From Janibacter melonis (GTDB lineage Bacteria; Actinomycetota; Actinomycetes; Actinomycetales; Dermatophilaceae): a stretch of 64,000 bases of DNA. The notes below the pieces were generated by a model, which searched no databases, was not told the origin of the DNA, and was given only the letters and a program-made list of their open reading frames with translations. Each line of letters opens with the position of its first letter. Within the stretch, counting starts at the first letter, position 1. The DNA lies in the NCBI RefSeq assembly GCF_020567375.1, contig NZ_JAJBZM010000003.1, positions 635,333 through 699,332 on the forward strand, in the 5' to 3' direction. Of the stretch, positions 1 to 64,000 are shown one piece after another. The position numbers were made by a program, and so were the translations under genes.

Positions 1-3000
1 GACGACGCCGTTGCGGTTGACCGCCTCGATCCAGTCGTTGTCGCGCACGCCGATCTTCGCCGCGTCGACATCCGACATCCACACCGTCTGACCGCCGCGG
101 CTCAGGCTGAGCATGAAGAGGTTGTCCTGGTACTCGGAGTGGATCGACCACTTGTTGTGCGGGGTGAGGTAGCGCACCGACAGCGCGATGCCGCGGCCCT
201 CCTCCTCGACCTGCTCGCCGAGCGGGGTCTCGCCGAAGAGCCGGGTCATGTCGAGCGGTGGCCGGTAGACCGGCAGCGCCTCGCCCATCCCGAGCATCCA
301 GTCGTGGTCGACGTACATCTGCTGGCGACCGGTGAGGGTGTGGAAGGGCTTGTGCCGCTCGATGTTGATGGTGAAGGGGGAGTAGCGCCGTCCGCCGGAC
401 TCGCTGCCCGACCACTCCGGCGAGGTGATGACCGGCACCGGCGCGGCCTGGGTGTCGGCGAAGGTGATCTGCTTGCCCTCGTGCTCCGACGCGAGGTCGT
501 GCAGCTGGGTCCCCGTGCGCTTCTCGAGGAAGCGGAAGCCCTGAGTGGCGAGGTGGCCGTTGCTCACGCCCGAGAGGTGCAGGATCGCGTCGGCGACCTG
601 GATGTCGGTCTCCATCCGCGGCTGCCCGGCCCCGGCGCCCGTGCGGGCGACTCCGTGACGCCCGCGCAGCAGGTCGATCTCGCGCCCCACCTCGTAGCGC
701 ACGCCCTTGGTGAGCATCCCGGCCTTCTCCATGAGCGGGCCGATCGAGGTCATCTTCTCGTAGGTCGCGGGGTAGTCGCGGGTGACCTCGACGAGGACCG
801 GCATGGTCTTCCCGGGGACCGGGTCGCACTCCCCCTTCGCCCAGTCCTGGACGCGGCCGTGCACGGTCGCCATCGCCTCGGGGGTGTCGTGCCACAGCGG
901 CTTGGCGACGACGTCGGTGCGGGTGCCGAGGTGGTCGACGGCGAGCTCGGAGAAGCGCTTGGCGATCGTCTTCCACGTCTCCCAGTCGCTCTTGGACTGC
1001 CACGGGGGAGCGATCGCGGGGTTGAAGGAGTGCACGAAGGGGTGCATGTCCGTCGTGTTGATGTCGTGCTTCTCGTACCAGGTCGCGGCCGGGAGGACGA
1101 CGTCGGAGAGCAGCGTCGAGCTCGTCATCCGGAAGTCGAGGGTGAGGAGCAGGTCGAGCTTGCCCTCCGGTGCCCGCTCGGGCCAGACGACCCCCTCGGG
1201 GCGCATCGACTCGGGCGCCTCGGCGGCCCGCACGGCGTTGTCGGTGCCGAGGAGGTGCTTGAGGAAGTACTCGTTGCCCTTCGCCGAGGAGCCGAAGAGG
1301 TTGGCCCGCCACAGCGAGAGGACCCGGGGGTGGTTGTCGGGGGCCTCGGGGTCCTCGACGGCCAGGCGCAGGGTGCCGGCCTTGAGCGCGGAGGCGACGT
1401 ACTCGCCGACCGGCACCCCGGCCTCCTTCGCCTCGTCGGAGACGGCGAGCGAGCTGCGGTCGAACTGCGGGTAGGAGGGGGTCCACCCGAGGCGGGCCGA
1501 CTGGACGAGCAGGTCCATCGTCGAGCGGCCGGCGAAGACGCCGGTGCTGCCGTTGACCTCGTCGGCGGTGAAGGTGTCGTAGCGGTACTGGCTCGTGTTG
1601 ACGTACCAGTACGCCGTCTGGTTCATGTGGCGCGGCGGGCGCATCCAGTCCAGCGCGAAGGCCATGTGCTGGAAGCCCATGATCGGGCGGACCTTCTCCT
1701 GCCCGACGTAGTGCGCCCAGCCCCCGCCGTTGCGGCCCTGGCAGCCGGTGATCGTCGTGAGGACGAGCATGGCGCGGTAGATCTGGTCGGAGTGGTACCA
1801 GTGGTTGGTGCCGGCGCCCATGAGGATCATGCCGCGACCGGTCGTGTCGATGGCGTTCTGCGCCCACTCGCGGGCCAGCCGGACGATCTGCTCGAGCGGC
1901 ACGCCGGAGATCTCGGCGCCCCACGCGGGGGTGGCCGGCACCCCCGGGTCGTCGTAGCCCGTCGGCCAGGCGCCGGGCAGGCCGTCGCGGGCGACGCCGT
2001 ACTGGGCGAGCATGAGGTCGAGGACGGTCGTCACGAGGTGGTCGCCGACCCGTCGCACGGGGACGCCGCGGCGCTCCTCGCGCACGGCGCCGGCGACGTT
2101 GTCGAAGCGGGGCAGCTCGACCTCGACCGCGTCGGGTGACCCGTAGAGGGACAGGCGCGGGCGGATGTCGCCGAGCTCGAGGTTCCACCGGCCGGCACCC
2201 TCGTCACCGAATCGGTGCCCGATGGAGCCGTTGGGGATGACGACCTCGTCGGTGCGCTCGTCGATGACCGCCGTCTTCCACATGGCGTTCTCGCTCGTGC
2301 TCTCGGCGCAGTCGATGTCGCCGGCGACGAGGAACTTGCCCGGGCGGTAGGAGGTCGCGCCGTCCGTCGTGACCGCCTCGAGGCTGACGAGGTAGGGCAG
2401 GTCGGTGTACTGCTGGTTGTACTCGGTGAAGAAGTCGACCTGACGGTCGGCGAAGTACTCCTTGAGCACGACGTGCCCCATCGCCATCGCGAGGGCGCCG
2501 TCGGTGCCGGGCGCGGCGGCGACCCACTCGTCGGCGAACTTGACGTTCTCGGCATAGTCCGGGGCGACCGCGACGACCTTCTGACCGCGGTACCGGGCCT
2601 CGGCCATCCAGTGCGCGTCCGGCGTGCGGGTGAGCGGGACGTTCGAGCCCCACATGATGAGGTACCCGGCGTCCCACCAGTCACCCGACTCGGGGACGTC
2701 GGTCTGGTCGCCGAACATCTGCGGCGAGGCGTTGGGCAGGTCGGCGTACCAGTCGTAGAAGGAGAGCATCGGGGCGCCGATGAGCTCGTTGAAGCGGGCG
2801 CCGGAGGCGTAGCTGACCGGTGACATCGCCGGGATGGGGGAGAAGCCGGCGATCCGGTCCGGGCCCCAGCGCTTGATCGTGTAGACGTACGCGGCGGCCA
2901 CCATGTCGGTGACCTCCTCCCACGTGGCCCGCACGAGACCGCCCTTGCCGCGCGCGCTCTTGTAGCGTCGGGCGGCCTCCTCGTCCTGCACGACCGAGCC

Positions 3001-3471
3001 CCACGCGACGACGGGGTCGCCGTAGCGGGCCCGGGCCTCGCGGTACATCTCGAGCAGCACGCCGCGCACGTAGGGGTAGCGCACCCGGGTGGGCGAGTAC
3101 GTGTACCAGGAGAAGGCGGCACCGCGGGGGCACCCGCGCGGCTCGTACTCGGGACGGTCGGCCCCGGTGCTCGGGTAGTCGGTCTGCTGCGCCTCCCACG
3201 TGATGATCCCGTCCTTGACGTAGACCTTCCACGAGCACGACCCGGTGCAGTTGACGCCGTGGGTGCTGCGCACGACCTTGTCGTGGCTCCAGCGGTCGCG
3301 GTAGAAGGAGTCGCCGCTGCGTCCGCCCTCGACGAACATCGCGCGCTGGTCGGGCGAGATGCCGGCCCGGGTGAAGAAGCGGCGGGTGCCGACGAGCGCC
3401 TCGGAGATCGGGCCGTCGAGACCGGCCGAGCGCGGGGGCGTCGGGGTCGAGGGCGTGGGCGAAGGGGTCAT
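1..3471 (-). CDS. narG: Respiratory nitrate reductase alpha subunit NarG (C-terminus beyond the window)
   Basis: Catalytic molybdenum subunit of the membrane-bound cytoplasm-facing nitrate reductase, reducing nitrate to nitrite with quinol electrons passed through NarH/NarI. Translating the minus strand from the ATG at 3471 gives 1157 codons without a stop, close to the roughly 1230 residues of the family, so only a short C-terminus and narHJI lie left of position 1. Visible markers: FS0 cluster ligands H71, C75, C79 and C114 (HxxxCxxxC pattern plus a later Cys) and the motif YDWYADLPNASPQ, whose Asp corresponds to the Mo-ligand Asp of E. coli NarG, followed by QTDVPES and SNVPLTRTPDAHW. No Tat signal is evident, as usual for NarG. 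The start overlaps the stop of the upstream regulator (ATGA), so the two are probably one transcript. The first codons include CCT-TCG within a CGAAGGGG motif. Confidence 0.97.
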   Translation of the reverse strand, partial: MTPSPTPSTPTPPRSAGLDGPISEALVGTRRFFTRAGISPDQRAMFVEGGRSGDSFYRDRWSHDKVVRSTHGVNCTGSCSWKVYVKDGIITWEAQQTDYPSTGADRPEYEPRGCPRGAAFSWYTYSPTRVRYPYVRGVLLEMYREARARYGDPVVAWGSVVQDEEAARRYKSARGKGGLVRATWEEVTDMVAAAYVYTIKRWGPDRIAGFSPIPAMSPVSYASGARFNELIGAPMLSFYDWYADLPNASPQMFGDQTDVPESGDWWDAGYLIMWGSNVPLTRTPDAHWMAEARYRGQKVVAVAPDYAENVKFADEWVAAAPGTDGALAMAMGHVVLKEYFADRQVDFFTEYNQQYTDLPYLVSLEAVTTDGATSYRPGKFLVAGDIDCAESTSENAMWKTAVIDERTDEVVIPNGSIGHRFGDEGAGRWNLELGDIRPRLSLYGSPDAVEVELPRFDNVAGAVREERRGVPVRRVGDHLVTTVLDLMLAQYGVARDGLPGAWPTGYDDPGVPATPAWGAEISGVPLEQIVRLAREWAQNAIDTTGRGMILMGAGTNHWYHSDQIYRAMLVLTTITGCQGRNGGGWAHYVGQEKVRPIMGFQHMAFALDWMRPPRHMNQTAYWYVNTSQYRYDTFTADEVNGSTGVFAGRSTMDLLVQSARLGWTPSYPQFDRSSLAVSDEAKEAGVPVGEYVASALKAGTLRLAVEDPEAPDNHPRVLSLWRANLFGSSAKGNEYFLKHLLGTDNAVRAAEAPESMRPEGVVWPERAPEGKLDLLLTLDFRMTSSTLLSDVVLPAATWYEKHDINTTDMHPFVHSFNPAIAPPWQSKSDWETWKTIAKRFSELAVDHLGTRTDVVAKPLWHDTPEAMATVHGRVQDWAKGECDPVPGKTMPVLVEVTRDYPATYEKMTSIGPLMEKAGMLTKGVRYEVGREIDLLRGRHGVARTGAGAGQPRMETDIQVADAILHLSGVSNGHLATQGFRFLEKRTGTQLHDLASEHEGKQITFADTQAAPVPVITSPEWSGSESGGRRYSPFTINIERHKPFHTLTGRQQMYVDHDWMLGMGEALPVYRPPLDMTRLFGETPLGEQVEEEGRGIALSVRYLTPHNKWSIHSEYQDNLFMLSLSRGGQTVWMSDVDAAKIGVRDNDWIEAVNRNGVV

Positions 3472-4247
3472 GCGGTGCCTCCAGATCGAGAGAAGGGGGC
3501 CCGGGTCGTCACGTGGGCCAGGCAGCGGTGGGGCTCGACGAAGGGCTCGAGCGAGAGCTCGGTCTCGGTCTCGCCGAAGACCTCGAGGGTGCCGCGCATG
3601 AGTCCTCGGTGGACCCCGCACACCACCTCGGGGTTGGTGCGGGCGAGCGAGAGGAAGGGGCAGCTCTCGAGGGTGACCTCGGCGGTGCGCCCGGAGCTGT
3701 CGGTGCGCAGGTTCGGGGTGTAGCCCCACTCGCGCAGGACGTCGATCATCAGGCCGACCTTGCTCAGCCACACCCCGGGGCTGCGAGCCGGCTCGCTCGA
3801 GGGGGAGTGGTGCACCAGCGACGGCGCGTGGGTGTGCGCCCACGCGGCGCCGGCCTCCTCAGGCGTCATCGGCGCGCCGTCGCTGCGCACGAACATCTCG
3901 GCGAGCAGACCGGCGAGGACCTTGTATCCCTCGGCGTCCTTCGTCGGCTCGAGCTCGCCCGGCGCGACGGCGTAGCGCTTGCTCGGGCGTCCGGCGCCCG
4001 AGGAGCGCACGAAGTGGCTCGTGAGGATGCCGGCCCCGACGAGCTGGTCGAGGTGGAAGCGCACGGTCGTCGTGTGCAGGCCGACGAGCTCACCGAGCTC
4101 CTTGGCGGTGAGGCCGTCCTCACGGACGGCGGGCTCGAGGTTGGCGAGCGTGTCGACGATGTCGCGACGCACCGCCGACCGGAGCAGGCCGGCGCCCTCG
4201 TCCCCCGGCGGGACCGGGGGCTGGGACGGGAGTCGGGTGACGTTCAC
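3468..4247 (-). CDS. COG2345/SufR-like helix-turn-helix regulator with C-terminal Cys/His cluster
   Basis: Likely transcription factor of the nitrate locus. A winged-helix domain spans about residues 20-95 (TAKELGELVGLHTTTVRFHL is the recognition region). The C-terminal half carries C196, C210, H213 and C242 in the arrangement CPFLSLA...VVCGVHRGL...PHRC. SufR-like members of this family bind an iron-sulfur cluster through such cysteines; cluster binding here is inference. The GTG at 4247 was chosen because a TTG at 4274 would sit in an AT-rich possible promoter/operator. The gene ends in a 4-nt overlap with narG and is divergent from two narK genes, so regulation of nitrate respiration by oxygen, NO or redox state is a reasonable hypothesis. 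Length 259 aa. Confidence 0.8.
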   Translation of the reverse strand: MNVTRLPSQPPVPPGDEGAGLLRSAVRRDIVDTLANLEPAVREDGLTAKELGELVGLHTTTVRFHLDQLVGAGILTSHFVRSSGAGRPSKRYAVAPGELEPTKDAEGYKVLAGLLAEMFVRSDGAPMTPEEAGAAWAHTHAPSLVHHSPSSEPARSPGVWLSKVGLMIDVLREWGYTPNLRTDSSGRTAEVTLESCPFLSLARTNPEVVCGVHRGLMRGTLEVFGETETELSLEPFVEPHRCLAHVTTRAPFSRSGGTA

Positions 4248-4277
4248 GCGCTCAGTCTGGCAGATAAAAAGCAATGA

Positions 4278-4294
4278 CCGGACACCTGGTCCGG
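4278..4294. promoter_or_regulatory. Perfect inverted repeat CCGGAC-N5-GTCCGG in the narG-regulator/narK intergenic region
   Basis: A 17-nt dyad about 30 nt upstream of the regulator start. It is one of three small dyads in this 243-bp divergent region; the others are CCCTG-N6-CAGGG at 4340-4355 and the AT-rich one at 4434-4449. An operator function is inferred from position only. Confidence 0.35.
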
Positions 4295-4424
4295 CGCGTC
4301 GACCGCGGCCCTATTCGGCAACGCCGACAGGTCGTAATTCCCTGCTACGGCAGGGTTTGTCACGCGTTCAACCATCTGCGACCGGGCCGTCGTAGACGTG
4401 GTCGAAGGGGGTCTGCGCCGGGTG

Positions 4425-4449
4425 TAGGGTCATTTTTAAGCGATTAAAA
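4425..4449 (+). promoter_or_regulatory. narK promoter -10 (TAGGGT) with overlapping AT-rich operator candidate TTTTAA-N4-TTAAAA
   Basis: TAGGGT at 4425-4430 fits an actinobacterial -10. The dyad TTTTAA gcga TTAAAA at 4434-4449 would cover the expected transcription start, a typical repressor position. It is a striking AT island in 72% GC DNA. A related half-site (ATAAAAAGC) lies at 4264-4272, just upstream of the divergent regulator gene, which suggests one protein reads both. No good -35 is seen, so an activator may also be needed. Confidence 0.45.
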
Positions 4450-4490
4450 GGAGACGTCCGAGAGGGCGTCCGGGCTCACGAGGAGCACCC

Positions 4491-5858
4491 ATGGCGGCAG
4501 CGCAAGCAGCACGTCCGGCACCCATGCAGACCGGCGGCGCCGGCTACCGCGGGGCCACCCGCGTGCTCGTCATGTCGAGCACGGCCTTCACCCTGATGTT
4601 CGCCGTGTGGCTGATGTTCGGCGTCCTCGGCGTGCCGATCCAGGCCGAGCTCGGTCTCAGCGAGCCCCAGCTCGCGTGGATCTCCGCGGTCGCGGTGCTC
4701 AACGGCTCGATGTGGCGCCTGCCGGCCGGCATGCTCGCCGACCGGGTGGGCGGCCGGGTCGTGACGATCGCGATGCTCCTGCTCACCGCGATCCCGTGCT
4801 TCCTCGTCACCCAGGCGGGCAGCTACGCCACCCTGCTCGTCCTCGCCTTCCTCGTCGGCTTCGCCGGCAACCTCTTCAGCGTCGGCGTCGCGTGGAACTC
4901 CGCGTGGACCCCCAAGGAGCACCAGGGCTTCGCGCTCGGCGTCTTCGGTGCGGGCAACGTCGGCGCGTCGGTCACCAAGCTGCTGCTCGTCCTCGCCCCC
5001 GGCCTGCTCACGGCCACCGCCGGGGCGACCTATCTCGGCGTGGTCGAGGGAGGGTGGCGGGTCATCCCGGCCATCTACTCGGTCGCGCTCGTCGTCGTCG
5101 CGCTGCTCACCTACCTCGTCGTCCCGCGGCAGGACCGGATGGCGGGCCAGGGCAAGCCGTTGCGGGCGATGCTCGCCCCGCTGCGCGAGCTGCGGGTGTG
5201 GCGCTTCAGCCTCTACTACGCCGCCGTCTTCGGCGCCTACGTCGCGCTCTCGGCCTGGATGCCGCACTACTACGTGACCACCTTCGGGGTCGAGCTGCGC
5301 ACGGCAGCCCTGCTCACCGCGCTCTTCATCTTCCCGGCCTCGCTGCTTCGCCCGCTCGGCGGCTGGGTCTCGGACCGGGTCGGGGCCCGGCGGGTCATGT
5401 ACGCGACCTTCGTCGTCATGCTCCTCGCGAGCGGCGTCCTCATGATGCCGAACGGGCACCTCGTCGTCGTCCACGCCGACGGCTCGACGAGCGAGCACCT
5501 CGCCTACGGCCTGGGCATCGCCCCCTTCACCGCCCTCCTCGTGCTCCTCGGGTGCGCGATGGGCATCGGCAAGGCCGCCGTCTTCAAGCACATCCCCGAG
5601 TACTTCCCCGACAACGTCGGCTCGGTCGGCGGGCTCGTGGGGATGCTCGGCGGGCTCGGGGGCTTCTTCCTGCCGCTGCTCTTCGCCTACACGAAGCAGT
5701 GGAGCGGCTTCCCGACGAGCACCTTCTTCGTCGTCTTGGTCCTCACGGCCGTCTGCCTCGCGTGGATGCACCTCACGGTCGTACGGATGCTCCACGACGA
5801 GTCGCCCGAGCTCGCCGACCACTTCGAGGCGCCGCAGGGCGCCCTCGCCACCCGCTGA
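4491..5858 (+). CDS. narK: NarK-type nitrate/nitrite transporter (first copy)
   Basis: Major facilitator of the nitrate/nitrite porter family, moving nitrate in and/or nitrite out to support NarGHI. It has 455 aa and about 12 hydrophobic segments. Family markers are the glycine-rich nitrate signature GAGNVGASV (residues 153-161) and the two substrate-coordinating arginines expected in TM2 and TM8: R76 in MWRLPAGMLADR and R287 in SLLRPLGGWVSDR. A purine-rich ribosome site (gaggagcacccATG) precedes the start. It is followed after 34 nt by a second narK, probably co-transcribed. The nitrate/proton symport versus antiport split seen for paired NarK1/NarK2 proteins elsewhere cannot be assigned from sequence alone. 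Confidence 0.93.
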   Translation: MAAAQAARPAPMQTGGAGYRGATRVLVMSSTAFTLMFAVWLMFGVLGVPIQAELGLSEPQLAWISAVAVLNGSMWRLPAGMLADRVGGRVVTIAMLLLTAIPCFLVTQAGSYATLLVLAFLVGFAGNLFSVGVAWNSAWTPKEHQGFALGVFGAGNVGASVTKLLLVLAPGLLTATAGATYLGVVEGGWRVIPAIYSVALVVVALLTYLVVPRQDRMAGQGKPLRAMLAPLRELRVWRFSLYYAAVFGAYVALSAWMPHYYVTTFGVELRTAALLTALFIFPASLLRPLGGWVSDRVGARRVMYATFVVMLLASGVLMMPNGHLVVVHADGSTSEHLAYGLGIAPFTALLVLLGCAMGIGKAAVFKHIPEYFPDNVGSVGGLVGMLGGLGGFFLPLLFAYTKQWSGFPTSTFFVVLVLTAVCLAWMHLTVVRMLHDESPELADHFEAPQGALATR

Positions 5859-5892
5859 TCCTCACCCCTTCGCGCAGACAAGGACACCACCG

Positions 5893-7302
5893 ATGAGCAG
5901 CACGACCCCCACCGCCCGAGCAGGTCGCACCGGAGGCGAGTGGCTCCAGTCCTGGGATCCCGAGGACGAGCAGAGCTGGGACAAGCCGCTGGCCTGGCGC
6001 ACCCTGTGGATCACGACCTTCTGCCTCACCCTCGCCTTCGTCGCGTGGTTCCTGCCGAGCGCGATCATCCCCAAGCTCACGGCGCTCGGCTACGACCTCA
6101 ACGCCTCGCAGCTGTACTGGATGGCCGCGATGCCGGGTCTGGCCGCCGGGCTCTTCCGGCTCGTGTGGATGGTGCTGCCCCCGATCATGGGCACCCGCAA
6201 GATGGTCGCGCTCACGACGCTGCTCCTCGTCTTCTCCACGCTCGGCTGGGGCGTGCGGGTCCAGCAGCCCACCGCGCCGTACTGGGAGCTCATGACCCTC
6301 GCCTTCCTCGCCGGCATCGGCGGCGGCGCCTTCTCGGGCTTCATGCCGAGCACGAGCTACTTCTTCCCGAAGCGGATGCAGGGCACCGCCCTGGGGCTGC
6401 AGGCCGGGCTGGGCAACTTCGGCGTCTCGCTGGTGCAGCTGCTCACGCCCTACCTCATCGCGCTCAGCGGTCTGGCGATCTTCGGCGGCAGCCAGATGCT
6501 CTCGGCGCCGGGCAAGGAGCCGACGCAGGTGTGGTTCCAGAACGCCGCCTTCGTGTGGATCCCGCTCATGGTGCTCGGCGCCGTCCTCGCGTGGACGATG
6601 CTGCGCTCGGTGCCGGTGCAGGCCAACATCCGTCAGCAGTTCGACATCTTCGGCAACCAGGACACCTGGTGGATGACGCTGCTCTACATCATGACCTTCG
6701 GCACCTTCTCTGGCCTGTCGGCGCAGTTCGGCCTCCTCATGGCCAACCTCTACGGCAGCGGCAACGACGCGATCGTCACCGGGGCGGGCGCCAGCGCCCA
6801 GCTCCTCGTCCCGGGCTACGAGGTGCCCGACGTCGTCAAGTACGTCTTCCTCGGCCCGCTCGTCGGCGCCGGCGCGCGCGTGCTCTTCGCGCCGCTCACC
6901 GACCGGATGGGCGGGGCGGTCTGGACGCTCGTCTCCGGCATCGGCCTCGTCGCCTCGATCGCCTTCACGATGACGGCCCTCACCCCCGACACGACCTCGG
7001 CAGCCACCCTCGAGGCAGGCTTCACGAAGTTCTTGTGGGGGATGCTCGCGATCTTCCTCTTCTCGGGCATCGGCAACGCCTCGACCTTCAAGCAGATGCC
7101 GATGATCTTCGAGCGCCGTCAGGCCGGTGGCGTCATCGGCTGGACCGCCGCCATCGCGGCCTTCGGGCCCTTCTTCTTCGGGGTCGGCGTGACGACCTTC
7201 GGGGCGCTCGCCTTCTACGGCATCGGCATCGCCTGGGCGCTCATGTGCATCGCCATCACGTGGTGGCGATACGCCCGCCCGGGGGCGCCGAAGAAGAGCT
7301 GA
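5893..7302 (+). CDS. narK2: NarK-type nitrate/nitrite transporter (second copy, longer N-terminus)
   Basis: Second nitrate/nitrite MFS porter, 469 aa. It starts with a hydrophilic N-terminus of about 35 residues rich in W, D and E, then TM1. The nitrate signature appears as GLGNFGVSL, and an Arg follows in GLFRLVWMVLP; the late motif NASTFKQMP is also typical. It clearly differs from the preceding gene, so this is a pair of diverged subtypes rather than a recent duplication. An AAGGA sequence lies 9-13 nt before the ATG. Transcription probably ends at the hairpin at 7323-7354. Confidence 0.92.
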   Translation: MSSTTPTARAGRTGGEWLQSWDPEDEQSWDKPLAWRTLWITTFCLTLAFVAWFLPSAIIPKLTALGYDLNASQLYWMAAMPGLAAGLFRLVWMVLPPIMGTRKMVALTTLLLVFSTLGWGVRVQQPTAPYWELMTLAFLAGIGGGAFSGFMPSTSYFFPKRMQGTALGLQAGLGNFGVSLVQLLTPYLIALSGLAIFGGSQMLSAPGKEPTQVWFQNAAFVWIPLMVLGAVLAWTMLRSVPVQANIRQQFDIFGNQDTWWMTLLYIMTFGTFSGLSAQFGLLMANLYGSGNDAIVTGAGASAQLLVPGYEVPDVVKYVFLGPLVGAGARVLFAPLTDRMGGAVWTLVSGIGLVASIAFTMTALTPDTTSAATLEAGFTKFLWGMLAIFLFSGIGNASTFKQMPMIFERRQAGGVIGWTAAIAAFGPFFFGVGVTTFGALAFYGIGIAWALMCIAITWWRYARPGAPKKS

Positions 7303-7322
7303 CCTGGCAGGACAGGGGGCAG

Positions 7323-7354
7323 GGGCCGTCCGTGCGGGAGCGCACGGGCGGCCC
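7323..7354 (+). terminator. Hairpin downstream of narK2
   Basis: Two 14-nt arms (7323-7336 and 7341-7354) pair with one G-U type mismatch around a GGAG loop and are followed by a short T-containing stretch (cttgtcg). This fits an intrinsic terminator of the kind common in GC-rich actinobacteria, where a long U tract is often missing. Confidence 0.65.
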
Positions 7355-7435
7355 TTGTCGTCGGGATCGGGGCCTGCGCACCGTAGGCTCAGGGCGTCCT
7401 CGACCCCGACCGCAACAGCACAGGAGAAGACACGC

Positions 7436-9580
7436 GTGGAGATCTGGCCCGGCGCCCCCTACCCCCTCGGAGCGACGTACGACGGGTCAGGAGTCAACTT
7501 CGCCGTCTTCTCCGAGGTGGCCGAGCGTGTCCAGCTCTGCCTCATCGACGACGACGGCGAGCAGACCTGCGTCGAGCTCACCGAGGTCGACGCCTTCGTC
7601 TGGCACTGCTACCTGCCGCAGGTGCAGCCCGGCCAGCGCTACGGCTACCGCGTCCACGGGCCCTACGAGCCCGAGCAGGGCCACCGCTGCGACCCGAGCA
7701 AGCTGCTCCTCGACCCGTACGCGAAGGCGATCGAGGGCCAGGTCGTCACCGACCCGGCGCTCTTCTCCTACGACTTCGAGGACCCCTCGGTGCGCAACGA
7801 GGAGGACAGCGCCGGCAAGACGATGCTCTCCGTCGTCATCAACCCCTTCTTCGACTGGGGCCACGACCGCCCGCCGCGCCACGAGTACCACGAGTCGGTC
7901 ATCTACGAGGCCCACGTCAAGGGCCTGACGATGACCCACCCCGACGTGCCGGAGGAGATCCGCGGCACGTACTCGGCCATCGCCCACCCGGCGATCATCG
8001 GCCACCTCACCGATCTCGGGGTCACCGCGATCGAGCTGCTCCCGGTGCACCAGTTCGTCAACGACACCGGCCTGCAGGACAAGGGCCTGTCGAACTACTG
8101 GGGCTACAACACCATCGGCTTCCTCGCCCCGCACAACGGCTACGCCTCGAGCGGGCGCGGCCAGCAGGTCACCGAGTTCAAGACGATGGTCAAGGCGCTG
8201 CACGAGGCGGACATCGAGGTCATCCTCGACGTCGTCTACAACCACACCGCCGAGGGCAACCACCTCGGGCCGACCCTGGCCTTCCGCGGTCTGGACAACG
8301 CGTCCTACTACCGCCTCGTCGACGACGCCCCCCAGCACTACTACGACACGACGGGCACGGGCAACAGCCTGCTCATGCGCAGCCCGCACGTGCTCCAGCT
8401 CATCATGGACAGCCTGCGCTACTGGGTCACCGAGATGCACGTCGACGGCTTCCGCTTCGACCTCGCGGCGACGCTGGCCCGGCAGTTCCACGAGGTCGAC
8501 AAGCTCTCGGCCTTCTTCGACCTCATCCAGCAGGACCCGATCATCAGCCAGGTCAAGCTCATCGCCGAGCCCTGGGACATCGGTGACGGCGGCTACCAGG
8601 TCGGCAACTTCCCGCCCCTGTGGACGGAGTGGAACGGCAAGTACCGCGACACCGTGCGCGACTACTGGCGCGGCGAGGGCGCGACCCTCGGCGAGTTCGC
8701 CTCGCGGCTGACCGGGTCCTCCGACCTCTACGAGCACTCGGGCCGCCGCCCCTTCGCGTCGATCAACTTCGTCATCGCCCACGACGGCTTCACCCTGCGC
8801 GACCTCTTCTCGTACAACGACAAGCACAACGAGGCCAACGGCGAGGACGGGCGTGACGGCGAGAGCCACAACCGCTCGTGGAACTGCGGCGTCGAGGGGC
8901 CGACCGACGACCCCGAGGTGCTCGCGCTGCGCGCCCGCCAGCAGCGCAACATCCTCACGACCCTGCTCCTCAGCCAGGGCGTGCCGATGATCGCCCACGG
9001 CGACGAGCTCGGTCGCACCCAGGACGGCAACAACAACGTCTACTGCCAGGACAACGAGACCTCGTGGATGGACTGGGAGCTCGAGCTGCCCGACCAGGAG
9101 CTGCTCGAGTTCACCCGCGCGGTCGTCTCGTTGCGCCGTGAGCACCCCGTCTTCCGCCGCCGGCGCTTCTTCGCCGGCCGGGCCGACCACGGCGGTGAGT
9201 CCGCGATCGGCGACATCGAGTGGTTCCGTCCCGACGCCCAGCACATGGGTGACGAGGAGTGGGGCGACTCGGCCTCCGGGGCCATCATGGTCTTCCTCAA
9301 CGGCCAGGCGATCCCCGAGCCGGACGAGCGGGGCAACCCGCTCGTCGACGACGACTTCGTCATGCTCTTCAACTCCAGCCCCGACCCGGTGACCTTCACG
9401 CTCCCCGGCGAGGCGTACGGCCAGTGCTGGGTCTGCGTCATCGACACGGCGGCCGACGTCGTCGACGGCGGCGAGCACGACGCCGGCGCCCAGGTCGAGG
9501 TCGACGACCGCAGCGTCGTCGTGCTGCGCAACCGGCGCGACGCCGGGGTGACCCCGACCGGCGCCAACCCGCTCGGCTGA
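7436..9580 (+). CDS. glgX: Glycogen debranching enzyme GlgX (isoamylase-type, GH13)
   Basis: Hydrolyses alpha-1,6 branches of glycogen or limit dextrin; cytoplasmic. 714 aa, normal for the family. An N-terminal CBM48-like domain (EIWPGAPYPLGATYDGSGVNF) precedes the GH13 barrel. Catalytic triad: nucleophile D342 in VDGFRFDLA, acid/base E378 in LIAEPWD, and D450 in IAHDGFTLRD. The GTG at 7436 is chosen because AGGAG lies about 9 nt upstream; an upstream in-frame start at 7355 would remove that site and add non-homologous residues. TAGGCT at 7384-7389 is a possible -10. Transcribed towards a GNAT gene on the other strand with a strong palindrome between them. Confidence 0.96.
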   Translation: MEIWPGAPYPLGATYDGSGVNFAVFSEVAERVQLCLIDDDGEQTCVELTEVDAFVWHCYLPQVQPGQRYGYRVHGPYEPEQGHRCDPSKLLLDPYAKAIEGQVVTDPALFSYDFEDPSVRNEEDSAGKTMLSVVINPFFDWGHDRPPRHEYHESVIYEAHVKGLTMTHPDVPEEIRGTYSAIAHPAIIGHLTDLGVTAIELLPVHQFVNDTGLQDKGLSNYWGYNTIGFLAPHNGYASSGRGQQVTEFKTMVKALHEADIEVILDVVYNHTAEGNHLGPTLAFRGLDNASYYRLVDDAPQHYYDTTGTGNSLLMRSPHVLQLIMDSLRYWVTEMHVDGFRFDLAATLARQFHEVDKLSAFFDLIQQDPIISQVKLIAEPWDIGDGGYQVGNFPPLWTEWNGKYRDTVRDYWRGEGATLGEFASRLTGSSDLYEHSGRRPFASINFVIAHDGFTLRDLFSYNDKHNEANGEDGRDGESHNRSWNCGVEGPTDDPEVLALRARQQRNILTTLLLSQGVPMIAHGDELGRTQDGNNNVYCQDNETSWMDWELELPDQELLEFTRAVVSLRREHPVFRRRRFFAGRADHGGESAIGDIEWFRPDAQHMGDEEWGDSASGAIMVFLNGQAIPEPDERGNPLVDDDFVMLFNSSPDPVTFTLPGEAYGQCWVCVIDTAADVVDGGEHDAGAQVEVDDRSVVVLRNRRDAGVTPTGANPLG

Positions 9581-9589
9581 CCCGAGGGC

Positions 9590-9631
9590 ACGAAGGGGGG
9601 TCCCGGCCAGCCGGTCGGGACCCCCCTTCGT
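9590..9631. terminator. Bidirectional terminator hairpin between glgX and a GNAT gene
   Basis: A 16-bp perfect stem (9590-9605 with 9616-9631) around a 10-nt loop lies between convergent genes. The outer ends of both arms are the recurrent motif CGAAGGGG/CCCCTTCG. Confidence 0.8.
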
Positions 9632-9675
9632 CGTCCGGGCGCGAGGCGTGCCGCGTCGTCCGGGCCGGCCGAGCG

Positions 9676-10356
9676 CTACGGGCGCAGGGCCGCGGTGAGC
9701 TCGGTGAGCGAGGTGCGGGGCGAGCCGGCGACGGCCTCGTCGAGCCACCGGCGGTGGGCGTCGCGGACGGCGGGCCACTCGTCGTCGGTGATGGAGAACC
9801 ACGTCGTGTCGCGGCTGCGCCCCTTGTAGACGAGCGCGTTGCGGAAGGTGCCCTCGAGGGTGAAGCCGAGCCGGGCCGCGGCGGCGCGCGAGGGCGCGTT
9901 GAGCGAGTCGCACTTCCACTCGTAGCGGCGGTAGCCGGCGGCGAAGGCGTGCTCGGCCATGAGGTGCATCGCCTCGGTCGCGGCGGTCGTGCGCTGCAGC
10001 GGCGGGGCGAAGAGGATGTTGCCGACCTCGACGCTGCCGGCCGCGGTGTCGGTGCGCAGATAGCTCGCCATGCCGACGACGAGGTCGTCGCGGCAGATCG
10101 CCAGGGCCCAGGACGCGGGCGCGCGGAGCGCGTCCTGCAGGACGGCCCGCAGCTCGTCCTCGTCACGGGGCGGGTCGGTCTTGAGGTAGGTGAAGAGATT
10201 CGGGGGTGCGGCCGGGCCGCCGAGGGCGGACCACAGCGAGGGGGCGTCGTCGACGCGCAGCGGGCGCAGCGTCACGGTGCGTCCGGCGAGACGCTGCGGG
10301 CGCAGCGGCTCGCGCGGGGTCCAGCCCGGCAGCGACGGGCCGACGGGCTCACTCAC
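9676..10356 (-). CDS. GNAT-family N-acetyltransferase (RimJ/RimL-like)
   Basis: 226 aa. Acetyl-CoA dependent acetyltransferase of the RimL type: TVTLRPLRVDDAPSLW at the N-terminus, the beta-strand/acetyl-CoA region VGMASYLRTDTAAGSVEVG and the C-terminal CDSLNAPSRAAAARLGFTLEG, typical of this subgroup. The substrate (protein N-terminus or small molecule) cannot be read from sequence. The GTG start overlaps the end of the upstream thioesterase gene by 8 nt, so the two are translationally coupled. Confidence 0.88.
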   Translation of the reverse strand: MSEPVGPSLPGWTPREPLRPQRLAGRTVTLRPLRVDDAPSLWSALGGPAAPPNLFTYLKTDPPRDEDELRAVLQDALRAPASWALAICRDDLVVGMASYLRTDTAAGSVEVGNILFAPPLQRTTAATEAMHLMAEHAFAAGYRRYEWKCDSLNAPSRAAAARLGFTLEGTFRNALVYKGRSRDTTWFSITDDEWPAVRDAHRRWLDEAVAGSPRTSLTELTAALRP

Positions 10357-11302
10357 CCTTGACCCGCATCATGCCCTCCTGCGCGACGGAGGCGACGAGC
10401 CGCCCGTCCTGCGTGAAGAAGCGACCGGTGCCGAGCCCGCGCCCGCCCTGCGCGGACGGCGAGGTCTGGTCGTAGAGCATCCACTGCGTCGGGTCGACGT
10501 CGCGGTGGAACCACATGGCGTGGTCGAGGCTCGCCGGGCGCAGCCGACGGTCGCCCCACGCGAGGCCGTGCCGGCGCAGCACCGGCTCGAGGAGGCTGAA
10601 GTCGGAGACGAAGGCGAGCAGCGCGGAGCGCAGGTAGGGGTCCTCGACGGGCTCGGAGATCATCCGCACCCACACCTGCTGGACCGCCTCGCCCGGCTCG
10701 CGGGCGGGCCCGGCGAGGTCGCCGGCGGGGTAGCGGTGGTCGAAGGGGCGCTCGGCCAGGCGCTTGGCCTGCGGGACGTCGTACTGGTCGTACACGGCGT
10801 TCATCGACGGCAGGCTGTCGGGTCCGGGCACCTGAGGCATCGGGTCCTGGTGGTCCAGCCCGCCGGCCGGGTCCTGGAAGGACGCGGTGAGCGAGAGGAT
10901 GGGGCGGCCGTGCTGGATCGCGTGGACGCGGCGGGTGGAGAAGGAGCGGCCGTCGCGCATCCGCTCGACGACGAAGCGGATGGGCATCGTGTCGTCGCCC
11001 GCGCGCATGAAGTACGCGTGCAGCGAGTGGGGGAGGCGCTGCGGGTGCTCCTCGCGCAGGCTGAGGCTCGACGCGACGAGGGCCTGGGCGAGCACCTGGC
11101 CGCCGAAGACGCGGTTGTGCGGCTGCTTGATGCTCGCGCCCTCGAAGACGTCGGCGCCCTCGGTGCCCAGGCTCGTCGAGCGCTCGCCGTCGATGCCGGT
11201 CACCTCGATGCGGGCGCTGCCGAGGGGGCGCAGGGTGAGCACGTCGAGCAGCTCGCGCAGGGTGGCGGCCTGGCGCTCGGCGAGGGGACGCTGGTCGGTC
11301 AC
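10349..11302 (-). CDS. tesB: Acyl-CoA thioesterase II (TesB-like, double hotdog)
   Basis: Hydrolyses medium/long-chain acyl-CoA to free acid and CoA. 317 aa with two hotdog repeats: the first contains NRVFGGQVLAQALVAS and HSLHAYFMRAGD, the second contains AFVSDFSLLEPVLRRHG and SLDHAMWFHRD, with the final Q-containing strand VASVAQEGMMRV. The Asp in AFVSD matches the catalytic Asp of E. coli TesB. GTG start at 11302. Forms a two-gene operon with the GNAT. Confidence 0.93.
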   Translation of the reverse strand: MTDQRPLAERQAATLRELLDVLTLRPLGSARIEVTGIDGERSTSLGTEGADVFEGASIKQPHNRVFGGQVLAQALVASSLSLREEHPQRLPHSLHAYFMRAGDDTMPIRFVVERMRDGRSFSTRRVHAIQHGRPILSLTASFQDPAGGLDHQDPMPQVPGPDSLPSMNAVYDQYDVPQAKRLAERPFDHRYPAGDLAGPAREPGEAVQQVWVRMISEPVEDPYLRSALLAFVSDFSLLEPVLRRHGLAWGDRRLRPASLDHAMWFHRDVDPTQWMLYDQTSPSAQGGRGLGTGRFFTQDGRLVASVAQEGMMRVKGE

Positions 11303-11336
11303 GGGGGTCCTTCGGGTCGGGGGCGCTGGGCGAAGA

Positions 11337-12779
11337 CTAGGCGATGAGGGGGGTGGCGAGGTCGTGGCGGGCGTGCGCCCCCGGGTCGAGCTCGGCCCAG
11401 GCGCGGGCCATCCGGTGCACGGCGTCGCGCAGGGTCGGCTCGGGCAGGGTGAAGGGGATGCGCAGATGCCGCTCGAGACCGGGCTCGGGGGCGAAGCGCG
11501 GCCCGGGGGCGAGGATCACCCCGTGCCGCTCGGCGGCGACGACGAAGGGGGTCGACACCGGCCCGGGCAGGGTCACCCACAGGCACAGCCCGCCGTGCGG
11601 GACGCGGGTGCGCCACTGCGGCAGGTGCTCGTGCAGGGCCGCGACGAGGGTGTCGCGCCGGGAGCGGGCCACCTCGGCGCGCGAGGCGGTGATCTCGTCG
11701 TCGTGGGCCATGAGCTCGAGCAGGGCGAGCTGCTCGAGCACGGGGGAGCCGAGGTCGAGGGTCGTGCGCGCCGCGGCGAGCGGCGCCATGAGGCGGGCGG
11801 GCGCCCGCAGCCAGCCCACCCGCAGCCCGGACCAGTGGCTCTTGCTCGCGCCGCCGAGGGTGATCGTGCGGCGGTGGTGGGCGGCGAAGGGGGAGGGCAC
11901 CCCCGGCCCGTCGACCCGGGTCTCGACGAGGGTCTCGTCGACGACGGCGAGCACGTCGTGGCGGGTGAGTGCCCGACCCAGCCGCGCCCGCTCGCCCTCG
12001 CCCATGAGGTGCCCGGTGGGGTTCTGGTAGTCGGGCAGGAGCAGGGTGGCGCGAGCGCCGGTGCGCGGCAGGGCGGCCTCCCAGGCGTCGAGGTCCCAGC
12101 CGGTCTCGTCGACGGGCATGGCGACGAGCCGGGCGCCGTCGGCGCGCAGGGCCTCCATGCCGTTGGGGTAGGTCGGGCTGTCGAGGAGCAGCCGGTCGCC
12201 GGGCCGGAGGAAGGCGCGCGACGCGATGGCGTGGGCACCCACCGCGCCGCTGGTGATCATCACCTCGTCCGCGCTCGTCGGCAGACCGCGCTGGGTGTAC
12301 CGCGCGGCGACGGCCTCGCGTAGGGCGGGCACCCCGAGCGGGTAGTAGCCCGACCCCTGCAGGTAGGTCGGCCAGCGGGTGAGGGCCTGCTCGTAGGCCG
12401 TGTGCATCTGCACCGGCGGCGGCATGACGGCGCAGGTGAGGTCGACGACGCCGGTGTCGCCGCCCTCGATGCGCGGCATGAGGGCGCCGCGGCCGTCGCG
12501 GCTCGCGGCGTCGGGCAGGTCGGTGACGGTGCCGGACCCGCGCCGGGAGCTCGCGTACCCCTGCTCGGTGAGCAGGGCGTAGGCCCGCGTGACCGTCGCC
12601 CGGCTCACCCCGACGGTCTCCGCGAGCGCGCGCTCGCTGGGCAGCCGCGTGCCGGCCGGGACCCGGCCGTCGTCGACGAGCAGGCGCAGGGCCTCGGCGA
12701 CGGAGCGGTAGGCGGGGTGGCGCTCCGGTGCGCGGCCGAGCAGGGTCGCCAGCCGGGTGGGAGAGATCGTGCGGGTCAT
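11337..12779 (-). CDS. MocR/PdxR-type GntR regulator with aminotransferase domain
   Basis: 480 aa. An N-terminal GntR winged helix (about residues 20-90; LPSERALAETVGVSRATVTRAY) is fused to a fold-type I PLP aminotransferase-like domain. The PLP lysine is K313 in GGASKSHWSG. MocR proteins use PLP or an aminoadduct as the signal. It is divergent from a YczE-type membrane protein, a pairing seen in many actinobacteria; the regulator probably controls that gene. The ATG at 12779 is preferred over a GTG at 12788, which lies inside the candidate operator spacer. Confidence 0.93.
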   Translation of the reverse strand: MTRTISPTRLATLLGRAPERHPAYRSVAEALRLLVDDGRVPAGTRLPSERALAETVGVSRATVTRAYALLTEQGYASSRRGSGTVTDLPDAASRDGRGALMPRIEGGDTGVVDLTCAVMPPPVQMHTAYEQALTRWPTYLQGSGYYPLGVPALREAVAARYTQRGLPTSADEVMITSGAVGAHAIASRAFLRPGDRLLLDSPTYPNGMEALRADGARLVAMPVDETGWDLDAWEAALPRTGARATLLLPDYQNPTGHLMGEGERARLGRALTRHDVLAVVDETLVETRVDGPGVPSPFAAHHRRTITLGGASKSHWSGLRVGWLRAPARLMAPLAAARTTLDLGSPVLEQLALLELMAHDDEITASRAEVARSRRDTLVAALHEHLPQWRTRVPHGGLCLWVTLPGPVSTPFVVAAERHGVILAPGPRFAPEPGLERHLRIPFTLPEPTLRDAVHRMARAWAELDPGAHARHDLATPLIA

Positions 12780-12781
12780 GC

Positions 12782-12805
12782 GAGCCACTTTGTCATGATT
12801 GGCTC
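12782..12805. promoter_or_regulatory. Candidate MocR operator GAGCCA-N12-TGGCTC
   Basis: A perfect 6-bp dyad lies in the 62-bp gap between the divergent mocR-type and yczE-type genes. The spacer contains TTGTCA (12790-12795), a possible -35 element for the rightward gene. Assignment to the adjacent regulator is inference from position. Confidence 0.45.
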
Positions 12806-12841
12806 TTCTGCGGCAGGGGTCGGCACGGCACCATCGGTCTC

Positions 12842-13687
12842 ATGAACGCACCACGCCGTGTCGCCCTCGAGGCGATGACCCCTCTCGAGCAGCTCCGTGC
12901 CGGGCAGACCGCCCGGCGGCTGCCGCAGCTCTTCGTCGGTCTGGCCCTCTACGGCGCCGCGATGGGCATGCTCGTGCGCAGCGAGCTCGGCCTCGACCCC
13001 TGGGACGTCTTCCACGACGGCGTGCGCCGTCTCACGGGGCTGAGCTTCGGCACGATCGTCATCGGCGTCGGGGTGCTCGTGCTCGTGCTGTGGATCCCCC
13101 TTCGCCAGTGGCCGGGGCTGGGCACGGTCGCCAACGCCGTCGTCATCGGCCTGGCCACCGACGCGACCCTGTCGCTGCTCGACACCCCCGACGGCCTCGT
13201 GTGGCGGTGGGTCCTGCTCCTCGGCGGCATCCTCGTCAACGGCTTCGCCGGGGCCCTGTACATCGGCAGCCAGTACGGCCCCGGGCCGCGCGACGGGCTG
13301 ATGACCGGCATCGCCCGGCGCACCGGCGGGTCGATCCGCCTCGTGCGCACCTCGCTCGAGCTCACCGTGCTGGCGCTCGGCTGGCTGCTCGGCGGGGTCG
13401 TGGGTCTGGGCACCGTCCTCTACGCCGTCCTCATCGGACCGACGATCCAGCTCTTCCTCCCCTTCGTCACCGTCGACCTCTCGGCGTCACGGCGCCGTCC
13501 TGCGCACGCGGGCGCGCAGCCGGCCGACGCCCCGCTCGAGCCGGTCGCCTCAGCCCTCGAGCCCGAGGGCGAGGGGCAGGACGGCCTCGGCACCCGCGCG
13601 GCGCAGCAGCCGGCCGGCGACGGTCAGGCTCCAGCGCGAGTGGACGACGTCGTCGACGAGGAGCACGGGGCCGCCTGCCGTCGCTAG
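12842..13687 (+). CDS. YczE/YitT-like integral membrane protein
   Basis: 281 aa. Five or so hydrophobic helices with the family motifs LYGAAMGMLVRSELGLDPWDV near the N-terminus and GSQYGPGPRDGLMTG in the middle. Function unknown; members next to MocR regulators are suspected transporters. The last 46 residues after FVTVDLSASRRRP are hydrophilic and low-complexity and are read antisense through the 3' end of the recQ-like gene (138-bp convergent overlap). The ATG follows no clear ribosome site. Confidence 0.85.
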   Translation: MNAPRRVALEAMTPLEQLRAGQTARRLPQLFVGLALYGAAMGMLVRSELGLDPWDVFHDGVRRLTGLSFGTIVIGVGVLVLVLWIPLRQWPGLGTVANAVVIGLATDATLSLLDTPDGLVWRWVLLLGGILVNGFAGALYIGSQYGPGPRDGLMTGIARRTGGSIRLVRTSLELTVLALGWLLGGVVGLGTVLYAVLIGPTIQLFLPFVTVDLSASRRRPAHAGAQPADAPLEPVASALEPEGEGQDGLGTRAAQQPAGDGQAPARVDDVVDEEHGAACRR

Positions 13688-15712
13688 GGCGGAGGCGAGC
13701 TCGGGCCCGACCGAGAGGCGGTCCCACACCCCGGCGAGCCGGAAGGCGCTGTTGCCCCCCGGCTCGCCGACCGGTCCGTCCTCGACGAGGTCGAGGGTGC
13801 CGAGCATCGTCAGCCGACCGACCTGCGCGAGGCGCTCGGCCACCGACCCGACGAGCAGGGGGTGTCGCCGCGAGGGCATCGCGACGACGCCGACCGGGCG
13901 CTGCGCCCACGGCCACGCGGCGAGCACCTGGACGAGCGCGCGGGTCATCGGCTCGGGCACGGGCGCGTCGGGCGCGGCGAGCACCTCGCGCACCCGGGGT
14001 CCCCACCCGAGGTCGGTCGTGCGGGCGAGGGCCCGGCCCTCCTCGACCTGCTCCTCGGCCGGGATCCGGCCCTTGACCTCGACGCCGAGCCGCGGCATCC
14101 CGGTCGGCCACGAGACCCGCGGGTCCAGCGGCACACCCGGACGCTGCAGCGCCTGGCTCGCGCTCGTGCGGGCATCGGCGGCGACGCCCTGCGGCACCCA
14201 GCCGGGGTCGCACACGTCGCACCGCCCGCACGGCTGCGCGCTCGGGTCGTCCAGGCAGGCCTGGAGGTAGGCCATCCGGCAGGTCGTCAGGGTGAGGTAG
14301 CGCCGCATCGCGTCCTGCTCGTCGCGACGGGCCTGGTCGACCCGGGCGTAGCGCTCGCCGTCGTAGGTCCACGGCTGCCCGGTGCTGATCCACCCGCCCT
14401 GGACGCGGCTCACGGCGCCGTCGACGTCGAGGACCTTGAGCAGCAGCTCCAGACGGGTGCGTCGGATGTCGACAGCGGTCTCGAGCGCAGCGGTCGAGAC
14501 GGGTCGGCCGGCCTCGGCGAGGGTGCGCAGGACGACCTCGGCCTGGTCCTCGCGCGGCATCGACGCGGAGGCGAAGTAGCTCCAGATCGAGCTGTCCTCG
14601 TGGCCGGGCAGGAGCACGACGTCGGCGCGGTCGGTGGCGCGGCCGGCACGACCGACCTGCTGGTAGTAGGCGACCGGCGACGAGGGCGCTCCCAGGTGCA
14701 CGACGAAGCCGAGGTCGGGCTTGTCGAAGCCCATGCCGAGCGCGCTCGTCGCGACGAGGGCCTTGACGTCGTCGCGTCGCAGCGCCTCCTCGAGCCGGGC
14801 GCGGTCCTCGGCGTCGGTGCGGCCGGTGTAGGCGGCGACCGTGTGGCCGGCGTCGCCGAGGGCCCGGGCGACGTCCTCGGCGGCCGAGACCGTGAGGGTG
14901 TAGATGATGCCGCTGCCGGGCAGGTCGTGCAGGTGCGTCGTCAGCCAGGCGAGGTGCTCGTCGGGACCGGCGACCGGCAGCACGCCGAGGCGCAGGGAGT
15001 CGCGGGCCAGCGCCCCGCGCACCGTCGTCACGTCGTGGCCTCCGGCCCCGAGCTGCTCGGCGACGTCGGCGACGACGCGCGCGTTGGCGGTCGCGGTCGT
15101 CGCGAGCACCGGGGTGTCCTGCGGCAGGCGCTCGAGCAGGTCGGCGATGCGCCGGTAGTCCGGTCGGAAGTCGTGGCCCCAGTCGGAGATGCAGTGCGCC
15201 TCGTCGACGACGACGAGGCCGCAGCGGCGCACGAGGTCGGGCAGCTGCTCCTCGCGGAAGCGGGGGTTGTTGAGCCGCTCGGGGCTGACGAGGAGCACGT
15301 CGACCTCGTCGGCGGCCAGCGCCGAGCGCACGTCGTCCCACTCCTGGGCGTTGGCCGAGCTCATCGACACCGCGCGCACCCCGGCGCGGTGGGCGGCGGC
15401 CACCTGGTCGCGCATGAGCGCGATGAGGGGCGAGACGATGAGCGCCGGGCCCGCGCCCCGGGCACGCATGAGCGAGGCGGCGACGAAGTAGACCGCCGAC
15501 TTGCCCCACCCGGTGCGCTGCACGACGAGCGCCCGGCGCCGGTGCTGGACGAGGGCGGCGATCGCCTCGAGCTGCCCGTCGCGGAAGTCGACGTCCTCGC
15601 GCCCGACGAGACGGCGCAGGGCGGCACGGGCGGCCTGCGCGACCTGGGGGTCGACGTCGACGTGCGTGCCGTCGGTGCTCGCGAGGTCGGTGGGAGCGGG
15701 GGAGGAGCTCAT
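13550..15712 (-). CDS. recQ: RecQ-family ATP-dependent DNA helicase with C-terminal phosphoribosyltransferase-like domain
   Basis: 720 aa. Superfamily 2 helicase core: Walker A variant QRTGWGKS (65-72), DEAH box 170-173 followed by CISDWGHDFRPDY, motif V/VI region ATSALGMGFDKPDL and QQVGRAGR. A four-Cys zinc module follows (TCRMAYLQAC...CGRCDVC). Instead of a clear HRDC domain, the C-terminus ends in VLLVDDVVHSRWSLTVAG, which resembles the PRPP loop of type I phosphoribosyltransferases. The ATG at 15712 has GGAGG only 2 nt away, too close to work well, but TACGGT at 15720-15725 (read on the minus strand) would be a -10 seven bases upstream, so a leaderless mRNA fits better. 3' end overlaps the convergent YczE-like gene. 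Confidence 0.9.
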   Translation of the reverse strand: MSSSPAPTDLASTDGTHVDVDPQVAQAARAALRRLVGREDVDFRDGQLEAIAALVQHRRRALVVQRTGWGKSAVYFVAASLMRARGAGPALIVSPLIALMRDQVAAAHRAGVRAVSMSSANAQEWDDVRSALAADEVDVLLVSPERLNNPRFREEQLPDLVRRCGLVVVDEAHCISDWGHDFRPDYRRIADLLERLPQDTPVLATTATANARVVADVAEQLGAGGHDVTTVRGALARDSLRLGVLPVAGPDEHLAWLTTHLHDLPGSGIIYTLTVSAAEDVARALGDAGHTVAAYTGRTDAEDRARLEEALRRDDVKALVATSALGMGFDKPDLGFVVHLGAPSSPVAYYQQVGRAGRATDRADVVLLPGHEDSSIWSYFASASMPREDQAEVVLRTLAEAGRPVSTAALETAVDIRRTRLELLLKVLDVDGAVSRVQGGWISTGQPWTYDGERYARVDQARRDEQDAMRRYLTLTTCRMAYLQACLDDPSAQPCGRCDVCDPGWVPQGVAADARTSASQALQRPGVPLDPRVSWPTGMPRLGVEVKGRIPAEEQVEEGRALARTTDLGWGPRVREVLAAPDAPVPEPMTRALVQVLAAWPWAQRPVGVVAMPSRRHPLLVGSVAERLAQVGRLTMLGTLDLVEDGPVGEPGGNSAFRLAGVWDRLSVGPELASALATAGGPVLLVDDVVHSRWSLTVAGRLLRRAGAEAVLPLALGLEG

Positions 15713-15829
15713 GTCCTCCACCGTAGGCGAGGGGTGCGACGGCGCCGCCCGGACGCCCGCCGGGCACCGCTGCCCGGCGCCCGCTGGGCAGCGCCGCCGG
15801 GCTCCCTGCCGGGCTGGGAGGATGGCGCC

Positions 15830-16273
15830 ATGCCGATCACCACGACCCTCGTCCCCCTTCGCTGGAGCGACATGGACGCGTACGGGCACGTGAACAACGT
15901 CCAGTACCTGCGGCTGCTCGAGGAGGCGCGGATCACCGCCTTCGCGCAGTGGTTCGGGTCGGGGTCGGAGGAGATGCTCCAGGGCGGGGTCATCGTCGCG
16001 CGGCAGGAGATCGAGTACCTGCGCCCGCTCGTCTACCGCCTCGCCCCCGTGCGCATCGACCTGCGGGTGAGCCAGATCGGGGGCGCGAGCTTCGAGGTGG
16101 GCTACGAGGTGCGCGACCCCGAGGACGTCGGCGACGCGGTGTACGCCCGGGCCGAGACGACGCTCGCGGCCTTCGACCTCGCCACCGAGCGGCCGCGGCG
16201 CCTGCCGCAGACCGAGCGCGACGCCCTGCGCGCGCAGCTCGAGGCCCCCGTCGCGCTGCGGGGTCGGCGATGA
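15830..16273 (+). CDS. 4-hydroxybenzoyl-CoA thioesterase family (single hotdog) acyl-CoA thioesterase
   Basis: 147 aa, single hotdog fold. The catalytic loop reads RWSDMDAYGHVNNVQYLRLLEEAR, with the Asp expected at the active site of 4HBT enzymes. Hydrolyses an acyl-CoA of unknown chain. CCC CTT CGC at codons 9-11 uses a rare Leu codon and so forms a CCCCTTCG motif. GAGGAT lies 6 nt before the ATG and could be a Shine-Dalgarno or a -10. The stop overlaps the next gene (ATGA). Confidence 0.9.
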   Translation: MPITTTLVPLRWSDMDAYGHVNNVQYLRLLEEARITAFAQWFGSGSEEMLQGGVIVARQEIEYLRPLVYRLAPVRIDLRVSQIGGASFEVGYEVRDPEDVGDAVYARAETTLAAFDLATERPRRLPQTERDALRAQLEAPVALRGRR

Positions 16274-16929
16274 GCGCCCTCGTGCTCGCCGACGAGCAGG
16301 TCGGCGCCGACCTGGCCACCTACGTCGGCCGCGCGAAGCGTCACGACGAGGACGGCGCCGCCCGGCTGCAGGCCCTGCCCGCGGGCGACGCCGGCGTCCT
16401 CGCCGTGTGGACGTGCGTGCTGCCCGGGGCCGGTCTGACCCGTGCGGGCCTCGTGCTCGGCCTGCGCACCCTGCCCCTCGGGGCACCTCCCGAGCCCCTC
16501 GACACCGTCGTCGCGCTCGCCGCCCTCACCGACCGGCTGGCCCGCAGCGGCACGGGGTCCGCCGAGCTCCCCGTGCCGCCGACGACCGTCGCCGCGTCGT
16601 GGGCGGCCGTGAGCCCGCCCCGCGGGGGCTGGGAGCCGGTCGGGTCGCTCCCCGCCTCGCGGCTGTACGACACCGCCACCGCCGGCATCGTCGAGGTCGC
16701 GACGGGCACCCCGCAGGGCGCGGGCTCGAGCGCCGTCGCCGACCTGCGCTCGCGCGTCTGGGGTCGTCGCGTCGAGGTCCCCGGCGGGTCTGACGGCGCG
16801 TCGGTCCCGGCGGGCGCAGCCTTCGGGATGCACGTCCTGGGCTTCCTCGGCGAGGACCCCGTGACGGTCCACGCCCAGGGCCCGTGGGTCCGGCTCACCT
16901 CCCGGGCCGGCTACGTCCTCGCGCGCTGA
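16270..16929 (+). CDS. Conserved actinobacterial protein of unknown function
   Basis: 219 aa, no recognised domain, no signal peptide or membrane segment. Alanine-, glycine- and valine-rich, soluble-looking; N-terminus MSALVLADEQVGADLATYVGRAKR, C-terminus ending in WVRLTSRAGYVLAR. It begins inside the stop of the thioesterase gene (ATGA), so it is co-translated with it. A role linked to acyl-CoA thioesterase is only suggested by this coupling. Confidence 0.75.
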   Translation: MSALVLADEQVGADLATYVGRAKRHDEDGAARLQALPAGDAGVLAVWTCVLPGAGLTRAGLVLGLRTLPLGAPPEPLDTVVALAALTDRLARSGTGSAELPVPPTTVAASWAAVSPPRGGWEPVGSLPASRLYDTATAGIVEVATGTPQGAGSSAVADLRSRVWGRRVEVPGGSDGASVPAGAAFGMHVLGFLGEDPVTVHAQGPWVRLTSRAGYVLAR

Positions 16930-16951
16930 CCCCCCTTCGTAGGCTGGTGCC

Positions 16952-17740
16952 GTGAGCACCGACCCCACGACCATCCCCGCTGACCTCGACGACGCGGCCC
17001 TGGCCGCCGAGCTCGTCGACCGGGCCGGCGCACTCGCCGCGGCGATGCGTGCGGAGGGCCTCACCGGCGCCCGCAAGACGTCGGTCTCCGACGTCGTCAC
17101 GGCCGCCGACCACGCCGCCGAGGAGCTCGTCGTCTCGGTCCTGGCCCGGCTACGGCCCGACGACGGAGTCGTCGGCGAGGAGGGCGCGGAGGCGCCCTCG
17201 CGCAGCGGGCGGACCTGGGTCATCGACCCCGTCGACGGGACGTACAACTTCTTGGCCGGGATGGCCTACTGGTGCAGCGCGCTCGCGCTGCGCGACGGCA
17301 CGGGCGTCGTGCTCGGCGCGGTGCACCAGCCGGTGACGGGGGAGCGGTGGCTCGGTGGCCGTGACCTGCCGACGAGCCTCGACGGCGCACCGCTGGAGCC
17401 CCTCGCCGACCTGCCGCTCGAGGAGGTCTGCCTCGCGACCTACCTCCACCCGACGCGTCTGGCCGACCCCGCCCTGCGCGAGCCGTGGCTCGCCGCGTGC
17501 GAGGGGGCGGCGACGGTGCGCATGCTCGGGTCGGGCTCGTGCGACCTCGCCGCGGTCGCTGCCGGCCGCGTCGGCGTGTGGGCGCAGCCCCTCGTGCCCG
17601 CGTGGGACTGGCTGCCCGGTGAGGCCCTCGTCCTCGGCGCGGGCGGGCGCACGGCCCAGGTCGACGTCCGCGGCACGACATGGAGCGTCGCCGGCCGCCC
17701 CACCGCCGTCGAGCAGGTCCTCTCCGCCCTCACCCGCTGA
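16952..17740 (+). CDS. Inositol monophosphatase-family phosphatase
   Basis: 262 aa. Lithium-sensitive Mg-dependent phosphatase fold: GEE motif at 75-77, the signature WVIDPVDGTYNF (DPVDGT 92-97) and the late AWDWLPGEALV. Substrate could be inositol phosphate, histidinol phosphate (HisN-type) or fructose-1,6-bisphosphate; sequence does not decide. The GTG start has TAGGCT (16940-16945) exactly 6 nt upstream and no ribosome site, so it is probably a leaderless transcript. Confidence 0.9.
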   Translation: MSTDPTTIPADLDDAALAAELVDRAGALAAAMRAEGLTGARKTSVSDVVTAADHAAEELVVSVLARLRPDDGVVGEEGAEAPSRSGRTWVIDPVDGTYNFLAGMAYWCSALALRDGTGVVLGAVHQPVTGERWLGGRDLPTSLDGAPLEPLADLPLEEVCLATYLHPTRLADPALREPWLAACEGAATVRMLGSGSCDLAAVAAGRVGVWAQPLVPAWDWLPGEALVLGAGGRTAQVDVRGTTWSVAGRPTAVEQVLSALTR

Positions 17741-17753
17741 CCCGCCGCCACAG

Positions 17754-17838
17754 CTTTCCCGCCCAGGGCGGGAAGGTTCGACATCGGGAAAGAGATGTTC
17801 TTGCCCGAGGTCGCATGTTCCCGCCCTGGGCGGGAAAG
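17754..17838. repeat. Paired-palindrome element between convergent genes
   Basis: Two 19-nt palindromes TTCCCGCCC-A/T-GGGCGGGAA lie at 17756-17774 and 17818-17836. The second is the exact reverse complement of the first (central A versus T), so the element is an inverted repeat whose arms are themselves palindromic; shared sequence extends to 21 nt. Centres are 62 bp apart. A smaller inverted repeat ACATC-N8-GATGT (17781-17798) sits inside. Probably a bidirectional terminator or a repeat element. Confidence 0.75.
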
Positions 17839-17862
17839 TGCGAAGGGGGGCGGAGCCGTCCG

Positions 17863-18681
17863 TCAGTCGTCGGCGAGGGGGGTGCCGCGCTCGGCGAGGA
17901 CGTCGCGCAGGACCTCGATCCGGTCGCTGACGATGCCGTCGACGCCGAGGTCGAGGAGGCGGTGCATCTCGTCGGCGTCGTCGATCGTCCACACGTGGAC
18001 GTGCTTGCCGGTCGCGTGGGCCGCGCGCAGCAGCGCCGGGGTGACGAGGGTGATCGGGCGGCGCCCGAGGAGGTGCTGGACGGGGATCTGCAGCGCCTGC
18101 GCGGGGGAGTGGAGCAGGCGCGAGAGCACCCCGGGCAGCAGGCGCATGCCGGCGACTCCCGCGGGCCCGGCCGAGGTCGCCAGCCGTGGCCCGAGCAGGC
18201 GCCGCGCCGCGCGCAGCCGCTCGTCGGAGAAGGACCCGACGCACACCCGGTCGATCGCCCCGTGACGCCGCACGACCTCGGCGAGCGGCGCGACCGCGCC
18301 GGGCGCCTTGACGTCGATGTTGAAGCGGATCGTCGGGAAGCGCTCGAGCAGCTCGTCCATGAGCGGCACCGCGTCACCCGCCGGCGTGCGGGCCCGGCTC
18401 ACGCGCGACCACGGCAGCTCGGCGAGCGAGCCGACCCCGTCGGTCACCCGGTCGAGCACCGCGTCGTGGAAGGCGACGAGCCGCCCGTCGGACGTCGCGT
18501 GCACGTCGGTCTCGAGGTAGCGGTAGCCCATGGCGACCGCCTCCTCGAAGGCTGCCGCCGTGTTCTCGCGCCCGACGTTCGGCTCGTACCCGGCCCCACC
18601 GCGGTGCGCGAGCCCGATGGGGGTCTGCGCCTGGAAGTACGGGTAGTCCGACGCCGGTCGGGCCACCCGGGCCGAGAGCAT
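17863..18681 (-). CDS. Glycerophosphodiester phosphodiesterase
   Basis: 272 aa. Hydrolyses glycerophosphodiesters to glycerol-3-phosphate and an alcohol. GDPD signature: H26-R27 in AHRGGAGYEPNVGREN, E57 and D59 in ETDVHATSDG and H72 in AFHDAVLDR; later FNIDVKAPG and VWTIDDADEM. No signal peptide is seen, so the cytoplasm is likely. The ATG at 18681 shares one base with the stop of the upstream glucosidase gene (TGATG), so the two are coupled. Confidence 0.93.
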   Translation of the reverse strand: MLSARVARPASDYPYFQAQTPIGLAHRGGAGYEPNVGRENTAAAFEEAVAMGYRYLETDVHATSDGRLVAFHDAVLDRVTDGVGSLAELPWSRVSRARTPAGDAVPLMDELLERFPTIRFNIDVKAPGAVAPLAEVVRRHGAIDRVCVGSFSDERLRAARRLLGPRLATSAGPAGVAGMRLLPGVLSRLLHSPAQALQIPVQHLLGRRPITLVTPALLRAAHATGKHVHVWTIDDADEMHRLLDLGVDGIVSDRIEVLRDVLAERGTPLADD

Positions 18682-20381
18682 CAGCCCTCGCTCGCCAGGG
18701 CGGCCCACACGGCCGTGTCGCTCGGGACCTGGCCGTCGGCGAGCGGCCCGGAGGCGACGAGCACCTCGGCGCCGGCCGGCAGCGCGACGGTCGCGTCACC
18801 GAGGTTGGCCAGGACGAGCGTGCTCTCGCCGACGACGAAGGCGACGACGTCCTCGCCGAGCCCGTCGACGTGGGCCAGCGAGCCGCGGCCGAGGGCGCGC
18901 TCGCGGCGCACCGACAGCAGCCGGCGGTAGAGCTCGAGGGTCGAGCCCTCGACGCCGGTCTGGCGGTCGACGGCGAGCTCGCCGTAGGACGGCGGTTGCG
19001 GCAGCCACGTGCGCCCGCTCGGGCCGAAGCCGTACCCGGGGGCGTCGCCCTCCCACGGCATCGGCACGCGGCAGCCGTCACGACCGAGCTCCTCGCCGCC
19101 GGTTCGGCGGAAGGTCGGGTCCTGGCGGTACTCGTCGGGCAGGCTCGTGTGCTCGGGCAGCCCGAGCTCCTCGCCCTGGTAGACGTACGCCCCGCCGGGC
19201 AGCGCGAGCATGAGCGTCGTCGCGGCGCGGGCCCGGCGCAGCCCGAGCTCGGCGTCGGGCTGGGGGTCCTCGGCGCCGATGCCGTTGGGGCGCGGGCCGT
19301 CCTGCGGCAGCCCGAAGCGGCTCGCGTGACGCACGACGTCGTGGTTGCTCAGCACCCACGTCGAGGGCGCGCCGATCTCGTCGTAGACCCGCAGCGAGGT
19401 CTCGACGACCTCGCGCAGGGCGCCGGCGTCCCACCGGGTGTCGAGGAAGTCGAAGTTGAAGGCCTGGTGCATCTCGTCGGGGCGCACGTACCGGGCGAGA
19501 CGCTCCGGCGGGCGCACCCACGCCTCGGCGCACAGGATCCGCTCGGGGCCCTCGGTGTAGGAGTCGAGCACCCGGCGCCAGTCGCGGTAGATCTCGTGCA
19601 CGCCGTCCTGGTCCCAGTACGGGCTGTCGGCGGTGTTGTTCTGCTGGAGCATGTGCTCGCGCGGCGCGTAGTCGGGCAGCCCCTCGGCCTTGACGAGGCC
19701 GTGGGCGACGTCGACGCGGAAGCCCGCGACGCCTCGGTCGAGCCAGAAGCGCAGCACGGACTCGAACTCCGCGCGCACCTGCGGGTTGGTCCAGTCGAGG
19801 TCGGGCTGACCGGTGTCGAAGAGGTGGAGGTACCACTGGCCGGGCTCGCCGTCGGCCTCGGTGACACGCGTCCACGCGGGCCCGCCGAAGACGGAGGTCC
19901 AGTCGTTCGGCGCCTCGCTGCCGTCGCCGCGCCCCTCGCGGAAGATGTAGCGGGCCCGCTCGGGGGAGCCGGGCGCGGCGGCCAGGGCGGCCTGGAACCA
20001 CGCGTGGTCGACCGAGGTGTGGTTGGGCACGAGGTCGACGACGACCTTGAGGTCGAGCTCGGCGGCGCGGGCCATCATCGCGTCGACGTCGTCGAGGTCG
20101 CCGAAGAGCGGGTCGATGTCGCGGTAGTCGGCGACGTCGTACCCGGCGTCGCGCTGCGGCGAGACGTAGAAGGGGGAGAACCACACCGCGTCGACCCCGA
20201 GGGCGCGCAGGTGGGGCAGGCGGGCCGTGATGCCCGCGAGGTCGCCGACGCCGTCGCCGTCGCCGTCGGCCCAGCTGCGGGGGTAGACCTGGTAGATCAC
20301 GGCGTCGCGCCACCACGCGGCGTCGGCCGGGGCACCGGCGTGCAGGGGGGTGGTCTGCAGGGTCGTCGGGGACGCAGTCAT
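18681..20381 (-). CDS. GH13 alpha-glucosidase / oligo-1,6-glucosidase-like enzyme
   Basis: 566 aa. Cleaves alpha-glucosidic bonds of short malto- or isomalto-oligosaccharides. Starts WWRDAVIYQVYPRSWADGDGDG and has LVPNHTS; catalytic residues are D224 in GFRVDVAHGL, E286 in CAEAWV and D348 in SNHDVV. No secretion signal, so it is intracellular. ATG at 20381; an upstream extension to 20417 has no support. First gene of a two-gene unit with GDPD. Confidence 0.93.
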   Translation of the reverse strand: MTASPTTLQTTPLHAGAPADAAWWRDAVIYQVYPRSWADGDGDGVGDLAGITARLPHLRALGVDAVWFSPFYVSPQRDAGYDVADYRDIDPLFGDLDDVDAMMARAAELDLKVVVDLVPNHTSVDHAWFQAALAAAPGSPERARYIFREGRGDGSEAPNDWTSVFGGPAWTRVTEADGEPGQWYLHLFDTGQPDLDWTNPQVRAEFESVLRFWLDRGVAGFRVDVAHGLVKAEGLPDYAPREHMLQQNNTADSPYWDQDGVHEIYRDWRRVLDSYTEGPERILCAEAWVRPPERLARYVRPDEMHQAFNFDFLDTRWDAGALREVVETSLRVYDEIGAPSTWVLSNHDVVRHASRFGLPQDGPRPNGIGAEDPQPDAELGLRRARAATTLMLALPGGAYVYQGEELGLPEHTSLPDEYRQDPTFRRTGGEELGRDGCRVPMPWEGDAPGYGFGPSGRTWLPQPPSYGELAVDRQTGVEGSTLELYRRLLSVRRERALGRGSLAHVDGLGEDVVAFVVGESTLVLANLGDATVALPAGAEVLVASGPLADGQVPSDTAVWAALASEG

Positions 20382-20508
20382 GCGCAGATCGTCGCAGCGC
20401 GGGACCCGTCGGTGCAAAAGGGCGTCGGACCCTCATCCCACGGCCCAGCCGCCCCGGGCGCCCGGGCCGTCGACCCGGCGGAATGGCTCGGCCTCCCGCC
20501 GGGTTGGC

Positions 20509-21450
20509 ATGAGCATGCGAGCGATCACCTATGACCAGTACGGCGACGACAGCGTCCTGCAGCTCACCGAGCGCGAGACGCCGAAGGTGGGACCGAGCGA
20601 GGTCCGCATCCGCGTCACCCGGGCGAGCGTCAACCCCGTGGACTGGAAGGTCATGTCCGGCGGGCTCGACCCCCTCCTCGACGCGCACTTCCCCGTCGTG
20701 CCCGGCTGGGACGTCGCGGGCGTCGTCGACGCCGTCGGCCCCGACACCCCCGAGCACGCCGTCGGCGACCGGGTCGCCGCGTACGCGCGCAAGCAGGTCG
20801 TCTCGGGCGGCACCTACGCCGAGTACGTCACCGTCGCCGTCGACGACGTCGCGGCCGTGCCCGACGCCGTGAGCGACGACGACGCCGCGGCGCTGCCGCT
20901 CGCGGGCCTGACCGCCCAGCGCGTCCTCGAGACCCTCGAGATCGGCTCGGGCGACGTCGTCCTCGTCCATGCGGCGTCCGGCGGTGTCGGTCACCTGCTC
21001 TCGCAGCTCGCCGTCGGGGCCGGCGCCCGGGTCATCGGCACCGCCTCGGCCCGCAACCACGAGCGGCTGCGCGCCCTGGGCGTCGAGCCGGTCGAGTACG
21101 GCGACGGCCTCGTCGAGCGCGTCCGCGAGCTCGCGCCCGAGGGCGTCGACGCGGTCGCCGACCTCGTCGGCGGGGTCCTCGACGACAGCCTCGCGCTGCG
21201 TCGCGACGGCGGGCGGCTGGCCTCGATCGCGGACGCCTCGGTCGAGGAGCACGGCGGCCGCTGGGTCTGGGTGCGCCCCGACGGCCCCCGGCTGGCCCGT
21301 CTGCTCGACGAGGTCGCCGCCGGGCGTCTGCACGTCGAGGTCGACCGGGTGGTCCCGCTCGAGCAGACCGCCGACGCCTTCGCCGCGAGCCGTGACGGCT
21401 CGGCGGCCGGCAAGATCGTCCTCTCGGTCAGCGACCCCGCCGTCGCCTGA
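20509..21450 (+). CDS. NADPH:quinone oxidoreductase-like (zinc-independent MDR family)
   Basis: 313 aa medium-chain reductase: N-terminal GroES-like domain (MRAITYDQYGDD), then a Rossmann domain with HAASGGVGHLLSQLA. The structural and catalytic zinc Cys residues of alcohol dehydrogenases are absent, so quinone or enone reduction is likely. Start taken at the first of two nearby ATGs (20509, 20515); no clear ribosome site. Ends in a perfect palindromic terminator. Confidence 0.9.
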   Translation: MSMRAITYDQYGDDSVLQLTERETPKVGPSEVRIRVTRASVNPVDWKVMSGGLDPLLDAHFPVVPGWDVAGVVDAVGPDTPEHAVGDRVAAYARKQVVSGGTYAEYVTVAVDDVAAVPDAVSDDDAAALPLAGLTAQRVLETLEIGSGDVVLVHAASGGVGHLLSQLAVGAGARVIGTASARNHERLRALGVEPVEYGDGLVERVRELAPEGVDAVADLVGGVLDDSLALRRDGGRLASIADASVEEHGGRWVWVRPDGPRLARLLDEVAAGRLHVEVDRVVPLEQTADAFAASRDGSAAGKIVLSVSDPAVA

Positions 21451-21460
21451 CCCACCACGC

Positions 21461-21504
21461 ACGAAGGGGGACCCCCGACCGGCCGGTCGGGGGTCCCCCT
21501 TCGT
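21461..21504. terminator. 44-bp perfect palindrome, bidirectional terminator
   Basis: Positions 21461-21482 are exactly complementary to 21483-21504 (22 + 22 bp, no loop). It lies between convergent quinone reductase and globin genes. Both ends carry the CGAAGGGG/CCCCTTCG motif. Confidence 0.8.
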
Positions 21505-21526
21505 CGTGCTCAGGGCGGCGCCGTGC

Positions 21527-21931
21527 TCAGAGCCGGTTGCCCTCGTCGTCGGAGTTGACGAGCATGTGCGCGGCTCGGAAGAAGTAGTCGCGCATCTGCT
21601 CGGCGTGCGCCTCGGGCAGGTCGACCTGGTCCATCGCCGCGTACATGTGGCGCAGCCAGCGGTCGCGCATGTCGAGCGTCACGGCGAAGCCGACGTGCCG
21701 CATCCGCAGGCGCGGGTGCCCGCGCAGCTCGTTGTACGTCGAGGGCCCCCCGAAGTACTGCTCGAGGAACATCCGCAGGCGCACCTCGGCTGGACCGAGG
21801 TCCTCCTCGGGGTAGAGGGCGCGCAGCTCGGGGTCCTCACGGACCCCCTCGTAGAAGGCGTGGACGAGGGCGACGAAGGTCTCGTGACCACCGACCTGGG
21901 AGTAGAAGGTCTCGCCGGGCTGGACGAACAT
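21527..21931 (-). CDS. glbO: Truncated haemoglobin, group II (GlbO-like)
   Basis: 134 aa haem protein for O2/NO/peroxide chemistry. Group II marks: F26-Y27 at B9/B10, Y40 near CD1, GHPRLRMRH with proximal His H79, and the G8 tryptophan W92 in DRWLRHM. Same strand as and downstream of the pepN-mscS pair, but separated from it by a terminator at 21950-21982. With a nitrate reductase nearby in the genome, NO detoxification is plausible but inferred. Confidence 0.94.
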   Translation of the reverse strand: MFVQPGETFYSQVGGHETFVALVHAFYEGVREDPELRALYPEEDLGPAEVRLRMFLEQYFGGPSTYNELRGHPRLRMRHVGFAVTLDMRDRWLRHMYAAMDQVDLPEAHAEQMRDYFFRAAHMLVNSDDEGNRL

Positions 21932-21949
21932 GCGTCCAGTCTCTCAGGC

Positions 21950-21982
21950 GGCACGGGGGCGGGCCGAGCCCGCCCCCGTGCC
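21950..21982 (-). terminator. Hairpin after the pepN-mscS unit
   Basis: 15-bp perfect GC-rich stem (21950-21964 with 21968-21982) and a 3-nt loop just after the stop of the mechanosensitive channel gene, before the globin gene start. Confidence 0.7.
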
Positions 21983-22002
21983 GTGCCCGAGGTGCGCCGG
22001 GC

Positions 22003-22944
22003 TCAGACCGTGGCGACCGGGGGGAAGGGCGGGCCCTTGACCCCTTCGCGGTCGAAGGCGTCCTTGACCCGGCGCCGGATCTCGCGCTGGACGCCCCAGT
22101 GCTCGTCGGGCGCGCAGCGCGCGAGGACGCGCATCGTCACCGTGCCGCCGGTGATCGACTCGACGCCGAGCAGCTGCGGCGGGTCGAGCACCGCGGCGGA
22201 CCACTCCGGCTCGTCCTCGAGACCGGAGATCGCCTCGCGGATGATCCGCCCCACCCGGTCGACGTCCTCGCGGTAGGAGAAGGGCAGGTCCACCGTCGCG
22301 GTCGACCACCCCTGCGAGCGGTTCGCGATGCGGATGATCTCGCCGTTGCGGACGTACCAGACGACCCCCTGCGCGTCGCGCAGCCGGGTGATCCGCAGGG
22401 TGACCTCCTCGACGGTGCCGATGGCCTCGCCGGTGTCGACGAGGTCGCCGACGCCGTACTGGTCCTCGAGGATCATGAAGACCCCGGAGAGGAAGTCCTT
22501 GACGAGGCTCTGCGCGCCGAAGCCGAGCGCGACACCGCCGACGCCCGCGGACGCCAGGAGCGGCGCGAGCGGGATGCCGAGGAGCGCCATCACCGTGAGC
22601 AGGGTGATGAGCGAGATGACGAAGGTGACGACCGAGCGCAGCAACGAGCCGAGCGTCAGCGTGCGCTGACGGTGCCGCTCGGTGTTGATGCCGGCCTTCG
22701 TCGCCACCATGCCGACGGCGGAGCGCCCGCGGTCGACGATGCGGCCCTCGCGACGCGAGACGGTCGTGTCGACGAAGCCGCGGATCGCCCGGTGCAGCAC
22801 GGCCCGGGCGACCACCGCGGCGACGACGGTGACGAGGATCTGCAGCGGCACGCCGGAGAACCAGCCCCAGGCGTCCTGGGCGGTCACCGCCGCCATGCTG
22901 CTCGCGCCCTCGCTGACGGGGGACAGGGTCGAGCTCGTCCGCAC
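22003..22944 (-). CDS. MscS-family mechanosensitive ion channel
   Basis: 313 aa. Small-conductance osmotic release channel: N-terminal hydrophobic helix about 27-47, further helices about 100-145, the glycine/alanine-rich pore helix ASAGVGGVALGFGAQSLVKDFLSG, then the cytoplasmic beta domain (FMILEDQYGVGDLVD, GTVEEVTLRITRLRD). The GTG at 22944 is 4 nt after the pepN stop and is preferred for coupling; an internal ATG at 22896 is the alternative. Confidence 0.92.
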   Translation of the reverse strand: MRTSSTLSPVSEGASSMAAVTAQDAWGWFSGVPLQILVTVVAAVVARAVLHRAIRGFVDTTVSRREGRIVDRGRSAVGMVATKAGINTERHRQRTLTLGSLLRSVVTFVISLITLLTVMALLGIPLAPLLASAGVGGVALGFGAQSLVKDFLSGVFMILEDQYGVGDLVDTGEAIGTVEEVTLRITRLRDAQGVVWYVRNGEIIRIANRSQGWSTATVDLPFSYREDVDRVGRIIREAISGLEDEPEWSAAVLDPPQLLGVESITGGTVTMRVLARCAPDEHWGVQREIRRRVKDAFDREGVKGPPFPPVATV

Positions 22945-22948
22945 CAGA

Positions 22949-25507
22949 TCAGGCCCCCGTGCTCTGCGCGTCGCGCTGCTGGGCCGCCACCGCGCGCGCG
23001 ACGGCGTCGCGCTGCTCGGTGAGGGTGCGGCGCAGCCCGGCCGGGGCGTCCGGGTGCTCGGCCAGCCACGCGTCGGAGGCGGCGAGCAGCTCGGGGCCGG
23101 CGAGGGCCATCGGGTAGAAGAGCACGACGATGCTCTCGGCGACCGCGTGCGTGCGCTCGGACCACACGCGCGTCAGCGCGTCGTGGTAGCGGGCGACGAA
23201 GGGGGAGAGCAGCGCCGGGTCGCCGACCCGGCCGAAGCCGAGGGCGTGGGCGTCCACGACGGAGTTCGACGTCGTCGCGTCCTCGACACCGGCGTGCCAG
23301 GCGGCCTCCTTCGCCTCCGGCGTCGGGGCCGCGCCCCGGGCCCGGGCGGCGCGCTCGCGACCGGTCGCGGTGTTGTCCTGACCGGCCTCGGCGTCGACGT
23401 CCTGCGCGGTGCGCTCGCCGGCGGCGACGAGAGCGGTGAGCAGGGTCCAGCGCATGTCGGTGTCGACGGCCAGGCCGCGCGCGTCCTGCGAGCCGTCGAG
23501 CAGACCGGCGACGAAGGTCGTGTCGTCACCGGGGGCGGTGAGGTCGGCGACCGCGGTGACGAGCTGGAGCTGGGCGTCGCTGCCGGGCTCGGCGGTCCGG
23601 GCCAGCTCCTCGATCCGGTCGCGCACCTGGGTGCGCAGGCCCGCCCGCACGGCAGGGTCGGAGTAGGACAGGACCGCCGTGCGCAGCTGCTGCAGGAGCG
23701 TCTTGAGCAGGGTGGAGTCGTCCTGGCCCTCGAGGGCCCCCAGCGCGATCGGCACGTACTCGCGGGCGGGCAGCTCGGCGTCGCGCGTCATGTCCCACGC
23801 GCTCGCGAGGCACAGCGACTCGGGCAGCGAGTCGGCGAAGGCGCGCGGGTTGCTGCGGAAGGTCGCCAGCGAGCGGGCGTCGAGGCGGATCTTCGCGTAG
23901 GCGAGGTCGTCGTCGTTGACGAGGAGCAGGTCGGGCTGCTGACGCCCGACGAGCGCGGGCACCTCGGTCACCGCCCCGTCGACGTCGAGCTCGATGCGGT
24001 CCGTGCGGGTGAGGACGCCGTCGACGAGGTCGTAGCAGCCGATCGCGAGCCGGTGCGGGCGCAGCGTCGGGTGCTCGTCCGTCGCGCTCTGCTCGACGCG
24101 CGCCGCGGTGATCGCGCCGCGGTCGTCGACCTCGACGACGGGGCGCAGGGTCGCCACGCCGGCGGTCTCGAGCCACAGCGCCGACCACGAGCGCAGGTCG
24201 CGGCCCGAGGTGGCCTCGAGCTCGTCGAGGAGATCGCCGAGGGTCGTGTTGCCCCACGCGTGCTTGGCGAAGTAGGCGCGCAGGCCGTCGCGGAAGGCCT
24301 CGCGGCCGACGTAGGCGACGAGCTGCTTGAGCACCGAGGCGCCCTTGGCGTAGGTGATGCCGTCGAAGTTGACCTCGACGTCGGCGAGGTCGCGGATCGG
24401 GGCGACGATCGGGTGGGTGGTGCTCAGCTGGTCCTGGCGGTAGGCCCACGACTTCTCGTGCGTCGAGAAGGTCGTCCACGCCGAGGCCCACTGGGTGGCC
24501 TCGGCCTGGCACGTCGTGCTCGCCCACTCGGCGAAGCTCTCGTTGAGCCAGAGGTCGTTCCACCACTTCATCGTCACGAGGTCGCCGAACCACATGTGCG
24601 CGAGCTCGTGGAGCACGGTGAGGGCACGGCGCTCGACGAGGCTGTCGGGGACCTTCGAGCGGAAGACGTACATCTCGTGCAGCGTCACGCACCCGGCGTT
24701 CTCCATCGCCCCGGCGTTGTACTCGGGGGTGAAGACCTGGTCGTACTTGTGGAAGGGGTAGGCCTGGTCGAACTCCTCCTCGAAGAAGGCGAAGCCGGCC
24801 TTCGTGAGGTCGAAGAGGTGGTCGGCGTCGAGGTGCGCGCTCAGCGAGCGGCGGCAGAAGATGCCGAGCGGCACCTCGCCGGCGCGGGTGGTCACGCTGT
24901 CGCGCACGACGTCGTACGGGCCGGCGACGAGGGCGGTGATGTAGCTGCTCATCCGCTCGGTCGCGGGGAAGGCCCAGCGGGCGACCCCTTCGCGCACGGG
25001 CGACGGCTCCGGCGTCGCGGAGTTCGAGATGAGCACCCAGTGCGCGGGCGCGGTGACGTCGAAGGTGAAGGAGGCCTTGAGGTCGGGCTGCTCGAAGACC
25101 GGGTACATGCGCCGGCTGTCCGGCACCTCGAACTGCGTGTAGAGGTAGACCTCGCCGTCGACCGGGTCGACGAAGCGGTGCAGCCCCTCGCCGGTGTGCA
25201 TGTAGCGCCCGGTCGCCTCGATCGTCAGGACGTTGTGCTCGGCCAGGCCGGGCACCCGCAGGCGGGAGTCGGCGTACAGCTCGCCGGGGGAGAGGGTCGT
25301 GCCGTTGAGGGTCACCGAGTCGACCGACTCGCCGATGAAGTCGACGAAGGTCTCGGCGCCCGGGGTCGTCGCGGAGAAGGTGATCGTCGACGTCGTCGCG
25401 AAGGTCTCCTCGGACACGGTGAGGTCGAGGGTGACGTCATAGCTCTCGACCCGGACGAGGCCGGCGCGGGTCGCGGCCTCCTCGCGGGTCAGGTTCGTGC
25501 CGGGCAC
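22949..25507 (-). CDS. pepN: Aminopeptidase N (M1 zinc metallopeptidase)
   Basis: 852 aa cytosolic aminopeptidase. Exopeptidase motif GAMEN near residue 265 and zinc site H300-E301-x2-H304 with E323 (HELAHMWFGD...WLNESFAEW). The long C-terminal ERAP1-like helical domain completes the usual length. GTG start with GAGG about 6 nt upstream. Followed at once by the MscS gene. Confidence 0.96.
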   Translation of the reverse strand: MPGTNLTREEAATRAGLVRVESYDVTLDLTVSEETFATTSTITFSATTPGAETFVDFIGESVDSVTLNGTTLSPGELYADSRLRVPGLAEHNVLTIEATGRYMHTGEGLHRFVDPVDGEVYLYTQFEVPDSRRMYPVFEQPDLKASFTFDVTAPAHWVLISNSATPEPSPVREGVARWAFPATERMSSYITALVAGPYDVVRDSVTTRAGEVPLGIFCRRSLSAHLDADHLFDLTKAGFAFFEEEFDQAYPFHKYDQVFTPEYNAGAMENAGCVTLHEMYVFRSKVPDSLVERRALTVLHELAHMWFGDLVTMKWWNDLWLNESFAEWASTTCQAEATQWASAWTTFSTHEKSWAYRQDQLSTTHPIVAPIRDLADVEVNFDGITYAKGASVLKQLVAYVGREAFRDGLRAYFAKHAWGNTTLGDLLDELEATSGRDLRSWSALWLETAGVATLRPVVEVDDRGAITAARVEQSATDEHPTLRPHRLAIGCYDLVDGVLTRTDRIELDVDGAVTEVPALVGRQQPDLLLVNDDDLAYAKIRLDARSLATFRSNPRAFADSLPESLCLASAWDMTRDAELPAREYVPIALGALEGQDDSTLLKTLLQQLRTAVLSYSDPAVRAGLRTQVRDRIEELARTAEPGSDAQLQLVTAVADLTAPGDDTTFVAGLLDGSQDARGLAVDTDMRWTLLTALVAAGERTAQDVDAEAGQDNTATGRERAARARGAAPTPEAKEAAWHAGVEDATTSNSVVDAHALGFGRVGDPALLSPFVARYHDALTRVWSERTHAVAESIVVLFYPMALAGPELLAASDAWLAEHPDAPAGLRRTLTEQRDAVARAVAAQQRDAQSTGA

Positions 25508-25629
25508 GGGGCCTCCATCGGTGTCGTCCTGGGGACGGCGGCCGGGTCACGGCGCCGTCGGGTGATCCTCCTCATGCTGACACAGGGCCTGCGGGGCTCA
25601 CCGGCCCGGGCTTCTGCCAGGATGCCGCC

Positions 25630-26238
25630 ATGGCGACCGAGAGCGTTGACTTCTACTTCGACCCCGCGTGCCCGTGGGCATGGATGGCCTCCCGCTGGAT
25701 GATGGAGGTGGAGCAGGTCCGCGACGTCGACGTCCACTGGCGGCAGATGAGCCTGTGGGCGCTCAACGAGGGCCGCGACATCCCCGAGGGCTACCGCGAG
25801 TTCCAGGAGCGCATCCACGGCATGTCGCGTGTCCTGGCCAAGGCGCTCGACGCGCACGGCGACGAGGTCGCCAAGCCGCTGTACGACGCCCTCGGCGAGC
25901 GCATCCACCACCAGGGCCGCAGCGACTTCGACGCGATCACCGCCGAGGCGCTCGAGCAGGTCGGGCTGGCGGCCTCGCTCCTCGACGCCGGCCAGGACGA
26001 GTCGCTCGACGACGTCCTGCGGGCCAAGAAGCAGGCGGTGAGCGAGCTCGTCGGCGACGACGTCGGCACCCCGACGATCACCGTGGCCGGCTCGAGCTTC
26101 TTCGGCCCGGTCGTCAGCCCCGCCCCGAAGGGGGAGGCCGCCGGCCGGCTGTGGGACGGCTGCGTGGCCGTCGCGGGCACCGACGGGTTCTTCGAGCTCA
26201 AGCGCTCGCGCACCCGCGACCCGATCTTCGACGTCTGA
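25630..26238 (+). CDS. DsbA-family oxidoreductase resembling mycothiol-dependent nitroreductases, with a CPWA active site
   Basis: 202 aa thioredoxin-fold protein with the helical insertion of DsbA/2-hydroxychromene isomerase relatives; no signal peptide, so cytoplasmic. The active site reads FDPACPWAWM: the usual second cysteine (CPWC) is Ala, leaving one catalytic Cys, and the cis-Pro loop is GTPTITV. Mycobacterial Rv2466c-type proteins use mycothiol. CAGGAT lies 6 nt before the ATG (leaderless-type). Followed after 60 nt by rpiB. Confidence 0.85.
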   Translation: MATESVDFYFDPACPWAWMASRWMMEVEQVRDVDVHWRQMSLWALNEGRDIPEGYREFQERIHGMSRVLAKALDAHGDEVAKPLYDALGERIHHQGRSDFDAITAEALEQVGLAASLLDAGQDESLDDVLRAKKQAVSELVGDDVGTPTITVAGSSFFGPVVSPAPKGEAAGRLWDGCVAVAGTDGFFELKRSRTRDPIFDV

Positions 26239-26298
26239 CCCGGTCCGCTCCCGGACCTCACCACCCAGCAGCACCCACCCGAGAGGTATCACCACCCC

Positions 26299-26763
26299 AT
26301 GCGCGTGCACATCGGCGGAGACCACGCCGCCTACGAGCTCCAGCAGGAGCTCATCGCCCACCTCCAGTCCGAGGGCCACGAGGTCGTCAACCACGGCCCC
26401 TTCGACTACGACGCCGTCGACGACTACCCGGTCTTCGTGCTGCGCGCCGCCGAGGCGGTCGCGGCGGACCCGGGCAGCCGGGGCGTGGTCCTCGGGGGGT
26501 CCGGCAACGGCGAGCAGATGGCGGCCAACAAGGTGGCCGGCATCCGTGCGGCGCTGTGCTACGACGTCGAGCTCGCGCGCCTGGCCCGCGAGCACAACGA
26601 CGCCCAGGTCATCAGCATCGGCGGGCGCATGCAGCCGGTCGAGGTGGCCACCGAGATGGTGCGCGTCTTCCTCTCCACGGACTTCACCGGCGAGCCCCGC
26701 CACCAGCGGCGGATCGACATGGTGACCCGCTACGAGCAGACCCGAGAGCTGCCCGAGCTCTAG
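26299..26763 (+). CDS. rpiB: Ribose-5-phosphate isomerase B
   Basis: 154 aa. Interconverts ribose-5-phosphate and ribulose-5-phosphate in the pentose phosphate pathway. Characteristic GGDHAAYELQQEL and GGSGNGEQMAANKVAGIRA, then the HNDAQV segment. GAGAGG about 12 nt before the ATG may serve as ribosome site. A small CCCACC-CGAA-GGTGGG hairpin (26782-26797) follows the stop. Confidence 0.95.
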   Translation: MRVHIGGDHAAYELQQELIAHLQSEGHEVVNHGPFDYDAVDDYPVFVLRAAEAVAADPGSRGVVLGGSGNGEQMAANKVAGIRAALCYDVELARLAREHNDAQVISIGGRMQPVEVATEMVRVFLSTDFTGEPRHQRRIDMVTRYEQTRELPEL

Positions 26764-26946
26764 GCAACGCCGGGGGATCGACCCACCCGAAGGTGGGCGA
26801 TTGGCCCATATACAACGTCCAACCCTGGACAGTGAAGTCTTCTTCTTCAAGACTTGGTCAAGGAATCGTGCTGCCGGGGGGCTGGCACCTAGTGTCGAGG
26901 TGTCGCCGCCCCGTCGGGCGGCGGCCCGACGACCAAGGGATACCTG

Positions 26947-28044
26947 ATGTCGACCACCACCTCCCAGAGCGGGCGCCTCGCGCTGCCCGAGCTGGGGGCA
27001 TCGTTGGTGCGCACGCTGGCGCACTCGAGCTCAGCGCCGCGCGTCGTCGTCCTCCTCACGGCGGCGCTCGCGATCACCCTCGGCAACCCCTACGCACCGC
27101 AGTACCTGCCCGTCTCCGCCTTCGTCCCCGTCATCCTGCTCGCCGGTGTCGTCCTGCCGGTCCGTGCGCTCGCGGCGACCTACGTCGCCATCACGACGAT
27201 GATCATCTGGGTCGTCGCCTTCGGCACCGGAGGCCCGTACTACATCGCCCCCTTCGCCTGCGCGGCGACCATGGGGACCCTGCTCGCCACCTCGTACTCG
27301 CGCTCCCAGCACGGGGTCGGCGCCTTCACCGGCGACCGGATGATCATGGAGCTGCGTGACAGCCTCTTCGCGATCGGCGAGATCCCGCCGCTGCCCGCCG
27401 GGTGGCACGCGGAGCGCGCCTTCGCCACGGCCCACCACCAGGCCTTCTCCGGTGACTTCGATGTCGCGGTGCTCCAGGAGGACCACAGCCGGCTCGAGGT
27501 GATCCTCGTCGACGTCGCCGGCCACGGGCAGAAGGTCGCGACGCGCTCGCTCGCCCTCTCCGGCGCGCTGTCCGGCCTCGTCGGGCAGGTCGACCCCGCG
27601 GGCGTGCTCACCGCGGCCAACGGCTACCTCGCCCGGGCGAACTGGGACGAGGGCTATGCGACCGCGGTCCACCTCGACGTCGACCTCGAGAACGGCTGCT
27701 TCAACCTCGCCCACGCCGGGCACCCGCCCGCCGTCCAGTTCGTCGCGGCGACCGGCCAGTGGCAGACCGTCACCGCCGCCCTCGGGCCGGCGCTCGGCCT
27801 GCTGCCCGACGCGGTGTACCCCCGCGTCGAGGGAGTGCTCGAGCCCGGTGACGCGCTGCTCGTCTACACCGACGGCGTCGTCGAGTCGCCGACCGCCGAC
27901 GTCGCCGACGGCATCGACTGGATGCTCGGCCGGGCCGAGGCCTCCGTCGGCGCCGGCCTGAGCGGGCTGACGACCGAGCTCGTGCGCCAGGGTCGCGCCG
28001 GCGAGGCCGACGACCGCGCCGCGATCCTCATCCGGCGCAGCTGA
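26947..28044 (+). CDS. Membrane-anchored SpoIIE-type PP2C serine/threonine phosphatase
   Basis: 365 aa. Three to four N-terminal transmembrane segments (about residues 32-125) precede a PPM/SpoIIE phosphatase domain: FSGDFDVAV and VDVAGHG supply metal-binding aspartates, VYTDGVVE and EADDRAAILI the later ones. Such phosphatases usually act on anti-sigma-factor antagonists; no partner-switch gene is adjacent. The 183-bp gap before it holds an AAGTCTT-N7-AAGACTT inverted repeat within an unusually T-rich stretch. Confidence 0.88.
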   Translation: MSTTTSQSGRLALPELGASLVRTLAHSSSAPRVVVLLTAALAITLGNPYAPQYLPVSAFVPVILLAGVVLPVRALAATYVAITTMIIWVVAFGTGGPYYIAPFACAATMGTLLATSYSRSQHGVGAFTGDRMIMELRDSLFAIGEIPPLPAGWHAERAFATAHHQAFSGDFDVAVLQEDHSRLEVILVDVAGHGQKVATRSLALSGALSGLVGQVDPAGVLTAANGYLARANWDEGYATAVHLDVDLENGCFNLAHAGHPPAVQFVAATGQWQTVTAALGPALGLLPDAVYPRVEGVLEPGDALLVYTDGVVESPTADVADGIDWMLGRAEASVGAGLSGLTTELVRQGRAGEADDRAAILIRRS

Positions 28045-28090
28045 CCGGGCCGTCCGGACCGGGGCGGGGGCGCCGTAGGATCGGCGTCCG

Positions 28091-28831
28091 ATGACCCCTG
28101 ACCAGCCCCACGACGACCCGTTGCGCCGCCCCGCGCACGACCGCCCGCCCGCCCCGAACGGCCGGCCCTCCTCGGGGGTGCGCACCTTCACCCCCCGCTG
28201 GCGCAGCTCGCCGCTCACCGACGAGCGGATGGCTGCGCTCATGCCCCGCTACGGCGTCGAGTCGCAGCGGCTCGACGAGGCCGCCCGCGCCCGGATCTAC
28301 GGGCGGGTCGCCCCCTTCGTCCTCGAGATCGGGTCGGGCCACGGCGCCGCGGCCCGCGCCTACGCCGCCGCGCACCCCGAGCACGACGTGCTCGCCGTCG
28401 AGGTGCACGTGCCCGGGATCGCCCGGATGCTCGCGGCCGCCGACGAGGAGGGCCTGACCACCCTGCGGGTCCACCGCGGTGATGCCCTCGACCTGCTCCA
28501 CGACGCAGTGCCCGACGGCTCGCTCCAGGCGGTCCACCTCTTCTTCCCCGACCCGTGGCCCAAGGCGCGGCATGCGAAGCGCCGCTTCGTCCAGCAGCAC
28601 ACCCTCGACCTCCTCGCGCGACGGCTGCGGCCCGGCGGCCACGTCCTCGTCGCCACCGACCACGAGCTCTACGCCCAGCACGTGCGCGAGCAGCTCGCCG
28701 AGCACGGCGGGTACGAGGTCGTCGAGGGGGAGCGGCCGTCCTGGCGGCCCACCGACGGCTTCGAGGACAAGGGCACCCGCGCCGGTCGCGTCATCCACGA
28801 GCTGCGCCTCACGCCGCGCGGACGCGGATAG
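28091..28831 (+). CDS. trmB: tRNA (guanine-N7-)-methyltransferase
   Basis: 246 aa. Methylates G46 of tRNA variable loops using SAM. SAM-binding motif LEIGSGHGAAARAYA and the TrmB hallmark FFPDPWPKARHAKRR; C-terminal TDGFEDKGTRAG. The first 35 residues are Pro/Arg rich and disordered. TAGGAT at 28076-28081 is 9 nt before the ATG. The stop codon TAG is itself part of the TAGGGT -10 candidate of the next gene. Confidence 0.95.
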   Translation: MTPDQPHDDPLRRPAHDRPPAPNGRPSSGVRTFTPRWRSSPLTDERMAALMPRYGVESQRLDEAARARIYGRVAPFVLEIGSGHGAAARAYAAAHPEHDVLAVEVHVPGIARMLAAADEEGLTTLRVHRGDALDLLHDAVPDGSLQAVHLFFPDPWPKARHAKRRFVQQHTLDLLARRLRPGGHVLVATDHELYAQHVREQLAEHGGYEVVEGERPSWRPTDGFEDKGTRAGRVIHELRLTPRGRG

Positions 28832-28840
28832 GGTCGCGAC

Positions 28841-29389
28841 ATGTCCCAGCGCACCAGCTATCTCCTCGTCGACGGCGAGAACATCGACGCCACCCTCGGC
28901 ACCTCCGTCCTCGGCCGACGTCCCCACCCCGAGGAGCGGCCGCGCTGGAACAAGCTGCTCGGCCACCTCGAGCGGCGCTGGCAGCAGCCGGTCAAGGCCC
29001 TCTTCTTCCTCGCGGTCGACGAGGACCTGCCGATGTCCTTCGTCCAGGCGCTGCTCGCCATGGGCTACACCCCGGTCCCGCTGAGCGGCCCGGGCAAGGT
29101 CGTCGACATCGCGATCCAGCGCACCGCGGACGCGCTGCTCGACCGGGCCGCCGACGTCATGCTCGTCAGCCACGACGGCGACTTCACCCCGCAGATGACC
29201 GCGCTCTCGCGCGACGAGGACCGCCGCCTCGCCGTCGCCGGCTTCACCGAGTTCGTCTCCACCGGGCTGCGGCAGGTGCCCGGCCTCGAGGTCGTCGACC
29301 TCGAGTACGAGATCGGCGCCTTCACCTCCGCGCTGCCGCGCGTGCGGATCATCCCGATCTCCGAGTACGACCCCGCCGACTTCATCTGA
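28841..29389 (+). CDS. NYN-domain (PIN-like) putative RNase
   Basis: 182 aa. NYN/LabA-type fold with acidic residues at the expected sites: D11 in LLVDGENID, KVVDIAIQRTADAL and MLVSHDGDFTPQM. Likely a metal-dependent RNA-processing nuclease; no partner is fused. TAGGGT (28829-28834) lies 6 nt before the ATG, a leaderless arrangement. Confidence 0.88.
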   Translation: MSQRTSYLLVDGENIDATLGTSVLGRRPHPEERPRWNKLLGHLERRWQQPVKALFFLAVDEDLPMSFVQALLAMGYTPVPLSGPGKVVDIAIQRTADALLDRAADVMLVSHDGDFTPQMTALSRDEDRRLAVAGFTEFVSTGLRQVPGLEVVDLEYEIGAFTSALPRVRIIPISEYDPADFI

Positions 29390-29403
29390 GCGAGCCGGGA
29401 CGA

Positions 29404-29437
29404 CGAGACCCCCGCACCAGGTCGGTGCGGGGGTCTC
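29404..29437. terminator. Terminator hairpin after the NYN gene
   Basis: A 14-bp stem of GAGACCCCCGCACC type (from 29405) pairs with 29424-29437 around a 5-nt loop. It lies between the NYN gene (plus) and tRNA-Gly (minus). Confidence 0.75.
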
Positions 29438-29461
29438 ATCGCGTCCGCGGACGGACGGGGG

Positions 29462-29532
29462 AGCGGGCGACGGGAATCGAACCCGCGTAGCCAGTTTGGA
29501 AGACTGGGGCTCTACCATTGAGCTACGCCCGC
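29462..29532 (-). tRNA. tRNA-Gly (anticodon TCC)
   Basis: 71 nt folding as a cloverleaf on the minus strand: acceptor GCGGGCG/CGCCCGC with discriminator U, D-arm GCTC-AATGGTA-GAGC, anticodon stem CCAGT/ACTGG around the loop CTTCCAA (anticodon TCC), T-arm CGGGTTCGATTCCCG. No CCA encoded. Confidence 0.95.
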
Positions 29533-29634
29533 ACACCTCTCGCGGCCTGCCCGCGAGGTGCGGGCTCTGCTGCGCGAGGAGCACGGGTTAGCCTAATGCG
29601 CGCTCGGACGCCGACCGAATCGGCTCCCGGGTGA

Positions 29635-29708
29635 CGGGGTATGGCGCAGCTTGGTAGCGCGTCCGCTTTGGGAGCGGAAGGCCGCCGGTTCGAATCCGGC
29701 TACCCCGA
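29635..29708 (+). tRNA. tRNA-Pro (anticodon TGG)
   Basis: 74 nt cloverleaf: acceptor CGGGGTA/TACCCCG with discriminator A, anticodon stem TCCGC/GCGGA enclosing the loop TTTGGGA (anticodon TGG), T-arm GCCGGTTCGAATCCGGC. No encoded CCA. Its last two bases overlap the first copy of a 68-bp direct repeat. Confidence 0.95.
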
Positions 29709-29848
29709 CCCGCCGTGCGTCCGGTGGTCTCGAGGCTCAGGCCCTGGCGGGCCCTCGCACCTCGACCATCGACGTACCCAGACCCGCCGTGCGTCCGGTG
29801 GTCTCGAAGCTCAGGCCCTGGCGGGCCCTCGCACCTCGACCATCGACG
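29707..29848. repeat. Two 68-bp direct repeats (REP-like) directly after tRNA-Pro
   Basis: Copies at 29707-29774 and 29781-29848 differ at one base (GAGGCTC versus GAAGCTC) with a 6-bp spacer. Each contains an imperfect inverted repeat, GGTGGTCTCGAGG near the left end and CCTCGACCATC near the right. This resembles the widespread REP-type sequences of Micrococcales. It fills the convergent gap between tRNA-Pro and a membrane-protein gene. Confidence 0.8.
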
Positions 29849-29864
29849 CCCGCCGCGAGACCGC

Positions 29865-30374
29865 TCAGGTCGGGAGCATCGGGCCGCCGGTGCCGAAGAG
29901 GCGCTCGGTGAGGCCCGTGCGGGCCCCCTTCGCCTCGAGCGCCCGCTGCACCTTGGCGACGTTGGAGCGGGTGGGCCAGGCGAGCCACAGCATGACGGGG
30001 ACCATGACCAGCCCGAGCAGGGCGAGCAGGCCCCACCCGCTGACGAAGGCGAGCATCACGGCGACGATCCCGGGCGCCTCGACGAGCGCGCAGCGCACGA
30101 TCGTCGAGGACTGGAGCGCGGCGACCGCGGTGCGACCGGGGTCGCGGTCGGCCGGGTCGACCGGCGGCACCCGGAAGCCGACGGTCGTCGCGGCACCGAT
30201 ACCGGCGAGGGCGACGACGGCGAAGACGGCCAGCCACAGCGGGTCCGCCCCGCCGTCGGTGCCGGCGCTCACCAGCCCGACGAGGCTGACGAGGACGAGA
30301 CCGCTGCACATCGCGGCGACGACGATCTTCACGGGCTGCAGGGCGGTGGCGGGCGTGGCCGATGGCTGCGACAT
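29865..30374 (-). CDS. Small integral membrane protein of unknown function
   Basis: 169 aa with about four hydrophobic segments (residues near 17-38, 48-66, 98-113 and 115-132) and a hydrophilic C-terminus rich in Lys/Arg (NVAKVQRALEAKGARTG). No recognised domain. Divergent from tig; the ATG at 30374 is preferred to an in-frame GTG three codons earlier. Confidence 0.7.
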   Translation of the reverse strand: MSQPSATPATALQPVKIVVAAMCSGLVLVSLVGLVSAGTDGGADPLWLAVFAVVALAGIGAATTVGFRVPPVDPADRDPGRTAVAALQSSTIVRCALVEAPGIVAVMLAFVSGWGLLALLGLVMVPVMLWLAWPTRSNVAKVQRALEAKGARTGLTERLFGTGGPMLPT

Positions 30375-30405
30375 GGCTGGCACCCTAGGGCCCGGCGGGC
30401 TCGTT

Positions 30406-30435
30406 TGGGTCGCGCGGCCGGTGTGACGGTAGTGT
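30406..30435 (+). promoter_or_regulatory. Promoter candidate for tig (TTGGGT-N18-TAGTGT)
   Basis: TTGGGT at 30406-30411 and TAGTGT at 30430-30435 with an 18-bp spacer; it would give a leader of about 110 nt before the trigger factor start. No stable leader structure was evident. Confidence 0.45.
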
Positions 30436-30553
30436 GACGACCTACGTCTGCGTCCACCTCAAGGAGCAGCCGGGACCGGTCCCTGCGGGGTCGGAGACGG
30501 CTCGTGGGCGTCAACCGTTGACCACCCGCCAGAGATCCTTTGGAGTGCCTGCA

Positions 30554-31948
30554 GTGAAGAGTGCCGTCGAGAAGCTCAACCCGACCCGGGTCAAGATGAC
30601 CGTCGAGGTCACCAGCGAGGAGCTCGCGCCGCACGTCGACGCCGCCCTGAAGACCATCGGCTCCCAGATCCAGGTCCCGGGCTTCCGCGCGGGCAAGGTC
30701 CCGAGCCGCATCATCGAGCAGCGCGTCGGCAAGGCCGCCGTCCTCCAGGAGGCCGTCAACGAGGCCCTGCCGGAGTTCTTCGGCCAGGCCGTCGAGGCCG
30801 AGGAGCTCAAGCCGCTGGGCCAGCCCGAGGTCGAGATCACCTCGCTGCCCCTCGAGGACGGCGAGCAGCTCGAGTTCACCGTCGAGGTCGACGTCCGCCC
30901 CGAGGTCACCCTCCCCGACTACGACGGCCTGGCCGTCACCGTCGACCCCGTCACCGTGAGCGACGAGGACGTCGAGGCCCGCATGACCGAGCTGCGCGAG
31001 CGCTTCGGCACCCTCACCGGTGTCGACCGCGCCGTCGAGGACGGCGACTTCGTCTCCATCGACCTGCGCGCCGAGATCGACGGCCAGGAGATCGACGCCG
31101 TCGAGGGCATCTCCTACGAGGTCGGCTCCGGCACGATGCTCGAGGGCATGGACGCCGCGCTCGTCGGCCTGAACAAGGGCGAGAGCGCTGACTTCACCTC
31201 GCCGCTCGCCGGTGGCGACCAGGCCGGTCAGGACGCCTCGTGCACCGTGACCGTCCAGTCCGTCAAGGTCCGCGAGCTGCCCGAGGTCGACGACGACTTC
31301 GCCCAGATGGCCAGCGAGTTCGACACGGCCGAGGAGCTGCGCGCCGACGTCGCGAAGCAGGCCGAGCAGGCCAAGAAGTTCGAGCAGGGCATCCAGGCCC
31401 GCGACAAGGTCCTCGAGGCCCTCCTCGAGCAGGTCCAGATCGACCTCCCGGAGAGCATCGTCGAGGGCGAGGTGCACCAGCACCTCGAGCAGGAGGGTCG
31501 CCTCGAGGACGACGAGCACCGTGCCGAGGTCGACGAGTCGACCCGCAAGGCGCTCACCTCGCAGTTCCTCCTCGACGCGATCGTCGAGGCCGAGCAGGTC
31601 GAGGTCGGCCAGCCCGAGCTCGTCGAGTACCTCGTCATGCAGGCCCAGCAGTACGGCATGGACCCCAACCAGTTCGCCCAGCTCATCGACCAGCAGGGTC
31701 AGGTGCAGGCGATGGTCGGCGAGGTCGGCCGTCGCAAGGCCCTCGCCGCGGTCCTCGACAAGGCGAGCATCACCGACACCGACGGCAACGCGATCGACCT
31801 CGACGAGCTCGTCCCGGACGCCGAGGGCGAGAGCGACGAGTCGGTGGAGACCGAGACTCCCGAGGTGACCGAGGGCGACAGCACGTCGGTCGAGACCGAG
31901 GCCCCCGAGGCCGAGGCCACGCAGGAGCAGGACGCCTCCAAGGCCTGA
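30554..31948 (+). CDS. tig: Trigger factor, ribosome-associated chaperone and peptidyl-prolyl isomerase
   Basis: 464 aa. The ribosome-docking N-domain contains PGFRAGKVPSRIIEQRVG (equivalent of the GFRxGxxP signature); an FKBP-like domain follows (about 150-240; DGDFVSIDLRAEIDG), then the helical C-domain. The last 45 residues form a strongly acidic tail (ETETPEVTEGDSTSVETEAP). GTG start with GGAG about 9 nt upstream. Standalone here; in many genomes it precedes clpP-clpX, which lie 8 kb downstream. Confidence 0.97.
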   Translation: MKSAVEKLNPTRVKMTVEVTSEELAPHVDAALKTIGSQIQVPGFRAGKVPSRIIEQRVGKAAVLQEAVNEALPEFFGQAVEAEELKPLGQPEVEITSLPLEDGEQLEFTVEVDVRPEVTLPDYDGLAVTVDPVTVSDEDVEARMTELRERFGTLTGVDRAVEDGDFVSIDLRAEIDGQEIDAVEGISYEVGSGTMLEGMDAALVGLNKGESADFTSPLAGGDQAGQDASCTVTVQSVKVRELPEVDDDFAQMASEFDTAEELRADVAKQAEQAKKFEQGIQARDKVLEALLEQVQIDLPESIVEGEVHQHLEQEGRLEDDEHRAEVDESTRKALTSQFLLDAIVEAEQVEVGQPELVEYLVMQAQQYGMDPNQFAQLIDQQGQVQAMVGEVGRRKALAAVLDKASITDTDGNAIDLDELVPDAEGESDESVETETPEVTEGDSTSVETEAPEAEATQEQDASKA

Positions 31949-31961
31949 TCCACCGCACCTC

Positions 31962-32009
31962 GCGACGAAGGGGGGAGCCGACCACGCGGTCGGGTCCCCC
32001 CTTCGTCGC
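31962..32009 (+). terminator. Strong hairpin terminator after tig
   Basis: Arms beginning at 31962 and ending at 32009 pair over more than 20 positions with one internal mismatch around an ACGC loop. The outer arms are again the CGAAGGGG/CCCCTTCG motif. Confidence 0.8.
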
Positions 32010-32037
32010 TGCCGCACCACCGCAGAAGGAGCCCGGC

Positions 32038-33249
32038 GTGACCACCGCCGCCCGCACGTCCGCCGTGCCCCAGGAGCGTGCCCACCGCGCGCTCCTGCTC
32101 GTCTTCGCCCTCGCCGGGGTCGTCTTCGCGACCTGGGCGAGCCGGCTGCCGGACATCAAGTCGATGCTCGGCCTGACGAGCGGCGAGCTCGGCATCACCC
32201 TGCTCGCGGGCAGCGTCGGCTCCCTGCTCGCGCTGCCGGTCGCCGGTCGTCTCGCCGAGCGCGTCGGGACGGGCCGGGCCGTCGTCGTCGGCGCGGTCCT
32301 CGCCTCCGTCGGGATCCTCGGCGTCGGTCTCGGCGCCCAGGTCGCGGGCTCCCGACCGCTCATCTCCGCCGGCCTCTTCGTCACCTCGGCGGGCGTGAGC
32401 CTGTGGGACGTGTCGATGAACCTCCAGGGCGCGACCGTCGAGCGGGCGCTCGGCCGCTCGACGATGCCGCTGTACCACGCGTTCTTCAGCGGCGGCACCG
32501 TCCTCGCGGCCCTCGTCGGCGCCGGTCTCGTCGCCCTCGACGTCTCGTTGCTCGTGCACTTCGTCGTCGTCGTCGCGCTGGCCGCCACGCTCGCGCTGCG
32601 CACCCAGCGCCACTTCCTCGCCGACCCGCGGCTGCCCGACGAGCCGGGCACGACCGGCGTCACCCGCTCGGCGTGGCGCGAGCCGCGCACGGCGCTCATC
32701 GGCGTCTTCGTCCTCGTCGCCGCCTTCACCGAGGGCACGGCCAACGACTGGATCGCCGTCGCCTTCGTCGACGGCCACGGGGTGCCGACGTGGGCCGGCG
32801 TCGTCGCCTTCGCGTGCTTCCTCGGCGCGATGACCCTCGGACGGGTGCTCGGCACCCGCCTCCTCGACGTCTACGGCCGCCGGCGGGTGCTCCTGCCGAT
32901 GCTCGTTGTCGCCGCGGTCGGCTCGCTGCTCGTCGTGCTCACCCCGCCCGCGACGGCCTACGTCGGCACGCTGCTGTGGGGATTCGGCGTGAGCCTGGGC
33001 TTCCCCGTCGGCATGAGCGCCGCAGCCGACGACCCGCGTCGCGCCGCCGCGCGGATGTCGGTCGTCGCGACGATCGGCTACGCGGCCTTCATCGCCGGCC
33101 CGCCGGTGCTCGGCCTGCTCGGCGACCACGTCGGCATCCTGCGCGCGCTGCTGCTCGTCGCCGTGATGATCCTCCTCGCCCTCGTCACCCTGCCCGCCGT
33201 CGTCGAGCCGGACGACGCCCGTGCCGCTCAGCCCGCGCGCAGCGCATGA
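32038..33249 (+). CDS. MFS transporter, substrate unknown
   Basis: 403 aa, about 12 transmembrane segments. N-terminus GVVFATWASRLPDIKSMLGLTSGELG and the middle FTEGTANDWIAVAF match the FucP/YbjJ-like inner-membrane MFS group common in actinobacteria. GTG start 28 nt after the tig terminator, with AAGGAG about 6 nt upstream. Confidence 0.88.
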   Translation: MTTAARTSAVPQERAHRALLLVFALAGVVFATWASRLPDIKSMLGLTSGELGITLLAGSVGSLLALPVAGRLAERVGTGRAVVVGAVLASVGILGVGLGAQVAGSRPLISAGLFVTSAGVSLWDVSMNLQGATVERALGRSTMPLYHAFFSGGTVLAALVGAGLVALDVSLLVHFVVVVALAATLALRTQRHFLADPRLPDEPGTTGVTRSAWREPRTALIGVFVLVAAFTEGTANDWIAVAFVDGHGVPTWAGVVAFACFLGAMTLGRVLGTRLLDVYGRRRVLLPMLVVAAVGSLLVVLTPPATAYVGTLLWGFGVSLGFPVGMSAAADDPRRAAARMSVVATIGYAAFIAGPPVLGLLGDHVGILRALLLVAVMILLALVTLPAVVEPDDARAAQPARSA

Positions 33250-33316
33250 CAGGTGTCATGCGGCCCCGATGACGAAGGGGGCAGCGCCCCCTCCTCCCGC
33301 CGGGCAGGGTGGGGGC

Positions 33317-34300
33317 ATGGACCAGGACACGCGAACTGAGCAGGGGGCGCCCCCGGCGCTGCGGCTGCGGCAGGTGACCAAGCACTTCACGCTCGCCCGG
33401 CAGCGGGTCGAGGCCGTGCGCGGCGTCGACCTCGAGGTCGGGCACGGCGAGGTCGTCGCCATGCTCGGGCCGAACGGCGCCGGCAAGACGACGACCCTCG
33501 ACATGGTGCTCGGTCTCACCCAGCCGTCGTCGGGCGGCGTCGAGGTCTTCGGCACCGTGCCGCGCGCCGCGGTCGACGCCGGGCGGGTGTCGGCGGTGCT
33601 CCAGACCGGCGGCCTGCTCCGCGACCTCACGGTCGAGGAGACCGTCGAGGTCATCGCCTCGACCTTCGCCTCGCCGCAGCCGGTCGCCGAGGTCATGGAG
33701 CGGGCCGGGATCACCGCGCTGGCCCGTCGCCGCGTGAGCAAGTGCTCTGGCGGCGAGCAGCAGCGGCTGCGCTTCGCCCTCGCGCTCCTGCCCGACCCCG
33801 ACCTGCTCGTCCTCGACGAGCCCACGGCGGGCATGGACGTCGGCGCCCGGCGCGACTTCTGGGCGGCGATGCACGCCGAGGCCGCGCAGGGCCGCACGAT
33901 CATCTTCGCGACGCACTACCTCGAGGAGGCCAACACCTTCGCCGACCGGATCGTCCTCATGTCCAGTGGCGTCGTCGTCGCCGACGGCACGACCGAGGCC
34001 ATCCGCGCCCGGGCGACCGGGCGCGTCGTGAGCGCCGACCTCGCCCCCGAGCTCGACGCACGGCTCGAGGCCGCTGCGGGGGTGCACTCGCTCGAGCGGC
34101 AGGGGCCACGGGTGCGGGTGCTCGCCGCCGACTCCGACGCGCTGGCCCGCACCCTGCTCGACCTCGGCGGGTCCAACCTCGAGATCACGACGGGCTCGCT
34201 CGACGAGGCCTTCCTCGCCCTCACCGGGCAGGGGGCCGACGACCCCCACCGCACCACCGACGAGACCACCGAGCACGAGACCAGCGGGAGCCGGGCATGA
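33317..34300 (+). CDS. ABC transporter ATP-binding protein (drug/export type)
   Basis: 327 aa. Walker A GPNGAGKT (51-58), signature CSGGEQQRL in which Cys replaces the usual Leu, Walker B LLVLDEP, then a C-terminal DUF4162-like extension typical of DrrA-type exporters. CAGGGT lies 6 nt before the ATG. The stop overlaps the permease start (ATGA). It heads a four-gene unit with the permease, histidine kinase and response regulator. Confidence 0.93.
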   Translation: MDQDTRTEQGAPPALRLRQVTKHFTLARQRVEAVRGVDLEVGHGEVVAMLGPNGAGKTTTLDMVLGLTQPSSGGVEVFGTVPRAAVDAGRVSAVLQTGGLLRDLTVEETVEVIASTFASPQPVAEVMERAGITALARRRVSKCSGGEQQRLRFALALLPDPDLLVLDEPTAGMDVGARRDFWAAMHAEAAQGRTIIFATHYLEEANTFADRIVLMSSGVVVADGTTEAIRARATGRVVSADLAPELDARLEAAAGVHSLERQGPRVRVLAADSDALARTLLDLGGSNLEITTGSLDEAFLALTGQGADDPHRTTDETTEHETSGSRA

Positions 34301-35067
34301 GCATCAACCCCACGTACACGGGCATGGAGCTGCGACGGATCGTGCGCGACCCGGTCGGGCTCTTCTTCACCGCCGCGCTGCCGGCCTTCCTCTTCGTCAT
34401 CTTCGGCGCGACCCAGTCCTTCAAGGACGAGTCGGCCGGCAACGGCAACGTCGGTCTCTACATCATGGTCTCGATGGCCGCGTACGGCGCCGTGACCGCC
34501 ACGACCTCCATCGGCGGCGGGGCGGCGGTCGAGAAGATGCAGGGCTGGGGCCGTCAGCTCGGCCTCACCCCGATGCGCGACTCCTCCTTCGTCCTCAGCA
34601 AGGCGGTCACCGCGCTCACCGTCGCGTGCGTGCCGATCGGGCTCATCTACCTCATCGGGGCGCTCACCGGCGCCGAGGGCACCGTGCAGGCGTGGGTCCT
34701 CTCGGCGCTCGTCGTCCTGGCCGGTGCGGGGGTCTTCGCCCTCTACGGGCTGTGCGTCGGGCTCGCCTTCCGCTCGGAGAGCGCCGTCGGCGCGGCCTCG
34801 GGCACGCTCGTCATCTTCGCCTTCCTCGGCAACGTCTTCACCCCCCTGTCGGGCACGCTGCTCGACATCGCCCGCTTCACCCCGCTCTACGGCTACATCT
34901 CGCTGGCGCGCTACCCCATCACCGAGGGCTGGCTCGTGAGCACGCAGGACGGTGCGGCGATGGTGCAGGAGCCGCTGTGGGTGCCGGTGACCAACCTGCT
35001 CGTCTGGGGCGCGATCTTCGCCGTCGTCGCCACCCTGCTCGTGCGCCGCAGCCGCGGCCGTCAGTGA
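34297..35067 (+). CDS. ABC-2 type permease
   Basis: 256 aa with six hydrophobic segments, starting MELRRIVRDPVGLFFTAALPAF in ABC-2 fashion. Partner of the preceding ATPase; the pair probably exports a drug, lipid or peptide. The substrate is unknown, but the two-component system behind it suggests a stress or antibiotic signal. Confidence 0.92.
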   Translation: MSINPTYTGMELRRIVRDPVGLFFTAALPAFLFVIFGATQSFKDESAGNGNVGLYIMVSMAAYGAVTATTSIGGGAAVEKMQGWGRQLGLTPMRDSSFVLSKAVTALTVACVPIGLIYLIGALTGAEGTVQAWVLSALVVLAGAGVFALYGLCVGLAFRSESAVGAASGTLVIFAFLGNVFTPLSGTLLDIARFTPLYGYISLARYPITEGWLVSTQDGAAMVQEPLWVPVTNLLVWGAIFAVVATLLVRRSRGRQ

Positions 35068-35100
35068 CCCCCGGCGATGCCCGGCGCTAGCCTGCGGCCC

Positions 35101-36195
35101 ATGGAGCGACGACGCGGCGACGTGGTGGTGGGGGAGGAGTTCGAGCGCGACCCCTGGGCCCGCTTCGGCTGGCTCCTCGGCGCGGTCTGGCTCGTCTTCA
35201 TCGTCTTCCCGGTCGTCTCCATCGTCCAGGACGACGCGCCGTGGCCGTGGCGCGCGCTGGGGATCCTCGTCGTCCTCGCCTTCAGCGTCGTCTACCTCCA
35301 CGCGATGCGCGCGGAGGACCGGCCCGAGGGCACGAGCTGGAGCGTGTGGACCTACCTCGCGGTCCTCGTCGCCCTCACCCTCGCGACGATCCCCACCGCC
35401 GGCATCGCCTCGCTCGGGCTCGTCCCCTTCGTCCTCGCCCTCGCCGGCATCGCCCTGCGACCCTGGCAGGCCCTCGTCGCGCTCGGCCTGGCCCTGGGCA
35501 TCGCCTCGGTCGTCGTGTCGCAGGTGGGCATCGAGCAGCTCGCCTTCGTCTACCTCGTCTACCCGATGGTCACGCTGACGCTCATCCTCGTCGGCGGCCT
35601 CGACCGCAGCTCCTCGCGGCGGCGTGCCTCGGAGCAGCGCCTGTCGATCAGCCAGGAGCGCGAGCGGGTCGCCCGCGACGTGCACGACGTCCTCGGCCAC
35701 TCGCTGACCGTCGTCACCGTCAAGGCCGAGCTCGCCGAGCGTCTCGTCGACGTCGACCCCGAGCGGGCCAAGGCCGAGCTCGCCGAGCTGCGCTCCATCG
35801 CCCGCCAGTCGCTCGCCGAGATCCGGGCCACCGTGGCGGGGCTGCGCGTCGCCCGGCTCGCGGACGAGATCGACTCGGCGCGCGGCGCGATGGCAGACGC
35901 GGGCATCGCGCTCGTCGTCGACGGCGACCCGGCCGAGGTCGACCCGCGGCACCGGATCACCCTCGCGTGGGCACTGCGCGAGCTCGCGACGAACGTCGTG
36001 CGCCACAGCGGCGCGACCGGGTGCGTCGTCACCCTGGGCGAGGACCGCCTCGTCGTCGTCGACGACGGGCGGGGGCCGCGCTCGGGGCGCGAGGGCAACG
36101 GTCTGCGGGGACTTCGAGAGCGGGTCGAGCCGTCCGGCGGGAGCGTCGTCGTCGAGGCGGCCGAGCCGGGCACGCGCGTGGAGGTGACGTTGTGA
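35101..36195 (+). CDS. Sensor histidine kinase, HisKA_3 (DesK/LiaS-like)
   Basis: 364 aa. About five or six transmembrane helices without an extracellular domain (residues 22-165), then the dimerisation helix with phospho-acceptor H195 in ARDVHDVLGHSL, and a HATPase domain (ALRELATNVVRHS, VDDGRG, GNGLRGLRERV). Senses within or near the membrane. TAGCCT (35088-35093) is 7 nt before the ATG, so it may have its own leaderless promoter in addition to read-through from the ABC genes. GTGA overlap with the regulator. Confidence 0.94.
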   Translation: MERRRGDVVVGEEFERDPWARFGWLLGAVWLVFIVFPVVSIVQDDAPWPWRALGILVVLAFSVVYLHAMRAEDRPEGTSWSVWTYLAVLVALTLATIPTAGIASLGLVPFVLALAGIALRPWQALVALGLALGIASVVVSQVGIEQLAFVYLVYPMVTLTLILVGGLDRSSSRRRASEQRLSISQERERVARDVHDVLGHSLTVVTVKAELAERLVDVDPERAKAELAELRSIARQSLAEIRATVAGLRVARLADEIDSARGAMADAGIALVVDGDPAEVDPRHRITLAWALRELATNVVRHSGATGCVVTLGEDRLVVVDDGRGPRSGREGNGLRGLRERVEPSGGSVVVEAAEPGTRVEVTL

Positions 36196-36800
36196 GCATC
36201 AAGGTGCTGCTGGCCGACGACCAGGCCCTCGTGCGGGGCGCCCTCGCGGCTCTGCTCGGTCTCGAGCGCGACATCGACGTCGTCGGCGAGGTCGGCCGCG
36301 GCGACGAGGTCCTCACCGCGGTGCGGCGCACCGGGGCCGAGGTCGCGCTGCTCGACATCGAGATGCCCGGCATGTCGGGCATCGACGTCGCCGAGCAGCT
36401 CTCCCGCGAGGAGCCGTCGTGCCGGGCGCTCGTCGTCACGACCTTCGGGCGGGCCGGCTACGTGCGTCGGGCTCTCGAGGCCGGTGCGCGGGGCTTCGTC
36501 GTCAAGGACACCCCGGCGAGCGAGCTCGCCGAGGCGGTGCGCCGGGTGCACTCGGGTCTGCGCGTCATCGACCCGACGCTCGCCGCGGAGTCGCTCTACG
36601 AAGGGGTGAACCCCCTCTCCCCGCGCGAGCGGGAGGTCCTGCGCGAGGCGCTCACGGGCGCCCCGGTCGCGAGCATCGCCGCGCAGGTCTACCTCTCGCC
36701 GGGCACGGTGCGCAACCACCTGTCCTCGGCCATCGGCAAGACGGGCACGACGACCCGGATGGAGGCGGCGAGGGTCGCCCATGACAACGGCTGGCTCTAG
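36192..36800 (+). CDS. NarL/LuxR-family response regulator
   Basis: 202 aa. Receiver domain with phosphorylation site D55 ([11 protein letters not shown]) and the conserved Lys in VVKDTP; C-terminal LuxR helix-turn-helix ([40 protein letters not shown]). Pairs with the overlapping kinase and probably controls the ABC exporter. Contains a GAA-GGG pair (rare Glu codon) within a CGAAGGGG motif at 36599. Confidence 0.95.
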
Positions 36801-36850
36801 GCGCAGCGCGGTGTGCGATCCGGGCGGGTCGGACCCTAGGGTTGTGCGTC

Positions 36851-39115
36851 ATGACCGACATCTCGCCGGACGTCACCCCTGACGACGAGCTCCTCGAGGC
36901 CGCCGTGGAGTCCGACCTGCTCGAGCAGGACCCCCACGAGCCGAACTTCGCCCAGGTCTTCTACCCCGCCCGACCCCGCGCCCTTCGTCCGCGGGGCCGG
37001 CTGCGGCCCCAGGGGTCGCCCTCGCCGGCCGAGCTGCGCTCCGGTGAGCCGCTCGGGGACAACCCCGTCTACGTCGAGTGGCTGCGCGACCAGTCGATGC
37101 TCGCCGACGCGAAGGCCATCGCCCGGCAGTTCTCGGCCGTGGGCTCGATGTGGCAGAACCCCTACGCCACCCCGGACCCGCGCCTCGCGGTCCAGACCGC
37201 GTCGGTGTGGTTCACCGCCTACCCGATCTCGATGATCACCCCGCCCGGGCGCTCCTTCCTCGCCGCGCTCGGCGACGACGAGCTGTGGCGCACCTTCGCC
37301 GACATCGGCATCCACGGCCTGCACACGGGCCCGGTCAAGCAGGCCGGCGGGATCTCCGGGTGGAGCCCCACGCCGAGCATCGACGGGCACTTCGACCGCA
37401 TCTCGACCCACATCGACACCGCCTTCGGCACCGAGGACGAGTTCCGCGAGATGTGCGTCACCGCGGCCGCCCACGACGGCACGGTCATCGACGACATCGT
37501 GCCCGGGCACACCGGCAAGGGCGCCGACTTCCGCCTTGCCGAGCTCGGGGTCGACGACTACCCCGGGATCTACCACATGGTCCTCGTGCCCGAGGAGGAC
37601 TGGCACCTGCTGCCCGACGTGCCCGAGGGGCGCGACTCGGTCAACCTCGACGAGGAGGCGGAGGCCGCGCTGTCGGAGGCGGGCTACATCGTCGGCCGCC
37701 TCCAGCGGGTGATCTTCCACGTGCCCGGGGTCAAGGACACGAACTGGAGCGCGACCTCCGTCGTCACCGGTCCCGATGGCGTCCGGCGGCGCTGGGTCTA
37801 CCTGCACTACTTCAAGGAGGGCCAGCCCTCGATCAACTGGCTCGACCCCACCTTCGCCGGCATGCGCATGGTCATGGGCGACGCCCTGCACAGCCTCGGC
37901 GACCTCGGCTCCGGGGGTCTGCGGCTCGACGCCAACGGGTTCCTCGGGGTCGAGAAGTCCGCGGAGGGCTCGCCCGCGTGGTCCGAGGGCCACCCCCTGT
38001 CGGAGGCGGCCAACCAGCTCATCGGGTCGATGGTGCGCAAGATCGGCGGCTTCACCTTCCAGGAGCTCAACCTCTCGATCGACGACATCGCGACGACCTC
38101 CGAGGCCGGCGCCGACCTGTCCTACGACTTCGTCAACCGGCCCGCCTACCAGCACGCGCTCGCGACGGCCGACACGGAGTTCCTCCGGCTGACGATGCGC
38201 GAGGCGATGGCTCGGGGCGTCCATGCGGTCGGGCTCGTCCACGCGCTGCAGAACCACGACGAGATGACCTACGAGCTCGTCCACTTCGCCAGCGAGCACC
38301 GCGAGGAGGAGTTCACCTTCCGCGGCGAGCAGGTGAGCGGCGAGGTGCTCGCCGAGACGATCCGTGGCGAGCTCACCGAGCGCCTCACCGGCGCGGCCGC
38401 GCCGTACAACCAGGTCTTCACGACCAACGGCATCGCCTCGACGACGGCGTCGATCATCGCCGGGTCGCTCGGCATCACCGACCTCGACGCGATCGGCGAG
38501 GAGGAGGTCGCCCGGATCCGGCAGGCGCACCTGCTCCTCGCGAGCTACAACGCTCTCCAGCCGGGCGTCTTCGCCCTCTCCGGGTGGGACCTCACCGGCG
38601 CGCTGCCGCTGCCCGCCGACCACCCGGACGTCGCGCCGCTGCTCGACGGGGGAGACACCCGCTGGATCCACCGCGGTGCCTACGACCTGCTCGGCGTCGA
38701 CCCCTCCGCCCAGCGCTCGATGTCCGGCATGCCGCGGGCCCGATCGCTCTACGGCACCCTGCCCGAGCAGCTCGAGGACGAGACGTCCTTCGTCTACCGG
38801 CTCAAGCAGATCCTGCACCTGCGCGGGTACTTCCAGATCGCGACGACGAGCCAGGTCGACGTGCCCGACGTCGCGCACCCGGCGATGCTCGTCATGGTCC
38901 ACGACTACGAGAGCATCGAGGGGCAGATGCAGGTGACGGTGCTCAACTTCGCCGCCGAGCCGATCTCCGGCACGGTCATCAGCGAGCACCTCGTCCCCGG
39001 CGCCCGGCTCATGGACATGGGCGACGGGTCGACCTTCGGCGAGGTCGACCAGCTGCACGGCTTCCACGTCGAGCTCGAGGCGCACGCGGCGCTGGCGCTG
39101 CTCGTGCGCTCCTGA
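36851..39115 (+). CDS. Large GH13 alpha-amylase-superfamily protein, trehalose synthase-like
   Basis: 754 aa, longer than ordinary TreS (about 600). The likely catalytic triad is D360 in [10 protein letters not shown]405 in FQELNLSID and D470 in [14 protein letters not shown]; barrel motifs such as [10 protein letters not shown] and [11 protein letters not shown] differ from classical alpha-amylases. A C-terminal beta domain follows. It looks like one of the less-studied GH13 subfamilies annotated as trehalose synthase in Micrococcales, possibly interconverting maltose and trehalose; this assignment is tentative. TAGGGT (36837-36842) lies 8 nt before the ATG. Confidence 0.75.
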
Positions 39116-39197
39116 GGCGGGGCGGACCGCCCCGGCGGGCCGCCCCGGCGGGCCGCTCTCTCATCGCCGTCTCATCCACGTCGTCCAGGGTGGGTGC

Positions 39198-39413
39198 ATG
39201 CGCCGCACCCTCACCGCCGTCCTGCTCGCCGCCGCCCTCCCGCTCGGTCTCTCCGCCTGCGTGCTGCCGCTCGGGGGAGAGGACGAGCCCGGGTCGAGCC
39301 AGACCGAGGAGGACGGCGGCGACGGTCAGGACGAGGGCGACGACGGTGACGACGGTCAGGACGGCGGCGACGACGGCGAGGACGACGCCGGCGGCGAGGA
39401 CGACGACAGCTGA
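39198..39413 (+). CDS. Small acidic lipoprotein
   Basis: 71 aa. Lipoprotein signal peptide MRRTLTAVLLAAALPLGLSAC with lipobox LSAC (Cys 21), so anchored outside the membrane. The rest is a low-complexity tail of Asp, Glu and Gly (DDGDDGQDGGDDGEDDAGG), which could bind cations. CAGGGT lies 6 nt before the ATG. Function unknown. Confidence 0.7.
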   Translation: MRRTLTAVLLAAALPLGLSACVLPLGGEDEPGSSQTEEDGGDGQDEGDDGDDGQDGGDDGEDDAGGEDDDS

Positions 39414-39451
39414 CACGGTCGAGCCCCCGTCGCCGCCGTTAGCGTGAGGTG

Positions 39452-39580
39452 ATGACCCAGCCCCCCCGCCGACGCGTCCAGGTCCGCCCCCTCGGGGGCG
39501 CCGCGGGATGCCTGACGATGATCGTCGTCTCCCTGCTCCTGTCGGTCCTGCTCACGGTGCTGCTCAACCTCGCGCTCTGA
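39452..39580 (+). CDS. 42-residue single-span membrane protein
   Basis: MTQPPRRRVQVRPLGGAAG is followed by one hydrophobic helix (CLTMIVVSLLLSVLLTVL) and the end NLAL. The positive-inside N-terminus predicts N-in topology. TAGCGT (39440-39445) is 6 nt before the ATG and a GAGG overlaps it. Unknown function; it sits between the acidic lipoprotein and clpP1. Confidence 0.6.
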   Translation: MTQPPRRRVQVRPLGGAAGCLTMIVVSLLLSVLLTVLLNLAL

Positions 39581-39613
39581 GCAGCCGCGCGGCTCCCCCT
39601 TCGCGCCCGGTTG

Positions 39614-39672
39614 CGCCCACGGCGAACACGCAGATGGGTCGGGAGTAGCGCCCGACCCTTCGGCGTTAGGGT
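39614..39672 (+). promoter_or_regulatory. ClgR-type site and -10 of the clpP1P2 operon
   Basis: CGCCCACGGCGAAC at 39614-39627 matches the core of the actinobacterial ClgR box (CGCYNANRGCGWWS). The -10 candidate TAGGGT is at 39667-39672, placing the site about 40-60 bp upstream, as expected for an activator. The outer WNNW of the consensus is not matched. Confidence 0.6.
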
Positions 39673-39709
39673 CACTGACAACGCCATCACGACACGAGAG
39701 CGAGCGAGC

Positions 39710-40336
39710 GTGAGCAACCCCAGCGAGATCGTCGCGGCAGGCCCCCAGGGCGGCCTCGGACTCGACGACCACATCTACCAGCGGCTCCTCAAGGAGCGGA
39801 TCATCTTCCTCGGGTCGGACGTGCGCGACGACAACGCGAACGCCATCGCGGCCCAGATGCTGCTCCTCGCGGCGGAGGACCCGGAGAAGGACATCTGGCT
39901 GTACATCAACAGCCCCGGCGGCTCGATCTCCGCCGGCATGGCCATCTTCGACACGATGAAGTGGATCCCCAACGACGTCGCGACCGTGGCCATGGGCCTG
40001 GCCGCGTCGATGGGCCAGTTCCTCCTGTCGGCCGGCACCCCGGGCAAGCGGTACGCGACCCCCCACGCGCGGGTCATGATGCACCAGCCCTCGGGCGGCA
40101 TCGGCGGCACCGCGTCCGACATCAAGATCCAGGCCGAGCAGATGCTCTTCGTCAAGAAGCAGATGGCCGAGCTCATCGCCCAGCACACGGGCCAGGACCT
40201 CGAGCGGATCGAGAAGGACTCCGACCGCGACCGGTGGTTCTCCGCCGAGGAGGCCAAGGAGTACGGCTTCATCGACCACGTCTTCGAGAGCGCGGCGCAG
40301 GCCGGGCCGCGCAGCGACAACCCGGTCACCGACTGA
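39710..40336 (+). CDS. clpP: ATP-dependent Clp protease proteolytic subunit 1
   Basis: 208 aa serine peptidase forming the mixed ClpP1P2 tetradecamer. Catalytic S100 in GLAASMGQ and H125 in MMHQPSGG, Asp in the SDRDRWFS region; INSPGGS oxyanion motif. GTG start; no strong ribosome site apart from a purine-rich run GAGAGCGAGCGAGC. The first gene of clpP1-clpP2, with a ClgR-type box upstream. Confidence 0.97.
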
Positions 40337-40363
40337 GCGCGCGAGAGACCAGGAGAGAGACAC

Positions 40364-41038
40364 ATGTACTTCGACCCCCAGGCCCGCACGTCCATGCCCG
40401 GTGACGCCCCGATGCGCCCCGGCCCGTCGAGCCGCTACATCCTGCCGAACTTCGAGGAGCGCACCTCCTACGGCATGAAGCGGATGGACCCGTACACCAA
40501 GCTCTTCGAGGACCGCATCATCTTCCTCGGGGTGCAGGTGGACGACGCCAGCGCGGACGACATCATCGCCCAGCTGCTCGTGCTCGAGTCGATGGAGCCC
40601 GAGCGCGACATCCTCATGTACATCAACAGCCCGGGCGGCTCCTTCACCGCCATGACGGCGATCTACGACACGATGCAGTACATCCGTCCTGACATCCAGA
40701 CCTTCGTCATCGGCCAGGCCGCCTCGGCCGCCGCGGTGCTCCTCGCCGCCGGCGCCCCGGGCAAGCGCTTCGCCCTGCCGAACTCGCGCATCCTCATCCA
40801 CCAGCCGGCTCTCGCCGGTGGTGCGGGCGGTCAGGCCTCCGACCTGGAGATCCAGGCCAACGAGGTGCTGCGCATGCGCGAGTGGCTCGAGGAGACCTGG
40901 GCCAAGCACTCGGGCAAGACCCCCGAGCAGGTCCGCGAGGACATCGAGCGCGACAAGATCCTCTCGGCCGCCGAGGCCAAGGACTACGGGCTCATCGACC
41001 TCGTGCTCACCCCGCGCAAGGCCTCGCTCGAGGACTGA
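40364..41038 (+). CDS. clpP2: ATP-dependent Clp protease proteolytic subunit 2
   Basis: 224 aa paralogue of ClpP1 with an N-terminal extension (about 40 residues, YFDPQARTSMPGDAPMRPGP) that is usually processed. Catalytic S121 in GQAASAAAV and H146 in LIHQPAL; INSPGGS. AGGAGAGAG lies just before the ATG, a strong ribosome site. 27 nt after clpP1; same operon. Confidence 0.97.
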   Translation: MYFDPQARTSMPGDAPMRPGPSSRYILPNFEERTSYGMKRMDPYTKLFEDRIIFLGVQVDDASADDIIAQLLVLESMEPERDILMYINSPGGSFTAMTAIYDTMQYIRPDIQTFVIGQAASAAAVLLAAGAPGKRFALPNSRILIHQPALAGGAGGQASDLEIQANEVLRMREWLEETWAKHSGKTPEQVREDIERDKILSAAEAKDYGLIDLVLTPRKASLED

Positions 41039-41048
41039 GCCGGACCGT

Positions 41049-41090
41049 CGACGACGGCCGCCGCCCCCATCGGGCCGGCGGCCGTCGTCG
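41049..41090 (+). terminator. Hairpin after clpP2
   Basis: 14-bp perfect stem (41049-41062 with 41077-41090) and a 14-nt loop, 10 nt after the clpP2 stop. It separates clpP1P2 from clpX transcription, at least partly. Confidence 0.7.
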
Positions 41091-41136
41091 TGCCCGGGGG
41101 AGGGAACCGAGGGCACCCCAGGGACGTCGAAGGGGG

Positions 41137-41577
41137 ATGAGGCTCCTCCTCGCGTCCGTGCTCGTGGGTCTCGGCGTCCTCGGCAGCACGCCGACCGCCC
41201 GTGCTGCCCCGTGCTCCCAGACCTGCTCGTGCGTGCGCGGGACCCCTCAGCAGCAGGCCGAGCGCGCCGATGTCCTCGCCGTCGTCACCGTCACCGACGT
41301 GGCACTACCCGGCGGCGGCGGGGCGGGCTACGCGTACTACCGGCTCGACGTGGACCAGCGCCTCGGCGGCGACGTCTCGCGGACTGCCACCGTCCGCGCC
41401 TACACCGTCTCGGACGGGTGCGGCGTGCGCCTCATGAGGGGCCGGACATAACTCCTCTACGCGCAGGAGGACGCACGCGGCGCACTCATGACGACGCTGT
41501 GCAGCGGGACGCGACGGGCCACCCCTTCGCTCGTCCTCGCGGTCACCGGATCGGTCGCCCTCACCGCGTTGCGCTGA
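41137..41577 (+). pseudogene. Secreted NTR/TIMP-like protein interrupted by an in-frame TAA
   Basis: A signal peptide (MRLLLASVLVGLGVLGSTPTARA) is followed by a mature protein beginning with a Cys-rich start (APCSQTCSC), as in tissue-inhibitor/netrin-like domains. Codon 105 (41449-41451) is TAA after RLMRGRT, but reading on in the same frame gives LLYAQEDARGALMTTLCSG and a normal stop at 41575-41577. A single change of TAA to a Tyr codon would restore TYLLYA, the expected strand, so this is a fresh nonsense mutation, a read-through stop or a sequencing error. The continuation keeps the coding base pattern. It lies between clpP2 and clpX but is probably unrelated to them. Confidence 0.7.
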
Positions 41578-41705
41578 CAGCGGACAGGCGCGACGCGCCC
41601 CCCACACGCGGTGTCCAATAGCAGGACAGCGACGAGCCGACGGGTACCGTCGGGCACGTCGGCCGGCGGCGACCGGCGGCACCGGGCGAGCGAGAGGATC
41701 TGGAC

Positions 41706-42995
<1,290 letters not shown>

Positions 42996-43005
42996 GCAGG
43001 TCGAC

Positions 43006-44382
43006 GTGAGCGCACTCTCGCCCGAGGCCCTCGAGCGGCTCGTCGCCGCGCTGCCCGAGGGGGTCGTGGCCACCCGCGCGGAGACGCTCGAGAAGTACCG
43101 CCACGACGGGGCGAACGACCCCACCGCGCAGCTGCCCCTGGCGTGCGTGCGCGCGGAGTCCACCGACCACGTCGTGACGACGATGCGGTGGGCCACCGAG
43201 CACCGCGTCGCCGTCGTCCCGCGAGGTGCGGGGACGGGGCTGTCGGGTGGCGCGTCGGGGCAGTCCGGGGCGATCACCCTGTCGACCGAGCGCATGCGCG
43301 CCGTCGAGGTCGACCCGGCGAGCCGCACCGTCGTCGTCCAGCCCGGTCTGCTCAACGCCGAGGTCAAGGCCGCCGTGGCGGAGCACGGCCTGTGGTACCC
43401 GCCCGACCCCAGCTCGGTCCAGATCTGCTCCATCGGGGGCAACCTCGCGACGAACGCCGGGGGTCTGTGCTGCGTCAAGTACGGCGTCACCGCCGACTAC
43501 GTCCTCGGGCTCGAGGTCGTCCTCGCCGACGGCACGGTGCTGCGTCTGGGCGGGCGTCACGTCAAGGACGTCGCCGGCCTGTCGCTCATGCCGCTCTTCG
43601 TCGGCAGCGAGGGGACCCTGGGCATCATCACCTCGGCCACCCTGCGCCTCGTGCCGGCGCAGCGGCCGGCCGCCACCCTCGTCGCGACCTTCCCGACCGT
43701 CGCGGCGGCCGCCGACGCCGTCGTGCGGGTCGGTCGTGACGTGCAGCCCTCGATGCTCGAGCTGCTCGACCAGGCCGCGATCAACGCCGTCGAGGACTAC
43801 GCCCCGATGGGTCTGGACCGCGACGCAGGGGCGCTGCTCCTCGCGCAGTCCGACGCGCCGGGCGCCGCCCGGGCCGCCGAGGTCCAGCTCGTCGGGCGAG
43901 CGTTCGAGGCGGCGGGGGCCCTCGAGGTCTTCTCCACCGACGACGTCGACGAGGGCGAGCTCTTCATCCAGGCCCGCCGTCTCGCGCTGCCGGCGCTCGA
44001 GCAGCGCGGGCGGGTGCTGCTCGAGGACGTCGGCGCGGCGGTGCCGTTGCTGCCCGACCTGCTCGCCCGGATCGAGGCGGTCGCCGCCCGGCACGGGGTC
44101 GCCATCCCCGTCGTCGCCCACGCCGGCGACGGCAACACCCACCCGATCATCGTCGTCGACACCGACGACCCGGACGGCGAGGCGAAGGCGCAGGCCGCCT
44201 TCGTCGACGTCATGGCCGCGGCCGTCGAGATCGGCGGCACGATCACCGGCGAGCACGGCATCGGCCGGCTCAAGCGCGACGCCCTGCCGACGCAGCTCGG
44301 CCCGGAGGTCATGACCGCGAGCCGGCGGGTCAAGGACGCCCTCGACCCGCTCGGTCTGCTCAACCCCGGCGTCCTGCTCTAG
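43006..44382 (+). CDS. GlcD/D-lactate dehydrogenase-like FAD-linked oxidase
   Basis: 458 aa. FAD_binding_4 (PCMH) domain with VVPRGAGTGLSGGASG and the region DPSSVQICSIGGNLATNAGG, then a FAD-oxidase C domain with HAGDGNTHP and GEHGIGRLKR. Oxidises a 2-hydroxy acid (glycolate or D-lactate); partners GlcE/GlcF are absent here. GTG start 10 nt after clpX, so it is probably read through from it. Confidence 0.93.
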   Translation: MSALSPEALERLVAALPEGVVATRAETLEKYRHDGANDPTAQLPLACVRAESTDHVVTTMRWATEHRVAVVPRGAGTGLSGGASGQSGAITLSTERMRAVEVDPASRTVVVQPGLLNAEVKAAVAEHGLWYPPDPSSVQICSIGGNLATNAGGLCCVKYGVTADYVLGLEVVLADGTVLRLGGRHVKDVAGLSLMPLFVGSEGTLGIITSATLRLVPAQRPAATLVATFPTVAAAADAVVRVGRDVQPSMLELLDQAAINAVEDYAPMGLDRDAGALLLAQSDAPGAARAAEVQLVGRAFEAAGALEVFSTDDVDEGELFIQARRLALPALEQRGRVLLEDVGAAVPLLPDLLARIEAVAARHGVAIPVVAHAGDGNTHPIIVVDTDDPDGEAKAQAAFVDVMAAAVEIGGTITGEHGIGRLKRDALPTQLGPEVMTASRRVKDALDPLGLLNPGVLL

Positions 44383-44460
44383 CCGGCCTCGTTCGTCCGG
44401 ACGTGCAGGCGCCCGCCCAGGGGTGTGGCGTGCGCCCCGCTCTCGCGGTTGGATGGAGGC

Positions 44461-45198
44461 GTGAGCGCGTACCTCCTGCGGGCCGGTGACACCGGCCCGA
44501 CCCAGCAGTCACCGGTGACGTGCGGCGCGGCCTGCCTCACGGTCGCGCGGATGCTCGTGGACGACCCCTTCGCCCGGTGGGTGACGACGGGCAGCGGCCT
44601 GCCGGTCCTCGGGGCCGAGGGCTCGACGCCCGTCGAGCGCTTCGCGAGCTACGAGCGCACCGTGCACCGACGCACCAACGGGCTCAAGGTGTCGCGCGCC
44701 GGGCTCCGGCCGCCGTGGCCGCGCGCGCTCGGCACCCCGCCGTGGGGCGCGCGGGCCGAGCTCGAGGCCGGTGCGAGCCGGGTCGGCACCCGCTACGAGG
44801 TCGACGTCCTGCGGCCGCTCGGCGACGACGGGCTGCGGGCGGCCTTCGAGCGCCTGCACCGGGTCGTCGACGAGGGCGAGCCCGCCCTGCTCTACGTCGG
44901 CTCGGACGTGCTGCCGCGCCACGTGACCCTCGTGCTGCCCGGCCAGCTCGACGACGTCGTCGACGTCTACGAGCCGGCGTCGGGGCACGTGCGCCAGGTG
45001 ACCGTCACCGAGGTCGTCGAGGCCCGGCTGGGCCTGGGTGGCTGGGACCGTGCGTGGCTGCTCGTGCGCCCGACGGGGGAGCGGCTGGCCCGGGCCGGGT
45101 CGCGCCCGGCCTTCGACCCCCGCCGGGTCCCCGTGCCCCGTCTCGTGCCCGGGACGGCACCGTCCCCGGACGCGGTGCGCAGCGAGCCCGTGCGCTGA
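44461..45198 (+). CDS. Peptidase C39-like protein (papain-fold, putative cysteine peptidase)
   Basis: 245 aa. Candidate catalytic Cys C21 in QQSPVTCGAACLTVARML, His H154 in LPRHVTLVLPG and the Asp of DVYEPASGHV, in the order of C39-type domains. No ABC or membrane domain is fused and no signal peptide is visible, so it may act inside the cell or be a peptidase relative. GTG start with GGAGG nearby. Convergent with the Rossmann-TspO gene across a large palindrome. Confidence 0.75.
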   Translation: MSAYLLRAGDTGPTQQSPVTCGAACLTVARMLVDDPFARWVTTGSGLPVLGAEGSTPVERFASYERTVHRRTNGLKVSRAGLRPPWPRALGTPPWGARAELEAGASRVGTRYEVDVLRPLGDDGLRAAFERLHRVVDEGEPALLYVGSDVLPRHVTLVLPGQLDDVVDVYEPASGHVRQVTVTEVVEARLGLGGWDRAWLLVRPTGERLARAGSRPAFDPRRVPVPRLVPGTAPSPDAVRSEPVR

Positions 45199-45272
45199 CC
45201 CGCCCCGACGCCGACGCCGTCGCCGACCCCCCACCCGCGGACACCCGAGCGCACCTGACGCCGGCTACCTCT

Positions 45273-45326
45273 CCGGCTACCACGCCGTAGTGGTCGTGAT
45301 CACCACCAGTACGGCGTGGTAGCCGG
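45273..45326. terminator. 54-bp near-perfect palindrome between convergent genes
   Basis: Outer arms of 17 bp (45273-45289 with 45310-45326) pair perfectly; the centre contains TGGT/ACCA and a TGATCA palindrome with two mismatches between. Each half also contains its own ACCAC/GTGGT dyad. Likely a bidirectional terminator. A partial repeat of the outer arm (CCGGCTACC) precedes it at 45261. Confidence 0.65.
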
Positions 45327-45378
45327 GTCGGCAGGCGAGGGCGAAGGGGGCGGCAGCCCGGCGAAGGGGAGGGGCGGG

Positions 45379-46782
45379 TCAGCGGCGGTTGCGGCGCCAG
45401 ATCGCGACGGTGAGGGCGGTGGCGAAGGTGCACCAGCCCGTGTACGTGCCGAGCGCGGCGGTGCGCAGCCGCCCGTGGGGGCGGGCCCGACGGGTGAGCT
45501 CGGCAGCGGTCGCCGCCAGCGCCGCGGAGTCGATCGCCGCGAGACCGGGACGGTGCCCCTTGAAGAAGAGCGCGCTCCACCCCGCGTTGAGGGCGAGGTT
45601 CGCCGCGAGGGTGGCCGCGTACCCCTTCGCCGCCTTGGGGTCGTCCTCGGTCTCGGCGAGCGTCGCCGCGCTGCTCAGCGCGATGCCGGTGTACAGCGCC
45701 GTCCACACGACGGGGAAGGCGATGGCCGGCGGCTGCCAGCCGGGGGTGTCGAGACGGCGGTACCACCGCGACCCGGGGTCGGTCGCGAGGCTCCCGACGA
45801 CCGCGGTCGCAGCGGTGGCCAGACCGGCGACCTGGAGCGAACGGCGCCAGCGCAGCGGGTCGTAGCCCTCCATGGCGGCCTCGAGGGCGTCGGTGTACCC
45901 GGTCCGGCCGCCGGGGGGCGGGCCGACGAGCTCGAGGAGGTCCTGCTCGTGGCAGACGGCGTCGTGGACGAGGCTGCCGATGAGCGGGCGGGCGATGCCG
46001 GCCTTGACGGGGGTGACGAGCCCGATCCAGTGGCTCGCGAGCGACGGCGTGAGGACGGGCACGGTGACGATGACGCGGGGGACGAGCCCGGCGACCTCGG
46101 CGTAGCGCTTCATCATCTCGGCGTAGGTGAGCACGTCCGGCCCGCCGAGGTCGAAGCTGCGGTTGACGTCGCCCTCGAGCCCGGCGGCCGAGGCGAGGAA
46201 GTAGACGACGTCGACGATGCCGATGGGCTGGATCGTGTTGAGCGCCCACTTCGGGGTGATCATCGCCGGCAGCCGCTCGGTGAGGTGGCGCAGCATCTGG
46301 AAGCTCGCGGACCCGTCCCCGAGGACGATGCCGGCCTGGAGCACGACGCTGGGCGTGGGGCTGTCGAGGAAGATCTCGCCGACCTCGACCCGCGAGCGCA
46401 GGTGGGGCGAGAGCTCGCCGTCGGGGTGCAGCCCGCCAAGGTAGACGATGCGCCCGACGCCGGCCGCTGCGGCCTCGTCGCTGAAGAGCTGGGCCATCTC
46501 GCGGTCTCGCTCGATGAAGTCGCCCTCGCCGTCCATCGAGTGCAGCAGGTAGTACGCGACGTCGACGCCCTCGAGCGCACGCGCGACGCTCTCGCGGTCG
46601 GTCGCGTCACCCTCGACGACGTCGACCCGGTCGGCCCACTCCTTGGGCAGGCGCGCGGCGGAGCGGGTGAGGACCCGCACGCGCCACCCGCGGTCGAGCA
46701 GCTCGGGCAGCAGGTTGGACCCGACGTAGCCGGTCGAGCCGGTCATGAGGACGGTGCCGGGCGCAGCGGTGGTGGTGCTCAT
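45379..46782 (-). CDS. Fusion of an NAD(P)-binding Rossmann (NmrA/SDR-like) domain to TspO/MBR
   Basis: 467 aa. Residues 1 to about 300 form an atypical SDR/NmrA-type domain (VLMTGSTGYVGSNLLPELLD, IVYLGGLHPDGE). Residues about 320-467 are a five-helix TspO/MBR domain, recognised from PGWQPPAIAFPVVWTALYTG, NLALNAGWSALFFKGHRPGL and YTGWCTFATALTVAIWRRN. TspO binds tetrapyrroles or sterol-like ligands; the fusion suggests a reductase or isomerase acting on such a lipid or haem compound. ATGA overlap with the upstream CPBP gene. Confidence 0.88.
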   Translation of the reverse strand: MSTTTAAPGTVLMTGSTGYVGSNLLPELLDRGWRVRVLTRSAARLPKEWADRVDVVEGDATDRESVARALEGVDVAYYLLHSMDGEGDFIERDREMAQLFSDEAAAAGVGRIVYLGGLHPDGELSPHLRSRVEVGEIFLDSPTPSVVLQAGIVLGDGSASFQMLRHLTERLPAMITPKWALNTIQPIGIVDVVYFLASAAGLEGDVNRSFDLGGPDVLTYAEMMKRYAEVAGLVPRVIVTVPVLTPSLASHWIGLVTPVKAGIARPLIGSLVHDAVCHEQDLLELVGPPPGGRTGYTDALEAAMEGYDPLRWRRSLQVAGLATAATAVVGSLATDPGSRWYRRLDTPGWQPPAIAFPVVWTALYTGIALSSAATLAETEDDPKAAKGYAATLAANLALNAGWSALFFKGHRPGLAAIDSAALAATAAELTRRARPHGRLRTAALGTYTGWCTFATALTVAIWRRNRR

Positions 46783-47519
46783 GAGAAGAGTCCGATCGAC
46801 GAGGAGAGGTCGAGGGTCGGCGGGAGGAGGAAGAGCATGCCGAGCGACCACGTGAGGTGGGTGATGATGGGGCCGAGCACACCGCCGGTGACACGGCGCT
46901 GCAGCCCCGTGACGACGCCGACGGCCAGTCCCGCGAGCGCGAGCAGGGCGATGCCGCTGGCCAAGGAGACCAGCGTGTAGATCACCGCGGTGATGGCGAC
47001 GGCGTGCCGCCGCCCCGCGGCGGAGTAGAGGGCTCCGCGGAAGTACAGCTCCTCGGCGATGCCGTTGACGGCGGTGATCGCCGCGACGACCGGCAGCGAG
47101 CCGACCGTCGCGTGCGCGAGCAGGCCACGGACCGGCTCGGACAGAGCGGGGATCCCGGCGACGACGAAGCCGCCGGCGAGGAAGATCGCGAGCAGCAGCA
47201 GCCCGAGCGAGAAGGACTGGACCACCGGGCGGGCCGTCGTCCCCGCCCGGGTGTGCCCGCGCCCGAGCCACAGCCGGCCCGAGGCGAAGGCGCCGATCGT
47301 CCACACCGCGGCGAGCGCGAGCGTCGCCCCGTAGAAGAGCGGGTCGCCGGGCTCGATCCGCAGCGCGGACGCGAGCAGGACCGCCCCCAGGGCGAGCGTG
47401 ATGACGGCGACGACGCGGCGCCGGCGGAAGGCGGCGTCGGACTCGGCGTGGTCGCGCTCCACGGGGGTGAGCAGCGCGGCATGGAGGAACTTCGAGACCT
47501 CGGTCACGGGGTTGATCAC
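46779..47519 (-). CDS. CPBP/CAAX-type intramembrane metalloprotease
   Basis: 246 aa, about seven transmembrane segments. ABI/CPBP motifs EELYFRGAL and THLTWS supply the metal-binding Glu/His residues. A glutamic-type intramembrane peptidase of unknown substrate. GTG start at 47519, 31 nt after valS, so it may be read with that gene. Overlaps the Rossmann-TspO gene by 4 nt. Confidence 0.88.
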   Translation of the reverse strand: MINPVTEVSKFLHAALLTPVERDHAESDAAFRRRRVVAVITLALGAVLLASALRIEPGDPLFYGATLALAAVWTIGAFASGRLWLGRGHTRAGTTARPVVQSFSLGLLLLAIFLAGGFVVAGIPALSEPVRGLLAHATVGSLPVVAAITAVNGIAEELYFRGALYSAAGRRHAVAITAVIYTLVSLASGIALLALAGLAVGVVTGLQRRVTGGVLGPIITHLTWSLGMLFLLPPTLDLSSSIGLFS

Positions 47520-47550
47520 GGGTCGCTCCTGCCTCGGGGGCGGTCGGGGG

Positions 47551-50193
47551 TCAGGTCTGCTTGGGGGGCTTGACGAAGGGGACGAGCTCGACGTCGACGA
47601 GGGCGACGGCCTCGCCCTCGGCGTAGTCGAGCGTGCCGGTGAGACGTCCGGCGGTGCGCAGGTCCGGCTCGCCCTGCTGCACGAGCGGGGCGAGGGCGGC
47701 GGGGGTCTGCAGCGTCGCCGAGGTGATCTCGGAGCGCATGCCGACCTTCGCGTCGGACTTGGCCTTGCGGACCTGGCTCAGGGCCGCGCCGACGGCCGCG
47801 AGGACCTCGGGGTCACCGGGCTGGCCCAGGGCGAGCTCGTCGACGAGCGGCCACGTCGAGCGGTGGACCGAGCCCTGCTGCCACCACGACCAGACCTCCT
47901 CGGTCGCGTAGGGCAGGAAGGGGGCGAGCAGGCGCAGGAGCACCGACAGCGCGAGCCGCAGGGCGGCGCGGGCGGAGGGGTCACCGGCGTGGGCACGGTC
48001 CTTGACGAGCTCGATGTAGTCGTCGCAGAAGGTCCAGAAGAAGGTCTCGGTGACGTCGAGGGAGCGGGTGTAGTCCCAGCCCTCGAAGCCGGCCGTCGCG
48101 TCGCGCACGACGTGCGCGAGCGCGGCGATCATCGAGCGGTCGAGCGGCTCGGTGATGACCGAGGCCAGACCCTGACGGGGCTCGAGCTCGGGCTCGCCGA
48201 AGCCGAGGGCGAACTTGCTCGCGTTGAGCAGCTTGATCGCCAGGCGGCGGCCGACCTTCATCTGACCCGTGTCGTACGCGGCGTCGGTGCCCAGACGCCC
48301 GCTGGCCGCCCAGTAGCGCACCGCGTCGGCGGAGTGCTCGACGACGACGTCCTCGGGGGTGACGACGTTGCCCTTGCTCTTGCTCATCTTCTTGCGCTCG
48401 GGGTCGAGGATCCAGCCGCTGATCGCGGCGTCGGTCCACGGCACGCTGCCGTGCTCGAAGTGCGAGCGCACGACGGTCGCGAAGAGCCAGGTACGGATGA
48501 TGTCGTGCCCCTGCGGGCGCACGTCCATGGGGAAGACCTTGCCGAAGAGGTCGCTCGTCCCGGCCTCGGCGCCGCGCCAGTCGCCGGCGATCTGCGGGGT
48601 GAGCGAGCTCGTCGCCCACGTGTCCATGACGTCGGGGTCGCCGGTGAAGCCGCCGGGCTTGTCGCGCTGGTCCTCGGTGTACCCCGGCGGCGTCTGCGCG
48701 GCGGGGTCGACGGGCAGGGTGTCCTCGGCCGGGGCGATCGGGGCGTCGTAGTCGGGCTCGCCGGAGGCGTCGAGGCGGTACCAGACGGGGATCGGCACCC
48801 CGAAGAAGCGCTGACGGCTCACGAGCCAGTCGCCGTTGAGCCCGGCCACCCAGTTCTTGTAGCGCGAGCGCATGAAGGAGGGGTGGAAGTCGATCTCGTC
48901 GCCGCGCGCCTGCAGCGCCTCGTTGAGCTCGACGTCGCGCCCGCCGTTGCGGATGTACCACTGACGGCTCGTGACGATCTCGAGCGGCTTCTCGCCCCGC
49001 TCGTAGAAGTTGGCCTTGCGCTGGGTCTTCTGCGGCTCGCCGTCGAGGTCGCCGGAGGCGCGCAGCGCCTCGACGACCACCTCGCGGGCCGAGTGCACGG
49101 TCTTGCCGGCCATCTCCTCGAAGACCTCGGTGCCGCGGTCCCCCTTCGCGTCGGCGACCCATGCGGGGACCTCGGCCTGCACACGGCCCGCGCGGGTGAT
49201 GACCGAGCGGGTCGGCAGGCGCAGCTCGCGCCACCAGATGACGTCGGTGAGGTCACCGAAGGTGCAGCACATCGCGATGCCCGCGCCCTTGTCCATCTCG
49301 GCGGCCGGGTGGGCGACGACGGGGATCTCGACGCCAAAGATCGGCGAGGTCACGCTCGTGCCGAAGAGGCCCTGGTAGCGCTCGTCGTCGGGGTGCGCGA
49401 TGAGCGCGACGCACGCGGGGAGCAGCTCGGGGCGGGTGGTCTCGATGTGCACCGGCTCACCGGTCGTGCCGTCCGCGGCGACCCGGTGGAAGGCGACGCG
49501 GTGGTACGCCCCCGGGTAGTCGCGCGCCTCGAGCTCGGCCTGGGCGACGGCGGTCTGGAAGGTGACGTCCCACAGCCCCGGCGCCTCGGCCGTGTAGGCC
49601 TCGCCGCGGGCGAGCTGGCGCAGGAAGGCCTGCTGCGCGGTCGCGCGGGAGCGGTCGTCGATGGTCCGGTACTGGATGTCCCAGTCGAGGCTGAAGCCGA
49701 GCCGGCGGAAGAGGGACTCGAAGGCCTCCTCGTCCTTGACCGTCAGCTCGTCGCACAGCTCGATGAAGTTCTGCCGGCTGATCGGCTGCTGGTCGGCGGC
49801 CTTGATGCTCTTGGTGTCCCCGGCGAAGGGGGGCACGTACCCGGGCTCGTAGGGCAGGGTCGCGTCGCCGCGCACGCCGTAGAAGTTCTGGACGCGCTTC
49901 TCGGTCGGCAGTCCGTTGTCGTCCCAGCCGATGGGGTAGAAGACGTCGAAGCCGGCCATCCGCTTGTAGCGGGCCATGCAGTCGGTGTGGGTGTAGCTGA
50001 AGACGTGCCCCATGTGCAGCGAGCCGGAGGCGGTCGGCGGCGGGGTGTCGATGGAGAAGACCTTCGAGCGGTCGGCGGTGCCGCCGAAGGCGTAGGTGCG
50101 CTCCTCGCGCCATACCTGCGCCCACTTGTCCTCGAGGCCGTCCAGGGACGGTCGATCGGGGATCGGCGAAGGGGTGGCGGGGGCGTTCGTCAT
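47551..50193 (-). CDS. valS: Valyl-tRNA synthetase
   Basis: 880 aa class I synthetase. HMGH (60-63) is the HIGH box and KMSKS is at 602-606; the CP1 editing domain lies between. It has the form with GWDDNGLPTEKRVQNFYGVR. The C-terminal coiled-coil arm of E. coli ValRS is short or absent (ends DVELVPFVKPPKQT). GAGGAT is 7 nt before the ATG. No T-box precedes it. Confidence 0.97.
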   Translation of the reverse strand: MTNAPATPSPIPDRPSLDGLEDKWAQVWREERTYAFGGTADRSKVFSIDTPPPTASGSLHMGHVFSYTHTDCMARYKRMAGFDVFYPIGWDDNGLPTEKRVQNFYGVRGDATLPYEPGYVPPFAGDTKSIKAADQQPISRQNFIELCDELTVKDEEAFESLFRRLGFSLDWDIQYRTIDDRSRATAQQAFLRQLARGEAYTAEAPGLWDVTFQTAVAQAELEARDYPGAYHRVAFHRVAADGTTGEPVHIETTRPELLPACVALIAHPDDERYQGLFGTSVTSPIFGVEIPVVAHPAAEMDKGAGIAMCCTFGDLTDVIWWRELRLPTRSVITRAGRVQAEVPAWVADAKGDRGTEVFEEMAGKTVHSAREVVVEALRASGDLDGEPQKTQRKANFYERGEKPLEIVTSRQWYIRNGGRDVELNEALQARGDEIDFHPSFMRSRYKNWVAGLNGDWLVSRQRFFGVPIPVWYRLDASGEPDYDAPIAPAEDTLPVDPAAQTPPGYTEDQRDKPGGFTGDPDVMDTWATSSLTPQIAGDWRGAEAGTSDLFGKVFPMDVRPQGHDIIRTWLFATVVRSHFEHGSVPWTDAAISGWILDPERKKMSKSKGNVVTPEDVVVEHSADAVRYWAASGRLGTDAAYDTGQMKVGRRLAIKLLNASKFALGFGEPELEPRQGLASVITEPLDRSMIAALAHVVRDATAGFEGWDYTRSLDVTETFFWTFCDDYIELVKDRAHAGDPSARAALRLALSVLLRLLAPFLPYATEEVWSWWQQGSVHRSTWPLVDELALGQPGDPEVLAAVGAALSQVRKAKSDAKVGMRSEITSATLQTPAALAPLVQQGEPDLRTAGRLTGTLDYAEGEAVALVDVELVPFVKPPKQT

Positions 50194-50273
50194 GGGCCCG
50201 ATCCTCCCATCACGGCGACCTCGCGACCCAATCGACCCGGGCCCTGTCGAGGGTGCCGTCGTAGGCTGGGCGC

Positions 50274-51047
50274 ATGACGCCCCCGCGCTTCTCGGCAGAG
50301 CCGACGTACCGCACGATCATCGCTGTCGGCCGGCCGACCTTCCTCGCCCTGGGCTACCAGCTGCGCTACCGCGGCCGGCACAACGTGCCCCGCCACGGCG
50401 GCGCCGTCATGGCGGTCAACCACACGTCCTACGTCGACTTCCTCTTCGCCGGCGTCGCCGCGCGCAAGCAGCACCGCTTCGTGCGCTTCATGGCCAAGAA
50501 GTCGATCTTCGGGCACCCCCAGGCCGGCAAGATCATGCGCGGGTGCAAGCACATCCCCGTCGACCGGCGCGCGGGCACCGAGTCCTACCGCCTGGCCGTC
50601 GAGGCCCTGCGCAGCGGCGAGGTCGTCGGCGTCTACCCCGAGGCGACGATGTCGCGCAGCTTCGAGATCAAGGAGCTGAAGAAGGGCGCGGTGCGCATGG
50701 CCCAGGAGGCCGGCGTCCCCGTGCTCCCGACGATCGTCTGGGGCTCGCACCGAATCTGGACCAAGGACGCGCCCCGCCGCATCGGGCGCACGAAGACCCC
50801 GATCCACGTGACGATCGGCGAGCCGCTGCACGTCGGTCCCGACGACGACGTCACGGCCAAGACCGAGGAGCTGCGCGAGATCATGAAGCGCCTCCTCGAC
50901 GAGACGATCGCGGGCTACCCCGAGCTCACCGGCGACGACCTGCGCTTCCTCCCCGCCCGCCTCGGCGGCACCGCCCCGACCTACGAGGCCGCATACTCGA
51001 AGGACTTCTCCGACATGAGCCGCACCCGCGACGAGTTCACGGGCTGA
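50274..51047 (+). CDS. 1-acyl-sn-glycerol-3-phosphate acyltransferase (PlsC-like)
   Basis: 257 aa. The acyltransferase box NHTSYVD supplies the HX4D motif; YPEATMSRS is the substrate-binding box. Makes phosphatidic acid or acylates a related lipid. TAGGCT (50262-50267) is 6 nt before the ATG, without a ribosome site. Divergent from valS with an 80-bp gap. Confidence 0.92.
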   Translation: MTPPRFSAEPTYRTIIAVGRPTFLALGYQLRYRGRHNVPRHGGAVMAVNHTSYVDFLFAGVAARKQHRFVRFMAKKSIFGHPQAGKIMRGCKHIPVDRRAGTESYRLAVEALRSGEVVGVYPEATMSRSFEIKELKKGAVRMAQEAGVPVLPTIVWGSHRIWTKDAPRRIGRTKTPIHVTIGEPLHVGPDDDVTAKTEELREIMKRLLDETIAGYPELTGDDLRFLPARLGGTAPTYEAAYSKDFSDMSRTRDEFTG

Positions 51048-51105
51048 CCCCTTCGCCCCCGGGCGCCTTGAGGCCTTGGTGCGAGTCCCACCAGCCCCAA
51101 GATTC

Positions 51106-51185
51106 TCGGGTCACCCGATAAACCCTTGCTCAGCACGAGTAAGAAACTCCTGCTGAGCCGGTGTTTATCGGGTGACCCGATAAAC
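51106..51185. repeat. Second paired-palindrome element between convergent genes
   Basis: TCGGGT-C-ACCCGA at 51106-51118 and a longer copy around TCGGGT-G-ACCCGA (23-nt palindrome 51163-51185). As in the element at 17754, the second copy is the reverse complement of the first over 18 nt and the centres are 62 bp apart. Between them is a hairpin GCTCAGC/GCTGAGC (51128-51158) with inner GAGT/ACTC. AT-rich relative to its surroundings. Confidence 0.75.
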
Positions 51186-51255
51186 ATGTGACGGGTGTGG
51201 CGAGCCGCCGGGAGCGGCCAGGCGAAGGGGGCCTCAGGCGAGAGGGGGGAAGGGG

Positions 51256-51792
51256 TCAGACCGGGTGACCGAGGTGGGAGAGGGCCTGGCGCAGGAGGAC
51301 TCCGTGGCCGCCGCCCATGTCGGCGAGCAGGCCCGGCTCGGAGGCCTCGCTCGGGGTGAGCCAGGACAGGTCGAGCGCGTCCTGCTGGGGGGCGCAGTCA
51401 CCGCCGACGGGCACGACGTAGACCATCGCGACGGCGTGCTGGCGCGGGTCGTGGAAGGGCGTGACCCCGGGGGTGGGGAAGAACTCCGCCACGGTGAAGG
51501 GCTGGGGGCTCGGCGGGACCTGCGGCAGGGCCATCGGGCCGAGGTCCTTCTCGAGGTGGCGCACGAGCGCGTCGCGGATCCGCTCGTGGTACTGGACTCG
51601 ACCGCCGACGAGCTCGCGCTCCATCCGGCCGGTGTCGGTGGCCCGCAGCAGCAGCCCGACGGAGGTGATCTCGCCGCTCTGGTCGACGCGCACGGGCACG
51701 GCGACGACGTAGAGCATCGGCACACGGCCCCGCACCGACTCGAGCTCTTCGCGAGGCAGCCAGGCCTCCTGGCGGTGGGTCTCGGTCGACAT
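51256..51792 (-). CDS. DUF4916-type NUDIX-like protein
   Basis: 178 aa. Resembles the actinobacterial NUDIX-like family DUF4916: WLPREELESVRGRVPMLYVVAVPVRVD, then a fold like NUDIX hydrolases but without a clean Nudix box (GVTPFHDPRQHAVAMVYV). Catalysis is doubtful. CAGGAT (51800-51805) is 7 nt before the ATG, so it probably has its own promoter although it follows the ECF operon. Confidence 0.75.
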   Translation of the reverse strand: MSTETHRQEAWLPREELESVRGRVPMLYVVAVPVRVDQSGEITSVGLLLRATDTGRMERELVGGRVQYHERIRDALVRHLEKDLGPMALPQVPPSPQPFTVAEFFPTPGVTPFHDPRQHAVAMVYVVPVGGDCAPQQDALDLSWLTPSEASEPGLLADMGGGHGVLLRQALSHLGHPV

Positions 51793-51835
51793 GGCCCCGA
51801 TCCTGCCAGAGCGGGCGGCGGCCCGACGCACGGCG

Positions 51836-52684
51836 TCAGCCGGGCTGGTCCTGCGGCCCCTCGAAGCGCGCCTGCGCGTCGAAGGCCGCCTTGCGCGAGG
51901 CCCGCCGCAGGGCCCCGAGGACGGCCCGACCGGTGAGGCAGACGAGGAGCACGGTCGTCAGCGCCCGCCCGATGTCCCACCCCAGCGAGGTCGACACGGA
52001 GTAGACGAGGAAGCGCTGGAGGTTCTCGAGCGCCGGCGCCCCGGGCACGAAGGTGATCGCGCTCTCGCCCTGGACGGTGAAGGGCCAGAAGGCGAAGTTC
52101 AGCGCGACGCCGTAGAGCAGCGCGGCGAGCGCGCCGTACCCGGCGAGCAGCGCGATCTCGGCACGCCCCCTCGCCCGCGGCAGCAGCCCGGCGCCGAGCC
52201 CGACCCACGCGGCACCGAGCATCTGGAAGGGCAGCCACGGGCCGACACCGGCCGTGAGCAGCGCCGACGAGAAGAGCGTCGTCGTGCCGAGCACGAAGCC
52301 GAAGCCCGGCCCGAAGACCCTCCCGGCCAGCACGAGGAGGAAGAAGACGGTCTCGACCCCCGCGGTGCCCGCGCCCATCGGCCGCAGGATCGCGCCCACG
52401 GCCGAGAGGACCCCGAGCATCGCGACGGCCTTGACGTCGAGCCCGCCCTCGGCGACCTCGGCGAGGACGACCGCCAGGACGAAGGGGAGGAGGAGGGCGA
52501 GCACGAGCGGCGCGTCGGCGCTGTGCTCGCTCGCCATCTCCGGCGAGATCAGCAGCGGCCAGCCGAACGCGAGCAGGCCCACGACGCTCGACATGACGAC
52601 CGCGGCGGTCGACCACGGCCGCAGCTGCACGGCCCGGACCCCGTGACCGTCGGCGACCGGGCGCGGCGGGAGCGTCGTGCTCAT
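51836..52684 (-). CDS. ECF transporter substrate-binding (S) component
   Basis: 282 aa, six or more hydrophobic segments, with the S-component-like stretch GAILRPMGAGTAGVETVFFLLVLAGRVFGPGFGF. Last of the ECF genes; its ATG lies within the stop of the ATPase gene. Substrate is inferred as cobalamin from the riboswitch and the transcobalamin-like proteins upstream; the protein itself does not state the ligand. The C-terminal 30 residues are hydrophilic. Confidence 0.85.
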   Translation of the reverse strand: MSTTLPPRPVADGHGVRAVQLRPWSTAAVVMSSVVGLLAFGWPLLISPEMASEHSADAPLVLALLLPFVLAVVLAEVAEGGLDVKAVAMLGVLSAVGAILRPMGAGTAGVETVFFLLVLAGRVFGPGFGFVLGTTTLFSSALLTAGVGPWLPFQMLGAAWVGLGAGLLPRARGRAEIALLAGYGALAALLYGVALNFAFWPFTVQGESAITFVPGAPALENLQRFLVYSVSTSLGWDIGRALTTVLLVCLTGRAVLGALRRASRKAAFDAQARFEGPQDQPG

Positions 52685-54309
52685 CGCGGTGCCCGGAGCT
52701 GCGCGCAGACCTCGGCGACGGTGAGGTAGCCGGCCGGGGCCGTGATCTTCGCGACCTGGGGGGCGAAGGCGGGGGAGGCCAGGACGACGTCGGCCGTCGG
52801 GCCGTCGGCGACGACCTCGCCGGCGGCGAGGAGCAGCACCCGGTCGGCGCTCTCGGCGACGAACTCCACGTCGTGGGTCGAGCACAGGACCGCTCGCCCG
52901 CTGCGCGCGAGCCGGCGCACGGCGTCGCGCAGGGCGGCCTTCGCGGTGTAGTCGAGCCCGCGCGTCGGCTCGTCGAGGAGCAGGACCGGCGGGTCGGCGG
53001 TGAGCTGCACCGCGAGCACGAGCGAGAGGCGCTGCCCCTCGGAGAGGTCACGGGGGTGGCGCTCGCCGGGGATGCCCGGGGCGAGGGCGTCGAGGTGCGC
53101 GCGAGCCGTGCCGGGCGCGGCGTCGCTCTCGCGGTCGGCCTGCGCGAGCTCGGCGTCGACGGTGTCGAGGTAGAGCAGGTCGCTCGCGGTCTGCGGCACG
53201 AGCCCCACCCGGGCGCGACGCTGCGCCGCGCCGAGGTCGGCCGTGTCGGCCCCGTCGACGCGCACCCGCCCGGCGGTGCGCGGGCCGGAGCCCTGCAGGG
53301 CCCACAGCAGCGTCGACTTGCCGCTGCCGTTGCGGCCCATGAGGGCGGTGACGCTGCCGCGGGGCAGGACGAGGTCGACGTCCTGGACGGCGACGAGGTC
53401 GTCGTAGCGCACGCTCACCCCGCCCGCCTCGAGCACCGGCTCGGTGGCGGTCGGCGGCACCGGGGCGGGTCGGGGCGGCAGCTCGCGCCGCAGGGAGACG
53501 GCGGCGCGGCGGGCGTCACGCACCGACAGCGGCAGCGGGTCCCACCCGGCGACGCGGCCGAGCTCGACGACGGGCGGCGCCACGGTCGCGGTGCGCATGA
53601 CGCTCGCGGGCGACCCGTGCTCGACCCGCCCGTCGACGACGTGGAGGACGGAGTCGGCGTGGTGGAGCACCCGCTCGATGCGGTGCTCGGCGATGATCAC
53701 CGTCGTCGCGAGGTCGTGGACGAGCCGGGTGATCGCGGCGAGCACGTCCTCGGCGCCCGTCGGGTCGAGCGCCGACGTCGGCTCGTCGAGGACGACGACG
53801 CGCGGGTGGCAGGTGAGGACGGCGCCGATGGCGACCCGCTGCTGCTGGCCCCCGGAGAGGTCGCGCAGCGGGGCGTCGCGCAGGTCGGCGATGCCGAGGA
53901 CGTCGAGGGTCTCCTCGACCCGCTTGCGCATCGTCGCCGGCGGCAGCGCGAGCTGCTCCATGCCGTAGGCGAGCTCGGCCTCGACGGTGTCGGTGACGAA
54001 GCCGGCGAGGGGGTCCTGCCCGACGACACCGACGACGTCGGCGAGGTCGCGCGGCCGGTGGGTGCGCGTGTCGCGCCCGGCGACGACGACCCGCCCCGAG
54101 AGGGTGCCGCCGGTGAAGTGGGGGACCGTGCCGTTGATCGTGCCGAGCAGGGTGCTCTTGCCCGAGCCGGTCCGACCGACGACGACGACGAGCTCGCCCT
54201 CCTCGATCTCGACGTCCACGTCGCGCAGCACCGGCTGCGTCGCGTCGGCGTAGGTCACCCCGACGTGCTCGAGGACCACGGCCGGCCCGTGGTGGCTGCC
54301 CGTGCTCAT
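52681..54309 (-). CDS. ecfA: ECF transporter energy-coupling ATPase, two fused ATP-binding domains
   Basis: 542 aa: two ABC ATPase domains in one chain. First: Walker A GRTGSGKS, signature LSGGQQQR, Walker B VVVLDEP. Second: Walker A GRNGSGKS, signature LSEGQRLSL, Walker B VLLLDEP. It replaces the separate EcfA1/EcfA2 pair. Overlaps 4 nt with EcfT upstream and with the S component downstream. Powers import through EcfT. Confidence 0.94.
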   Translation of the reverse strand: MSTGSHHGPAVVLEHVGVTYADATQPVLRDVDVEIEEGELVVVVGRTGSGKSTLLGTINGTVPHFTGGTLSGRVVVAGRDTRTHRPRDLADVVGVVGQDPLAGFVTDTVEAELAYGMEQLALPPATMRKRVEETLDVLGIADLRDAPLRDLSGGQQQRVAIGAVLTCHPRVVVLDEPTSALDPTGAEDVLAAITRLVHDLATTVIIAEHRIERVLHHADSVLHVVDGRVEHGSPASVMRTATVAPPVVELGRVAGWDPLPLSVRDARRAAVSLRRELPPRPAPVPPTATEPVLEAGGVSVRYDDLVAVQDVDLVLPRGSVTALMGRNGSGKSTLLWALQGSGPRTAGRVRVDGADTADLGAAQRRARVGLVPQTASDLLYLDTVDAELAQADRESDAAPGTARAHLDALAPGIPGERHPRDLSEGQRLSLVLAVQLTADPPVLLLDEPTRGLDYTAKAALRDAVRRLARSGRAVLCSTHDVEFVAESADRVLLLAAGEVVADGPTADVVLASPAFAPQVAKITAPAGYLTVAEVCAQLRAPR

Positions 54310-55451
54310 GCGCTCTCCTGCGGGGTCGCGACGGCTCGGGCAGGGGCACCGGACGCGCGGCGGGCGGCGCTCGCCCGGGTGACCGGCGGGAGCGGGGTGA
54401 GCACCCCGGGCAGCGCGGCGACGAGGAGCCCGAGCGCGGCCGTCCACGGCAGCGCGGGCGCCCCGAGGGGCTGCAGGGGCAGCGACAGGCCGAGGGGGTC
54501 GAGCTCCTGGGCGGCGAGCACCCCGGCGGCCCCGGCGACGCCGCACGCGAGGACGAGCCACTCCGCGCCCCGCCACGGGTCGGGCCGGTAGACGGTGCGG
54601 TGCACCGCGGCGCTGCCCAGCCGCAGCCCGAGGGCGCCCAGACCGATCCCGCCGACGAGCATCGGCGTGCCGATCCACGCCGGGCTGCGGGTGTCGAGCA
54701 GTCCGTAGACCCCGAGGCAGATCGCGAGGAGCGACGCGAGGGTGACCCCGCTGACGAGCCGCCGGCGGCGAAGGGGGACGTCGCCGCGCCGGCCGTAGCC
54801 GCGCGAGTCCATCGCCGAGGCGAGCATGAGGGAGCGGTCGAGGGTGTCCTGCAGGACCGGCATCGCGACCCGGCGGAAGGCGCGCAGACCCCGCCCGGCG
54901 TCACCGCGCAGTCGCCGCGCCCGCAGCACCCGCTGGACGGACTCGGCGAGCTGGGGGGCGACGGTGATCGCGACGACGACGGCGGCCCCGATCTCGTGGA
55001 GCGCGCCGGGCAGCGCCGCGAGCAGCCGCTTGGGGTTCGCCAGCGCGTTGGCCGCGCCGACGCACAGGATCATCGTCGCCAGGCGCAGGCCCTCCAAGCC
55101 CGCGGCGAGCAGCCCCTCCAGTCGGACGGTGCCCAGCAGGTCGATGCCGGCGGCCCACGAGGGCAGGGTCGCGCTCGGCAGCTCGAGCAGCACGGTCTCG
55201 CCCCACTTGAGGCCGAGCAGGACGTGCAGGACGAGACGCAGGACGACGACGAGGACGCCGAGCCAGACGTAGAGGCGGAAGGCCCGGGCCCACGGGGTGC
55301 TCGGACGACGCGACACGACGACGAAGGTGACGACCGAGATCGCGAGGAGCAGCAGCAGCGGGTTCGTCGTCGCCGAGACGCCGACCGCGAGCGCGATGGC
55401 CCACAGCCACCAGGCCCCGGGGTGCACCGCCCGGGGGAGGGGTGGGGTCAC
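54306..55451 (-). CDS. ecfT: ECF transporter transmembrane coupling protein EcfT
   Basis: 381 aa. Several hydrophobic helices at each end and the EcfT coupling helices with Ala-Arg-Gly motifs: RVLRARRLRGDAGRG and LMLASAMDSRGYGRRG. The GTG at 55451 sits in the stop of the DUF4430 gene (GTGA). Contains CCC CTT CGC, another CCCCTTCG motif built with a rare Leu codon. Confidence 0.92.
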   Translation of the reverse strand: MTPPLPRAVHPGAWWLWAIALAVGVSATTNPLLLLLAISVVTFVVVSRRPSTPWARAFRLYVWLGVLVVVLRLVLHVLLGLKWGETVLLELPSATLPSWAAGIDLLGTVRLEGLLAAGLEGLRLATMILCVGAANALANPKRLLAALPGALHEIGAAVVVAITVAPQLAESVQRVLRARRLRGDAGRGLRAFRRVAMPVLQDTLDRSLMLASAMDSRGYGRRGDVPLRRRRLVSGVTLASLLAICLGVYGLLDTRSPAWIGTPMLVGGIGLGALGLRLGSAAVHRTVYRPDPWRGAEWLVLACGVAGAAGVLAAQELDPLGLSLPLQPLGAPALPWTAALGLLVAALPGVLTPLPPVTRASAARRASGAPARAVATPQESA

Positions 55452-56467
55452 GCGCGTCGACGACGGGCGGCGATGACCGCGCCCGCGCCGAGGAGGGCGA
55501 CGAGCCCGAGGCCGGCGAGCGCCGGCAGGGCGGAGGAGCCGTCCTCCTCGCGCACCGGGGTGCTCGTCGGCAGCACGTCCTGGGGGGCGCCGGCCGTCGC
55601 GCCGGCCGAGCCCGAGGAGCTGGTGCGGGACGCCGACGGGGTGCGCGCGCGGGTCGAGCCCGATCGCGTCGACCCGGCAGTGGCGCTCGCGCGGCCGCTC
55701 GAGGACGCGGAGGGGGTCGAGGTCGCCCCTGGCGCCGCGCCGGAGCCGTCGGTGGTCGCCCCAGGTGCAGGGGCGGAGGGAGTCGAGCCCGGCGCGGGCG
55801 CGCTGCTGCCGGTCGCCCCGCCCGAGCCACCGGAGCCCTCATCGCCCGAGCCGGAGCCCGAGCCACCGGAGCCCTGGGTGCTCGAGCCGGAGCCCGAGCC
55901 GCCCGAGCCCGAGCCGCCCGAGCCCGAGCCGCCCGAGCCCGAGCCGCTGGACCCGCCGCTCACGCCTCCGCTCGACGAGGGCGCCGCGCTCGGGGTGGGC
56001 GCCGAGGCAGCCGCGGGCACCGACCACGCCGGCGCCGACCCGGCGCCGAAGCGCCAGCCCTGGTAGCTGCCGGGGGCCGGGTCGCTCTGCGGGCTGTACG
56101 CGCCGTAGCTGCTGTAGGCCCACGACCCACCGGCCTCGGCCCGCCAGAAGGACCACGAGGCGCTGCCCGGGGGCGTGCGCACGCACGGGTCGCTGCTCGG
56201 CTGCCCGCTGATCCGGCACACGAAGCCGGGCTGGGTCTGGACGTCGGTGATGGTGAAGCCCGCCCTCTTCAGGGCGTCGGCCCCGGAGGTCGGGTCGCCC
56301 GGGGCGCAGCGCACGTCGACGCCGCCCGAGTACTGCACGACGACCGTGACGCCGGAGGTGCCCTGGCAGGCCGCGGCCTGCCCCGGCGCGGCGCTCACCG
56401 CGAGCGCCGGGGCGACGAGCAGCGTCGCGGCGGCGCCGCGGGCGAGCAGGCGGGTGGTCGTCGACAT
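55448..56467 (-). CDS. Secreted, membrane-anchored DUF4430 (transcobalamin C-terminal-like) protein
   Basis: 339 aa. A signal peptide ends near ALAVSAAPGQAA; the DUF4430 domain spans about 35-150, with WSFWRAEAGGSWAYSSYG and GSYQGWRFGAG, the aromatic pattern seen in the beta domain of intrinsic factor/transcobalamin. Then a Gly/Ser linker of about 60 residues encoded by 15-bp tandem repeats (55880-55955), a Pro/Thr/Ala stretch, one transmembrane helix (ALAGLGLVALLGAGAVIA) and ARRRRA, so it is anchored facing outward. Cobalamin binding is inferred. Second gene of the riboswitch operon, 14 nt after the barrel protein. Confidence 0.85.
   Translation of the reverse strand: MSTTTRLLARGAAATLLVAPALAVSAAPGQAAACQGTSGVTVVVQYSGGVDVRCAPGDPTSGADALKRAGFTITDVQTQPGFVCRISGQPSSDPCVRTPPGSASWSFWRAEAGGSWAYSSYGAYSPQSDPAPGSYQGWRFGAGSAPAWSVPAAASAPTPSAAPSSSGGVSGGSSGSGSGGSGSGGSGSGGSGSGSSTQGSGGSGSGSGDEGSGGSGGATGSSAPAPGSTPSAPAPGATTDGSGAAPGATSTPSASSSGRASATAGSTRSGSTRARTPSASRTSSSGSAGATAGAPQDVLPTSTPVREEDGSSALPALAGLGLVALLGAGAVIAARRRRA
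55880..55955. repeat. Short tandem repeat encoding the Gly-Ser linker
   Basis: Successive 15-bp units (CCCGAGCCGCCCGAG on the plus strand) encode GSGSG/GSGGS repeats in the DUF4430 protein. The count could vary between strains. Confidence 0.75.
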
Positions 56468-56481
56468 CGTGGTCCCGGGCC

Positions 56482-57792
56482 TCAGCGGTGCGCCCCGCGG
56501 CGACGCGAGCCCACGAGGGCGCCGGCACCGACGAGGGCGAGGATCCCGGCGCCGACCCAGCCGGCGCCGCCGAGGCCGCCGTCACGGGCGTCGTCGGTCT
56601 GGACGACCTCGGGTCGGGTGGGCTCCTGGCCGGGGGTCGTCGGGCGTGCGGTCGCGGTGACCGTCGTCGTGCTCGTCGACGGCTCGTCGCTCGGGTCGGT
56701 CGTGCTCGGGTCGCCCGGGGTGGGCTCGTCGGCGCAGTCCAGCGCGACGGGAGCGGCGGCCGCGCCGTCGGAGGTCACGTCGAGGTAGGAGACGTCGGTG
56801 CTGCCGAGCAGGGCCTGGGCGGTCGAGCGGTTGAGCTGGTCGCTCGGCTGCGTCGAGGCGTCGGCGGCCGCGGCGTCGGCCGGGGTGTAGGCCAGGGCGC
56901 CGGCGACGTCCGGGGACTCGCAGCCCAGGCGCACGGAGTCGAGGAAGCCGCGCGCGGAGGTCAGCGCGTCGGTGCGACCGGCGAGCCGGAAGGCGACCGC
57001 GGCCAGACCGGTGGAGTTGGAGTTCTCCTCGCTCGTCGAGGTGCCGCCGCCGACCCCGCCGTCCCCGCCCTGACGGGCCTGGAGGTAGTCGACCGCCTCG
57101 GTGATCGCCGCGTCCTGGCCGCCGGCGCCCGAGAGGGCCTGGACCGCGACGGAGGTCGCGTCCGGGTCCGAGGTGCACGCGCCGGCGTTCTCGAGGGCGA
57201 AGCCGCCGTCGGCGCACTGCCGGGTGAGCAGGAAGTCCACGGCCTCGTCGGACACGTCGACGCCGTGGCGCTCGAGCCCGATGATCGAGAAGGACTGGCC
57301 GAGGGTGTTCGAGTAGTCGCCGTACTGCGAGTCGTCGGTGAACTGCCCGCTCGCCTGCTCGCGGGCCTGCAGCGCGCCCAGGTAGTCGGTGCCGCCGACG
57401 GTCCCGCCGAGGCCGCGCGAGGCGGTGAGCGTCAGCAGCTTGCCGGTCGCGCCGACGTAGAGCTCGTCACCGGCGCTGCCGGTGTAGGTGCCGGCCGCAC
57501 CGAGGACGTAGTCGGTCGAGGCCTGCGACTGGTCGCCGGCGGTGCCCGTGGCCTGCATCGCGAGGATCGCGTCGATCGTCACGCCGGGGTCGTCGTAGGA
57601 CTGGTCGCCGTAGCTGACGCTCAGCCGGTCGTCGTTCGCCTCGAGCTGGGCGGCGAGGTAGGCCGCGGAGGTCGTGGCGCTCGGCTGCTCGGCGGCCTGC
57701 GCGGCGGGGGCGAGCGCGAGGGTGGCGGCCGCAGCGAGGGCGGAGCCGGTGAGCAGGGTGGCGAAGGGGGGACGGCGTGACGTGAGGGGCAC
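56482..57792 (-). CDS. Secreted, membrane-anchored alpha/alpha-barrel protein resembling the N-domain of intrinsic factor/transcobalamin
   Basis: 436 aa from the GTG at 57792 (purine-rich GAGAGAG upstream); a GTG at 57837 would spoil the signal peptide. Signal peptide ends near LALAPAAQA. Residues about 35-340 are repeated helical units of the prenyltransferase/squalene-cyclase toroid type: SFSIIGLERHGVDVSDEAVD, RQCADGGFAL, DPDATSVAVQALSG and NSTGLAAVAFRLAG, the same kind of repeats as the alpha6/alpha6 barrel of B12-binding proteins. A Thr/Pro/Ser linker, a C-terminal helix (AGWVGAGILALVGAGALVG) and SRRRGAHR anchor it. Enzymatic cyclase motifs are missing. First gene after a cobalamin riboswitch. 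Confidence 0.82.
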   Translation of the reverse strand: MPLTSRRPPFATLLTGSALAAAATLALAPAAQAAEQPSATTSAAYLAAQLEANDDRLSVSYGDQSYDDPGVTIDAILAMQATGTAGDQSQASTDYVLGAAGTYTGSAGDELYVGATGKLLTLTASRGLGGTVGGTDYLGALQAREQASGQFTDDSQYGDYSNTLGQSFSIIGLERHGVDVSDEAVDFLLTRQCADGGFALENAGACTSDPDATSVAVQALSGAGGQDAAITEAVDYLQARQGGDGGVGGGTSTSEENSNSTGLAAVAFRLAGRTDALTSARGFLDSVRLGCESPDVAGALAYTPADAAAADASTQPSDQLNRSTAQALLGSTDVSYLDVTSDGAAAAPVALDCADEPTPGDPSTTDPSDEPSTSTTTVTATARPTTPGQEPTRPEVVQTDDARDGGLGGAGWVGAGILALVGAGALVGSRRRGAHR

Positions 57793-57884
57793 GGTGGTCT
57801 CTCTCGGTCGGGTGGCGAGCTGGTCTGCACCCGGCACCGAGATGACGGGCTCGACCCGTGGTCCGCGACGGGTGGTGTGCTGAG

Positions 57885-58010
57885 CCCGCGCAGGCCAGGC
57901 GTTCCGACTTCGGCACGACGTGCCGTCACGGCTGCGGGACAGTGCCGGGATCTCACCGGCTTCCCCTGGGGCTGCGCGTCCCGCCCCGGCGACGGGGTGG
58001 GCACCATCAG
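57885..58010 (-). promoter_or_regulatory. Cobalamin (adenosylcobalamin) riboswitch
   Basis: On the minus strand, GATGGTGCC near 58008 begins the aptamer, followed by the diagnostic core GGGGAAGCCGGTGAGATCCC, then GGCACTGTCCCGC and the downstream GTGACGGCAC arm, and finally GAAGTCGGAACGCCTGGCC, equivalent to the GAAGCCAGG..CCTGCC end. A -10 candidate TACCCT is at 58009-58014 (read minus). It lies 93 nt before the barrel-protein start and probably represses the whole operon when B12 is plentiful. No U-tract terminator is seen, so control may be at translation. Confidence 0.88.
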
Positions 58011-58036
58011 GGTACGCCGGTCGCGGCGGTGCCCAC

Positions 58037-58300
58037 TACACTGCTCGTAGCGTCTGAGCCGTCATCAGCGGCGAGCTGTCCGGAAGAACGGGACGCGACC
58101 CCTTCGCCCGAGGTGTCGCTCCTCACTAGAACCGGACGGGTGGGCCCGTCACAGCCCTCATGAGCGGTCGGCAGCACCCCCTTCGCCCGCGAAGGGGTGA
58201 TGACGGCAAGCGAGGTGGTACCGCGGTGCCGCCGAGACCGACAGGTCGAGGCGACGTCGTCCTCGTCGACGACGACCGCGACGACCCGCTGGAGCCACAG
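58037..58300 (+). promoter_or_regulatory. Isoleucine T-box leader of ileS
   Basis: TACACT (58037-58042) is a -10. The short stem I GCCG-TCATCAG-CGGC (58058-58072) shows ATC as the specifier at 58064-58066. The T-box AGGTGGTACCGCGG is at 58213-58226, with TGGT (58216-58219) to pair with the uncharged tRNA end. Another hairpin with arms CCCCCTTCG/CGAAGGGG lies at 58178-58194. Short stem I and no obvious terminator agree with the translational T-boxes of actinobacterial ileS genes; the ribosome site GGAG is at 58291-58294. Confidence 0.9.
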
Positions 58301-58303
58301 CCG

Positions 58304-61300
58304 ATGACCTACCCCAAGGCCTCCACCCACCCCGGCGCCGCCCTCGGCGTGCCCGCGAGCCCCTCCTTCCCCGCGATCGAGGAGGGCGTGCTCGCCTACT
58401 GGGAGGGCGATGACACCTTCCGCGCCTCCGTCGAGCAGCGCGCCTCCACGACGCGCGCCGACGAGTTCGTCTTCTACGACGGGCCCCCCTTCGCCAACGG
58501 CCTGCCGCACTACGGCCACCTGCTCACCGGCTACGTCAAGGACGTCGTCCCGCGCTACCAGACGATGCTCGGCAAGCGGGTCGAGCGGCGCTTCGGCTGG
58601 GACACCCACGGGCTGCCCGCCGAGCTCGAGGCGATGCGTCAGCTCGGCCTGAAGACGACCGACGAGATCCGCGAGCTCGGCATCGAGCGCTTCAACGACG
58701 CGTGCCGCGAGTCGGTCATGCGCTACACGGGGGAGTGGCGCGACTACGTCACCCGCCAGGCCCGCTGGGTCGACTTCGACGACGACTACAAGACGATGAA
58801 CCCCGACTTCATGGAGTCGGTCATGTGGGCCTTCAAGAGCCTGCACGACAAGGGCCTGGTCTACGAGGGCTTCCGCGTGCTGCCCTACTGCTGGCAGGAC
58901 GAGACCCCGCTGTCGAACCACGAGCTGCGGATGGACGACGACGTCTACCAGCAGCGTCAGGACCCCGCCGTCACCGTCGGCCTGACGATGGACTCCACGG
59001 GCGAGGACCCGGTGCTCGACGGCGCCCGGCTGCTCGTGTGGACGACGACCCCGTGGACCCTGCCCAGCCACCTCGCGGTCATGGTCGGCTCGAGCATCGA
59101 CTACGTGGTCGTCGAGGCCCCGGTGCCCGGGACCGACGAGACGGGCAGGTTCGTCCTCGCCGAGGCGCGCCTGGGCCACTACGCCCGTGAGCTCGGCGAG
59201 GAGCCGACGGTCCTCGGTCGGTACACCGGTGCCCAGCTGCTCGGGCGCACGTACACGCCCCCCTTCGCCTACTACCTGGGGCACGAGCGGGCCTTCCGCG
59301 TCGTCGCCGCCGACGACGCCGTGACGACGACCGACGGCTCGGGCCTGGTGCACACCGCCGGCGCCTTCGGCGAGGTCGACAAGGAGGTCACCGACCGCGA
59401 GGGCATCGCCGCCGTCATGCCGGTCGCCAAGGACGGGCGCTTCACCGCGCCGGTCGCCGACTACGAGGGCCTGCAGGTCTTCGACGCCAACGGCCCGATC
59501 ATCGACGCGCTGCGCGCGACGACGCGCGGCGAGGCGAGCGGCGGGGTCACCCCCGGCACGGTGCTGCTGCGCCGCGAGACCTACGAGCACTCCTACCCGC
59601 ACTGCTGGCGCTGCCGTCAGCCGCTCATCTACAAGGGCGTCGAGTCGTGGTTCGTCGAGGTCACGGCGATCAAGGAGCGGATGCTCGCCAACAACGAGCA
59701 GATCACCTGGACGCCCGAGCACGTCAAGCACGGGCAGTTCGGCAAGTGGCTCGAGAACGCCCGCGACTGGTCGATCACCCGCAACCGCTTCTGGGGCTCC
59801 CCGGTGCCGGTGTGGAAGTCCGACGACCCGGCCTACCCGCGCCTGGACGTCTACGGCTCCTTCGAGGAGATCGAGCGCGACTTCGGCCGGCTGCCGCGCA
59901 ACGAGGCCGGTGAGCCCGACCTGCACCGCCCGTGGGTCGACGACCTCACCCGGCCCAACCCCGACGACCCGACGGGCCGCTCGACGATGCGCCGCGTCGA
60001 GGACGTCCTCGACGTGTGGTTCGACTCCGGGTCGATGAGCTACGCGCAGGTGCACTACCCCTTCGAGCAGCGCGAGTGGTTCGAGGAGCACTTCCCGGGC
60101 GACTTCATCGTCGAGTACATCGGGCAGACGCGCGGCTGGTTCTACACCCTGCACGTGCTCGCCACCGCGCTCTTCGACCGGCCGGCCTTCTCGAGCTGCA
60201 TCAGCCACGGCATCGTCCTCGGCAACGACGGCGCGAAGATGAGCAAGAGTCTCCGGAACTACCCCGACGTCCGCGAGGTCTTCGACCGCGACGGCGCCGA
60301 CGCGATGCGCTGGTTCCTCATGAGCAGCCCGATCCTGCGCGGCGGCAACCTCGTCGTCACCGAGGAGGGCATCCGCGAAGGGGTCCGCCAGGTCCTCCTG
60401 CCGCTGTGGAGCAGCTGGTACTTCTTCAGCCTCTACGCCAACGCGATGCCCGGCGGGTACGAGGCGCGCTGGTCCACGGCGTCGACCGACCCGCTCGACC
60501 GCTACCTGCTGGCGAAGCTGCGCGAGCTCGTCGTCGACGTCCGCGAGCGGATGGACGCCTACGACATCGCCGGGTCGTGCGACGCCGTGCGCGGCTTCAC
60601 CGACGTGCTGACCAACTGGTACATCCGGCGCTCGCGCGAGCGCTTCTGGGCGACGGGCGAGGACACGGGCGACGCGCAGGCCGCCTTCGACACGCTGCAC
60701 ACGACCCTCGAGGTCCTGTGCCGGGTCGCGGCGCCGCTGCTGCCGCTGACGACCGAGGAGATCTGGCGGGGCCTGACCGGCGGGCGCTCGGTGCACCTCG
60801 CCGACTACCCGGACGCCGCGGACCTGCCCGAGGACCACGCGCTCGTCGTCGCCATGGACACGGCCCGTCAGGTCTGCTCGACCGCGTCCTCGCTGCGCAA
60901 GTCCAACAAGCTGCGCACCCGTCTGCCCCTGCGCGACCTCACGGTCGTCGTCCCGGGCGCGGCCGCGCTCGCCCCCTTCGGCGCGATCGTCGCCGACGAG
61001 GTCAACGTGCGCCAGGTCAGCCTGCTCGACCTCGACGACCCCGCGGCCGACGGATTCGGGGTGACCCAGCGCCTCACGGTCAACGCGCGCGCCGCCGGGC
61101 CGCGCCTGGGCCGCGAGGTGCAGCACGCGATCAAGGGCAGCAAGACGGGCGACTGGTCGGTGGCCGAGGACGGCACCGTCACCTCCGGCGGGCTCGCGCT
61201 CGTCGAGGGGGAGTACACCCTCGAGTCGGTCGTAGCCGACGACGGCTCGAGCAGCCGCGCGACGGCGATGCTGCCCGGGGGCGGCTTCGTCGTCCTCGAC

Positions 61301-61597
61301 ACCGAGGTCACCGAGGAGCTCGCCGCCGAGGGCCTGGCCCGCGACGTCGTGCGCGCCGTGCAGGACGCGCGCAAGCGCGCCGGGCTCGAGGTCTCGGACC
61401 GGATCAGCCTCACCGTCACCGGCAGCCAGCGGCTGTGGGAGGCGACGCTCGCCCACCAGGGCCTCGTCGTCGAGGAGACGCTCGCCGGCCAGTTCGGCGC
61501 CGCTCCCCAGCTCGAGGCGCTGCCCGTCGGCGAGGGCGTCGTCGAGACGACCCTGTCCGAGGGCGAGACGGTGCGCATCAAGGTGACCCGCCTCTAG
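58304..61597 (+). CDS. ileS: Isoleucyl-tRNA synthetase
   Basis: 1097 aa class I synthetase of the long (IleS2-like) type. HYGH (69-72) is the HIGH box and KMSKS is 645-649; CP1 editing domain in between ([13 protein letters not shown]). GGAG lies 9 nt before the ATG; a longer frame upstream (from 58160) runs through the T-box and is rejected. Uses several CCCCTTCG/CGAAGGGG motifs, one (60375) with the rare GAA codon. Regulated by uncharged tRNA-Ile through the T-box. Confidence 0.97.
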
Positions 61598-61604
61598 CAG
61601 CCCG

Positions 61605-61655
61605 CCCCGGGGCCTGACTGCCTCCCTTCGGGGGGAGGCGCTCACGGCCCCGGGG
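61605..61655 (+). terminator. Nested hairpin terminator after ileS
   Basis: Outer 10-bp stem CCCCGGGGCC/GGCCCCGGGG (61605-61614 with 61646-61655) encloses an inner GCCTCCC/GGGAGGC stem (61620-61626 with 61633-61639). Located 8 nt after the stop codon. Confidence 0.75.
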
Positions 61656-61698
61656 AGCTGGTGCGTTGTTAGCGTCGCCGCATGACAGAAGCGCAGCG

Positions 61699-63303
61699 AT
61701 GACCTCAGCCGTGGCCGACGCCGTCGTCATCGGCGGCGGGCCCAACGGGCTCGTCGCCGCCAACCTCCTCGCCGACGCCGGCTGGGACGTCGTCCTCCTC
61801 GAGGGCGCCGACGAGGTCGGGGGAGCGGTGCGCAGCGCCGAGGTGGCCGCGCCGGGCTTCGTCTCGGACCTCTTCAGCGCCTTCTACCCCCTCGCCGCAG
61901 CGAGCCCGGTCATCTCCGGGCTGCACCTCGAGGAGCACGGCCTCGAGTGGGTGGACGCGCCGTCCGTCGTCGGCCACGCCCTGCCCGACGGCCGGGCCGC
62001 CGTCATCGAGCGCGACGCCGAGGCGACCGCCGCCGGTCTCGAGGCCGATGCGCCGGGCGACGGCGCCTCGTGGTTGCGGATGGTCGAGCACTGGCGCTCC
62101 GTGCGCGACCCCCTGCTCGACGCGCTCTTCACCCCCTTCCCGCCCGTGCGGGCGAGCCTGCGCCTCGCGCGTCAGCAGCGGGCCGGCGGCCTGGTCGAGC
62201 TGGCCCGTCTGGCCACCGTGCCGGTGCGCCGGCTCGGCGAGGAGTCCTTCGCCGGCGAGGGCGGCCGCGTGCTGCTCACCGGCAACGCGATGCACAGCGA
62301 CCTGCCCCCGGATGGTGCGGGCAGCGGCTTCTTCGGGTGGCTGCTCGCGATGCTCGGCCAGGACGTCGGCTTCCCGGTGCCCCGCGGAGGCGCGGGCGAG
62401 CTCGCGCTGTCGATGGCCCGACGCGCGACGGCGCGCGGCGTCGAGATCCGCACCGGCAGCACCGTCGAGACCGTGCTCGTCGAGCACGGCCGGGCGAGCG
62501 GCGTGCGGCTGCGCGACGGCAGCACGGTGCGGGCGCGCCGCGCGGTGCTCGCCGACGTCGGGGCGCCCCACCTCTACCGCGAGATGCTCGACCCGGACGT
62601 CGTGCCCGACCGCCTGCTCGCCGACCTCGAGCGCTTCGAGCTCGACGCCGGCACGCTCAAGGTCAACTGGGCGCTCGACGCACCGGTGCCGTGGGCCGCC
62701 CCGGGGCTCGCCGGCGCCGGCACGGTGCACCTCGGCGTCGACGACGACGGCCTGCTCGAGGTCTCGAAGGACCTCGCCCTGCGCCGGGTCCCGCGCCGCC
62801 CCTTCCTGCTCTTCGGGCAGATGACGACCGCCGACCCCACCCGGTCGCCCGAGGGGACCGAGTCGGCCTGGGCCTACACCCACCTGCCCGTCGGCACGCA
62901 CGACCCGGCGGTCGTCGACGAGCACGTCGAGCGCATGCGCCAGGCGGTCGAGCAGGTCGCCCCGGGCTTCGCCGGTCACGTCGTCGGCGAGCACGTCCAG
63001 TCGCCGAGCGACCTCGAGCACTGGGACCCCAACCTCGTCGGGGGCTCGGTCAACGGCGGCACCTCGGCGCTGCACCAGCAGCTCTTCATGCGCCCCACCC
63101 CGGGTCTGGGTCGCTCGGAGACCCCGGTCCCCGGTCTCTACCTCGCGAGCGCGTCGGCCCACCCCGGCGGCGGGGTGCACGGGACGTGCGGCTCGAACGC
63201 CGCTCGTGCTGCGCTGTCCGCCCACGGGCGGCTCGGGGCCGTGCACCGGGCGGTGGTGCGCACCGCCTGGTCGCGCGTGCTCACGACGGGGGACCGGTCA
63301 TGA
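61699..63303 (+). CDS. Phytoene desaturase/PYROXD2-like FAD-dependent oxidoreductase
   Basis: 534 aa. FAD-binding dinucleotide motif VVIGGGPNGLVAANLLADAG, then LLEGADEVGGAVRSAE; C-terminal PGLYLASASAHPGGGVHGTCG, as in amine-oxidase/CrtI-type proteins. Its substrate is not the typical carotenoid set, since no crtB or crtE is adjacent. The in-frame ATG at 61699 is used; an ATG at 61682 is out of frame. TAGCGT at 61670-61675 is a -10 candidate. Overlaps the SDR (ATGA). Confidence 0.87.
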   Translation: MTSAVADAVVIGGGPNGLVAANLLADAGWDVVLLEGADEVGGAVRSAEVAAPGFVSDLFSAFYPLAAASPVISGLHLEEHGLEWVDAPSVVGHALPDGRAAVIERDAEATAAGLEADAPGDGASWLRMVEHWRSVRDPLLDALFTPFPPVRASLRLARQQRAGGLVELARLATVPVRRLGEESFAGEGGRVLLTGNAMHSDLPPDGAGSGFFGWLLAMLGQDVGFPVPRGGAGELALSMARRATARGVEIRTGSTVETVLVEHGRASGVRLRDGSTVRARRAVLADVGAPHLYREMLDPDVVPDRLLADLERFELDAGTLKVNWALDAPVPWAAPGLAGAGTVHLGVDDDGLLEVSKDLALRRVPRRPFLLFGQMTTADPTRSPEGTESAWAYTHLPVGTHDPAVVDEHVERMRQAVEQVAPGFAGHVVGEHVQSPSDLEHWDPNLVGGSVNGGTSALHQQLFMRPTPGLGRSETPVPGLYLASASAHPGGGVHGTCGSNAARAALSAHGRLGAVHRAVVRTAWSRVLTTGDRS

Positions 63304-64000
63304 CCGCCCGGGTGGCTCTCGTCACCGGAGCGGGCAGCGGCATCGGCCTGTCCGTCGCCGAGCGGCTCGCGGCCCAGGGCCACGTCGTCGTCCTCGTCGG
63401 CCGCGGCGTGCCCGCGCTCGAGCGGGCCCGGGCCGCGTGCGAGCGGGTCGGCGGCTCCGCCATGGTCGTGCCCGCCGACGTCCGCGACGCCGAGGCGGTG
63501 CGGTCGGCCTTCGAGACCGCGGCGAGCCTGGGCCGCCTCGACGCCGTCGTGCACAGCGCCGGGGTGCTCACCTACGGGCGCTTCGAGGACGTGCCGGCGG
63601 AGGTCTTCGAGGCCGCGATCGACACGACGCTGCTCGGCACGTCGCGCGTCTTCCGCGAGGCGCTGCGGATCTTCCGCAGCAGCGGCGGCGGAGGCTTCGT
63701 CGTCGTCGGGTCCGTCCTCGGCAAGGTCGTCGTGCCCGAGATGTCGTCCTACGTCACCGCGAAGTGGGGCCTGCACGGCCTCGTGCGCACCTTGCAGGTC
63801 GAGCACCGGGGCGACCCGGACGTCGAGATCTCGCTCGTCTCGCCCGGCGGGGTCGACACCCCGATCTACCGCAGCTCGGGCACCTTCTCGGGCCGCCACG
63901 GCCGCCCGCCCGAGCCGGTCGCCGGTCCGGACAAGGCCGCCGACGCGGTGATGGCCTGCCTCGAGCGACCGAGGCGCGAGGTCGACCTCACCTGGACCAA
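63300..64000 (+). CDS. Short-chain dehydrogenase/reductase (truncated by the window end)
   Basis: At least 233 residues. NAD(P) motif TGAGSGIG at the N-terminus, NAG replaced by HSAG in VVHSAGVL, catalytic Ser in VGSVLG and YVTAK (YxxxK). No stop before 64000. Starts in the stop of the flavoprotein (ATGA), so the two may act on the same substrate. Confidence 0.9.
   Translation, partial: MTARVALVTGAGSGIGLSVAERLAAQGHVVVLVGRGVPALERARAACERVGGSAMVVPADVRDAEAVRSAFETAASLGRLDAVVHSAGVLTYGRFEDVPAEVFEAAIDTTLLGTSRVFREALRIFRSSGGGGFVVVGSVLGKVVVPEMSSYVTAKWGLHGLVRTLQVEHRGDPDVEISLVSPGGVDTPIYRSSGTFSGRHGRPPEPVAGPDKAADAVMACLERPRREVDLTWT

Follow-up and report, generated by a model that had tools for sequence, protein, structure and literature searches.

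The question raised by this locus is how a Gram-positive bacterium might capture vitamin B12 outside the cell, a process that is poorly known. In the window, by which we mean the whole 64,000-nt stretch of Janibacter melonis DNA analysed here, a cobalamin riboswitch is followed, all on the - strand, by a toroid gene, a beta gene and the genes for EcfT, a double EcfA and an S component (Table 1). Surface scavenging of B12 by transcobalamin-like proteins of Gram-positive bacteria was predicted in 2007 (PMC1796856), and the idea is therefore not new. In the available parts of that paper, the proteins are described as sometimes or often fused to a toroid, are encoded with CbiO/CbiQ and are proposed as the source of the animal carriers. 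The window proteins share with them a secreted or anchored beta-grasp domain, a toroid partner and operons with CbiO-like and CbiQ-like genes. Unlike them, the window halves are encoded by separate genes and are too divergent for Pfam DUF4430, and one group of relatives appears permuted. The clade covered in those parts comprises low-GC Gram-positives, planctomycetes and some euryarchaea, and neither riboswitch nor permutation is mentioned there.

Table 1. Features of the operon, with window coordinates.
Feature	Position	Strand	Basis
Cobalamin riboswitch core RF00174	57898-57965	-	cmscan 33.1 bits vs gathering 31.5, E 1.2e-4
Secreted alpha/alpha-toroid protein, distant SCO2321-like	56482-57792	-	signal-peptide-like start, C-terminal anchor
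Toroid domain as modelled	56770-57696	-	AlphaFold2 pLDDT 93.1, pTM 0.92
Toroid C-terminal hydrophobic segment + RRR	56485-56565	-	sequence; hydropathy 1.80
Secreted beta-grasp protein, distant SCO2322-like	55448-56467	-	signal-peptide-like start, Gly/Ser/Pro-rich linker, C-terminal anchor
Beta-grasp domain, predicted transcobalamin beta-domain fold	56030-56377	-	AlphaFold2 pLDDT 85.4, pTM 0.81
Beta protein C-terminal hydrophobic segment + RRRR	55451-55528	-	sequence; hydropathy 2.26
EcfT (CbiQ family) transmembrane coupling protein	54306-55451	-	Pfam PF02361 E 1.9e-9
EcfA, two ABC ATPase domains fused in one chain	52681-54309	-	PF00005 (ABC_tran) x2 stretches, E 1.3e-52
ECF S component	51836-52684	-	PF12822 (ECF_trnsprt) E 7.4e-8, 33.0 bits vs cut-off 30.7

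The B12 riboswitch core of the original prediction was recovered by the Rfam cobalamin model above its gathering cut-off, as a match to the core only (model positions 46-168 of 189) that is modest taken singly; the window genome has four RF00174 matches in all, this one included. Regulation of the operon by B12, which had also been claimed, was supported by comparison with related loci. Of 40 compared loci, 35 (the window among them) have a cobalamin-clan riboswitch match on the same strand no more than 900 nt upstream of either the toroid or the beta domain. In 23 loci the match reaches gathering level, and three clan families are represented (RF00174, RF01482, RF01689). The search returned no match in the other five loci, two of which were covered at gathering level only.

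The genes nearly touch or overlap as described, with 14 nt between the toroid and beta genes and 4-nt overlaps at the remaining three junctions. EcfT, the fused double ATPase and the S component were each matched by Pfam, and EcfT, the EcfA pair and the S component stand together in one operon, the arrangement of an ECF transporter with its own module. This synteny is conserved, since all three components were present in 34/40 compared loci (window counted), in keeping with the claim of a dedicated importer; ECF genes were absent nearby in six loci, one of these at a contig end. The S component, predicted to be corrinoid-specific, shares 50-69% identity with 16 of the 17 relatives aligned and 38% with the remaining one. 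A profile of 18 S components matched 0 chains at E ≤ 10 in the PDB set covered, and as far as that set goes the S component is therefore not visibly CbrT. The operon is comparable to ECF-CbrT of Lactobacillus delbrueckii, an ECF-type importer proposed for cobalamin in the available part of its description (PMC5997447), and differs from it by an S component without PDB sequence match, its own module and two added surface proteins. ECF modules of acI Actinobacteria likewise lie under cobalamin riboswitches and are predicted to transport cobalamin; the sections available of that account mention neither toroid nor beta proteins (PMC5301498).

We observed that the model of the beta protein matches the beta domain of animal B12 carriers, as had been claimed. 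Foldseek ranked transcobalamin first and second, though only at E 0.013 and 0.017. VIA-align, which compared anew the matches that Foldseek had returned, placed animal carriers (transcobalamin, haptocorrin and intrinsic factor) at all ranks from 2 to 15, with Z 9.6-10.7 over 94-96 aligned residues (rmsd 2.8-3.2); rank 1 was the bacterial 3u7z (Z 10.8), and the next entry below the carriers had Z 5.9. As modelled, the beta protein thus has a transcobalamin-like SLBB beta-grasp fold. It shares this fold and a toroid partner with the three human carriers; these are single soluble chains that use a receptor, whereas the window encodes two anchored proteins and an ECF importer. In SLBB beta-grasp domains, an aromatic side chain stacks on the ligand from the hairpin insert that precedes strand 3, according to the available part of PMC1949818; an aromatic occurs at this place in several relatives and is not clear in the window protein (alignment A2).

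The original prediction had also filed the beta protein as DUF4430. We rejected this at the Pfam level and retained it at the level of the fold: PF14478 matched neither the window beta protein nor the rest of the window's genome, nor any aligned domain of two alignments (0/21 and 0/21 at E ≤ 1), and the fold implied by the name is present by structure comparison. Furthermore, 14 DUF4430 domains that Pfam does recognise, taken from elsewhere in the phylum (other families) and several of them from similar operons, gave a profile that aligned in register with that of the window family (hhalign P 2.2e-4, 73 columns, with a probability of only 45). This lends some support to kinship rather than analogy. 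The beta protein resembles NCBIfam NF040672 (SCO2322) distantly; the model scored 16.5 bits (cut-off 85) at E 0.0081 and was touched by 18/21 members of the window protein's alignment at E ≤ 1. Profile searches of the PDB gave apparent chance matches, mostly antibody chains for one beta-family profile (best E 0.0052, among the best 60 of 91) and one ryanodine receptor for a second (E 1.7); P0001 alone had one match (E 0.77).

These observations suggest that the operon is probably a cell-surface, high-affinity uptake system for a corrinoid, most likely cobalamin, made of two secreted halves and their own ECF importer. The riboswitch and ECF counts, the carrier-like beta model, the neighborhoods of DUF4430 genes and of loci L047 and L087, and the agreement in domain order (35/38), all described above or below, count for this reading. 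The nearest folds of the toroid, which are terpene cyclases and not the intrinsic-factor barrel, count against it, as do the S component profile that met no PDB chain, the probable B12 synthesis of the host, and the loci that lack the riboswitch, the ECF genes or all partners. Low intracellular adenosylcobalamin would permit expression through the riboswitch, and the toroid and beta-grasp proteins would be secreted, tethered outside the membrane and sit together. Like the two domains of transcobalamin or intrinsic factor, the beta domain and the mouth of the toroid would then close over a single corrinoid. Its release to the S component would follow, with EcfT and the double ATPase driving transport into the cell. 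Each half has its own gene, and sequence comparison shows circular permutation in a large group of Actinomycetes, for the beta domain and, in most of these loci, for the toroid as well. Gene content, synteny, the link to riboswitches, the folds as modelled and the permutation at sequence level are shown; the ligand and its binding, contact between toroid and beta protein and hand-over to the importer we infer.

The metabolism of the host bears on which corrinoid is captured. The window genome has CobN and a chelatase-like gene downstream of riboswitches, CbiC, and a FecCD permease downstream of another riboswitch. The host thus probably makes B12 itself, and with the riboswitch-linked permease the importer is therefore not strictly needed. 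This does not fit the pattern of Burroughs et al., in which, in the parts available, such proteins usually occur in bacteria that are missing key B12 enzymes (PMC1796856). The ligand could instead be a corrinoid precursor or a related compound, such as cobinamide, another cobamide or a cobalt complex, with the riboswitch sensing the end product. The apparent B12 pathway and second permease of the host favor such a ligand, as do the toroid/beta pair of locus L047, which is divergent from the cobinamide salvage genes cobU-cobT-cobS, and the transport of both cobalamin and cobinamide by ECF-CbrT in the available part of its characterization (PMC5997447). In contrast, the beta protein is folded like the cobalamin carriers. 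CbiM/CbiN are the components of cobalt ECF importers, and Pfam gave no match to such a family in any of the five window proteins. We consider a ligand of this kind unlikely.

The toroid is the other half of the proposed cobalamin uptake system. Its alpha/alpha-toroid fold, predicted from the sequence, is clear in the model, and Pfam toroid families touched 17/20 and 19/20 family members at E ≤ 1. Its claimed likeness to the barrel of the carriers was not borne out in the same way: the nearest structures are type II terpene cyclases (Z about 25), and squalene-hopene cyclase and drimenyl diphosphate synthase led both sequence and structure matches. Kinship to the intrinsic-factor barrel found no support in the match lists: the carriers were not among the best 60 of 91 PDB profile matches. 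They were also missing from the 53 PDB matches of a B toroid profile (see below) and from the best 50 entries in each of two toroid comparisons, absences that are no disproof. Pfam Cobalamin_bind touched 2/20 and 1/18 toroid members weakly, with best E of 0.11 and 0.024, respectively. A secreted enzyme such as a cyclase, leaving uptake to the beta protein alone, would account for these top matches. However, the DxDD of class II terpene cyclases is absent at the aligned place, which reads mostly D-x-D-A/S-T or D-x-N-S/A-T by approximate pattern counts, while DxDD strings occur in 3/42 domains, elsewhere in the chain. Together with secretion and a place in a B12-controlled operon, this makes an enzyme very improbable. 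Anchoring of both proteins, as originally described, holds in the window and is not general; by a simple hydropathy cut, a C-terminal membrane segment was found in 19/42 toroids and 37/42 beta proteins.

The toroid matched NCBIfam NF053823 (SCO2321) with E 2.7e-25, yet its score was 89 bits where the cut-off is 300. Both window proteins score far under the NF053823 and NF040672 cut-offs and are distant kin of these families, whose model names give no function and whose SCO tags we take to stand for Streptomyces coelicolor; family f25 in our set is presumably Streptomyces. NF053823 matches in 141/296 genomes were rejected as a count of systems, as many are weak and presumably come from toroids of another kind; the cut-off is passed by 26, and matches also occur in 3/14 control genomes.

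We compared window-like loci (group A) with loci of the SCO2321/SCO2322 families (group B), using 21 domains each per protein. By sequence profiles, group A appears to keep the transcobalamin order and group B, to which the two NCBIfam families belong, appears circularly permuted, with the beta domain rotated in 21/21 and the toroid in 18/21 loci. In L046, L051 and L073, permutation is read in the beta domain and not in the toroid; the L046 toroid gave a swapped second match with an earlier mixed profile (E 1.6e-12). On whole reading frames without doubling, an A-only profile met both halves swapped in 18/21 B betas and 16/21 B toroids, and was colinear in all 21 A beta proteins and all 21 A toroids (own locus left out). 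Doubling of tightly cut domains produced a gain in 21/21 B beta domains and in 18 or 19 of 21 B toroids (two runs), compared to 0/21 in each of four own-group control sets. When 12-13 flanking residues were kept, the gain was seen in 19/21 B toroids and 0/21 B beta domains, and toroid and beta order agreed in 19/38 loci; we attribute the failure of padded beta doubling to surplus linker where the two copies meet, which has no bearing on the test without doubling. The reverse test, a B profile on A sequences, gave a gain in 10/21 toroids and 0/21 beta domains. Aligned by hhalign, the A and B toroid profiles are shifted by 110 columns (P 2.4e-38). An artefact of aligning repetitive toroids and short beta domains would suit the likeness of toroid hairpins to one another, the three exceptional B toroids, the dependence of doubling on tight cutting and the partial reverse test, but it is hardly credible given the swapped halves in undoubled frames, the clean own-group controls and the offset of the toroid profiles.

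When each locus was tested against profiles built without it, toroid and beta order agreed in 35/38 loci. An earlier agreement of 38/38 was rejected, because it holds by construction when group labels are fixed by locus at profile building. We propose, tentatively and at somewhat under even chances, that toroid and beta protein form an obligate two-piece surface B12 clamp whose halves were circularly permuted in concert: if the termini and membrane tethers of one half moved, the other would have to follow for their faces still to meet over the ligand. The beta tree placed the B order on one side of a branch (84/87). The trees do not all read as a single origin: the toroid tree (quick method) needs three order changes, one forced by starred branches, and the ECF tree needs four, three of them forced (long branches L069 and L101 flagged). 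Our reading is about one origin per permutation followed by joint replacement of the pair; repeated joint permutation may also have occurred. In independent pairs, 3/3 go together (p 0.25), with labels that include the L046, L051 and L073 toroids; fewer than six pairs cannot reach 0.05.

Among the open-licence PMC papers listed, we recognised none on SCO2321/SCO2322 function or on permutation of transcobalamin-like proteins. The divergent actinobacterial branch formed by these families and its coupled circular permutation are apparently new. If the proposed clamp is real, it would provide a natural case of coupled circular permutation in two interacting proteins, and the paired rotation would be a natural experiment on their joint rewiring. 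It would also give a function to SCO2321 and SCO2322, two actinobacterial families now without one. The human B12 carriers have a proposed bacterial origin, and a two-piece receptor with the fold of one of their halves would open that proposal to testing.

The survey of DUF4430 neighborhoods for riboswitch and ECF genes suggested in the original prediction revealed a shared layout beyond the window-like loci. The order DUF4430-EcfT-EcfA-S-toroid occurs in 4/20 Pfam-positive DUF4430 loci (L099-L102), in other families of the phylum. By our reading, 13/20 genomes have a DUF4430 match at most 3.5 kb downstream, on the same strand, of a gathering-level RF00174 match. None of the partners was found at four of the 20 loci (L088, L096, L098 and L105). 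Locus L087 carries both kinds of beta gene within one operon.

The window contains a minus-strand operon in which a cobalamin riboswitch core precedes, in order, the genes for a secreted alpha/alpha-toroid protein (toroid), a secreted beta-grasp protein (beta), EcfT, a double EcfA ATPase and an S component, with a 4-nt overlap at three of the junctions and a 14-nt gap at one. All these elements are present as originally predicted, and the riboswitch match exceeds its gathering score. The observation behind the original prediction was therefore sound except for one wrong label. The beta protein had been assigned to Pfam DUF4430, which we ruled out as PF14478 matched neither the protein nor the genome, nor any of 42 aligned beta domains at E <= 1. 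In NCBIfam, the toroid was near the SCO2321 family (E 2.7e-25) and the beta protein near the SCO2322 family (E 0.0081), both far under the curated cut-offs; the names of these families state no function. A DUF4916/NUDIX reading frame starts 4 nt past the S component, its true start lying perhaps slightly inward, and may share a transcript with the operon. Divergent from the operon lies a gene for a class I tRNA synthetase (Pfam match tRNA-synt_1), most likely specific for isoleucine.

Features of the cobalamin-riboswitch operon and its flanks in the window
Feature	Position	Strand	Score
DUF4916/NUDIX reading frame	51256-51831	-	
S component gene	51836-52684	-	
Double EcfA gene	52681-54309	-	
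EcfT gene	54306-55451	-	
Secreted beta protein gene	55448-56467	-	
Secreted toroid protein gene	56482-57792	-	
Cobalamin riboswitch core	57898-57965	-	33.1 bits (gathering 31.5), E 1.2e-4
Class I tRNA synthetase gene	58160-61597	+	

The secreted pair had been likened to the two halves of transcobalamin. With a beta domain model built from 21 sequences (pLDDT 85.4, pTM 0.81), Foldseek placed human transcobalamin at ranks 1 and 2, with weak E-values (0.013 and 0.017) and no match at E <= 0.001. Structural re-alignment of this list put the bacterial structure 3u7z first (Z 10.8), followed at ranks 2-15 exclusively by transcobalamin, haptocorrin or intrinsic factor, referred to here as the carriers (Z 9.6-10.7, 94-96 residues, rmsd 2.8-3.2); the next entry dropped to Z 5.9. 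Because the aligned ranges are colinear (e.g. 6-113 to 310-409), the window beta domain runs in the same chain order as in the carriers. The likeness thus held for the beta fold, whereas the toroid model (20 sequences, pLDDT 93.1, pTM 0.92) was closest among solved structures to type II terpene cyclases (Foldseek E 2.5e-6; Z 25.1). The alpha barrel of the carriers was not among the toroid matches listed, an absence that does not disprove kinship. We rejected the toroid as a type II cyclase because the catalytic DxDD is missing at the aligned position: approximate pattern counts gave mostly D-x-D-A/S-T there in window-like toroids and D-x-N-S/A-T in SCO-type ones, and DxDD strings in 3 of 42 toroid domains, at other places in the chain.

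Furthermore, the predicted association of the pair with ECF genes and a riboswitch recurred in a neighbourhood survey of 40 loci, comprising the window and 39 of 40 loci fetched. EcfT, EcfA and S lay beside the pair in 34 of them; these genes were not found near it in L044, L047, L049, L056, L057 and L072, the last at a contig end. In 35 loci, the toroid or beta domain was preceded, on the same strand and within 900 nt, by a cobalamin-clan match (23 at the gathering score and 12 below, the weakest being L058, E 0.063, and L061, E 0.015). L036, L037 and L056 gave no match in a search to E 0.5, and L071 and L073 none at gathering level, the only level searched there. Gathering-level matches belonged to three families of the clan (RF00174, RF01482 and RF01689), and finding such different aptamer classes at one place makes little sense without B12 control.

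The loci fell into group A, window-like, with the carrier order kept, and group B, SCO-type (SCO2321 toroid and SCO2322 beta families), in which a stretch of about 110 profile positions has moved from the start of the toroid to its end and the beta domain now begins with its second half. When whole reading frames were compared, without joining, to a profile built solely from A sequences (leaving out the locus itself for A rows), B beta proteins were swapped in 18/21 cases and gave a single half in 3/21, B toroids were swapped in 16/21, colinear in 4/21 and matched by a single part in 1/21, and A proteins were colinear in 21/21 for both. Doubling each domain, so that it was followed by a copy of itself, produced a gain of more than 5 bits for 21/21 B beta domains (mean 23.7 to 58.2; again 21 in a repeat) and 19/21 B toroids (mean 126.0 to 174.8; 18/21 in the repeat), compared with 0/21 in each of four own-group control sets. 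Counting against permutation, no B beta domain gained when 12-13 flanking residues were kept, and the reverse doubling (B profile on doubled A) improved 10/21 toroids and 0/21 beta domains. In agreement with permutation, the A and B toroid profiles aligned with a 110-column shift (P 2.4e-38), the beta profiles over one half only (40 columns, P 9.8e-14), and the N-terminal part of DUF4430 aligned to the C-terminal half of B beta (P 5e-4, probability 31). From these profile comparisons, the A-order looks ancestral.

The surprising part of the system is the paired permutation of toroid and beta. With order called per protein (no-joining test and doubling recheck), the two agreed in 35 of the 38 loci having both (17 neither permuted, 18 both). 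At L046, L051 and L073, the three remaining loci, beta was permuted and the toroid was not called permuted; no locus among the 38 combined a permuted toroid with an unpermuted beta. Group label changes four times on the ECF tree, at least three of these on well-supported branches, and in independent pairs the toroid and beta labels change jointly in 3/3, which is not significant (p 0.25). Group B forms one side of a branch in the beta tree (84/87) and is nested in A in the toroid tree (18/21 B rows used). L050, a locus of A-order with B-like sequence, adjoins B in the former and lies inside B in the latter with weak support. At least two genomes (G089 and G234) of family f25, presumably Streptomyces, hold an A-order toroid along with one passing the SCO2321 cut-off. 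On the simplest reading, each protein was permuted about once and the two were later transferred together. We regard an obligate two-piece surface B12 clamp, its halves circularly permuted in concert, as possible rather than probable, and our confidence, already short of even, slipped slightly after the order recheck. The toroid genes of L046, L051 and L073 (6129-7805, 6234-7820 and 6616-8274, respectively), neighbours of permuted beta domains, have a permuted-type beginning; their relocated hairpins were not clearly recognised and are possibly lost or diverged.

By a simple hydropathy cut, 37/42 beta proteins and 19/42 toroids have a C-terminal membrane segment, and an LPxTG-like motif occurs in 10/42 toroids; beta provides the constant tether. 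In the most likely mechanism, low adenosylcobalamin would release operon expression through the riboswitch. The two surface proteins would then close over a corrinoid held between the mouth of the toroid and the beta domain, much as transcobalamin does, and the S component would take it over for import powered by the ECF module. Cobinamide as the ligand is the main rival. Riboswitches precede the host's CobN and chelatase-like genes, and a further riboswitch precedes a FecCD permease; the host also has CbiC and five B12-binding-domain matches. Since it seems able to make B12 and has this permease, the system may recapture or salvage B12 rather than be its only source.

The interpretation originally offered was partly right and partly anticipated in print. 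In Burroughs et al. 2007 (PMC1796856), a transcobalamin-like SLBB clade is described in low-GC Gram-positives, with the toroid fused on either side, operons including CbiO and CbiQ genes, predicted B12 scavenging and a proposed transfer to animals. An acI genome paper predicts riboswitch-preceded ECF modules to be cobalamin transporters (PMC5301498). The operon described here therefore varies an already predicted type. The open-access literature, with most subscription journals outside the search, yielded nothing on what SCO2321 and SCO2322 do or on permutation within the clade.

Across the phylum, PF14478 matched 76 of 396 genomes, with none among those listed belonging to the family of the window. 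Among 20 loci fetched around such matches, 12 had toroid matches and four (L099-L102) the full layout DUF4430-EcfT-EcfA-S-toroid; in L088, L096, L098 and L105 none of the partners was found with our own profiles. A DUF4430 match lay at most 3.5 kb downstream of a gathering-level RF00174 on the same strand in 13 of 20 genomes searched, and hhalign placed a 14-domain DUF4430 profile in register with the window beta family (P 2.2e-4, probability 45). Locus L087 (1996-9137) has the gene order beta-EcfT-EcfA-S-toroid, with beta of window type, and then a Pfam-positive DUF4430 gene as its second beta gene; its genome additionally has a toroid above the SCO2321 cut-off.

Unusual arrangements were also observed. 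L044, L047 and L049 have permuted-type pairs without ECF genes nearby, that of L047 being divergent from cobU, cobT and cobS. In L056 (3455-4615, minus strand) the repeats of the encoded toroid follow an odd pattern (profile 178-251, then 56-293), and no partner was found for this protein. A lone beta gene without an anchor in L064 (1493-2080, minus strand) has its own cobalamin riboswitch at 2137-2250. Tandem toroid-beta-toroid-beta arrays occur in L059 (4185-8561) and L063 (4076-8453); the first toroid and beta of L059 are without a C-terminal anchor by the hydropathy cut.
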